This document shows, piece by piece, positions 1 through 35,796 of a stretch of DNA of 35,796 nt. The stretch is from contig JAEEPF010000016.1 in assembly GCA_016284635.1 (NCBI GenBank), positions 1 through 35,796 on the forward strand, written 5' to 3'. Within the stretch, counting starts at the first letter, position 1, and each line of letters opens with the position of its first letter. The position numbers and the translations under genes were made by a program. Below the pieces are notes generated by a model. It did not search any database. It had not been told where the DNA came from and was given only the letters and a program-made list of their open reading frames with translations. The stretch comes from Prevotella sp. Its GTDB lineage: Bacteria; Bacteroidota; Bacteroidia; Bacteroidales; Bacteroidaceae.

Positions 1-1034
1 CCGCAGTCGCTGACAGAAATTTCGGTAGTCAGGTCACCATTCAGCGAGAAGGTAGCGTCTAAGTTGCTGCCACCCATCAGCGCTACCAGCAAATCGAGGA
101 TAGTACCAGATCCTGTGTATTTTGACAGGTCAATCTCCTTGTCTGTGTACTCAAGCATACTCCAGAGATCCATCATATTCTTGCCATTATGCACGAAAGT
201 AAGATACGTGCCAACCTTGTTGGTTTCAGGATCCTGAGTAAAGATGAAGTTGAGGTCTGTGGCATCGGCAGCATGCTTTCCGTCTGGACTGTCGGGAGCA
301 GCAGATTGAAGGGTTCCAACAATGTTGACACCATCGGTTCTGGGATTAATAAACTCAGATTCACCGCTCATATCAAACTGATTCGTGAACCCACCTTTAA
401 AAGCATCTACCCAATTTCCATCACCATTTCCGGCAAGCGTAAATTCGAAATCTGAGGGGACGAGAATCACAACAGCCAACTCTTCATTGCCCAAACGCTT
501 GGCAAGCTGCTTGTAGGTGTCACCACTTGCCTTCAACGTCAGCTTGTTAGATATCACTATTGGGGTTTCCGGGTTGATATGATTGATCATCATCTCGAAG
601 TCATCGGCTTCCTCTACGTCGAAGCCTGAGCCATCTGCCTTCATCGTGAAACGGTAGTTGAATTTCGTCAGGTCGACTGTGGCATACTGCTTGTAGCCCA
701 TCGCTGCCAGTTCGCTACCCTCTTCCACGGGCTTGACAGTCTCACGAATCTTCTGGGTAAACAGGGGGATGATGGCCTTCTCGAACTCAGGGTTGTTCAG
801 CACGGTTGTGTTGAAAGCCTGATTAATTGTGTTAGCAAGTTCCCACGAACTGAAGTTCAGGTTTTCTGCCACTTCCTTCAGGTTCTGGCGGGTGTGCTGG
901 ATAAACTCCTTGCGGTCCTTCTTAGCCTGCTCCTGCGAGGGGTTGTCATTTGCGTCGTTAGCAGAACACGATGTAATTACACTTGCGCCGCAGATAAGGG
1001 TGGCGGCGAGCACCCAATTCATAATCTTTCTCAT
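1..1034 (-). CDS. Lipoprotein of unknown function, C-terminus beyond window
   Basis: A continuous reading frame runs from ATG at 1034 to the left edge, so at least 344 residues are present and the C-terminus is missing. An ATG two codons upstream (1040) is also possible. The protein begins with a lipoprotein signal peptide (MRKIMNWVLAATL, lipobox ending in Cys23), so it is probably anchored in the outer or inner membrane facing the periplasm or surface. The mature part is rich in Asp, Asn and Lys, has alternating beta-like stretches, and shows no catalytic motif I recognise. The signal peptide is nearly the same as that of the M13 peptidase at 24711, also at DNA level. A TAnnTTTG box lies about 60 bp upstream. 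Family not recognised; existence of the gene is well supported, function is unknown. Confidence 0.85.
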   Translation of the reverse strand, partial: MRKIMNWVLAATLICGASVITSCSANDANDNPSQEQAKKDRKEFIQHTRQNLKEVAENLNFSSWELANTINQAFNTTVLNNPEFEKAIIPLFTQKIRETVKPVEEGSELAAMGYKQYATVDLTKFNYRFTMKADGSGFDVEEADDFEMMINHINPETPIVISNKLTLKASGDTYKQLAKRLGNEELAVVILVPSDFEFTLAGNGDGNWVDAFKGGFTNQFDMSGESEFINPRTDGVNIVGTLQSAAPDSPDGKHAADATDLNFIFTQDPETNKVGTYLTFVHNGKNMMDLWSMLEYTDKEIDLSKYTGSGTILDLLVALMGGSNLDATFSLNGDLTTEISVSDC

Positions 1035-1093
1035 AATCATTTTAAATTAAAAATACATATTATTGTTAGTAATTGTTATTTGATTATTGACTA

Positions 1094-1101
1094 CAAAGGT
1101 A
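1094..1101 (-). promoter_or_regulatory. -7 box TACCTTTG for the lipoprotein gene
   Basis: The minus strand reads TACCTTTG, an exact match to the Bacteroidota -7 consensus TAnnTTTG, 59 bp upstream of the ATG at 1034. No -33 TTTG at the usual 19-21 bp spacing was found. Confidence 0.65.
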
Positions 1102-1210
1102 CTCAAAAAACCCGAAATATGCAAGGCCAAAATCGCCGCGAGTGAAAATTTTGCTTTAGCCGTAACTTTTTTTGCTTTAGATGTAAGTCGACCCGCCTCA
1201 CGATCCGCAA

Positions 1211-1252
1211 ATTAACGCATTTTCAACATCCATTCACGCATTTTAAACATCG
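1211..1252 (+). repeat. Two tandem 21-bp direct repeats, probable AraC operator
   Basis: Two adjacent 21-bp units (1211-1231 and 1232-1252) both follow ATTnACGCATTTT..AACATC, with about 3 differences. The period of 21 bp equals two helical turns, the usual geometry of AraC-family half-sites. The repeat lies about 73 bp upstream of the -7 box of the membrane AraC gene at 1361. It occupies most of the otherwise empty 326-bp divergent region 1035-1360, so it could serve both genes. Role is inferred. Confidence 0.6.
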
Positions 1253-1324
1253 GAAACCGACGATGAAATGGCAAAAAAACAAAACTTTTTTTGGAAAACC
1301 TGCACGATTTCACTGAAAAAGTAG

Positions 1325-1332
1325 TAATTTTG
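1325..1332 (+). promoter_or_regulatory. -7 box TAATTTTG for membrane AraC gene
   Basis: TAATTTTGC matches the extended Bacteroidota consensus TAnnTTTGC, 28 bp before the ATG at 1361. Together with the box at 1094-1101 it makes the region a divergent promoter pair. Confidence 0.65.
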
Positions 1333-1360
1333 CATTCCAAAAGAAACGATTAAAAACTAT

Positions 1361-2506
1361 ATGCCTGAACAGATAACTCCATTGTCGATATTGTATCTCC
1401 TGCTCCACGGCGCAGGAACTGCCGTGTCCGTCGTGTTGTGCCTCTACCTGCTGCTGTGTCCGGGCAAGGCCATCGCGCCCGACATCAAGTCGCCCGCACG
1501 GCTGCGCCGCTGGGCAGCGGCACTATTCGGCATCATGGCCATGGCCCACGTCTGGTGGATACTGTTCTACACATACTCGAACGACACCTGCTCGGTGATC
1601 TACGGGCTGCTCGTCGCCAACGACTGCATGGTGCTGCCGCCCGTCTTCGTCGGCACGCTGCTGACCATGCTGCAGGACCGCCACCGGCCGCTGTGGCCCA
1701 ATTTCGTCGTCATGACGCCCTGCGCGGTGATCGCTGTGCTGCAGATCGCCATGCCATCCGTCGACCTCACGACCCCGAACAAGATCTATGGACTGGTCCT
1801 CGCCGCGGCCTTCATTATATATATGGTGGTGGCCGTGAGGCAATATGGGCGGTGGCTGTGCGACAACTACGCCGACCTGGAGCACAAGGAGGTGTGGATC
1901 AGCCTTACGCTGCTCATCGGCCTCATGCTACTGCTCATGAGCTATGAATATACCGACAACTACGTGATGAACACCATCGCCCACATCATCGGATTCCCGC
2001 TGGCGGGCCTCCTGCTCTGGCGCGTGGATACATTGAAAGACCTGAGCACCGACAGCCTCACCCACGAGCCCTGTTCGGCACAAAGTGAAGTTTGCCTGAG
2101 CAAGCACTCGGCCATGCCGCCTTGCGAAGCCAAGAGCCCCTCTCCCAAGGGCGATGCCTTACATATCGGACAACTGCTGGCGAAGCACTGCGAGGACGCG
2201 CAGCTCTACCTGCAGACAGATCTGACCCTGTCGCAGCTCTCGGCAGCCATTGGCATGAACCGATACTATCTCAGCCAGTATTTCGCCAGTCAGAACACAA
2301 GCTACTATGAATACATCCACGACCTTCGCATCCGTCACTTCATAGCCCGCTACCGTGAGCTTGCCGTCGCACATAAGCCCATTGTCGCCCAGCAGCTGGC
2401 CCTGGAGAGCGGCTACCGCAGCTACAGCACCTTCAGCACCGCCTTCAAGCAGCGCATGCACAAAAGCGTCGCTGCCTGGATGCACGAAGAGGCATCGAAA
2501 TTATAA
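1361..2506 (+). CDS. Membrane-anchored AraC-family transcriptional regulator
   Basis: 381 residues. The first ~225 residues hold about six or seven hydrophobic segments, followed by a polar linker (~230-265) and a C-terminal AraC-type double helix-turn-helix (~268-375: AAIGMNRYYLSQYF, then LALESGYRSYSTFSTAFKQ). Tethering of an AraC DNA-binding domain to a polytopic membrane sensor implies that a membrane or periplasmic signal is passed directly to DNA; this is inference from architecture. The protein is paralogous to the one at 26818: both have a WW after the second or third helix, LLQDR.R.LWP-like and YADLE.KEVW.SL motifs, and a WRV(D/E)TL before the linker. It probably binds the 21-bp direct repeat upstream of its own gene. 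GC content is clearly higher than in the paralogue, which suggests different histories. It is followed after 46 bp by the DUF4139 gene, which may be co-transcribed. Confidence 0.85.
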   Translation: MPEQITPLSILYLLLHGAGTAVSVVLCLYLLLCPGKAIAPDIKSPARLRRWAAALFGIMAMAHVWWILFYTYSNDTCSVIYGLLVANDCMVLPPVFVGTLLTMLQDRHRPLWPNFVVMTPCAVIAVLQIAMPSVDLTTPNKIYGLVLAAAFIIYMVVAVRQYGRWLCDNYADLEHKEVWISLTLLIGLMLLLMSYEYTDNYVMNTIAHIIGFPLAGLLLWRVDTLKDLSTDSLTHEPCSAQSEVCLSKHSAMPPCEAKSPSPKGDALHIGQLLAKHCEDAQLYLQTDLTLSQLSAAIGMNRYYLSQYFASQNTSYYEYIHDLRIRHFIARYRELAVAHKPIVAQQLALESGYRSYSTFSTAFKQRMHKSVAAWMHEEASKL

Positions 2507-2552
2507 ACCGAAAATAAACCGCACAAAAGATAATCAATTATATTAAACCTCT

Positions 2553-4463
2553 ATGAATATTAAGCGTAAAATGATGATTGCCATTTGCCTGATGGCAGCA
2601 GTTATGACTAAGGCTATTGAGAAGCAGACTGCTTCGATCAACAAAGTTACTGTGTTTACCAATGGTGCCCAGGTGGAGCGTTCTAAGAGTGTAAACCTGA
2701 TGCCAGGCGAACAAGTGGTGACGTTTACTGGGTTTTCTCCACATATGGACAAAAAGAGCTTGCAGGTTAAGGCCAAGGGGCATCTCACGATATTAGGCGT
2801 AAGCGAGCGAACTGCTCACCCTGATTCGGCTGCACAAATCAAGAAACTGCACGATGCAGAGGATGAGGTGAAGGCAGTGGAACGTCGTATCCAGCAGGCA
2901 AAGGATGAGCAAGAGATGCTGACCGCGCAGCTGGAACTGGTTAAAACCAACTGCTCGGTGGCAGGCAGGACAGTGGCCACACCATTGGCAAATATCAAGG
3001 AACTGAACGCCTACTATGCCCAGCAGGTGCTTTCGGTAAAGAAACGCAGCCAGGAGCTGGACGAGCAGTTGCAAAAACTGAATGATGAACTGAAACGCAA
3101 ACAGAAAACGTGCGACTCGATAGCAAAACTGAAGTTGAAGAGCGTCACCGAGATTGATGTTAAGGTGGATGCCAAACAAGCCGGTCGTGCCGATTTCGAC
3201 ATTACCTATTATGTGAAGAATGCAGGATGGTTCCCCAGCTACGACATACGTTCTAACAGCACTAAGGAACCATTGCTTCTGTCGTACAAAGCCAACATCT
3301 ATCAAAACACTAAGGAAGAGTGGAAAAACGTGCCCGTAACGCTCTCGTCGGCCAATCCGAATCGCTCTAACGTTGCACCACAACTAAAAACGTACTGGCT
3401 GGATTATGGGCTGTCGGCTCCTACTTATAATATTGATTCTGACGGTAGTAATGTTGTTAGCGGAAAGATTGTTTCTGCCGATGACGGTGATCCAATGATT
3501 GGAGCAGCTGTTAAGGTAAAGGGTACTAATCTAGGTACAGTTTCTGATGTGGATGGTCATTATTCCATTGTCCTGCCACAAAACAGTCGCCAGCTTACGT
3601 TCTCATATGTAGGCTATCTGAGCCAGACACACACTGTAGATCCTGGTTCTACACTTAACATACGCCTGAAAGAGGACCAAGCTGCCCTTCAAGAAGTTGT
3701 GGTTATGGGCTATGGTACATCAAAGAAGGGACGCAGATCAAAATCTGATGGCGTAATAATGAAAGCGAAAGAGAGCATACCGGCGATGGCAGATGTTGCT
3801 GTGGAAGAAGAGATGGACGAGAGCGAAGTGATTGCAGTCAATCAGCAGCAGGCACAGTTCGGCTATGAGTTCGACATCAAGCAGCTGCTGACATTGCCCG
3901 ATGGTGGCAAGACGACTACTACTGAGATTGCCCGTCATCAGTTGCCAGCGTCATATGAGTATCGTGGCATACCCAAAATTGACAAGGAGTCGTTCTTAGT
4001 GGCCGATGCTACCGACTGGCAGAAACTCAACCTGATGGAGGGCGAGGCTAATGTGTACTTTGACAACTCGTTTGTGGGCAAGAGTATTCTCGATCCTACC
4101 GTAAGTAGCGACACGCTCCACTTCTCGATGGGTCGCGATCAGAGCATCCGTGTACAGCGCATCAAGGTCAGCGAGAGTTCTACACGTCGATTTTTGGGCA
4201 GCAATCAGGAGCAGACTATGAAGTGGCGCATCACCGTAAAGAACAATCGTCAGGAGAGTGTCAATATCACCGTATTCGATCAGGCCCCCATCTCACGTAA
4301 TACCAGTATCGAGGTCAGCATGGAAGAACTGAGTGATGGTCAGTTTGATAAGCAGACCGGTATCATCAAGTGGCCCCTACAGCTCCAGCCCGGCGAACAG
4401 CGTGACCTGATTCTGCAATACAAGGTAAAATATCCCAAGAACCGCCGTCTTAACATCGAGTAG
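2553..4463 (+). CDS. DUF4139 (MuiA-like) protein with inserted carboxypeptidase-regulatory domain
   Basis: 636 residues with an N-terminal signal peptide (to about residue 22). The order is: DUF4140-type N-terminal beta domain (~25-100); coiled coil rich in Glu/Gln/Lys (~95-190); first part of DUF4139 (~200-295); a CarboxypepD_reg-like domain (~300-375: VSGKIVSADDGDPMIGAAV...TNLGTVSDVDGHYSI); then the SusC-like junction EVVVMGYGTSKK (~380-390); and the rest of DUF4139 (~435-630). In SusC proteins the carboxypeptidase-like domain plus VVVxGYGT precedes the plug; here it sits inside another fold. Family members were named mucoidy inhibitor MuiA-like, but the molecular role is not established. 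Probably periplasmic or surface exposed. It starts 46 bp after the AraC gene and ends 41 bp before the DUF4153 gene, so all three may share transcription. Confidence 0.8.
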   Translation: MNIKRKMMIAICLMAAVMTKAIEKQTASINKVTVFTNGAQVERSKSVNLMPGEQVVTFTGFSPHMDKKSLQVKAKGHLTILGVSERTAHPDSAAQIKKLHDAEDEVKAVERRIQQAKDEQEMLTAQLELVKTNCSVAGRTVATPLANIKELNAYYAQQVLSVKKRSQELDEQLQKLNDELKRKQKTCDSIAKLKLKSVTEIDVKVDAKQAGRADFDITYYVKNAGWFPSYDIRSNSTKEPLLLSYKANIYQNTKEEWKNVPVTLSSANPNRSNVAPQLKTYWLDYGLSAPTYNIDSDGSNVVSGKIVSADDGDPMIGAAVKVKGTNLGTVSDVDGHYSIVLPQNSRQLTFSYVGYLSQTHTVDPGSTLNIRLKEDQAALQEVVVMGYGTSKKGRRSKSDGVIMKAKESIPAMADVAVEEEMDESEVIAVNQQQAQFGYEFDIKQLLTLPDGGKTTTTEIARHQLPASYEYRGIPKIDKESFLVADATDWQKLNLMEGEANVYFDNSFVGKSILDPTVSSDTLHFSMGRDQSIRVQRIKVSESSTRRFLGSNQEQTMKWRITVKNNRQESVNITVFDQAPISRNTSIEVSMEELSDGQFDKQTGIIKWPLQLQPGEQRDLILQYKVKYPKNRRLNIE

Positions 4464-4504
4464 TCAAACGGTTTTAAGAATTTGATAATAATCCAACATT
4501 GAAG

Positions 4505-6139
4505 ATGAGTACAAAACTTAAATCCTTATTGCAGCAGTTGTTGCAGAGTCCACGACGGTTCCCTGTTGAACTGGCCTTGGGAGTGGTGTTCTTTATCATT
4601 GCCGTATGGGATAGTGAGACTCGCGAATGGAGTGAGAAGACGGCAGAGTATGTAAGTGCAATAAATGGCGACATCCTTTGGTTCTTCGTACCGCTGATGG
4701 CGCTGACCTTCTGGCTCCATCGAGTGAACCGCTGGGCTTATTATGCCTCGTTTTTCCTCTTCCTGCCATTGATGATGCTCGACTTGAAGCCCTTCCTTTG
4801 GACTTACGGCTTTGCTTTCACCTACGTCTTGGCGGCGATTCTGCTCATTATCGGTTATAAGAAGATGGACAACCGTTCGTTTGCGGCTCATGCTCTGCAT
4901 GTGGCCACCCAGATGTTCTTCGGACTGCTCATCTCCGGCATACTAAACATAGCGGTAATAGCCATCGTTGCCTCCTTCTTCTATATCTTCGGTATCGAAG
5001 ATTCCTGGCATTTCTACGAGCATATCTACCAGTTTATCTGGTTCGTACTGGCTCCGCAGGTGTGCTGCACTCTTATCCGTCAGAACGAAGACGAGGTGGC
5101 CGAGCCTTTCAAGATACTCCGACTCATCCTTAATTTCATCCTATCTCCAGCCGTCATCATCTACACCGTCATACTATACACCTATTTTATAAAGATAGCA
5201 TTCGAATGGGATCTGCCCAAGGGTGGTGTGGCTTGGATGGTCATGGGATTCATTACCGTTGCATTGATAGGTCGCGTGGCTCAGTCGATACTCAGCCAGC
5301 GATATTACGATTGGTTCTACAAACGGTTCACGCTGATTGCCATTCCTCCACTTATCATGTACTGGATCGGCTCCATCTACCGCATCCGTCTCTACAGCTT
5401 CACAGAGAGTCGTTTCTATCTGATGGTGGCAGGTGTGCTGATGACGCTCTTTGTACTGATGCTGTTCCGTACTCGCACCCGTCGCTATCAGCTCATGGCA
5501 CTCATCTTCGGAGCGGCCATCATCCTCTTCACCTATATCCCCGGCATCTCTGCCAAAAGTATCGGCCTAAGCTGTCAGAAGCAGCGACTCACAGAACTTA
5601 TTAGCGAACTGAAACTGACAGATACCAAGACGGGCAAGTTGAACGATGATCTCGACACCTGGAGCATCAAGCAGGACAGTATGTTGTGCGAGCGATACAA
5701 GGATGTCACTAGTGTCATCAAATATGTACGCGATGAAATCGGCGACAAGGAATTTGAGGCGAAATACGGCAAATGGTCGCATTCGGAGTATAGCTTCAAC
5801 TACGCCAATAATACTGACACTGTCTATATTAGTGCCAACACATATATCAGGAGAAAGCCAGTAGAGTTGGGCGAATACACTATTATACTCCCCTCAAAAG
5901 CATACCAATACAACTACGATGACACGACGGTTACTGTCACCCTGAATAAGGATACCGTACTCGAATATCCTATTCAAAAGATCGTCTGGCAGGACACATC
6001 GCTCCTGCGTCATCCAGAACAACTGCTCACTTATCGCAATGACTCACTGATGCTGGTACTCGAAGGTATATGCATTAAAGACACCGTCATTACAGATGTC
6101 AGGTACTATGGTCTCCAGCTATTCAAGAGGCAAAAATAA
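4505..6139 (+). CDS. DUF4153 family integral membrane protein
   Basis: 544 residues from the ATG at 4505; a TTG six bases upstream is in frame but less likely. About ten to twelve hydrophobic segments fill residues ~20-360, including signatures I associate with DUF4153 (LRLILNFILSP, DLPKGGVAWMV, TESRFYLM). The C-terminal ~180 residues are soluble, contain KxxRLTELISELKL, and probably lie on one face of the membrane. No catalytic motif is evident and the function of the family is unknown. It follows the DUF4139 gene in the same orientation. No T-run terminator follows it; only a weak hairpin at 6171-6193. Confidence 0.8.
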   Translation: MSTKLKSLLQQLLQSPRRFPVELALGVVFFIIAVWDSETREWSEKTAEYVSAINGDILWFFVPLMALTFWLHRVNRWAYYASFFLFLPLMMLDLKPFLWTYGFAFTYVLAAILLIIGYKKMDNRSFAAHALHVATQMFFGLLISGILNIAVIAIVASFFYIFGIEDSWHFYEHIYQFIWFVLAPQVCCTLIRQNEDEVAEPFKILRLILNFILSPAVIIYTVILYTYFIKIAFEWDLPKGGVAWMVMGFITVALIGRVAQSILSQRYYDWFYKRFTLIAIPPLIMYWIGSIYRIRLYSFTESRFYLMVAGVLMTLFVLMLFRTRTRRYQLMALIFGAAIILFTYIPGISAKSIGLSCQKQRLTELISELKLTDTKTGKLNDDLDTWSIKQDSMLCERYKDVTSVIKYVRDEIGDKEFEAKYGKWSHSEYSFNYANNTDTVYISANTYIRRKPVELGEYTIILPSKAYQYNYDDTTVTVTLNKDTVLEYPIQKIVWQDTSLLRHPEQLLTYRNDSLMLVLEGICIKDTVITDVRYYGLQLFKRQK

Positions 6140-6170
6140 TTAAACATATTGAAGTCCATCAGCATCAAGC

Positions 6171-6193
6171 TGCAAAGGGTCTGCCCCTCTGCA
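6171..6193. other. Weak hairpin after DUF4153 gene
   Basis: TGCAAAGGG and CCCTCTGCA can pair with one mismatch around a 5-nt loop. No T-run follows on either strand, so terminator activity is uncertain. It lies between the converging DUF4153 and lipoprotein units. Confidence 0.3.
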
Positions 6194-6215
6194 AGCACTT
6201 GACGGCAAACTTATT

Positions 6216-6275
6216 CTACTCACGCCACAGTTGCTGGGCGAGTTTCTTCTTGATGTTGAGGGGTGTGGCTTTCAT
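6216..6275 (-). pseudogene. Possible 5' stump of the radical-SAM enzyme gene partner
   Basis: The stop of the lipoprotein at 6272 overlaps an ATG at 6275 by ATGA, exactly the coupling seen between the two lipoproteins. The frame encodes MKATPLNIKKKLAQQLWRE and then a TAG. The start resembles, from memory, the N-termini of the radical SAM enzymes that accompany this lipoprotein family (short LKKkiAlqLfR.y-like start before the Cys-rich core). No CxxxCxxC core follows; downstream sequence is non-coding. I infer that the enzyme gene was truncated, but the match is short and could be chance. Confidence 0.4.
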
Positions 6276-6715
6276 TTCTTTTTCTGTTTAAGTTTAATAT
6301 TGGCAGTCACCTCATACTTCCCCTCATACCATCCGCTACCTTTTTCCACTTCTTTCTTCGGGAGATCCCAGATATCGATGGTGTCACTTTGGAACTCACC
6401 GCCATTGTCTTCGCCGTCGATGTCTTCCACATACAGTTTACCATAAAGCATCGAATGGAACTCGTCCAGTTCAAAACGACCGTTCTCGTCGGTTAGTACA
6501 TTCTGTCCTTCGCTGCCGTCGATGTAGCTATAGGGGGCTCTTACCCTGATGCCAGGAATCGGTATTCCTCCCTCATAAGTCACTTGACCTTTAATCCGAA
6601 AATCAGCATTAGGCGTGCCATACTCTACCACGGAATCGGAGCACGCCCCAAAGCCCAGCATCGTCAGTAGGGTACTCAACACAGCGTTGTACCAGCGGTT
6701 AAATCTTACTTTCAT
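6272..6715 (-). CDS. Radical-SAM-associated-type putative lipoprotein (second copy)
   Basis: 147 residues. The N-terminus MKVRFNRWYNAVL is shared almost exactly with the upstream gene and is the hallmark, as I recall it, of the rSAM/lipoprotein system family (TIGR04133/TIGR04134 in my memory). A lipobox ends in Cys25. The mature part is a carboxypeptidase-regulatory-like beta sandwich (IKGQVTYEGGIPIPGIRV ... LTDENGRFEL), then the conserved VEDIDGEDNGGEFQSDTIDI and a Lys-rich tail. The start codon overlaps the stop of the upstream lipoprotein by 4 nt (ATGA), so translation is probably coupled. The expected radical SAM enzyme is absent from the window. Substrate or structural role is unknown. 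Confidence 0.8.
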   Translation of the reverse strand: MKVRFNRWYNAVLSTLLTMLGFGACSDSVVEYGTPNADFRIKGQVTYEGGIPIPGIRVRAPYSYIDGSEGQNVLTDENGRFELDEFHSMLYGKLYVEDIDGEDNGGEFQSDTIDIWDLPKKEVEKGSGWYEGKYEVTANIKLKQKKK

Positions 6716-7176
6716 CTCTTCTTCAGTTTGACGTTCATATTCAATTCATAGCGGTAGCTATCATCCATATGCACGGCTTTTTCGTAGTCGATGTCGAGTG
6801 TGTCACTCAGGAACTCGCCACCATTGGCCACGCCGTCGATATCCTCGACAATCAACTTCGTTTCAGGGTTTCCTGGTGTTGTCGCAAAAGAAATATCGTA
6901 CTTACCTGATGCATCTGTTAGGACGGAGTCGCGGGCATAGACCTCCTTTTTCCCATCAGCAGAAGGACTACTCATGATGATCTTCACAGACGTCTTGATT
7001 CCCTGAACGGGCGTACCTGCTTCATCCGTCACCTGTCCTTTAATCTGATATCCAGCAACCGGCACGCCATACATCAGAGCATCTGCCGAATCTTCAGAAG
7101 ATGAGCACCCATAGCCCAGCATCGACATCAGGGCAGCCAACACAGCGTTGTACCAACGGTTAAATCTTACTTTCAT
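6712..7176 (-). CDS. Radical-SAM-associated-type putative lipoprotein (first copy)
   Basis: 154 residues if started at the ATG at 7176; an in-frame ATG at 7224 would add 16 residues that do not look like a signal peptide, so the internal start is chosen because it gives MKVRFNRWYNAVL as in the neighbour. Lipobox Cys24 (GYGCSSSE). The mature domain is the same beta-sandwich type (IKGQVTDEAGTPVQGIKT ... LTDASGKYDIS) followed by VEDIDGVANGGEFLSDTLDI and ending in LKKR. It is about 15 residues longer than the copy at 6272, mainly in the first half. The pair looks like a tandem duplication. No exact TAnnTTTG box was found upstream. Confidence 0.8.
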   Translation of the reverse strand: MKVRFNRWYNAVLAALMSMLGYGCSSSEDSADALMYGVPVAGYQIKGQVTDEAGTPVQGIKTSVKIIMSSPSADGKKEVYARDSVLTDASGKYDISFATTPGNPETKLIVEDIDGVANGGEFLSDTLDIDYEKAVHMDDSYRYELNMNVKLKKR

Positions 7177-7300
7177 ATTCGTTACGTTTTTAAATTGTCT
7201 TCTATTATTATAACTGACAAACACCTAAAACCTTGCACGAAATTCCGTTAAATAATCTTAATCGCTACCAAATTCTTTGCAAAACGCCCTTCATAGCGAG

Positions 7301-7334
7301 CAAAAAGAAAGTTCTTCCGATTGGCGGAAGAACT
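7301..7334 (-). terminator. Intrinsic terminator of the 33-residue peptide gene
   Basis: A perfect 10-bp stem (AGTTCTTCCG / CGGAAGAACT at 7310-7319 and 7325-7334) with a 5-nt loop is followed on the minus strand by TTTCTTTTTG. On the plus strand the stem is also followed by ATTCCTTTTT, so it may work both ways. It ends the small transcript that starts near 7520. Confidence 0.7.
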
Positions 7335-7392
7335 ATTCCTTTTTAGCCGTGCGTAGCGCTTTTTCATCTTTGGAGTCGGACCTCCGAAAGTG

Positions 7393-7494
7393 TCAGGTGT
7401 ACCAAATAGATGGCAACTGCTTGGGGTCACTTGGCTCAACCGAATTAAGGTTGACCTCCCTACTCTCTTCTTTCAATTCGTTCATAGTTGACAT
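7393..7494 (-). CDS. Unrecognised 33-residue peptide
   Basis: ATG at 7494 opens a 33-codon frame ending in TGA at 7393-7395. The peptide begins MSTMNELKEESREV and ends QLPSIWYT; it is acidic in the first half, has two proline-containing turns, no signal peptide, no Cys, and no Gly-Gly leader. The case for a real gene is the context, not the sequence: an exact TATATTTGC promoter box 31 bp upstream, a perfect AAGGAGG Shine-Dalgarno with 7-nt spacing, and an intrinsic terminator about 60 bp after the stop. A strong Shine-Dalgarno is rare in this phylum. The transcript would be about 210-220 nt. It lies upstream of, and co-oriented with, the lipoprotein pair; a leader-peptide or regulatory role is possible. 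Function unknown. Confidence 0.6.
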   Translation of the reverse strand: MSTMNELKEESREVNLNSVEPSDPKQLPSIWYT

Positions 7495-7501
7495 AAGCAA
7501 T

Positions 7502-7508
7502 CCTCCTT
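7502..7508 (-). promoter_or_regulatory. Perfect Shine-Dalgarno AAGGAGG
   Basis: The minus strand reads TAAAGGAGGA seven bases before the ATG at 7494. It is the only clear, well-placed Shine-Dalgarno I saw in the window and decides the start of the small ORF. Confidence 0.7.
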
Positions 7509-7525
7509 TAGATATGTTGTTGTCG

Positions 7526-7533
7526 CAAATATA
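7526..7533 (-). promoter_or_regulatory. -7 box TATATTTG for the 33-residue peptide gene
   Basis: TATATTTGCG on the minus strand matches TAnnTTTGC. The start of transcription would be near 7520, giving a leader of about 25 nt that contains the Shine-Dalgarno. Confidence 0.65.
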
Positions 7534-7669
7534 AGGAATTTTTTGTCAAATTGTACACTTGAGGGCCATATTTTACGACAGATTAACACTTTTATGCAGT
7601 TTTGTGTATTACTATTCACGAAATATTCACGGTTATCGTCTGCAAGCATCTATAGGATTGTTGCTCTGC

Positions 7670-7963
7670 CTACGTCCAAAACTCCTTGTCGCCAGTCTCT
7701 TCCATTTCTCCCTGACACTTGGGGCAGGTATGCTTATTCCATACCCTGATGCGGTCGCTGCCACAGTTGAGGCACAAGCGTCCCACCTCACTCCGATAGG
7801 ATGGTGCCACATCGGCGATGATGCCGCCCACCACAATATTCTGGATGGACTTACAATCAGGGCACGACACAGCCGTGATCTCCTGACGGAAGAGCCCACG
7901 CCCTTCGTATGCCTCGGCCTCATAGCCGCAAGCCCTGCAGCGATATTTCAGTTTCCAAGCCAT
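7670..7963 (-). CDS. Small protein with two zinc ribbons (four CxxC)
   Basis: 97 residues from ATG at 7963, chosen because the protein then starts MAWKLKYRCRACG; a longer frame to 8011 would run through the terminator hairpin. Four CxxC pairs (CRAC, CPDC, CLNC, CPKC) suggest two four-cysteine zinc ribbons, with a GGIIADV-containing linker between them. Likely cytoplasmic; such proteins may bind nucleic acid or act as chaperones, but no specific family is recognised. The start codon is only 17 nt after the stem of the SusCD terminator, and no separate -7 box is visible, so expression may depend on read-through. The next gene on this strand is the small peptide. Confidence 0.75.
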   Translation of the reverse strand: MAWKLKYRCRACGYEAEAYEGRGLFRQEITAVSCPDCKSIQNIVVGGIIADVAPSYRSEVGRLCLNCGSDRIRVWNKHTCPKCQGEMEETGDKEFWT

Positions 7964-7975
7964 CTTGCTTTGTAG

Positions 7976-8008
7976 AAAAACACGGGTTGCCCATATTGAC
8001 AACCCGTG
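7976..8008 (-). terminator. Intrinsic terminator of the SusC-SusD operon
   Basis: A perfect 9-bp stem (CACGGGTTG at 7981-7989, CAACCCGTG at 8000-8008) with a 10-nt loop is followed on the minus strand by TTTTTC. It begins 29 bp after the susD stop codon and ends just before the zinc-ribbon ATG. Confidence 0.75.
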
Positions 8009-8037
8009 CACAAGAGAGAAACAATTAACTAACCTTT

Positions 8038-9990
8038 TTAATTCCTGTATGCGGGATTCTGATAATTAGCCTTCTCGCTATCATCCATCTCCATAGCGTC
8101 GATCTGACCCTGTGGGATCGGACGGATGTAGTAACCTGCGGGGATGTCACGACGGAACTCCTCAAGATCCTTATCCGTATAACCGTTGCCAGCGATGTGG
8201 TAGACAGTGGCACGCTCTGCCCACTTCTGGGTGCGGACGAGGTCGAACCAACGGTATCCCTCACCCCAGAACTCACGGCTGCGCTCGTCGAGGATGAAGT
8301 CGATGGTGATGGTGGCAGGCGTAGCAGCAACCATCTCAGCGCTATGATCGGCAGCGAACGGAGCACGGGCATTCACGCAGTAGCTCTGCTTACCAGCACG
8401 CTCACGGAGCACGTTCACCATAGCCTTGGCGTCCTCGTTCTTACCGAGCTTCACAGCAGCCTCAGCAGCGATGAGATAGAACTCAGAGAACTTGGCCACA
8501 TTCCAAGGACGGGGGCTACCACCGTTCACCTTAGAACCGAGGCTACCAGCGTTGTCGGTACGGTAGATTCCGATCTTCCAGTTACAGGGGTACTTCTTAC
8601 GGCTGATGTGGTTCACGGCGACTACGAAGTCGGCACGGCCGTCCATCTCACCGAAGCCAAGCTTACCGTCGGCACCAGTATAGTTGATCTTGCTGTCCTC
8701 GCTCTCAGGAACCCAGCTGAAGTAGATCTCGTTGGGCTTCACCTGCATGCCATTAGCACCCAGGACATAAGCAGAAGGATTGCCGGCCTTGTCCCAGTTG
8801 GTGAAGTAGCTCAGCGTAAAGGTAGCATCGTAACGTGAGTCGATGGCCTTGACAGCATCTTCCCAAACACCACCTTCCATGAAGTTATCGGCGATAGGAG
8901 CCATACGGGTCCAAGGACGTCCGAGGCCCTGGACAGCCTCACGCTGAACGGGGTTGATATTCTCACCATTCTCGTTCTTGGCGATCATCTCGGTGTAGTT
9001 CCAAGTCTCCATCCAGTAAGCGAAGTTCTCAGGAGAGCCACCGCTACCCCAGCCATAGCCTACACCACCGTTACCGAACTTCTCGTCCTCATCGTGGTCG
9101 GCATAGAGCATAATCTCAGAGTTACGGTCGTTGGTAGCCACGTTCACGTCGTAGAATGTGGGCTGCAGTGCATAAGGACCAGGATTGCTGATGGCAGCCT
9201 TTGCCATATCGTAAGCCTTCTGGAAGTAGCTCTGAGCCTGGCTTGCATCACGGCTGCACTCAGGATAGGTGGGGATGTTGTTGGGGTTCTCCAACCACCA
9301 AGCGTAGGTCAGATAAGCCTTAGAGAGATACAGACGGGCGAGGTTCTTCGTAGCCGTACCTGTGAGACGGGGGTTCTCAGGCAGGTCTGCCAGAGCCTTC
9401 TCGAGGTCGGGGAAGATACACTTGGTATAAACCTCAGGAACAGTGTTACGTACAGAAGTACGAGTTGTAGAAGTATTGAACTTCAGTTCACCAGCACCGA
9501 GATCCAGGGGCACGCCACCATAGGTCTGCACAAGGATGAAATAGTCGAATGCACGGAAGAAATAGGCCTCAGCGAGCAGGGCATCATCCATGCCTGCTGC
9601 ACCACCATTCTCAATGATACCGCTACAAGTGTTGATGTTAGAGAAAGCCTCTCCCCAGCATCCACCGGCGATAGAGTTTGTAGGTGTCATCTGACCAGCA
9701 CCAGAGAGGTCGGCATCCTTGAAGTTACCGTCGGCAGACTGTGCGTAGGTATATTCATCGGTACCAGTCTCAAGGCTGTTCAGATAGTAACCATTGCCAT
9801 AGAAATAGCGCAGGTGTGCATAGAGTGAAGTCAGACCTCCCTCAATACCTGCCTTCGTCGTGAAGAACGACGGGTCGAAATTGCTACGTGGCTGCTCATC
9901 GAGCACACTGTTACAGGATGTCATAGCCGTAGAGAGACCACAGCAAACCAAACCCGCAGCAACAATATATTTGATACTTTTAGTTTTCAT
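8038..9990 (-). CDS. susD-like: SusD/RagB-family surface glycan-binding lipoprotein
   Basis: 650 residues. Signal peptide with lipobox TAMTSC (Cys26), then the LDEQPRSNFDPSFF start typical of SusD/RagB proteins. Helical TPR-like segments span the N-terminal third (YFFRAFDYFILVQTYGGVPL, LYLSKAYLTYAWWLENP), and the C-terminal SusD/RagB region contains FSEFYLIAAEAAVKLGKNEDA and ILDERSREFWGEGYRWFDLVRTQKW, which is diagnostic. The protein forms the lid over its SusC partner on the outer membrane and captures substrate. It is 35 bp downstream of the susC-like gene, clearly one operon. At ~650 residues it is longer than classical SusD (about 550). Substrate cannot be deduced here because no glycoside hydrolase is next to it. 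Confidence 0.93.
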   Translation of the reverse strand: MKTKSIKYIVAAGLVCCGLSTAMTSCNSVLDEQPRSNFDPSFFTTKAGIEGGLTSLYAHLRYFYGNGYYLNSLETGTDEYTYAQSADGNFKDADLSGAGQMTPTNSIAGGCWGEAFSNINTCSGIIENGGAAGMDDALLAEAYFFRAFDYFILVQTYGGVPLDLGAGELKFNTSTTRTSVRNTVPEVYTKCIFPDLEKALADLPENPRLTGTATKNLARLYLSKAYLTYAWWLENPNNIPTYPECSRDASQAQSYFQKAYDMAKAAISNPGPYALQPTFYDVNVATNDRNSEIMLYADHDEDEKFGNGGVGYGWGSGGSPENFAYWMETWNYTEMIAKNENGENINPVQREAVQGLGRPWTRMAPIADNFMEGGVWEDAVKAIDSRYDATFTLSYFTNWDKAGNPSAYVLGANGMQVKPNEIYFSWVPESEDSKINYTGADGKLGFGEMDGRADFVVAVNHISRKKYPCNWKIGIYRTDNAGSLGSKVNGGSPRPWNVAKFSEFYLIAAEAAVKLGKNEDAKAMVNVLRERAGKQSYCVNARAPFAADHSAEMVAATPATITIDFILDERSREFWGEGYRWFDLVRTQKWAERATVYHIAGNGYTDKDLEEFRRDIPAGYYIRPIPQGQIDAMEMDDSEKANYQNPAYRN

Positions 9991-10025
9991 AACTTTACTT
10001 TTTTACCTTTTTTACTTTTTTACCT
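9991..10025. repeat. A-rich susC-susD spacer built of a 17-bp direct repeat
   Basis: On the minus strand the whole spacer is AGGTAAAAAAGTAAA repeated at a 17-bp period. The second copy ends just before the susD ATG. It could be an A-rich translation enhancer or a slippage-prone tract; no function is shown. Confidence 0.5.
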
Positions 10026-13000
10026 TTAGAAAGTCACGTTAAGGCCGAAGAGGAAGTTGCGGGTAGCAGGCGTGTTGTAACCGATGATAGGCATTCTGTG
10101 ACTACCAAAGGCATAACCCACTGCCGTATTCTCGTTAGACCAAGAGTTGGTTTCAGGATCAAGTCCACTCTCGTTGTTATACGGTGAGAAGAGGACGAAC
10201 GGGTTCTGAATCGAAGCGTAGAGGCGCAGACGGCTGATGCCGAGGTCCTTGATGGCCTTCAGGTTCTCGAAGTTGTAGCCGAGGGTGATGGTACGGAACT
10301 TCAGGTAGCCGGCATTGAAGTAACCGAGGGTAGAACCGTACTTGGGGTTATCACCGCTCTGGATGCCACCGGGCTTCGGATACTTGGCACCTGTGTTCTG
10401 CTCTGTCCAGTAATCCACATCGATGTTGTTACGACGACCTGTCAGCATGTTCAGGTAACCGTTAGAAGAGTGGATGGCGCTGATGAGCTTACCACCAATC
10501 TGGAATGAACCGATAACGGTCAGATCGAAGTTCTTATAACCAACAGTCGTGTTGAAACCACCAATGAGGTCGGGCTCCATGCTCATGATCTCACGGTCGT
10601 CAGCACCGATGGCGCGGGTAGGATTACCATTGGCATCCAATGCACGGTCGTGCTTAACCTTAATCATACCAGCGTTTCCGCCGGGCTCCAATACGTTCAT
10701 AGCAGCCTCTTCGCCAGCCTGCCACAAGCCGATATACTCATAGTCGTAGATGACATCGATGGGATAGCCGACGAACCAGAGGTTACCCTCGTCACGCGTC
10801 TCACCAGAAGCCAGCTCGGTCAGCTCGTTGCGGTTCTGATACATGTTGATACCAGCCTCCCAGTTCCAACCGTTCTTGTTGTCAATGATAATACCGTTCA
10901 AAGTGAACTCCCAACCCTTGTTCTGAGTCTTACCGATGTTACCCGTATAGCTGCTCACACCAGAGGTAGAAGGCAGATTCACGTTGAGCAGGATGTCGTT
11001 GGTCTTCTGAGAATAGTATTCGAACGTACCATACAGACGACCGTTAAACAGTGAGAAGTCGAGACCGAAGTTCCAGGTCTTAGAGTACTCCCAGCCCAGC
11101 TCGGGGTTAGGCAGTGAGTTCACATAGTAACCAGCCTTGTGGTTGGTTCCGTCGCCGAAGTTATAGTTACGGATACCCAGTCCACCAAGTGTCTTATAAG
11201 CAGAGATAGCCTGGTTAGAGGTCTCACCATAACCCACGCGGAGTTTCAGGTTGTCAACCCACTTCACATTCTCCATGAAGCTCTCACGGGCAATGTTCCA
11301 ACCAGCGCTGACAGCGGGATAGGTATGCCACTGGTGACCTTTAGCCAACACAGAAGAGGCATCTGAACGTACGGCAACAGAGAGCATATACTTATTATCA
11401 TAAGAATACATCACACGACCCATCCAAGAAACGAGGCCGCTCTGCCAGTAGTTGTAATTATTGACGTTGACGTTGGCACCAGTAGCCTTGTCAAGTGCAT
11501 AGTACTGGAAATAGTCAGCAGGGATACCGTCGGCAGAAGCACCTGTAGACTCATATCTTGTCTGCTCGGCAGAATACATGGCCACAACATTGACATTGTG
11601 CTTCTCAGCAAAGATACGATCGTAAGAGAGCAGGTTCTCAACAGCCCAGTTACGGGTCTGGTTCTCACCGATGCTGGCACCGTTGATGGCATTGGCATCC
11701 TTATTGTTGATACCTGTACCAGTGAAGCTGCCACTCTTTGAAGTACGGTAGTTCAGACCGACGTTGATGCGATAGCTCAGACCTTCGATCCACGGGCACT
11801 TCAACTCAGCAAAGAGCGTGTTGTAAGAACCGAAGCCCTTGTTCTCACTGAGCCAAACATCCTTGTCGCGCTCAACGGTCTCCTTGGTGATAACGGGCTG
11901 GTCGTCGGCGGGCAGTGCATTGTAACGCTTCAGGTTGCCATTCTCATCATAAGGACTTGAGATAGGAGTAGAACCCAGGATGTTGTACATATTGTTAACA
12001 CCCTCAGTCATACGATAGCTGTTATTGGTGCTCAGGCCGAAGCGGAAATACTCACCTACCTTCTGGTCGAAGTTACCACGGACAGAGATACGCTGGTAAC
12101 CCTCAGTGGGAACAACTGACTCATCCTTATAATAACCAGCACCGAAGCTGTAACTACCACCATTGGTACCACCAGCTACGCTGATGTCGTGATTGTGGCT
12201 GACACCAGTCTGATAGTACAGATCCTGCCAGTCAGTATTGATATTGTCGCTCTCGTCCAGAGAGTTCTGGTACTTACCGGCATACTGACGGAACTTGCTG
12301 AATGTAGGACCGTCCATCATCGGATACTTCTTGAAGACACTCTTGAAGCTCACATAACCATTATAGGTCACCTTGGCGGGAGTACCCTGAGTACCCTTGA
12401 CGGTGGTGATGATGATCACACCGTTGGCACCACGGGAACCGTAGATAGCGGTGGCAGAGGCATCCTTCAAGATATCCATCGACTTGATGTCGGTGGGGTT
12501 GATATCAGAAAGAGCGCCCATGAAGGGGATACCGTCGAGCACGATCAGCGGGTCGTTAGAAGCAGTCAGAGAGCGCTGACCACGGATACGGACCTGCATC
12601 TCGGCACCAGGCTTAGAAGATGTCTGTGTCATCAGCACACCAGCAACACGACCCTGCAGGGCCTGAGCGGCGTTGGATGCAGCCACCTGGTTCAGCTTCT
12701 CACCACCAATGTTGGCCACAGATCCGGTCACAGCCTCACGACGCTGGGTACCGTAACCGATGACCACCACTTCGTTCACCACGTGACCGTCTTCCTTAAG
12801 ATTCACACGCATACCGTCGGCAGCCTTCACCTCCTGTGACTCGTAACCGACATAAGAGACCACGAGCGTTGCGCCCGGAGTGACATTGAGAGAGAAGTTA
12901 CCTTCGAAGTCGGTAACAGTACCATTGGTGGTACCCTTCTCCATGACCGTGGCACCGATCAGCGGACCCTGAGAGTCTGCTACATGACCAGATACCTGCT

Positions 13001-13115
13001 TCGTTTGCTGTACGGAAGCTACTGATTCGGTAGCTGCCGAAGCCTGCTGAGCGCTGACCATGCCAAGGAAGCATAAGCCAACAAACAGGGCTGTTTTCTT
13101 TGCTTTGAAACTCAT
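10026..13115 (-). CDS. susC-like: SusC/RagA-family TonB-dependent outer-membrane transporter
   Basis: 1029 residues. Signal peptide to about residue 27 (MVSAQQASAA), a carboxypeptidase-D-regulatory-like domain (~39-120: VSGHVADSQGPLIGATV ... TDFEGNFSLNV), the VVVIGYGTQRREAVTGSV junction, a plug domain (~130-240) with the diagnostic MDILKDASATAIYGSRGANGVIIIT, and a beta barrel ending in LFGLNVTF. No N-terminal STN domain is present, so it is not coupled to an anti-sigma factor; regulation by the HTCS encoded directly upstream fits. It imports oligosaccharides or similar ligands together with the SusD-like lipoprotein. Promoter box TAATTTTGC lies about 50 bp before the ATG. No truncation seen. 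Confidence 0.95.
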   Translation of the reverse strand: MSFKAKKTALFVGLCFLGMVSAQQASAATESVASVQQTKQVSGHVADSQGPLIGATVMEKGTTNGTVTDFEGNFSLNVTPGATLVVSYVGYESQEVKAADGMRVNLKEDGHVVNEVVVIGYGTQRREAVTGSVANIGGEKLNQVAASNAAQALQGRVAGVLMTQTSSKPGAEMQVRIRGQRSLTASNDPLIVLDGIPFMGALSDINPTDIKSMDILKDASATAIYGSRGANGVIIITTVKGTQGTPAKVTYNGYVSFKSVFKKYPMMDGPTFSKFRQYAGKYQNSLDESDNINTDWQDLYYQTGVSHNHDISVAGGTNGGSYSFGAGYYKDESVVPTEGYQRISVRGNFDQKVGEYFRFGLSTNNSYRMTEGVNNMYNILGSTPISSPYDENGNLKRYNALPADDQPVITKETVERDKDVWLSENKGFGSYNTLFAELKCPWIEGLSYRINVGLNYRTSKSGSFTGTGINNKDANAINGASIGENQTRNWAVENLLSYDRIFAEKHNVNVVAMYSAEQTRYESTGASADGIPADYFQYYALDKATGANVNVNNYNYWQSGLVSWMGRVMYSYDNKYMLSVAVRSDASSVLAKGHQWHTYPAVSAGWNIARESFMENVKWVDNLKLRVGYGETSNQAISAYKTLGGLGIRNYNFGDGTNHKAGYYVNSLPNPELGWEYSKTWNFGLDFSLFNGRLYGTFEYYSQKTNDILLNVNLPSTSGVSSYTGNIGKTQNKGWEFTLNGIIIDNKNGWNWEAGINMYQNRNELTELASGETRDEGNLWFVGYPIDVIYDYEYIGLWQAGEEAAMNVLEPGGNAGMIKVKHDRALDANGNPTRAIGADDREIMSMEPDLIGGFNTTVGYKNFDLTVIGSFQIGGKLISAIHSSNGYLNMLTGRRNNIDVDYWTEQNTGAKYPKPGGIQSGDNPKYGSTLGYFNAGYLKFRTITLGYNFENLKAIKDLGISRLRLYASIQNPFVLFSPYNNESGLDPETNSWSNENTAVGYAFGSHRMPIIGYNTPATRNFLFGLNVTF

Positions 13116-13164
13116 ACGTTTGGTTTTGTTAGTTAATTTGTTATTAAAAAAAGAAAATCTGCCG

Positions 13165-13172
13165 CAAAATTA
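13165..13172 (-). promoter_or_regulatory. -7 box TAATTTTG for the SusC-SusD operon
   Basis: TAATTTTGCGG on the minus strand matches the extended consensus; the ATG is 50 bp downstream. The 119-bp gap to the HTCS gene should also hold the operator bound by its AraC domain. Confidence 0.65.
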
Positions 13173-13234
13173 GACAGATTTCCTTTTTCAGGCTTCCACG
13201 TATGTTTCGTTTCCTTTCGTTTTTGTGCCAACCC

Positions 13235-16200
13235 TCATTTTTTCGCCTTTTCTGCGTATTCCGTGGGAGAAATACCGAACTGTTTCTTAAAGACCGTTGA
13301 GAAATGGGCGGGGTTATTGAAGCCTACAGTATAGGCCACTTGAGTAACGTTTATCTTTTGTTCTTCCAAGAGTCGTGCTGCCTGTTCCAGGCGGATATTC
13401 CGGATAAACTCACTGACAGGAAGGCCCGTCATCTCCTTCATCTTACGATGTAACTGGGTACGGCTGATGCCTACCTCTGTGGTTAACGTATCCACGCTGA
13501 AGTCACTGTCAGACAAATGTTTGTTCACCACCTTCATGATACGTTCCATCAGCAGTTCATCGTTGCCTTTCACCTTGGCCTCCTCCACCTTGTCCTTCTG
13601 CTGCTGGCTGCCGGAATACTTGCCCTTCAGCCGCAGGTTCTTGCTGATGAGGTTGTTGATGACCATATGCAGCTCCTCCATATCGAACGGTTTGGCCAGG
13701 AAGGCATCTGCGCCTTTCTCCAGACCCTCCAGACGGTTTGCGACATCGCTTTTCGACGTCAGCATCACCACGGGGATATGGCTGAGATTCATGTTCGTCT
13801 TGATCATCCGCAAGAACGTGAAACCATCCATCTCAGGCATCATCACATCACTCACCACCAAGTCATACTGCCTGTCAGCCTCTGCACTCAGCAAGAGGCG
13901 CAAAGCCTCACGAGCACTGGTGACAGGGGTGATATGATAGAAGACGCCTAACTCCTGACTGATATAATTGCCTATCTCCTCATCATCGTCGACAACCAGC
14001 ATCCGATAATTTGACTGGGGTTTTACCTTCGCAGACTTCTGTTCCTGCGATTCTGGAACGAGTATTTCCTCCTTGGTCAGATGGGCATTGCCAAGTGGCA
14101 GGCGTACCGTGAAGATACTACCCTGCGAGTCATCACGGTTGGCAGCCTCAATGGTGCCGTGGTGCATTTCCACGATCATCTTACAAAGGTTCAGGCCGAT
14201 ACCGGTACCTTCTATATGGAGCGAACGTGAGGTAGAACCCTGATAGAAACGGTCGAAAATCTTATGCAGGTCGCCATGAATACCCACACCCGTATCTGCC
14301 ACCTGTAACTGGGCTGTGCCGTCAGGACCCTCGCTGACACGTACCTCGATGGTGCCGCCATCGTAAGTATACTTGAAGGCATTGGAGAGCAGATTGTCGA
14401 CAATCTTATCGAAGGCGTTGCGGTCAAGCCATACGTTCAGATGGTCTGTGGCTGGCAAATAATGGAATTCCATACCTCGCTCACGGGCCATATACTCATA
14501 CGACTTCAGGATATTGCCTACATACTGCACCATATCCGTTTCCTGACACTGCAGTTTCATCTGCTGCTTATCGATCTTACGGATGTCAAGGATCTGGTTC
14601 ACCAGATTCTGTACCCGCTGGGCATTATGCTCAATGGTCTTCAACTCCGACTTCACGTCGCTGTCAAGATCGCGCTTCAACAGCTTATGAAGCGGACTCA
14701 TGATCAGCGTCAGCGGCGAGCGGATGTCATGGGTGGCATTGATCAGGAACTTCATCTTCTCCTCGTTGAGTTCCTGCCTTCGTCTACGAAGATACGTCCA
14801 CAGCACAAGTCCGAATATCAGCAACGCCCCTAATATATAAATAAGGTACGCCCACGAAGAACGATACCATGGTGCCCGGATGACGATGCGATACTCCTGA
14901 GGCTCGGTGTAATTGCCATTGTCATAAGCCCTGACCTCCAGTCTATACGTCCCGGGCTCCAGATGTGTGAAGGGGATCCTGTTGCGCCCGGCCATCGTCT
15001 GTGTCCATTCCCTACTGCCGTTCAAACGGTACTCATAGGCCACATTCTCGGCATTGGAATAGTTCAACAGCGAGAACTCCATCGTGAAATAGTTGTCGAG
15101 ATACGACAACAGGAACCTGTCGCTCTGTTCCAACGCCTTCGTGATGACCAGTTCGCCGTCAGAGCGTGTTTTGCAGTTCACGGGGATTCCGCCTATGAGG
15201 AAACTGGTCAGGTGGACAGTATTCAGACTGGTCTCACTGTATCTCAAGGCAGACGGCAGGAATGAGGTGATGCCGTCACTGATGCCAAAACAGACGGTTC
15301 CATCGCCTTTCATGAGGGCAATGCCCGTCACATACTCCCTCGATGTGAGTCCGTTGCCGTAGACATGGGCAATAAACCTGTGCTGGGTGTTCTGATACTG
15401 CCAGATGCCCATGGAGGTGCTGCACCACAGATCACCGAAACGGTCTTCCATGATACCACAGATCACCTTATCCGCCAAAACCTCCGACTCAGGATAAACC
15501 ACGAAGTCACCTTTCTGGCTGTCATAAAGGAAAAGACCTGTGTCTGTGCCAGCCAATATCTGCTGGTTGCCGTCTTCATAGAGAGTTGTCACGCTCTTTC
15601 CTTCCAACAGCACCTCCCAGCCGTATGGCCTGAACATGTCGTTATCGGGGTCGTAGCAGCATAGGTTCGACGAGGTTCCAACCCATAACTTTCCTTTGCT
15701 GTCTATCATCATCGACATCACCCAGTTGTTATGCAGCCGTCCCTTCTTTTCGTTGGTCTGACGCATGTTGAAGTTGCGCAACTCCTTGGTCTCCATATTG
15801 TATGAGCAGAAACCCCTCGAATAGGTTGAGAAGTAGAGGCGGCCCTTTCCATCGTCTGTCATCACATTGATATAATCGCTGTCGAAGTCCACCTCTTTCT
15901 TGTAAGCCCCAGTCAGCGGGTTATATGTATATAGGCCTTTGTCGGATCCTATCCAGTAATGCCCCTGCTTGTCACGATAGATGGAATAGGTGTTTGAGGG
16001 CGAGCCAGGATGACTGACGATCTTCCCGTTGTCATCGAAGCCGAAGATACCGTTGTTCTGCACGGCGCACCAGGTCATGCCTTTATCACCCTGACAGACC
16101 GATGTCACTGATCCGCCGATGCTGACATTCTGCGACGAGAAGCCCCATGTGGAGAATTGCGGCTCATGCTGGGGCAGCAAGAGGAGTCCACGCTTCAGAC

Positions 16201-17140
16201 AGCCCACCCACAGATTGTCCTGATTATCTTCAAACAGCGCCCACACATTCGACGTGTTCAGATCGAACGAGCCACTGACGTAATCATATCGTTGCAAGAT
16301 GCGCGATCCTTTGGGCACCCAGCAAAGACCCTGCCCCAGTGTTCCTATAAACAGATTCCCCCTTTTATCGAGCAGGGCGCTTCTCAACTGCACATGCTCA
16401 TCACTGCCCAAAATGCTGGTATCGATGAAATCAGTCTGCAATGTCCCGTCCTTATAGTAGGCCAGACCTTTCCGGCACATCATCAGCACGCCTCCCTCAT
16501 AATTGATGAAATCGGTCACTGTGCCAAAGGGCGACTCCATCGTCTGAATCGAATGGCGACTGTCATTCATCCTGACAGAGACCGTCGGAGCGGAGCCTGC
16601 CTTCCAGAAATTCCCCATTTCATCGATCAAAATGTGGCTGAAGTAGTCGTTATCGCCCACCTTGGCATAGTTATACACCGAGTCCATCTTCATCGTGTTC
16701 AAGTCTATACGATACAAGCCGTAGCCCGCTGTACCCACCAGCAGATGATCGTCATCCTCCTGCAGGATATCGTTCACTCGGGCAGGTCTGTTATTGGGGA
16801 ATTTCAGCCGTTCAAACTCGTCATTGGCGCTGTTATAGCGACAGATACCCGTACCACAACCAGCCCATAGTGACCCCTGACTGTCCAGAAACAGCGACAC
16901 TACGTTGTTGCTGTTGATCGAGGCAGGATTGTCCTTATCATGCAGGTAGTTGGTAAACCTATAGCCGTCGTACTTATTGAGTCCATACTCGGTAGCCACC
17001 CAGATATAGCCAGTCTTATCCTGACAGATAGCTGTAATCTGATTACTTGACATCTGGTCCGACGTATAGAAATGCTGCGTCTGAGAGAATGCCAGAAGGC
17101 TCTGGATAACGAAGATGGTCAGTAGTTGTATTCTTTTCAT
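13235..17140 (-). CDS. Hybrid two-component system sensor/regulator (HTCS)
   Basis: 1301 residues. Signal peptide (to ~19), two seven-bladed-type propellers of Reg_prop repeats (~25-690; repeated W.G....GL and ICQDKTGYIWVATEYGLNKYDG), a Y_Y_Y domain (~695-755), one transmembrane helix (~762-783), HisKA with intact H-box THDIRSPL (His ~804), HATPase_c (NLLSNAFKYT, DTGVGI, GTGIGLNL), a receiver with VVDDDEE and SDVMMPEMDG (phosphoacceptor Asp ~1098) and Lys in LAKPF, and a C-terminal AraC HTH (~1200-1298). The periplasmic propeller binds a glycan fragment and the same polypeptide activates transcription, here most likely of the adjacent susC-susD pair 119 bp away. Its ATG is only 20 bp after the wbqC stop and no exact -7 box is present in that gap, so it may be read from the dapB-lepB-wbqC unit or from a promoter inside wbqC. 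Confidence 0.95.
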   Translation of the reverse strand: MKRIQLLTIFVIQSLLAFSQTQHFYTSDQMSSNQITAICQDKTGYIWVATEYGLNKYDGYRFTNYLHDKDNPASINSNNVVSLFLDSQGSLWAGCGTGICRYNSANDEFERLKFPNNRPARVNDILQEDDDHLLVGTAGYGLYRIDLNTMKMDSVYNYAKVGDNDYFSHILIDEMGNFWKAGSAPTVSVRMNDSRHSIQTMESPFGTVTDFINYEGGVLMMCRKGLAYYKDGTLQTDFIDTSILGSDEHVQLRSALLDKRGNLFIGTLGQGLCWVPKGSRILQRYDYVSGSFDLNTSNVWALFEDNQDNLWVGCLKRGLLLLPQHEPQFSTWGFSSQNVSIGGSVTSVCQGDKGMTWCAVQNNGIFGFDDNGKIVSHPGSPSNTYSIYRDKQGHYWIGSDKGLYTYNPLTGAYKKEVDFDSDYINVMTDDGKGRLYFSTYSRGFCSYNMETKELRNFNMRQTNEKKGRLHNNWVMSMMIDSKGKLWVGTSSNLCCYDPDNDMFRPYGWEVLLEGKSVTTLYEDGNQQILAGTDTGLFLYDSQKGDFVVYPESEVLADKVICGIMEDRFGDLWCSTSMGIWQYQNTQHRFIAHVYGNGLTSREYVTGIALMKGDGTVCFGISDGITSFLPSALRYSETSLNTVHLTSFLIGGIPVNCKTRSDGELVITKALEQSDRFLLSYLDNYFTMEFSLLNYSNAENVAYEYRLNGSREWTQTMAGRNRIPFTHLEPGTYRLEVRAYDNGNYTEPQEYRIVIRAPWYRSSWAYLIYILGALLIFGLVLWTYLRRRRQELNEEKMKFLINATHDIRSPLTLIMSPLHKLLKRDLDSDVKSELKTIEHNAQRVQNLVNQILDIRKIDKQQMKLQCQETDMVQYVGNILKSYEYMARERGMEFHYLPATDHLNVWLDRNAFDKIVDNLLSNAFKYTYDGGTIEVRVSEGPDGTAQLQVADTGVGIHGDLHKIFDRFYQGSTSRSLHIEGTGIGLNLCKMIVEMHHGTIEAANRDDSQGSIFTVRLPLGNAHLTKEEILVPESQEQKSAKVKPQSNYRMLVVDDDEEIGNYISQELGVFYHITPVTSAREALRLLLSAEADRQYDLVVSDVMMPEMDGFTFLRMIKTNMNLSHIPVVMLTSKSDVANRLEGLEKGADAFLAKPFDMEELHMVINNLISKNLRLKGKYSGSQQQKDKVEEAKVKGNDELLMERIMKVVNKHLSDSDFSVDTLTTEVGISRTQLHRKMKEMTGLPVSEFIRNIRLEQAARLLEEQKINVTQVAYTVGFNNPAHFSTVFKKQFGISPTEYAEKAKK

Positions 17141-17160
17141 ATCTTGTCGTAAAGGAAATG

Positions 17161-17856
17161 TCAGAGGTAGAAAATGCTTTCGGGACCCATATTGAAGAGC
17201 AGGTCGAGAATGGAGAGGTTGGGCAGGAAACTGTGTTTCTGTTGATATACCTGATAATAAGGCTTCGGCTCGAAATCAGGATCAGGCAGAGGGTTCTTGG
17301 GACGAATCGCCTCGCGAAAGTCTGTATATTGTCCTGCAGAAATAAAAGAAATCTGAGAAATATTTGTTTCGCTCTTTTGCGCATAGCCCATGCCGAAGGC
17401 ACTTTCTTTTATTTCATTCATTTCTGCGGGACATAAAAAAAACTCTGTTGGAACAACTCGGGGATGGATATCGATTAAATCGCACATTTTAATCCTGATA
17501 GCCTCGTTGAAATCGAGCAAATAGTCCCAGCGCTGTTCGAAGAACGGACGGATATCGTCCTGATAATATTCAAAGAAGGGAGACTCACCGTAGGCACTCT
17601 GCAAGGCGTTCCAATGCAGATGGCGCCAGTTGCCGTGGTCACTGATGCGTGTGTCCTTGATAAGTGGCGAGCCTCCTCGCTCTGTAGGAACGGTGAGCGC
17701 TTGGATGCCCTGCGTCGTAGCAATGAGACAACGGTTGCGATAAGTCTGCTTCTGGAAACTCTCCCACTGCTCCATCTGAACACATTCGGCCCGATGCAGT
17801 TTCTGATACCACTGCACCGGGCCGAAATATGTTGTACTGAGCAATACTGCCTCCAT
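17161..17856 (-). CDS. WbqC-family protein
   Basis: 231 residues. The N-terminal stretch LLSTTYFGPVQWYQKLH and the motifs SFQKQTYRNRCLIATTQGIQALTVP and ISDHGNWRHLHWNALQSAYG...PFFEYY are characteristic of the WbqC-like family, associated in other bacteria with polysaccharide or lipopolysaccharide biosynthesis loci; the biochemical activity is not settled. No signal peptide, so probably cytoplasmic. Its ATG directly abuts the TAG of lepB (no gap), indicating one operon dapB-lepB-wbqC and translational coupling. The end is 20 bp from the HTCS start. Confidence 0.85.
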   Translation of the reverse strand: MEAVLLSTTYFGPVQWYQKLHRAECVQMEQWESFQKQTYRNRCLIATTQGIQALTVPTERGGSPLIKDTRISDHGNWRHLHWNALQSAYGESPFFEYYQDDIRPFFEQRWDYLLDFNEAIRIKMCDLIDIHPRVVPTEFFLCPAEMNEIKESAFGMGYAQKSETNISQISFISAGQYTDFREAIRPKNPLPDPDFEPKPYYQVYQQKHSFLPNLSILDLLFNMGPESIFYL

Positions 17857-19287
17857 CTACTTAATGTTATCCACAATCCGCCCAAGCCGGCTCCAACGGA
17901 TGCCGCCTATGCCACTGTGGTCAGGATCACTCGACCACCAGATAAAGATGGGCTTGCCGACGATATGGTCCTCAGGCACAAAGCCCCAGTAGCGAGAATC
18001 GGCAGAGTTGTGACGGTTGTCGCCCTGCATCCAGTAGTAGTCCATCTTAAAGGTATATTCGTGGGCTTCCTGGTCGTTGATGAAGATCTTGCCATCGCGA
18101 ATCTCGAGTTTGTTGCCCTCATACACTTTGATGGGACGTTCATAGACGGCAATGTTATCCAGGGTCAGGCTTATCTTCTCTCCCTTCTTTGGAATCCACA
18201 CGGGACCATAGTTATCACGGGTCCAGTGCTTATTGCCATTGAGGGGATAGATCTCCAAGTCGTTGGCATCGGTATTCAGCGTGACGCTCTCCACAATGTC
18301 CGTCCTCGCTTGCAAGGATGCGACGGCATGCTTCGTCAGCGGCATATAACCTACCGTGTTCAGACTCGTCAGGTCTTCCATCGAGATGCCGAGGTCGTCC
18401 ATCACCTCTTCAGGAATGGACTGTTTCAGCTTCACACGATAGGTGTACTGCACATTCTCCGGTTCTTTATTAGCCTTGCCGTCGAGATAGACGATATGGT
18501 TTCTGATTTCAAGTGTCTGCCCAGGCAGTCCCACGCAGCGCTTCACATAGTTCTCACGACGGTCTGTCGGACGGGTGATGATTTCTCCGTACTCCGCAGG
18601 GTTCTGCCACAGTTCGTTGCGTCCGGCTGCGTAAATGGCATCGAAATACTGTATCCGCTGCTCTGCCGACAACGAGTCGGGATTAGGACGGTTAGGATAT
18701 ATCTGATAGCCGATGGTGTAACACATCTGATAGTAGTCATACGACTGATACTGCGGTGCCGAACAGAGTGTGTCGCCTGCAGGGAAATTGAACACCACGA
18801 TATCATTCAACTGCACATCGCCCAATCCCTTCACACGACGGTAGTCCCAATGGGGCCACTCAAAATAACTCTTACACTCTACGACAGGCAATGTATGCTG
18901 TGTCAGTGGCATCGTCAGCGGTGTCTGTGGGATGCGGGGGCCATACGAGACCTTCGACACAAACAAATAGTCGCCCGTCAGCAGGGATTTCTCCAACGAG
19001 CTCGATGGAATCACATAGTTCTGGAAGAAGAACTGGTTGATGAAATACACGGCCACGAGGGCGAACACCAAGGCATCTACCCACGACATCACGAACTTCA
19101 CGGGTTTCTCTGCTTCTTTCCACCACTGCCACTTGATCTTCTTGGTGATATATACATCAAAGATGAAGGGCACTACTAACAGTCCCCACCACGACTTCAC
19201 CCAGTAGAGGAACAGCAAATATAGTATCAGCACGACGATGAACTTCGCCCACTGCACAACAGGATTGTATTCTTTCTTCTTTTCCAT
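17857..19287 (-). CDS. lepB: Signal peptidase I
   Basis: 476 residues, the long form found in Bacteroidota. Two to three N-terminal membrane segments (~14-28, ~33-48, ~66-88), then the catalytic serine box IPSSSLEKSLLTGDYLFVSK (nucleophile Ser97), the general-base box YVKRCVGLPGQTLEIRN (Lys ~249) and the conserved C-terminal GDNRHNSADSRYWGFVPEDHIVGK. Between boxes there is a family-typical insertion (~115-235). The enzyme cleaves signal peptides of exported proteins at the periplasmic face of the inner membrane. It lies 3 bp after dapB and directly abuts wbqC, so it is the middle gene of a three-gene operon. Confidence 0.93.
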   Translation of the reverse strand: MEKKKEYNPVVQWAKFIVVLILYLLFLYWVKSWWGLLVVPFIFDVYITKKIKWQWWKEAEKPVKFVMSWVDALVFALVAVYFINQFFFQNYVIPSSSLEKSLLTGDYLFVSKVSYGPRIPQTPLTMPLTQHTLPVVECKSYFEWPHWDYRRVKGLGDVQLNDIVVFNFPAGDTLCSAPQYQSYDYYQMCYTIGYQIYPNRPNPDSLSAEQRIQYFDAIYAAGRNELWQNPAEYGEIITRPTDRRENYVKRCVGLPGQTLEIRNHIVYLDGKANKEPENVQYTYRVKLKQSIPEEVMDDLGISMEDLTSLNTVGYMPLTKHAVASLQARTDIVESVTLNTDANDLEIYPLNGNKHWTRDNYGPVWIPKKGEKISLTLDNIAVYERPIKVYEGNKLEIRDGKIFINDQEAHEYTFKMDYYWMQGDNRHNSADSRYWGFVPEDHIVGKPIFIWWSSDPDHSGIGGIRWSRLGRIVDNIK

Positions 19288-19290
19288 CTT

Positions 19291-20004
19291 CTAAAACTTA
19301 AACATATCACTGATGGTCAGCAGTCCCTGATGATCCTTGGTATATTCAGCAGCCAATACCGCTCCGAGGGCAAAGCCCTTGCGGCTGTGAGCATCGTGAG
19401 TAATGGTGATCAAATCGGCATCCGAGTCATAGCGGATGGTGTGGATACCAGGCACCTCTCCGCGACGGATATGATCAACACGCAGGAACTTCTTGTCCGT
19501 CGTATCCTCCTTCCAAGCCTCCTTACGGTCGATATTCTCTACGATTTCCTCAGCCAGCGTGATAGCCGTGCCCGAGGGATGGTCGAGCTTATGTACGTGG
19601 TGCGTCTCCTCCATCTCCACATCATACTGTGGGAATTGGTTCATAATCTTCGCCAGATAACGGTTCACAGCCGAGAAGATGGCTACGCCGATGGAGAAGT
19701 TTGATGCCCAGAAGAGCGTCTTGCCTTCACTGCATACCTTGCGCACCTCGTCTCCGTGTTCCTTCATCCAACCCGTTGAACCACTCACTACCTTCACGCC
19801 CTTGGCCCACGCCTTCAGGTAATTACCATAGGCAGCCTGGGGAGCCGTAAACTCAATGGCCACATCGGCAGAAGCAAAAGCCTCGGAATCGAAGTCCTGC
19901 TGGTTGTCGATGTCGATGATACTCACTATTTCATGACCACGGTCCAGTGCGATTTGTTCAATCATCTTACCCATCTTGCCGTAGCCGATTAATGCTATTT
20001 TCAT
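19291..20004 (-). CDS. dapB: 4-hydroxy-tetrahydrodipicolinate reductase
   Basis: 237 residues. Rossmann nucleotide-binding motif IALIGYGKMGKMI (Gly7, Gly9, Gly12), SGSTGW (75-79), and the catalytic-site segment EETHHVHKLDHPSGTA with His135-His136, Lys139 and the SGT at 144-146. It reduces 4-hydroxy-tetrahydrodipicolinate with NAD(P)H in lysine and diaminopimelate synthesis. Slightly shorter than the E. coli enzyme (273), as usual in this phylum. It is the first gene of the dapB-lepB-wbqC unit, with a TAATTTTGC promoter box 22 bp before the ATG. Confidence 0.95.
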   Translation of the reverse strand: MKIALIGYGKMGKMIEQIALDRGHEIVSIIDIDNQQDFDSEAFASADVAIEFTAPQAAYGNYLKAWAKGVKVVSGSTGWMKEHGDEVRKVCSEGKTLFWASNFSIGVAIFSAVNRYLAKIMNQFPQYDVEMEETHHVHKLDHPSGTAITLAEEIVENIDRKEAWKEDTTDKKFLRVDHIRRGEVPGIHTIRYDSDADLITITHDAHSRKGFALGAVLAAEYTKDHQGLLTISDMFKF

Positions 20005-20026
20005 ACCCTTTATTGATTAGTCGCTG

Positions 20027-20034
20027 CAAAATTA
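20027..20034 (-). promoter_or_regulatory. -7 box TAATTTTG for dapB-lepB-wbqC
   Basis: TAATTTTGCAG on the minus strand, 22 bp before the dapB ATG, implying a 5' leader of about 18 nt. It lies in the 89-bp gap after dprA. Confidence 0.65.
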
Positions 20035-20093
20035 CTCATTATTTTTATATAATGTGCATTCTGTATTAATAATTTTGCATTATTACGATTATT

Positions 20094-21227
20094 TCACAGC
20101 AGCAAATGGTATATTCCTCCCGCCAACGGCTTCACTACGCCTTTCATCTCCAGTTGGAAGAGCAGAGCCGTGAGACGGCCGATGGGGATGCCAGTCTTCA
20201 CGGTGATGATGTTGAGTTGGAGGTCGTTGGTTTGTTGTAGTAGACTGACTACCTGATCCTCTTCTGGCGAGAGGTCAGGAATTTGAGTACCCCCCGCTGA
20301 ACGGGGGGACGGCGTAAGCCAGAGGGGCATATCTTTCATCGTTGGCCATCCCATCGCCTTCACGAAGTCCTCAGCATTGGAAATCAGACCTGCCCCATTG
20401 TCACGGATCAGGTTATTGCAGCCCTCGGAATACGGCTGTCCCACATTACCAGGAAAAGCAAAGACTGCACGGGCATAACTTTGGGCAATCTCAGCGGTGA
20501 TCAACCCTCCGCCTCTAGCACCGCTTTCAATCAAAATGGTCGCGTCTGCGATACCTGCCACAATACGGTTGCGACGCACGAAGTTAGGCTTGTCGGCATT
20601 CGTCTGGGTCATAAATTCCGTAAGTAGTCCACCGTGGTTCAGCATTTGTGCAGCCGTATCACGGTGGCGATAGGGATAGATTTGATCCAGTCCATGCGCC
20701 AGCACACCCACCGTCGGATAACCATTCTCCAAAGCCTGCCTGTGAGCACAGATGTCAACGCCATACGCCAATCCACTGACTATCAGCACCTCAGGGCAAT
20801 ATTGCCGTAGGTCTCTGACGAAGCGGCGGATCAGGTCTTCACCATAGGTTGTCATCCTTCGTGTGCCTATGATGCTGATGATCCGTGTCTGGTTCAGGTC
20901 TGCGTTTCCTGTATAATAGATGATAATAGGTGCATCGGGGCACTCTGTGAGCCGTTGGGGATAGTCATCACTGGTCAGCGTCAAAGCCCGAATGCGATGT
21001 TCTTCCATAAAGCGGATTTCAGCCTCAGCCCGTCTCATCGGCTCGTTCCAGTCCTTGAGTGCCTCCACCAGTCGCGGCGAGGCATCCTTAATAATATCTC
21101 CAATCTCATTCCGATGTTCAAACAACAACTGTGCACTACCCACAGCCTTATACAGTTCCAGCGCCTGCTGGTAATTGAAATTCGTCAGGCGCGTCAGCGC
21201 CATTGTGTAAAATATTTCCTGATCCAT
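20094..21227 (-). CDS. dprA: DNA-processing protein DprA (Smf)
   Basis: 377 residues. An N-terminal helical region (~1-75), the DprA Rossmann-like domain (~100-290: IISIIGTRRMTTYGEDL, SGLAYGVDICAHRQAL, VGVLAHGLDQIYP, RNRIVAGIADATILIESGARGGGLITA, FPGNVGQPYSEGCNNLI) and a C-terminal winged-helix-like domain (~315-377: IPIGRLTALLFQLEMKGVV). DprA binds incoming single-stranded DNA and loads RecA during natural transformation. It begins 1 nt after the DUF2851 stop codon and is therefore the second gene of a two-gene unit. Confidence 0.95.
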   Translation of the reverse strand: MDQEIFYTMALTRLTNFNYQQALELYKAVGSAQLLFEHRNEIGDIIKDASPRLVEALKDWNEPMRRAEAEIRFMEEHRIRALTLTSDDYPQRLTECPDAPIIIYYTGNADLNQTRIISIIGTRRMTTYGEDLIRRFVRDLRQYCPEVLIVSGLAYGVDICAHRQALENGYPTVGVLAHGLDQIYPYRHRDTAAQMLNHGGLLTEFMTQTNADKPNFVRRNRIVAGIADATILIESGARGGGLITAEIAQSYARAVFAFPGNVGQPYSEGCNNLIRDNGAGLISNAEDFVKAMGWPTMKDMPLWLTPSPRSAGGTQIPDLSPEEDQVVSLLQQTNDLQLNIITVKTGIPIGRLTALLFQLEMKGVVKPLAGGIYHLLL

Positions 21228-21228
21228 C

Positions 21229-22524
21229 TTATTTCCTTTTTAAGTATTCGTATCCGAAGCGGCAACGAAGGCAGTCCTTCTTGTCGCAATATTCCTTTTT
21301 GAGTTGGATAAGGGCCTGGGAGTCTCCTGCCGTCTGGACGGGAAGGCCCACCTGCTGCCACATGCGGATGATGTAATTGTTTTCTGCCTTCAATTGTTCC
21401 AAGAAGTCGAAGGCCCGGTCGCAAAGCACTTCCTTCGAACGATGACGCCCGTATGCAAACAGCATCGGGATGGCCGTATTGATCATCAATAGGTTCAACG
21501 AACCATAGGCTAAATGTTTCTCCGTCTTCGAACTGGTGGAGCCGAAGGTGTAGTGTGTCTCCCAATAAGGTGTGACGTGCGATGAGAAGAGCGTCTTCAA
21601 TTGTTCGATGGTCTCACATTCCACCAACTGGCTTAGCCCTGCCTTCTGCTGATAGTAGAGGTTCGCCAACTGCGATATGCGGATATGCGGAAAGTTCTGA
21701 GGGCGCAGTCTGAGGAACCGCCAGAGATGGAAATCTATCGGTTTCATCGAGAATTTATGAGCCAGATAGAGGTATTCGTTACGCAACTTGGCGAAATAAC
21801 CCTCGTTGAGCGCATCTTTCTGATAATACTCAGGCACCGCCTCGAGTTCCAATAATCCGGCCTGTCCCATAAAGATGGCTTCAATCTGGAAGAGGTCATC
21901 ACGATGGTGGTTCACGGCATCGAGAGGAATACTTTGTGCCCACTGTTCAAAGACCTCCCCATTAATGCCGAAGCCATAGTTACGGGCCAAGGTCATGAAA
22001 TAAGCCCCCTCCCACGAGCCATCACATAGTTCAGCCCGTCGCTTGATGGCTTCCGTCTTCTGCTCCAGTCGTTCTGTCTGGAGAGCCGCCATCCACGAGT
22101 GTACCAGCAGTCGTGTCAATTCTGGAATCACCTTATAACACGGCGGATAACTGTCGGTCTTCAACAACTCTTCATAGTGATTCCTAACGTTCTCAGGTAC
22201 GTCGAGCTGCATCTGCTTGATAAACTCGCCGTTGGTGTTCATCACCTCCGCATCGAGCACACCAGCCACATGCAGGATTACGTTGTCGTAGTGCTTGTCC
22301 TTGTCGTGGCCGTGCAGATACCAGTCCGACGACTTGTCGTGGATCTCCACATTGCCTACCCACAGTGTCCGTCCGATTCTCACTTTCGCGTTAAAGAAGT
22401 CAGGCCCCGCATTCCTGTTGTGCAGCCCCGAGTCAATCACCTCGACGGTCTGTCCGTCGCTCGTCACCAATTCCTTTAGCGGAAACAGCTTGTGCTTCCA
22501 CACATAGTGCAATAATTGTTCCAT
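21229..22524 (-). CDS. DUF2851 family protein
   Basis: 431 residues. The start EQLLHYVWKHKLFPL, then IDSGLHNRNAGPDFFNAKVRI, WVGNVEIHDKSSDWYLHGHD and HYDNVILHVAG are the signature of DUF2851; the C-terminus carries CDKKDCLRCRFGYEYL, a possible metal site. The NAGPDF...VEIH..SSDW.HHxHxxxxxYxNVxLHV pattern looks nuclease-like to me, but the activity is not established. No signal peptide. Promoter TACCTTTGC is 39 bp upstream; dprA follows after one base. The association with dprA suggests a role in DNA metabolism or uptake (inference). Confidence 0.85.
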   Translation of the reverse strand: MEQLLHYVWKHKLFPLKELVTSDGQTVEVIDSGLHNRNAGPDFFNAKVRIGRTLWVGNVEIHDKSSDWYLHGHDKDKHYDNVILHVAGVLDAEVMNTNGEFIKQMQLDVPENVRNHYEELLKTDSYPPCYKVIPELTRLLVHSWMAALQTERLEQKTEAIKRRAELCDGSWEGAYFMTLARNYGFGINGEVFEQWAQSIPLDAVNHHRDDLFQIEAIFMGQAGLLELEAVPEYYQKDALNEGYFAKLRNEYLYLAHKFSMKPIDFHLWRFLRLRPQNFPHIRISQLANLYYQQKAGLSQLVECETIEQLKTLFSSHVTPYWETHYTFGSTSSKTEKHLAYGSLNLLMINTAIPMLFAYGRHRSKEVLCDRAFDFLEQLKAENNYIIRMWQQVGLPVQTAGDSQALIQLKKEYCDKKDCLRCRFGYEYLKRK

Positions 22525-22562
22525 AATCGTTCTTCATATAAGTTTTAAAGTTTAACTGGGTG

Positions 22563-22570
22563 CAAAGGTA
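22563..22570 (-). promoter_or_regulatory. -7 box TACCTTTG for DUF2851-dprA
   Basis: TACCTTTGCAC on the minus strand, 38 bp before the ATG at 22524; exact consensus. Confidence 0.65.
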
Positions 22571-22603
22571 AACAAAAAAAGGGAAATAAAGAAAGAATTA
22601 TGG

Positions 22604-22643
22604 AAAAAAATGAAGCCTCACCACCATAATTGGCAGTGAGGCT
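22604..22643 (-). terminator. Intrinsic terminator of the M13 peptidase gene
   Basis: 8-bp perfect stem AGCCTCAC / GTGAGGCT (22614-22621, 22636-22643) with a 14-nt loop, followed on the minus strand by TCATTTTTTT. It starts about 38 bp after the peptidase stop codon and separates it from the DUF2851 promoter. Confidence 0.75.
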
Positions 22644-22680
22644 AAAATTGTTTGCTGAAGATTAAAAGAAATCGGTAGCA

Positions 22681-24711
22681 CTACCAGATCTTCACGCGGT
22701 CTTCAGGCTTCACATAGAGTTTGTCGCCGGGCTCGACACCGAAGAGCGTGTACCAGTCATCCATCAGTCGCGCGATGCCATTTGCGCGGTTGTGGTTGGC
22801 GGAATGGACATCGGTTTCCAACATATTCTTCATGTGTTTCTCATTTTCATTACACTGCCAATAATCGGCATACGACACGAAGAACTGACGCTGCTGGTGG
22901 CGCATGGCCTCGCCGGTGAGACCGTCAGCCTGCAGTTTCTCGTTCCACATCTGATAGGCCATACTGAATCCTCCAAGATCGGCAATGTTTTCGCCCAGTG
23001 TCTTTTTGCCGTCAGCCATCACGCCAGGATACTGCTCCAGCTCGTTATAGCGGTTGATCATCTGTTCCTGCTTCTCAAGGAACTTGGCCTTATCCTCGGC
23101 CGTCCACCAGTCGGCTTTATTGCCCATGGCATCGTATGAAGATCCCTTGTTGTCGAAGCCATGCGTCATCTCGTGGGCAAAGACCGTCATCGTGGCATAG
23201 CGTATGGCGGGTTTGTCGGCAGGGAAGAGCTCTTTCCCGAGGAAGGCCGGCAGAATGAAGAGCTGATTGGAATTAGCCTCGTAGAATGCATTCGCGGCAT
23301 CGATACTTGCGCCCATGGGACTGACCATGATGTATTCCCACCCGTATTGATTACCAGGCTTTCCGGCCAGCTGGTTTCGCAGATAGTCGTCGGCCTGTTC
23401 CTTATACTGCACAAAATCTTCGAGGTGGGTCTGCCCCGTCAACTTAAAGTCGGCATTGAACAGGTCATCAGGAGCTCCTACATTGAACACCATAGCCTGC
23501 AGTTTCTCCTGTGCCTTCATCTTAGTGGCATCGCTGAGCCAGTCGAGACTGGCGATACGCTCAGACATGACGTTTCGCAATTGCTCCAGAATCTGCGAGG
23601 CTACCTCGCAGTCTGCATCTTGCATGAGATACTTCTTCTGATATTTGAGGAACATGGATGGTGCATACATGTTAAGGGAAAAAAAGACGTTTTCGGGATG
23701 TTCTGCCGAACTAATTGACACCAAAAACAGCTTATAGTACAGATAGAATTTCAGGTAGGTCTGTAGGGTGGCGATATCATACTGGTCGATCAGTTCGAAA
23801 ATCTTGTCCGTTTCGGGCAGATAGTAAGTCCCATTCTCAATATGGAAGGCTTCACGGAAGGCATCCATCACGTCGTCGACCGCTCTTGTTGTGCGTCTGG
23901 CCCTTGCCAAGGCTTCCATCGCCGGCACAGGATCGGATTTCAATCCGGGTCTTCTATTGCCGATGAGGGCAGGCTCTGGTTCCGACTTCTTCCATTCCTG
24001 AGAATATTTTAATATCCAAGCCTCAATATCGTAGACATTCGAGAGCAATTGGGCGCCTTCCGGTGTACTGGTGTCTATATCCAGCCATTCTTCGAAAATG
24101 AGCTTAAACTCATGAATTTGTTCTTCCTTAGGATTTGTGAGTTTTATGGACGAGCAGGCCAGACCAGGCAAGATATAATACCGGATGGTGCCATCGATGT
24201 TTAATACATCATGACCCATGAAAGCATAGAACCCCATATCGGCCATCTTGCCAATGTTATACATCACGTCGGCCTTGCTGATATCGTTGCCCTGTTTCAG
24301 TTGGGCATATACTCGTTCCATCGCCGCTTTTTCCTCCTCCTTTGTGAGCTTGGAGCCCATAAGTAGCTGAAGTGTATGGTGGTCAGAGGTACTTTCAAGC
24401 AAACCAGTCATCAAAACATCCATCCGATTTAAATAGGCGTTCAACAAGGTGCCGTTGTCCATACTATCGTGATTCTTCAGCCAAGAGCCGAGGGCAAAGT
24501 CCCAGAACGAGTCACCTGGCTTGACCGAGCGGTCCATCCACTCCTCATGGAGGAAGGTCTCCTTGGCCAGTTCGTCGGCAGGATCGTAGGGCGGATTGGG
24601 ATTCACGGGATTGTCTGCTGTGCCGATAGCGTCGGTACACGACGTCAGCATCATCATTGCGCCGCAGACGGTCAGAGTGGCGGCGAGCACCCATTGAGTC
24701 AGTTTCTTCAT
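22681..24711 (-). CDS. M13 family zinc metallopeptidase, lipoprotein (PepO/neprilysin-like)
   Basis: 676 residues from ATG at 24711. The longer open frame to 24753 is rejected because its first codons overlap the TAACTTTG promoter box and because the shorter start gives a clean lipoprotein signal MKKLTQWVLAATL with lipobox MLTSC (Cys25). N-terminal helical M13 domain (~45-430), then NAFYEANSNQLFILPAFLG, zinc motif HEMTH (His513, Glu514, His517) followed by GFDNKG, and LGENIADLGG with the third zinc ligand Glu. The C-terminus ends in VKIW, as usual in the family. It degrades short peptides in the periplasm or at the surface. Single-gene unit with its own promoter and terminator. Confidence 0.93.
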   Translation of the reverse strand: MKKLTQWVLAATLTVCGAMMMLTSCTDAIGTADNPVNPNPPYDPADELAKETFLHEEWMDRSVKPGDSFWDFALGSWLKNHDSMDNGTLLNAYLNRMDVLMTGLLESTSDHHTLQLLMGSKLTKEEEKAAMERVYAQLKQGNDISKADVMYNIGKMADMGFYAFMGHDVLNIDGTIRYYILPGLACSSIKLTNPKEEQIHEFKLIFEEWLDIDTSTPEGAQLLSNVYDIEAWILKYSQEWKKSEPEPALIGNRRPGLKSDPVPAMEALARARRTTRAVDDVMDAFREAFHIENGTYYLPETDKIFELIDQYDIATLQTYLKFYLYYKLFLVSISSAEHPENVFFSLNMYAPSMFLKYQKKYLMQDADCEVASQILEQLRNVMSERIASLDWLSDATKMKAQEKLQAMVFNVGAPDDLFNADFKLTGQTHLEDFVQYKEQADDYLRNQLAGKPGNQYGWEYIMVSPMGASIDAANAFYEANSNQLFILPAFLGKELFPADKPAIRYATMTVFAHEMTHGFDNKGSSYDAMGNKADWWTAEDKAKFLEKQEQMINRYNELEQYPGVMADGKKTLGENIADLGGFSMAYQMWNEKLQADGLTGEAMRHQQRQFFVSYADYWQCNENEKHMKNMLETDVHSANHNRANGIARLMDDWYTLFGVEPGDKLYVKPEDRVKIW

Positions 24712-24750
24712 ATATTCTTTCGTTATGTTAGTATTAATACATATTTGGCG

Positions 24751-24758
24751 CAAAGTTA
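24751..24758 (-). promoter_or_regulatory. -7 box TAACTTTG for the M13 peptidase
   Basis: TAACTTTGCGC on the minus strand, 39 bp before the ATG at 24711. It excludes the longer start at 24753. Confidence 0.65.
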
Positions 24759-24845
24759 CGATAAATATTTGAGACCAGCAAGAATAAAAATGTTAAATTT
24801 GAAATAAAATCGTGTTTATTCCACCAAAAGTACTTGGTTTTTAAC

Positions 24846-24853
24846 TATCTTTG
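24846..24853 (+). promoter_or_regulatory. -7 box TATCTTTG for dusB
   Basis: TATCTTTGCGG lies only 8 bp before the ATG at 24862. If transcription starts 4-7 nt after the box, the mRNA leader is at most about 5 nt, which is practically leaderless. Confidence 0.65.
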
Positions 24854-24861
24854 CGGACGGA

Positions 24862-25809
24862 ATGAAGATAGGAAACATTGATTTTGGAGAACGTCCCGTG
24901 TTCCTCGCACCGATGGAGGACGTGACGGACATTGGCTTCAGGATGCTGTGCAAGCGGTTCGGAGCGGCGATGGTCTATACCGAGTTTGTATCGGCAGAGG
25001 CTCTCATCCGTGATGTAAAGTCGACCATCTCGAAACTCACCATCAGCGACGAGGAACGGCCCGTAGGCATCCAGATCTACGGTCGCGATGTGGAGGCGAT
25101 GATTGAGGCTGCGAAGATTGTGGAACAAGCTGGGCCAGACCTCATCGACCTGAACTTCGGCTGTCCTGTGAAGAAGGTGGCCGGCAAAGGCGCCGGAGCC
25201 GGTATGCTGCAGAACATCCCCAAGATGCTGGAAATTACCCAGAAGGTGGTCGATGCCGTGAAACTGCCCGTCACCGTCAAGACCCGCTTAGGCTGGAACC
25301 ACGAACAACTCATCATCACCTCATTAGCCGAGCAATTGCAAGATTGTGGCATCCAAGGTCTGACCATTCACGGCCGAACCCGCTCGCAGATGTATACAGG
25401 CAATGCCGACTGGACACTCATCGGTGAGGTGAAGCGTAACCCTCGCGTACATATTCCTATTATAGGTAATGGTGACATTCATTCCCTCGACGAGGCCGAC
25501 ACAGCCTTTGATACCTACGGTGTCGATGCCGTGATGATAGGCCGGGCCACCTTCGGCTGTCCTTGGATCTTCAGTCGCGAAACTCTCGATTTCAACGATA
25601 AGCTCGACATCCTTGAAGAACTCCTGCGTATCAACGTGGAGCGCATTGACGAGAAGCGCGGCATCCTCCACACCCGTCGCCACCTTGCTGCCACGCCCAT
25701 CTTCAAGGGCATCCCCAACTTCCGCCAGACGCGCATCGCCATGCTCCGTGCCGAAACGATGCCCGACCTCCTCGCCATCCTCGAAGATGTTAGGCAACAG
25801 TTTGTGTAA
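24862..25809 (+). CDS. dusB: tRNA-dihydrouridine synthase (DusB type)
   Basis: 315 residues forming an FMN-binding TIM barrel. Start APMEDVTDIGFRMLCKRFGA (residues 16-35; FMN contact), QIYGRD (71-76), catalytic-loop DLNFGCPVKKVAGKGAGAGM with Cys101, VKTRLGW (139-145), TIHGRTRSQMYTG with His170, and IIGNGDI/VMIGRATFG in the phosphate-binding C-terminal half. It reduces uridine to dihydrouridine in tRNA D-loops using FMN and NADPH. It stands alone between the divergent M13 gene and a scrap of rubrerythrin, and has its own -7 box 8 bp before the start. Confidence 0.95.
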   Translation: MKIGNIDFGERPVFLAPMEDVTDIGFRMLCKRFGAAMVYTEFVSAEALIRDVKSTISKLTISDEERPVGIQIYGRDVEAMIEAAKIVEQAGPDLIDLNFGCPVKKVAGKGAGAGMLQNIPKMLEITQKVVDAVKLPVTVKTRLGWNHEQLIITSLAEQLQDCGIQGLTIHGRTRSQMYTGNADWTLIGEVKRNPRVHIPIIGNGDIHSLDEADTAFDTYGVDAVMIGRATFGCPWIFSRETLDFNDKLDILEELLRINVERIDEKRGILHTRRHLAATPIFKGIPNFRQTRIAMLRAETMPDLLAILEDVRQQFV

Positions 25810-25815
25810 AATTCT

Positions 25816-25891
25816 CAAGAAAGCACCCGAGGAGTGTCCCGTCTGTAACCATCCGCAGGCATACTTCCAGGTGAAAGCTGAGAACTACTGA
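25816..25891 (+). pseudogene. 3' fragment of a rubrerythrin gene
   Basis: These 76 bp encode [20 protein letters not shown] followed by AENY and TGA, and match the last 76 bp of the rubrerythrin gene at 32672-32747 with about 7 mismatches by hand count. Only one CxxC of the rubredoxin site remains; no start, no diiron domain, and the homology begins 6 bp after the dusB stop. It is a relic, not a gene. Either a second rubrerythrin copy here was deleted, or the 3' end was copied here. Confidence 0.85.
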
Positions 25892-25899
25892 GGTTTGAT

Positions 25900-26484
25900 T
25901 TATCGATTGTTCCTAAACTTTATTTCCTGCGTCTCCCAATTCATCTCGTCGATAATAGCGATGGATTCCAAGTGGTAGCCTTCTTCACGAAGCATGGCGC
26001 CACCCTTCTGCTGACCCTTCTCCACTGCAATGCCTATGCCTACCACCTCGCCACCTGCCTGGTGTACCAGGTCGATTAAGGCATGCATAGCCTGACCGTC
26101 TGCCAGGAAGTCATCTACGATGAGCACCTTGTCCGTAGCGTGCAGATAAGGCTTTGAGACGAGCACATTGTTCATCTTCTTGTGGGTGAAGGAGTAAGCC
26201 TGCGACATATATTTGTTATCGGTGCTGTTGGCAGTCTCACTCGTCTTGGCGAAGACGATGGGCACGTCGTAAACATGGCCCAGCATCGTGGCAATGGCGA
26301 TACCGCTGGCCTCGATGGTCAGGATTTTGTTCACTTCGACACCACGGAACCTGCGCTTCAGTTCGTAGGCTATCTGCCGTATGATGTCGATGTCAATCTG
26401 GTGATTGAGAAAATTGTCGATCTTCAGGATGTTACCCTGCTTGACGTTGCCATCAGAGAGGATCTTTTCTTCAAGGAAATTCAT
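25900..26484 (-). CDS. xpt: Xanthine phosphoribosyltransferase
   Basis: 194 residues. N-terminal FLEEKILSDGNVKQGNILKIDNFLNHQID, IEASGIAIATMLG (~58-69), FAKTSE..NSTDNKYMSQAYSFTHK and the PRPP-binding loop VLIVDDFLADGQAM (120-133) identify Xpt. It converts xanthine and PRPP into XMP for purine salvage. Length matches the Bacillus enzyme (194). Promoter TATCTTTGC lies 33 bp upstream; the leader (~28 nt) is too short for a purine riboswitch. It converges with dusB and the rubrerythrin relic, leaving an 8-bp gap. Confidence 0.95.
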   Translation of the reverse strand: MNFLEEKILSDGNVKQGNILKIDNFLNHQIDIDIIRQIAYELKRRFRGVEVNKILTIEASGIAIATMLGHVYDVPIVFAKTSETANSTDNKYMSQAYSFTHKKMNNVLVSKPYLHATDKVLIVDDFLADGQAMHALIDLVHQAGGEVVGIGIAVEKGQQKGGAMLREEGYHLESIAIIDEMNWETQEIKFRNNR

Positions 26485-26516
26485 AGCGTAAACCGTTTGT
26501 TTGCAACTTTTGTGTG

Positions 26517-26524
26517 CAAAGATA
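26517..26524 (-). promoter_or_regulatory. -7 box TATCTTTG for xpt
   Basis: TATCTTTGCAC on the minus strand, 33 bp before the xpt ATG. Confidence 0.65.
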
Positions 26525-26647
26525 ACCTATTTTATTGAGAATGCAAAATTAATACAGAATAATTTGGTGGAATCAGGAAATTATGCCATAACTACCGCCG
26601 TCTGGGGGCACAAAAGGTTTGTGAGAATGCAGGAGAGCATATCAATT

Positions 26648-26675
26648 ATCATTTTGCGGATGTCCGCAAAATGAT
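26648..26675. repeat. Perfect 13-bp inverted repeat with 2-bp centre
   Basis: ATCATTTTGCGGA and its exact complement are separated by TG. There is no T-run after it. It lies in the 333-bp divergent region 26485-26817 between xpt and the AraC gene, 38 bp before the direct repeats, and is a candidate operator. The rest of the divergent region shows only the two -7 boxes and the direct repeats. Confidence 0.55.
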
Positions 26676-26712
26676 TGGAAAAGAACCTTATACAATCTGC
26701 CAGACTAGAAGA

Positions 26713-26743
26713 ATTTACAAAAACTGTGGAAAAATTTACAAAA
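26713..26743 (+). repeat. Direct repeat ATTTACAAAA, 21-bp period: probable AraC operator
   Basis: ATTTACAAAA occurs at 26713-26722 and again at 26734-26743, exactly 21 bp apart, with GTGGAA in the spacer. The first half-site begins 79 bp and the second 58 bp before the -7 box. The same element with the same distances precedes the kinase-like gene at 28075. Spacing of two helical turns fits binding by an AraC-family dimer. Confidence 0.65.
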
Positions 26744-26791
26744 TACTGCCTCTACCCTATACTATCCTGCCTGCATTTGTCGTAAAATAAG

Positions 26792-26799
26792 TAACTTTG
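26792..26799 (+). promoter_or_regulatory. -7 box TAACTTTG for second membrane AraC gene
   Basis: GTAACTTTGCA is identical in an 11-bp stretch to the box of the kinase-like gene at 28040-28047. A TTG within this box opens a longer frame but cannot be the start; the ATG at 26818 is used. Confidence 0.7.
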
Positions 26800-26817
26800 C
26801 AGACAAATTGTAGAGTT

Positions 26818-27933
26818 ATGTATGAACAATATGGGCTTTCAGACCCGTTTTTCCTGATGCTCTACGGTGGGGCAGCGATGTTGGCGCTGACGGAGTGCTG
26901 TTATATGTTGGTGGCTCTCAGAAGTACGTTGGCGCCTCATGTTGTACCACCGAGAGAACTACGATACTGGACAGCAGCATTTTTTGCGGCTGTAGCAGCG
27001 AGTCACCTGTGGTGGGCTATGCTTGGTATAGTATGGCTGAGAGATGACAGACTGACAAGGGATATTGTGGCTATCATGCTCGATTATATAACACTTGTTC
27101 CGCTTGTGATGGCAGTCCTCCTGAGACTGTTGCAAGACAGAAAGCGACAGTTGTGGCCTTTCTTCGTTGCCCATATTCCTATCATCGTGATAGCTATTTA
27201 CGGTATAATAGCGCAAAATCCTGAAGTAAAGGATTACATGTTCTATTACCAGGTGGCCATTATAGTCGTTTTTATAATATATGCTGTTCACGCGTTGATA
27301 CAGTATGATCGATGGCTTCACGAGAACTATGCTGACTTAGAATATAAAGAAGTATGGCAAAGTCTACTACTTCTGACAGGAGTTCTGGCTTTCTATTACG
27401 CCTACACCTCAAATTTAGGAGAACTGTTTCATGAATATCTTTCCCAGGTGAATACACTGATTATCCTCATATTCCTGAGTTGGCGAGTGGAAACATTGCA
27501 GATGCTGTTGCCATCCGATACGGATGTGTTGTCTGGAGATACCACTCAAACATCATCTGTCTCAGCAAATACAAACTTAGACATCAGTTCGATGCTGCAG
27601 AGCCATTGCGAGGCCACTCAACTTTATCTTCGTCATGACCTCACACTCTCACAGCTTGCAGTAGCCATCGGAACGAATCGTACCTATCTGAGCAGCTATT
27701 TCTCACAGCAGGGCGACACCTACAACGTTTATATCAACCGTCTGCGTATTGACCATTTTATCCAGTTATATCATGAAGCAGTGAGCCAGTCACGCCCCGT
27801 TACTGCACTGGAACTGTCACAGCAATGTGGATACCGTACTTATCACACCTTCAGTACCGCTTTCAAACAGCACAAGGGTGTTACGGTGACAGCATGGATG
27901 CAGTCTGAAAGAAGCGTGTTGCAACCAGAATGA
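26818..27933 (+). CDS. Membrane-anchored AraC-family transcriptional regulator (paralogue)
   Basis: 371 residues from ATG at 26818. About six or seven hydrophobic segments cover residues ~10-220, followed by a linker (~228-250) and an AraC double helix-turn-helix (~253-362: AVAIGTNRTYLSSYFSQQ and LSQQCGYRTYHTFSTAFKQ). It shares with the protein at 1361 the motifs ASHLWW, LLQDRKRQLWP, YADLEYKEVWQSLLLL and WRVETL. The membrane part probably senses a signal and holds the DNA-binding domain at the membrane. The direct repeats upstream of its own and of the next gene suggest autoregulation plus control of the kinase-like gene. Base composition is AT-richer than the first paralogue. No periplasmic binding domain is visible, so the ligand is unknown. 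Confidence 0.85.
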   Translation: MYEQYGLSDPFFLMLYGGAAMLALTECCYMLVALRSTLAPHVVPPRELRYWTAAFFAAVAASHLWWAMLGIVWLRDDRLTRDIVAIMLDYITLVPLVMAVLLRLLQDRKRQLWPFFVAHIPIIVIAIYGIIAQNPEVKDYMFYYQVAIIVVFIIYAVHALIQYDRWLHENYADLEYKEVWQSLLLLTGVLAFYYAYTSNLGELFHEYLSQVNTLIILIFLSWRVETLQMLLPSDTDVLSGDTTQTSSVSANTNLDISSMLQSHCEATQLYLRHDLTLSQLAVAIGTNRTYLSSYFSQQGDTYNVYINRLRIDHFIQLYHEAVSQSRPVTALELSQQCGYRTYHTFSTAFKQHKGVTVTAWMQSERSVLQPE

Positions 27934-27941
27934 CATAAAGT

Positions 27942-27991
27942 ATTAGCAAAAAGTGGAAGAATTCACAAAAATCGTGGAAGTATTAACAAAA
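27942..27991 (+). repeat. Three ATTnrCAAAA half-sites upstream of kinase-like gene
   Basis: Half-sites at 27942 (ATTAGCAAAA), 27961 (ATTCACAAAA) and 27982 (ATTAACAAAA); spacings 19 and 21 bp, with GTGGAA in each spacer. The last two lie 79 and 58 bp before the -7 box, exactly as upstream of the AraC gene. Presumed binding site of the membrane AraC regulator. Confidence 0.65.
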
Positions 27992-28039
27992 CTTTGACTC
28001 TGCCACCTGTTTTGTCGTCTGTAGTTGCGGAAGATTTTG

Positions 28040-28047
28040 TAACTTTG
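28040..28047 (+). promoter_or_regulatory. -7 box TAACTTTG for kinase-like gene
   Basis: GTAACTTTGCA, 28 bp before the ATG at 28075, identical to the AraC gene's box. Confidence 0.7.
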
Positions 28048-28074
28048 CATGCATTTTTAGAGTTAAGGTAAAAG

Positions 28075-30051
28075 ATGAAAAGGATAACGTTTGCTGTCTT
28101 GATGCTGGCGGTGAGCATAACGCTCACTGCCCAGCAAAAAGTATCAGAGAAAGAAAAGACATTAGCAAATCAAGTATATCAAGCACAAATGAGCGGCAAT
28201 GATTCTGCTTTCTATCTGGCAGAAGAGGTGCTCATGAACTATCAGAAGAAACAAAAGAACTGGGAAAGATTCTATTCTGCATGGCTTAATCGTATCATCT
28301 ACGAAATGAACCACAAGAACTTTCATCGTGCCTTCACGGAGATACATCTGCTAACAGACGATATAAAGGAACGAGGAAAGACGGAATACCTCTATATTCC
28401 TAATCAGGCAATGGGGCTATATTATACCAACCGTAATTACCCGGAACTGGGTGAAAAGCATTTCCGACGTGCTCTTGAAGGAATTGACACCCTGACAAAC
28501 ACTGTGGCCGTATTCAATACCTACCTTTCGCTTGCTCAGGCTCTAAGTTTTAACCATCCTGACGAAGCGATGTCTTGTCTTGATCACCTCCCCAAATCGA
28601 TGCTTGAAAATCCAATGTACGATAGTGGAGTGCTGGGATATCGCTGTATTATTGCCCATAAACAGGGAGACTTAGATTCTTTCAATCAGTATTTTGAGCA
28701 ATACGACAGTATCCGGAAGAATTTAGCAGACCAGTTTAACGCGACTAATCTCTATCAGGTGATGGTATGTCACGGCCTTATGCATCATGACTACCAAAGT
28801 GCACTCGCATGGTGCGATAGCATTGATGTCCCACTCGTGGCAACAGAACTTCGACTAGATGTTTACAATGCGATGCATGAGTGGGAAAAGGCATATCGCG
28901 AACAAATCATAAAAGATAGTCTCGTCCATATTGATAATCGCAAAGCCTTGGAAGAAAATCTGGGCGATATAACACACGACATCAACTTGATACAAGCAGA
29001 ACTGGAAAAGGCAAAACTGCGCCGTCAAGAGCTATGGATCATCAGCGGACTGGGTGTTGTCATCATCGCCATGCTGATAGCTATGCTATTTTACAGACAT
29101 AAGAAGAATCTTCATCTGAAGAGACAATTTCAGCAGTTGCAAGAGGAACAGGAACGAAATGCCGAACTCAGAGGTATCAGGAGAGCTATCGTCGGCTCTC
29201 TCAAACAGCAATTAGACTCTCCTGTCAGGGTGCTTCAAGGATATGCGCGGATCTTTAATGATCCTGCTTTCAGTTTGCCTGTTGACGAGCGAAGCAAACA
29301 TTATCAGGACATAGCCAAAGCAGCTCGCAGTATTGAGGCGATGATAGAACCTGTCATAGGGTCATACGCTCATGGAGGCGCAGGCATCAGCAAGGAGCAG
29401 AGGGAAATCTGCCAGAATGCCTTGTGCTCCTCACTCGTAACACTGACTATGGCTTCAGAATTAATAGCTGATGACGTCAATCATCAGATATCTCAAGAAG
29501 AGTACATGCGGATGCGCTCTGAAATCAGTCAATGTGCTCATCACGTAGCATCGTCTGTCCACGAACTGATGGAATTATGTCTTACAGATGAGAAAACGAA
29601 AATGGAGAAGAACGACCTGGTAGGTCTGAATGAGATAGCCTTGGCCACATTAAACAGCTATGATTTGCGTAATCACGACTTGACCTTTGATTTTGCTACA
29701 GATGTTGATGATGACGTAAACATCCTGACTAATCAACATGCCATGCAAGAAATCATCAATTGTCTCTTGTCGAATGCTGACAGATACGCCCCTGGCGGTG
29801 CTGTAAAGATGAGTTGTCAGAGTGCATCAGACGGAACATACAGCATATCGATTGCAAATGACGGCCCTACCATCTCCCCGAAATATGCAGAATGTCTATT
29901 CGACCCATTTGTGCGTCTCTCTGAAGACAGTCAAACCATTGGGCTTGGGCTAACACTTGCCCGCCAGCTGGCTGAAAGCATGGGCTATGCACTAATGCTT
30001 GATGCCAGCTATGCTGAGGGCGTTCGCTTTTCAGTGATGGGTATCAGATAG
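28075..30051 (+). CDS. TPR-containing sensor histidine-kinase-like protein without the phosphoacceptor His
   Basis: 658 residues. Signal peptide (to ~19), periplasmic TPR-like helices (~25-285; e.g. LGEKHFRRALEGIDTL), coiled coil (~285-318), one transmembrane helix (~319-341), a second coiled coil, then a DHp-like region where the H-box reads SLKQQLDSPVRVLQGYARIF. Alignment on the Pro (383) puts Gln378 and Gln379 where active kinases have His-Glu. The HATPase_c domain (~520-655) keeps an N-box (IINCLLSNADRYA), a D-x-G-like loop altered to NDGPTIS, and GLGLTLAR. So ATP binding is plausible, autophosphorylation in the normal way is not. No receiver or HTH follows. It lies 141 bp after the AraC gene with the same operator, and is probably its partner or target. 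Confidence 0.8.
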   Translation: MKRITFAVLMLAVSITLTAQQKVSEKEKTLANQVYQAQMSGNDSAFYLAEEVLMNYQKKQKNWERFYSAWLNRIIYEMNHKNFHRAFTEIHLLTDDIKERGKTEYLYIPNQAMGLYYTNRNYPELGEKHFRRALEGIDTLTNTVAVFNTYLSLAQALSFNHPDEAMSCLDHLPKSMLENPMYDSGVLGYRCIIAHKQGDLDSFNQYFEQYDSIRKNLADQFNATNLYQVMVCHGLMHHDYQSALAWCDSIDVPLVATELRLDVYNAMHEWEKAYREQIIKDSLVHIDNRKALEENLGDITHDINLIQAELEKAKLRRQELWIISGLGVVIIAMLIAMLFYRHKKNLHLKRQFQQLQEEQERNAELRGIRRAIVGSLKQQLDSPVRVLQGYARIFNDPAFSLPVDERSKHYQDIAKAARSIEAMIEPVIGSYAHGGAGISKEQREICQNALCSSLVTLTMASELIADDVNHQISQEEYMRMRSEISQCAHHVASSVHELMELCLTDEKTKMEKNDLVGLNEIALATLNSYDLRNHDLTFDFATDVDDDVNILTNQHAMQEIINCLLSNADRYAPGGAVKMSCQSASDGTYSISIANDGPTISPKYAECLFDPFVRLSEDSQTIGLGLTLARQLAESMGYALMLDASYAEGVRFSVMGIR

Positions 30052-30104
30052 TAGGACACAGAAGGGTAAGGAACTTTTATGTCCTTCATTTTATACATTC
30101 CGAT

Positions 30105-30190
30105 GATTATAAAGCCTTGTTGCTGTGATTATCTACGCTTCGTACTGGCATTATGAAAGGTTCGTGTTGCTATCATCAAGCCTTCGTGCT
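30105..30190 (+). repeat. Degenerate repeats of ~19-25 bp
   Basis: Four loosely similar units share ATTAT..A..CTT.GT..CT (e.g. GATTATAAAGCCTTGTTGCT, then ATCATCAAGCCTTCGTGCT). Spacing is irregular, so a decayed tandem array is the most I can claim. Confidence 0.35.
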
Positions 30191-30251
30191 CCGAACAACA
30201 AGTCCTCAATGTGATGGTAGATTGTTAATCTTCATAATTTGTCATAATCGT

Positions 30252-30259
30252 TATCTTTG
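30252..30259 (+). promoter_or_regulatory. Orphan -7 box TATCTTTG (plus strand)
   Basis: Exact TAnnTTTG with no gene downstream; it points into the 61-bp palindrome 47 bp away. Possible promoter of a non-coding RNA. Confidence 0.4.
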
Positions 30260-30305
30260 TATTCTTATACTTAGTGCTATTTTTTGTCCTCTATTGAGTT
30301 CTCGA

Positions 30306-30366
30306 TGTTTCAGGCCTTGGAATATATATTCCATGACCTGGAGTATATATTCCAAGGCCTGAAACA
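30306..30366. repeat. 61-bp palindrome, 23-bp perfect arms
   Basis: Arms at 30306-30328 and 30344-30366 are perfect complements (TGTTTCAGGCCTTGGAATAT...), with a 15-bp centre. Each arm junction includes a self-complementary GGAATATATATTCC-like block, repeated at a 21-bp period. There is no T-run after it, so it is not a standard terminator. Confidence 0.85.
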
Positions 30367-30377
30367 ATATCCAGTTG

Positions 30378-30385
30378 CAAAGGTA
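30378..30385 (-). promoter_or_regulatory. Orphan -7 box TACCTTTG (minus strand)
   Basis: TACCTTTGCAA on the minus strand, 11 bp right of the palindrome and pointing into it, opposite to the box at 30252. No gene follows on this strand nearby. Confidence 0.4.
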
Positions 30386-30521
30386 AGCAAATTCCTCCAA
30401 CAAGCGTTTGTCTTGCCAAATAGGTTACGGTTACAAGTGTAACCATGTGACCATTTTCTTGAGGGTTGAAATTGTTTTACAAGTTTAGAAAGCAAGGAGA
30501 AAGAACGGACTTTAGATAGTC

Positions 30522-30558
30522 CAAACTGGGAGTTTGCAGTAACTAAACTCCCAGTTTG
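30522..30558. repeat. Hairpin, 14-bp perfect arms
   Basis: CAAACTGGGAGTTT and AAACTCCCAGTTTG are separated by a 9-nt loop (GCAGTAACT). It is the first of two adjacent hairpins with the same design and loop length. Confidence 0.8.
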
Positions 30559-30566
30559 CTTACTTT

Positions 30567-30601
30567 AAACTCCTGTTTTCCTTAGTTCAAAACAGGAGCT
30601 T
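30567..30601. repeat. Second hairpin with related arms
   Basis: CTCCTGTTTT (30570-30579) and AAAACAGGAG (30589-30598) pair perfectly around a 9-nt loop; two more pairs outside follow one mismatch. The AACTCC core is shared with the preceding hairpin and with the 291-bp array. Confidence 0.75.
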
Positions 30602-30745
30602 TACAACTGTCTGAATATCAAGCAGATACAAAGGCATCGCGCTGAAATGTCTTTTTGTGAATTTTATTGACAAAAGTGTATTGCCAAAACAAAAAATCAG
30701 GATCAACTGGGTCTTGATAAATGAAGTGCAAGCCGAAAAAGCGTC

Positions 30746-31036
30746 AGACCTCCCGTTTCCTTTGGAAACACCTGTGTTTATCGGGGTTTTAAGACGGGAG
30801 GTCTTGTTTGAAGACCTCCCGTAGACCTCCCTTAGACCTCCCATTTGAACTCCCACTTCTTCAAACTGCGTGAAACTCCTGAAATAGTAAATTTCCTGGC
30901 TGATGATATATTTATAAAGGATCGCGCGAGGGAACCGACGGGAGGTCTATGGGAGATGTAAGGGAGGTCTTATTAGGAGACCTCCCGTGCTGAAAACCCG
31001 ATAAACACAGGTATATCCAAAGGCGACGGGAGGTCT
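30746..31036. repeat. 291-bp mirror-symmetric array of AGACCTCCC units
   Basis: Two 99-bp arms (30746-30844 and 30938-31036) are inverted copies with equal layout, around a 93-bp centre. Each arm has a 59-bp module bounded by AGACCTCCCGT / ACGGGAGGTCT, a 7-bp spacer, and three 11-bp units of AGACCTCCCnT (two intact and one decayed in the right arm). The 59-bp modules differ by about five substitutions and two 1-bp indels. A 12-bp hairpin (30794-30822) lies where module and units meet. No open frame, no obvious target-site duplication at the ends. Confidence 0.85.
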
Positions 31037-31177
31037 CGGCACAAAATCAGCTACAACGTATTTTTTGATGCATCATAAAAGATAAAGGTATATAGTTAAC
31101 GTTCATGCCGATGCCTTCCATAACAGTAAGGGATGCCTACTGACAGAGTAAGTAATGCTTAGTATACCTCCATAACA

Positions 31178-31230
31178 GGCATCTCCAACACCATGACTTG
31201 GCATCTCCAACAGCGTGACTTGGCATCTTA
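31178..31230 (+). repeat. 22-bp tandem repeat, about 2.4 copies
   Basis: GGCATCTCCAACA...TGACTT occurs at 31178-31199 and 31200-31221, differing at about 3 bases, with the next copy broken off after GGCATCT. It ends about 57 bp before the SPFH -7 box. Confidence 0.75.
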
Positions 31231-31286
31231 ACGAATCTTAGTACCAAAATTTCCTCATGTTTCTTGGTGGATTGGGGAAAATGTAC

Positions 31287-31294
31287 TATCTTTG
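31287..31294 (+). promoter_or_regulatory. -7 box TATCTTTG for SPFH-rubrerythrin
   Basis: TATCTTTGCCG, 30 bp before the SPFH ATG; exact extended consensus. Confidence 0.65.
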
Positions 31295-31323
31295 CCGACG
31301 CATAACCATTAAGAATAGAAACG

Positions 31324-32181
31324 ATGAATAAGAATTATCGATTATTAGCCATTGTCGGAGGAAGCATCGCTGCGGTGCTGATCCTGTTCTCTGTCTGTTG
31401 CACCGTAGTTGACTCGGGCGAAGTGGGTATCCGTTTCCACAAGTGGTCGCTCAACGAGCAGGACTACGGCGGTGTGGAAGGCACGTGCAAGGGTTGGGTG
31501 TTCTACAACCCTATCACCACCAACGTGTTCACCTACCCCACCTTCACACAGCGGAAGCAGTATGAGACCTTCTCCGTGAACGCCAAAGACGCCTCGCTCT
31601 TTGAGATGGACCCCACCATCGCCTATCGCATCAACCCAGACAAGGCCTGCGACATCTTCACCAAATACCGTGTGGGGGTGAAGGAACTAGAAGAGGGCTA
31701 CATCCGCACCTGTATCTACGAGGCCTACCGCACCTGCGCCAACCAGTACACCTCAGACTCGCTGATGTCGAACCGTGCCAACTTCGAGCGCGACGTCCGT
31801 GCCCGTCTGGAGAAGTCGCTGATGGCTGAGGGTTTCCTCGTGGAGGAGTTCACCTCGAAGATTACGCCGCCATCGTCGCTGCTCTCGATGATCGACGCCA
31901 AGAACACGGCCATCCAGAGTGCCCTGAAGGCCGAGAACGAGGTGAAGGAGGCTGAGGCCAATGCGAAGATTGCTGTCGCCAAGGCCGAGGGTAACGCCAA
32001 GGCCATGAAGATCAAGGCCGACGCAGAGGCATACTACAACCGCACCATCGCCGCATCGCTCTCACCGATGATCGTCCAGGAGGACATGATCGAGAAATGG
32101 GACGGCAAGATGCCTCAGATCATGAGCGGCAACGGCGGTATGATCATGGATATCTCGAAAGTGATAGGAAACAGCAAATAA
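31324..32181 (+). CDS. SPFH/prohibitin-domain membrane protein
   Basis: 285 residues. One N-terminal membrane anchor (~8-27), then a prohibitin/Band-7 domain (~28-205: VVDSGEVGIRFHKW, PTFTQRKQYETFSVNAKDASLFEMDPTIAYRI), and an Ala/Glu/Lys-rich coiled coil (~190-240: ALKAENEVKEAEANAKIAVA). SPFH proteins form large oligomeric rings that organise membrane microdomains and control proteases. The rubrerythrin gene follows after 23 bp without its own promoter box, so both probably form an operon, linking the protein to oxidative-stress defence. GC content is higher than in the island upstream. Confidence 0.9.
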   Translation: MNKNYRLLAIVGGSIAAVLILFSVCCTVVDSGEVGIRFHKWSLNEQDYGGVEGTCKGWVFYNPITTNVFTYPTFTQRKQYETFSVNAKDASLFEMDPTIAYRINPDKACDIFTKYRVGVKELEEGYIRTCIYEAYRTCANQYTSDSLMSNRANFERDVRARLEKSLMAEGFLVEEFTSKITPPSSLLSMIDAKNTAIQSALKAENEVKEAEANAKIAVAKAEGNAKAMKIKADAEAYYNRTIAASLSPMIVQEDMIEKWDGKMPQIMSGNGGMIMDISKVIGNSK

Positions 32182-32204
32182 GTATTAACTAAACAATTAC
32201 GACA

Positions 32205-32747
32205 ATGAAAGAACTGAAAGGAACCAAAACAGAGAAGAACCTGCAGGAAGCCTTTGCCGGCGAGTCGCAGGCCAGAAACAAGTACTCCTACTGGGCATCG
32301 AAGGCCAAGAAGGACGGTTACGTACAGATTGCAGCCATCTTTGAGGAGACGGCTAACAATGAGAAGGAGCACGCCAAGATGTGGTTCAAGCTCCTGGAGG
32401 GCGGTGCCATCAAGTCTACGCCAGAGAACCTGGAGGCTGCAGCCAACGGTGAGAACTTCGAGTGGACGGACATGTATGCCCGCATGGCTCAGGAGGCCCG
32501 TGAGGAGGGTTTCGACGAGATTGCAGAGAAGTTCGAGGGTGTGGCCAAGATTGAGAAGGAGCACGAGGCCCGCTATCGTAAGCTGCTTGATAATATTAAT
32601 AAGGAACGCGTGTTCTCGAAGGACAACGACGTGATCTGGCAGTGCTCCAACTGCGGACATATCGTCATCGGCAAGAAAGCTCCCGAGGAGTGCCCCGTCT
32701 GCAACCATCCGCAGTCCTACTTCCAAGTGAAAGCTGAGAATTACTGA
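32205..32747 (+). CDS. rbr: Rubrerythrin
   Basis: 180 residues. Ferritin-like diiron domain (1-~135) with ligands in FAGESQAR (Glu20), [10 protein letters not shown] (ExxH, Glu53 and His56) and KIEKEH (Glu117, His120); C-terminal rubredoxin-like domain (~142-180) with CSNC (147, 150) and CPVC (163, 166). It reduces hydrogen peroxide in anaerobes using electrons from rubredoxin or NAD(P)H-dependent donors. Second gene after the SPFH protein, converging with the DUF4421 gene (14-bp gap). Its last 76 bp are duplicated at 25816-25891. Confidence 0.95.
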
Positions 32748-32761
32748 TTATTCCAAAATAA

Positions 32762-33745
32762 TCACCTCTTACCCAGGCGCAGACCGAAGAACGTTCGGAT
32801 GCGCCATTTATTGTTTTGTACAGTAAGATTTTCCTTGTCACCGATGTTTGTGAAGTTGAATATCATCGATATGCCGAGGAACTTGTTACCCCATTGGCGA
32901 ATGACGGCTCCGCGACCTGTGATGATGACCTCTGGGAAGTGGTAGTGAAGTGGTATGCGGTCGTCGCCGAAAGTCATTGACGTGTTGCTGTAGACGATGA
33001 ACGTGGGTAGGCCGGAGATATGCAGCAGCCAGCCCTGACCTGGCACGTAATTATAGCCATAGCCTGCTCCGAGTCCGATGTTCGTCATCTTCAACTTCAT
33101 CTCCTGATCCCAGTCGAGGGTGGCATGCTGTCCCATCCCTGATGCTGCCAGGAGGAAACTGCCTGCGGAGAGGCGCTGGATATAGCTCTGCGAGAAGGCG
33201 GCGGGATAGGAGAACCGGCGGCTGTTGAAGACATAGAAGGCATTCAAGTTGAGCGTCTTCACTTTCAGCATACCGTCAGGCAGTTCGATGCGTTCCATGC
33301 CCTCATGGTCGTGCCAGCCAGTGAAGTTCTGGACATCCTGATAGATGACGTCAAAACCGAAACGACGCCCATAGCTGTTGAAGTTCAGTTCATAGTCGCG
33401 GTATTTGCCCATCAACTTGGCAGGATTGAGTGATACACTGAGCGAGAATCCCAGATAACTCACACCCATACTGAGCGTCGCTTTCCTGTTGGCTTCCATC
33501 TCCGACTTGAAATGCCGGCCGTTCTCGAAGCCCTCGGCCCCAATCTTCGCCCCCGACACGTTCAGCCTCGCCGTGACGGTCCACTTCGTCTGTGGCCTCG
33601 TGATATATGCGGTGTCGATGTTGCCCAGGCGGTAATATCTGGCTGCCAGAATGCTGTCAGCACGATGGAAAAGGCTCTGCGCTGACGATGGCAGAACCAA
33701 GCTGCTCATTGCCGCAAGCAACAACATGGGCATCAACCGTTTCAT
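32762..33745 (-). CDS. DUF4421 family outer-membrane-like protein
   Basis: 327 residues with a signal peptide (to ~22, SSAQS). The mature part begins FHRADSILAARYYRLGNIDTAYITRPQTKWTVTAR and alternates hydrophobic and polar residues, ending in IRTFFGLRLGKR, as in an outer-membrane beta barrel. This matches my memory of DUF4421, common in Bacteroides and Prevotella, without known function. It has no exact TAnnTTTG box; a small inverted repeat TCCGAAA/TTTCGGA (33771-33795) lies just upstream. Confidence 0.75.
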   Translation of the reverse strand: MKRLMPMLLLAAMSSLVLPSSAQSLFHRADSILAARYYRLGNIDTAYITRPQTKWTVTARLNVSGAKIGAEGFENGRHFKSEMEANRKATLSMGVSYLGFSLSVSLNPAKLMGKYRDYELNFNSYGRRFGFDVIYQDVQNFTGWHDHEGMERIELPDGMLKVKTLNLNAFYVFNSRRFSYPAAFSQSYIQRLSAGSFLLAASGMGQHATLDWDQEMKLKMTNIGLGAGYGYNYVPGQGWLLHISGLPTFIVYSNTSMTFGDDRIPLHYHFPEVIITGRGAVIRQWGNKFLGISMIFNFTNIGDKENLTVQNNKWRIRTFFGLRLGKR

Positions 33746-33770
33746 TTATCTTCTTTTATAATAATGCGTA

Positions 33771-33795
33771 TCCGAAAACGTTGTCTGCTTTCGGA
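33771..33795. other. Small inverted repeat before DUF4421 gene
   Basis: TCCGAAA and TTTCGGA flank an 11-bp centre in the 66-bp gap between the AlbA_2 remnant and the DUF4421 gene. No T-run; operator or RNA hairpin, unproven. Confidence 0.35.
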
Positions 33796-33811
33796 CATAT
33801 ATCTAACTGAT

Positions 33812-34108
33812 TTATGCTATACTTCTGCAATGGCGAATTAGGCTTGTCAGGAACAGTGCTTCCGCAATAATGGGGTTCTGAGGAAAAGAACGATGCGACT
33901 GTTTGATGGTCTCAACAGTCAGTTCATTAAGCAGATGGCCCAATATCTTTAGGTCAGGCGTAATGCCAAAGAACAACCATCCACCATCAGTATTCAGGAA
34001 TGCACATAGCGACTGCATTCCCTTGATGAGTTCCCCCGTAGTCTTTTTCAGTTCAAGTACTCGGTTCTCGTCTTTTGCTATTATCTCTTTTATTCCGTTT
34101 AAATCCAT
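33812..34108 (-). pseudogene. AlbA_2/Schlafen-type DNA-binding regulator with internal deletion
   Basis: The open frame encodes 98 residues where intact relatives (COG2865-type, AlbA_2 plus ATP-binding HATPase_c_4) have several hundred. Residues ~1-60 are the N-terminal AlbA_2 segment (ENRVLELKKTTGEL, SLCAFLNTDGGWLFFGITPD). Residues ~70-92 (SFPQNPIIAEALFLTSLI) match, from memory, the RNPxIAxxxF helix near the C-terminus of such proteins, so the middle appears to have been deleted in frame; after that the sequence loses similarity and stops. The promoter box is intact 11 bp before the ATG, so a truncated product may still be made. Confidence 0.7.
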
Positions 34109-34118
34109 ATTTTGTTTG

Positions 34119-34126
34119 CAAAGATA
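34119..34126 (-). promoter_or_regulatory. -7 box TATCTTTG for AlbA_2 remnant
   Basis: TATCTTTGCAA on the minus strand, with only 10 bp between the box and the ATG at 34108; the mRNA leader would be about 3-6 nt. Confidence 0.6.
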
Positions 34127-34230
34127 ATCATTATTATTGTATTTACATAATACGGATTAATCAATATTCCAATAAGACCGAAGTTTGGCCTGTACCGACT
34201 CTGTATTCTTAGAATGTAGAATCCTTTGTT

Positions 34231-35361
34231 TCAGAACCAGTTCATGAGGCTACGGAGGTAGGCAGTGAGTTCGCCGGCCATCTTCTCATCCTGGTAGATG
34301 TTGGGATGATAGTCGTTGCCGTACCATTCGTTGCTCTGGATGGGCGACATGTCGAAACGATAGACCTCCTTGTCGCCTGATTTCTTGGCCTCGGCGGTCA
34401 CCTCGTCGAGCAACTGGCGAGCCTCCTTCAGTTCCTGGTTATAGAGCATGGAGCCTGTGAGGAACAATATCTTCGCCTTCGGATTGTGCGTACGGACCAA
34501 CTGATAGAGCTTCTGGTAGCCTTGCTTCAGGAGCGTCAGGTCGTAATTGCGGGTAGAGAGGTCGTTGGTGCCGAGATTGATGCAGACGACATCGGGCTGA
34601 TAGCGGCTAAAGTCCCATTTCTCTTTGAGGAACGATGCTTCTTTGCGCAAATCCAAATCGAGGGCATAGCCCGTATATTCGTACTGAACAGGCATACAAC
34701 TACGAGGCGAGCCCGTCTTGGCCTCGCCATAGTTGCGATAGGCGCCGATGCCGCTGCGAGCCACCACCCAGTGCTGAGCGCAGAGGTTGCGGGCGGTGAT
34801 GGAGGCGTAGGAATAATAGTGGTTCTCGGTCTCGTATTCGAAGTGCTCATTCCTGTCGGTACCCTCGTTGCCATAGCCGCAGGTGATGGAGTTACCGATG
34901 AATTCGATCTTCCTTGTGGGGAAGGCGGGCGCATCGACCAGCTGCCTGCCGCTGTCCAGGATGAAGCCCCAGAACTCAGGATACATCTCATAGCCCTCGA
35001 TGGCGTACATCAGTCGGACGGTGTGACGGGCATCGGGCAGGGCCGTAGCGAGAGTGACTACCGAGTCCTTGGCCCCACGGAAAGCCACCTTGAAGGGTTC
35101 GGCCCCATCTATCTGAGCTACGAAATAGCCACTATTGGGCTTGGCCATCATCTTGAGCGACGTGCCCTCGAAGGCGGCGACGATCTGCACGCCAGGATAG
35201 TTCCAGGCAGGACGCTCGGGGTTGGTGAAACTGATACGGCCTGCATAAAGGATGTGCTTATCGGCAGGACTGACGAAGGTTCCCTTGAGGGGGAAGGTCT
35301 TGTTGGCGAAGGCCGTCAGGCTCGTAATGGCCATCAGGGCAAAGAGAATAGTTTTTTTCAT
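34231..35361 (-). CDS. SGNH-type carbohydrate esterase (CE2-like acetylesterase)
   Basis: 376 residues with a signal peptide (to ~19, TAFA). N-terminal beta-sandwich (~25-140) typical of CE2 enzymes, then the SGNH hydrolase domain: KIEFIGNSITCGYG with nucleophile Ser158, RSGIGAYRNYG (~203-212), CINLGTNDLS (~259-268) and catalytic Asp350/His352 in GNDYHPN. It probably removes acetyl groups from xylan or other plant polysaccharides in the periplasm. Located 118 bp after the LytTR gene on the same strand; no exact -7 box, but AT-rich repeats precede it. It is far from the SusCD locus, so a shared substrate cannot be claimed. Confidence 0.88.
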   Translation of the reverse strand: MKKTILFALMAITSLTAFANKTFPLKGTFVSPADKHILYAGRISFTNPERPAWNYPGVQIVAAFEGTSLKMMAKPNSGYFVAQIDGAEPFKVAFRGAKDSVVTLATALPDARHTVRLMYAIEGYEMYPEFWGFILDSGRQLVDAPAFPTRKIEFIGNSITCGYGNEGTDRNEHFEYETENHYYSYASITARNLCAQHWVVARSGIGAYRNYGEAKTGSPRSCMPVQYEYTGYALDLDLRKEASFLKEKWDFSRYQPDVVCINLGTNDLSTRNYDLTLLKQGYQKLYQLVRTHNPKAKILFLTGSMLYNQELKEARQLLDEVTAEAKKSGDKEVYRFDMSPIQSNEWYGNDYHPNIYQDEKMAGELTAYLRSLMNWF

Positions 35362-35398
35362 TTTTGTATTTTTGTTTATTGTTTATAGTTTATAGATG

Positions 35399-35438
35399 AT
35401 TACTACTGGGCGGCAGCAATTACCACTGGGCGGCAGCA
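35399..35438. repeat. Two tandem 20-bp repeats
   Basis: ATTACTACTGGGCGGCAGCA at 35399-35418 is followed directly by a copy with one change (C for T at position 6). GC-rich core in an AT-rich gap. Confidence 0.85.
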
Positions 35439-35443
35439 AATTC

Positions 35444-35471
35444 TTCACTCTTCATTCTTCACTCTTCACTC
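35444..35471. repeat. Heptad repeat TTCACTC, four units
   Basis: TTCACTC, TTCATTC, TTCACTC, TTCACTC in tandem at a 7-bp period, starting 8 bp before the LytTR stop region on this strand (35480). Slippage-prone; seen as GAGTGAA on the minus strand. Confidence 0.85.
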
Positions 35472-35479
35472 TCAATTGT

Positions 35480-35796
35480 TCACTTACCAGGGAACTTGGA
35501 GTTGAGGTACTCTTGGAAGGTGGCGAGATAGGCCTCCGTCACGTGGATGATTTCGTCGCCGATATAGATGCAGTCATTGCGGTCTACCTTGCGAATCTTG
35601 TCAAGGCAGACGATGAAGGAACGGTGCACTCGCATGAACTGCTGTGGAGGCAGCATGTCCTCGACGGCTTTCATCGTGAGATGGGTGACGAGGGGACGCC
35701 GTTCACTTTCGAGATAAAACATCACGTAGTCCTTCATGCCGCTGACGTAGATGATGTCGCTGATGGCGATCTGGCGATATTCGCCGTCGACTTTGA
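35480..35796 (-). CDS. LytTR-domain response regulator, N-terminus beyond window
   Basis: The frame is open to the right edge, giving at least 105 residues. Visible is a LytTR DNA-binding domain: ISDIIYVSGMKDYVMFYL, LVTHLTMKAVEDMLPPQQFMRVHRSFIV, then LDKIRKVDRNDCIYIGDEIIHV. The order (specificity loop, FxRvHRS, IGxxxIxV) is canonical for LytR/AlgR regulators. The N-terminal receiver domain, if present, and a partner sensor kinase would lie further right. An internal ATG at 35737 is not the real start because the domain extends beyond it. Confidence 0.9.
   Translation of the reverse strand, partial: KVDGEYRQIAISDIIYVSGMKDYVMFYLESERRPLVTHLTMKAVEDMLPPQQFMRVHRSFIVCLDKIRKVDRNDCIYIGDEIIHVTEAYLATFQEYLNSKFPGK

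Follow-up and report, generated by a model that had tools for sequence, protein, structure and literature searches.

Among the described systems that come closest to the locus analysed here, the replication module of SaPI and PICI islands (Rep or Pri-Rep with an iteron origin; PriRep1, 7pds) uses a helicase of the same type, and the Cch2 operon of SCCmec likewise provides a helicase whose C-terminal domain binds direct repeats, in that case downstream of the operon (PMC7581432). As far as its excerpted description goes, the latter differs in its larger cassette, adjacent recombinase gene, own primase-polymerase and one putative origin. Short, dispersed intergenic repeats with inverted ends and tandem repeats are known as MITEs, for instance BrickBuilt of Porphyromonas gingivalis in the part of its report consulted (PMC4596501), and palindromic repeats between genes are also found, by a partial account, in the REP elements with RAYT (PMC3733652). 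Prevotella itself has an intergenic repeat family, PINSR of Prevotella intermedia/nigrescens, described in the consulted section of its report as a 188-bp repeat without terminal inverted repeats and confined to another lineage (PMC4755523); it is by this description only that PINSR is set apart from the elements considered below.

We analysed a stretch of 35,796 nucleotides from a Prevotella sp. (the window), and conclude with high confidence that a mirror array within it is a gene-less member of a family of vapE elements without prior description. The replication module itself is of the known SaPI Rep type, and the element built from it is new. In contrast to SaPIs and PICIs, the gene is flanked on either side by putative iteron sets that mirror each other and have a hairpin core, the unit measures ~1.6-2.4 kb with several dispersed copies per genome, and no integrase-, excisionase- or packaging-like gene recurs; for the integrase with attachment sites that such islands carry, clustering of the ORFs around the 135 loci gave no recurrent integrase-like group. 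Nothing on such vapE-arm elements was found in the open literature, subscription papers being outside the scope of the search, and a search for DUF6078 and DUF3874 (see below) gave no occurrence of either; PMC5862659, in the portion consulted, names the BT4734 primase family only. The sequence-only reading had named an identical array within a known MITE as a finding that would speak against it: the open papers searched offered no such MITE, but the array did prove to be the gene-less copy of a larger element.

The mirror array and its surroundings

An inverted-repeat search of the window places two arms of 97 nt each at 30746-30842 and 30940-31036, 82% complementary and 97 nt apart. Aligned with the reverse complement of arm 2, arm 1 scores 126, relative to a maximum of 31 in pair shuffles (n=1000) and a maximum arm-type score of 35 in random 291-nt stretches of the window (n=300), confirming the 291-bp mirror array, with its 59-bp modules and three 11-bp units per arm, that had been noticed from the letters alone. 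Agreement between the arms is thus good without being complete, with differences at 17 of the 97 positions. Folded as single-stranded DNA, the array reaches -86.5 kcal/mol relative to a shuffle mean of -33.6 (z -13.7). Each arm comprises a 59-bp module bounded by inverted units, a 7-nt spacer and three units 11 bp apart (Table 1), which in arm 1 start at 30812, 30823 and 30834 and are mirrored in arm 2 about 30938-30970, where the degenerate unit reads TGGGAGATGTA. The outer hairpin module of arm 1 also adjoins vapE in loci L026 and L024. Attention had been drawn to the composite layout shared by both arms, aptly so, since in related copies the arms are the mirrored ends around a gene.

Table 1. 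Features of the mirror array and its outer repeats in the window
Feature	Position	Strand	Basis
Arm 1, outer hairpin module with core TGTGTTTATCGGGG between a unit and an inverted unit	30746..30804	+	Inverted-repeat search
Arm 1, inner side: three tandem 11-bp units AGACCTCCCNT	30812..30844	+	Repeat searches
Centre, in place of vapE and leader	30845..30937		Comparison with C260 element
Arm 2, tandem units: three, one degenerate	30938..30970	-	Inverted-repeat search
Arm 2, outer hairpin module	30978..31036	-	Inverted-repeat search
Left outer repeat, distal part: 22-bp tandem units	30094..30202	+	Common to C251, C260 and G018
Left outer repeat, proximal part: 22-bp palindromic array at 30498-30591	30398..30745	+	Common to C260, C251 and C200
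Right outer region: 22-bp array at 31178-31228	31082..31229		80% identical to C251 stretch

Searching the array in other genomes, as had been proposed, returned matches in 5 of 60, three of them short partial matches only. Three further contigs of the window's own genome (G000) have the arm: C200 carries both (73% across the full array), C260 and C221 one each. In the related genome G018, contig C263 carries two inverted arms at 568-674 and 2198-2297 with a 423-aa open frame between them (683-1954, minus strand), and the C260 arm abuts the same helicase gene. Two arms without a gene are present in the window, in C200 and at locus L106, and the window array is most likely the remains of a small dispersed Prevotella element whose central gene was lost. 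No vapE remnant is detectable in its 93-bp centre (best match to the C260 element, E 0.23), and we therefore infer the deletion of the gene itself. The suggestion of an invertible centre is rejected, as relatives have vapE and its leader at that place, the window retains no remnant and no recombinase-like cluster recurs nearby. An RNA stem, also proposed, is unlikely for the 5' arm, which in our reading is sited upstream of a Bacteroides-type promoter box, and a known structured RNA family is rejected, with 0 Rfam matches at gathering threshold in the whole window.

The intergenic region that holds the array is long, bordered on the left by a histidine-kinase-like gene (28075-30051) and on the right by a Band_7 gene (31324-32181). 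Positions 30419-31206 of the window align with C200 at 74%, its left part aligns with the 5' outer repeat of C251, and the C251 counterpart of its right outer region is the stretch after the 3' arm of a vapE copy; from these alignments the window holds a gene-less element of about 30094-31229. An empty site at this locus was sought through the Band_7 neighbours in 80 genomes: the Band_7 gene occurs in 7 other genomes, in none of them with the histidine-kinase gene within 1.5 kb.

The outer repeats have features of their own. A stretch of ~195 bp at 30203-30404, lacking where this outer repeat recurs in C260 and C251, has CAACAAG on both sides (30196-30202 and 30398-30404), contains a palindrome with 28-bp arms at 30306-30366 and has a solitary relative at G000:C138:1660-1830; it resembles a small insertion of its own, with a 7-bp target duplication. 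The C260 element (L024, G000:C260:4557-7200) is enclosed by ~360-bp outer inverted repeats, 81-82% complementary, of which C251 and the window have one copy each. Short arrays of period 20-22 bp and differing sequence lie at window positions 1211, 26708, 27938, 30318, 30544, 31178, 35399 and 35442; other elements have similar 22-bp arrays on the outer side of their 5' arms. In some elements, 22-bp palindromic arrays of the TTCCCAGNNTGGGAANNTTT type make up the outer 5' edge (L158:1953-2037; L262:2922-2992; L264), and the L158 array matches several further places in its own genome.

The arm-vapE-arm family and its dispersal

Both the G018 and the C260 protein have a match to PF05272, the VapE-like domain (E 2.9e-34 and 8.5e-34, respectively), and a C-terminal DUF3874 match that falls just short of its cut-off. 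At 1e-20, a VapE protein is present in 103 of 150 genomes of the genus, a count that takes in longer ~700-aa relatives, and among named genomes a scan gave 393 relatives, stand-alone or longer. We sampled 150 loci, 70 from the genus search (30 taken directly, and 40 further stand-alone copies chosen among its matches) and the best 80 of the 393. These 80 carry the labels Prevotella, Prevotellaceae, Xylanibacter, Bacteroidaceae or Bacteroidales and come mostly from ruminant assemblies, with some from isolates, P. ruminicola KHT3 and X. ruminicola Ga6B6 among them. The 150 loci reduce to 135 distinct genes, 5 of them too close to a contig end. With arm pairs called at a local score of at least 50 between the 5' and 3' flanks, inverted arms flank the gene in 102 of 115 distinct stand-alone copies at 60% identity or above (13 are without a scoring pair), in 6 of 8 at 48-60% and in 0 of 7 at 30-48%. 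The 13 copies without a scoring pair count against the element reading, as does the top shuffle score for arm pairs, 51, which is above this threshold; when flanks of different elements are crossed, 21% of 300 draws reach at least 50, as relatives would be expected to do. Within 300 nt after the gene, a 9-mer is repeated beyond the level of all shuffles in 14 of 16 armed copies, whereas the longer relatives show this in 0 of 11; it is also seen in 4 of 9 low-identity copies, none with a scoring arm pair, which again counts against the element reading. Complete copies have the order arm, vapE, mirrored arm; the unit array begins 0-47 nt after the vapE stop at most loci, and arm to arm the unit measures ~1.6 kb with one gene, within an element size range of 1.6-2.4 kb.

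Read from its inner end outwards, an arm starts with two to four units in tandem and a single reverse unit; next comes the core, which often contains CCTTTGTACA or TGTTTATCGG-like sequence, and beyond it lie a forward unit and a partial one. Across 100 elements, tandem units are spaced mostly by 11 bp (170) or 12 bp (121), the reverse unit lies mostly 14-20 after the last forward unit and mostly 45-52 before the distal one, and 157 of 200 arms pass a simple layout test. The unit is common to both arms within an element and different between elements, as in AGACCTCCCGT, ATGTTAGGTCT, GTTATATGT, GGTGAAGAG and TGTAGAGTG. In set 1 (51 rows in this count, one locus being counted twice), the median number of occurrences of an element's own unit is 8, and 83% of other elements' arms lack that unit; the corresponding values in set 2 are 10 and 65%. 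Incompatibility as the driver of unit divergence is rejected, as units from the same genome are not more different than matched pairs (501 of 2000 draws).

The copies are dispersed over unrelated places, and an orthologous site may hold a copy in one relative and lack it in another. Two copies in one genome, L068 and L069, have only the gene and arms in common within 5.5 kb, and pairs from different genomes (L258/L259 and L262/L264) have ~1.6 kb in common, with no further match above 100 bp besides the arms' own inverted matches. At L158, ~2.4 kb lie between two homology blocks whose distance is 55 bp in L210 and 6 bp in L211, the two of ten relatives with the L158 left flank that also keep the right one, and the ~2.9-kb insert at L160 is missing from 8 of 12 relatives' loci that keep both flanks, there ~60-260 bp apart. 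Both inserts exceed the arm-to-arm length and hold other DNA, in L158 a 22-bp palindromic array and a DUF6078 gene (L158:3856-4299; PF19555 E 4.4e-34), so that outer arrays and the DUF6078 gene may belong to the mobile unit. Locus L278 has a right flank in common with L259 (93% over 587 bp, with extra DNA between) and retains one arm's worth of element, the junction falling in a copy of the unit; it looks like a gene-less copy at the orthologous site of L259. The comparison of the L259 and L262 sites found this gene-less copy and no clean empty site, and the relatives compared for L082 and L068 gave no informative pair. At four elements examined there is no target-site duplication of at least 7 bp, only 4-6-bp matches at chance-like places; this and the size of the L158 and L160 inserts count against the element reading. 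At L134, whose site has its left flank in common with L158, vapE (2501-3748) has an in-frame stop codon.

A DUF6078-like frame lies on the same strand within 400 nt of the vapE stop, beyond the 3' arm, at 48 of 135 loci, and all five such proteins tested match PF19555; the protein has conserved cysteines near its start and is perhaps a partner of VapE. The position of this gene, together with the frequency of the VapE family in phages and islands, would suit an origin of the elements as decayed replication modules of larger satellites or prophages, mostly vertically inherited, with the arms as the old origin. We consider such decay improbable, in view of reading frames under constraint in 6 of 6 pairs tested, equal-length copies with unrelated flanks, presence/absence polymorphism, and the lack of close relatives in viral, phage and plasmid collections, where the best matches listed reach 30%, 35% and 34%. 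A first viral scan with VapE gave no relative, the phage and plasmid matches listed are all below 60%, and carriage by phage or plasmid is rejected, those collections holding only distant helicases. A defence system is likewise rejected, with no PADLOC match for VapE or DUF6078; NCBIfam has no match for VapE.

The elements could also be passive and MITE-like, a transposase or integrase encoded elsewhere moving the arms, with vapE as cargo or as a copy-number benefit. The IS-like size of ~1.6 kb, the terminal inverted repeats and the existence of short, gene-less two-arm copies (window, C200, L106) are all features in keeping with this; however, when the 1037 ORFs within ~1.7 kb of the 135 loci were compared, by clustering rather than by profile search, no recurrent group resembled a transposase or integrase, and genes for the Y1 transposase (PF01797) are present in only 7 of 13 element-bearing genomes. 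The gene-bearing copies, in the place of an autonomous MITE parent with a transposase, encode VapE, and compared with BrickBuilt, in the consulted part of its description (PMC4596501), the family has a helicase instead of a transposase and units of ~11 bp that are mirrored and differ between elements. Mobilisation by Y1/RAYT is rejected, as PF01797 was not found in the other 6 of the 13 (G103, G104, G118, G035, G178 and G183, several being drafts), which also sets the family apart from REP elements with RAYT as partially described (PMC3733652). Overall, we regard passive mobilisation as unlikely, also in the light of the covariation described below.

Unit sequence and the VapE C-terminus

VapE is related to a known DNA-replication helicase, and its predicted role is that of a replication initiator. 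A usable fold prediction, obtained with an alignment of 63 rows including 12 phage-contig helicases (an earlier one had pLDDT 56), is closest to PriRep1 (7pds), a staphylococcal-island initiator, places VapE with the SaPI-type initiator helicases and features a predicted winged helix in the C-terminal ~60 residues. In one genome, L052 and L071 encode VapE proteins 93% identical and have unrelated units, with 16 of the 29 differences in residues 361-400; between L068 and L069, 6 of 18 differences fall there. The units of L070 and L075 differ with only 8 of 36 changes in these residues, which counts against the element reading.

We quantified this as the partial correlation between unit similarity and the identity of each 20-residue stretch, given the rest of the protein. 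In set 1 (50 elements, 1000 pairs of at least 58% identity), the correlation peaks at residues 361-380 (0.30) and 381-400 (0.35), values reached by 0 of 1000 permutations; taking all 1225 pairs gives 0.25 and 0.28, and among 74 pairs of at least 75% identity only 381-400 stands out (0.34, with 0.02 for 361-380). Set 2, comprising 50 other elements, has its peaks at 341-360 (0.25), 361-380 (0.29) and 381-400 (0.32; 0 of 500 permutations). Residues 81-100 correlate in set 1 (0.21, 0 of 1000) and not in set 2, counting against the element reading. The permutations ignore relatedness, for which the contrast within the protein and the repeat in the second set serve as controls. For all 100 elements, the C-terminus correlates at 0.41 with the 3' arm and 0.36 with the 5' arm, and the N-terminus at less than 0.08 with either. 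In a per-residue ranking, 10 of the raw top 25 positions lie at 340 or beyond, as do 62 of the 318 tested; the list is headed by nearly invariant positions, which are noise, and among its 11 variable positions (identity below 0.6, a filter chosen afterwards) 9 lie at 365-391.

This covariation makes a good case for the VapE C-terminus as the part that would recognise the units. As unit changes track it, VapE itself appears to read the arms, which argues against a passive, MITE-like element. The sequence-only reading had placed a cooperative DNA-binding protein on the 11-bp units, and such a protein is the best reading here too, supported in kind by the 11-12-bp spacing in 100 elements and the covariation with VapE. 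A VapE that binds the units could be an autorepressor, with the arms as operators or terminators controlling vapE and its neighbours and the mirror symmetry being regulatory; one arm does lie upstream of the vapE promoter region and the other directly after the stop codon. An autoregulator would nonetheless need no matching array after the gene, nor a similar outer module on both sides, and gene-less dispersed pairs would be left unexplained, making this account very unlikely.

The C260 element appears to be a mosaic. Its 5' arm resembles the C251 arm (GGGAGAGAT), its 3' arm those of G018 and the window (AGACCTCCC), and vapE changes affinity likewise, with nt 1-300 at 91-98% identity to C251 and nt 1101-1272 at 64-75% to C251 and 90-94% to G018. 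The switch at both the gene end and the 3' arm suggests that the C-terminal end of vapE and the adjoining arm were exchanged together; nt 301-400 are also nearer to G018, which counts against the element reading.

Replication from mirrored arms as a possible mode of spread

Homology and position make it likely that the arms have an origin function. We consider it probable, on the evidence above, that the window array represents the arms of a small mobile Prevotella element without its initiator helicase, and that VapE binds the units and starts replication. VapE would bind the 11-bp units of both arms through its predicted C-terminal winged helix and initiate replication there, the arms acting as iteron origins; helicase rings loaded at the mirrored arms could over-replicate the element, and host recombination or a factor supplied in trans might insert the extra copies elsewhere. 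A change of specificity would begin with a joint exchange of the vapE 3' end, encoding the winged helix, and the adjoining 3' arm, the 5' arm afterwards being converted to match; C260 looks like an intermediate in such a change, before its 5' arm conversion. The window copy would not be autonomous, yet C260, which has this unit in its 3' arm, could supply a VapE able to use it.

We know of no class of bacterial mobile element that spreads by a replication initiator instead of a transposase. More tentatively, and with less confidence than in the initiator role of VapE, the family may constitute a new class of transposable element, moving through replication only, in which a self-loading initiator helicase fires two mirrored hairpin iteron origins and over-copies the 1.6-2.4-kb unit, host recombination pastes the copies without transposase or integrase, and the unit code is rewritten from one element to the next by exchange of a cassette comprising the DNA-reading helicase end and its neighbouring arm. 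The interest lies in a unit word that varies with the predicted DNA-reading end of the helicase, and in a spread for which no recurrent transposase gene accounts. If this is right, a common chromosomal element family of rumen and gut Prevotella spreads with a replication initiator, and puzzling intergenic mirror arrays such as that of the window would be explained as helicase-less copies. The family would also provide a natural series of paired protein and DNA specificities, the predicted recognition helix and wing of a hundred helicases varying together with an 11-bp word that each element repeats about eight to ten times, so that the evolution of origin recognition would become directly testable, including at the apparent midway stage represented by the C260 mosaic.
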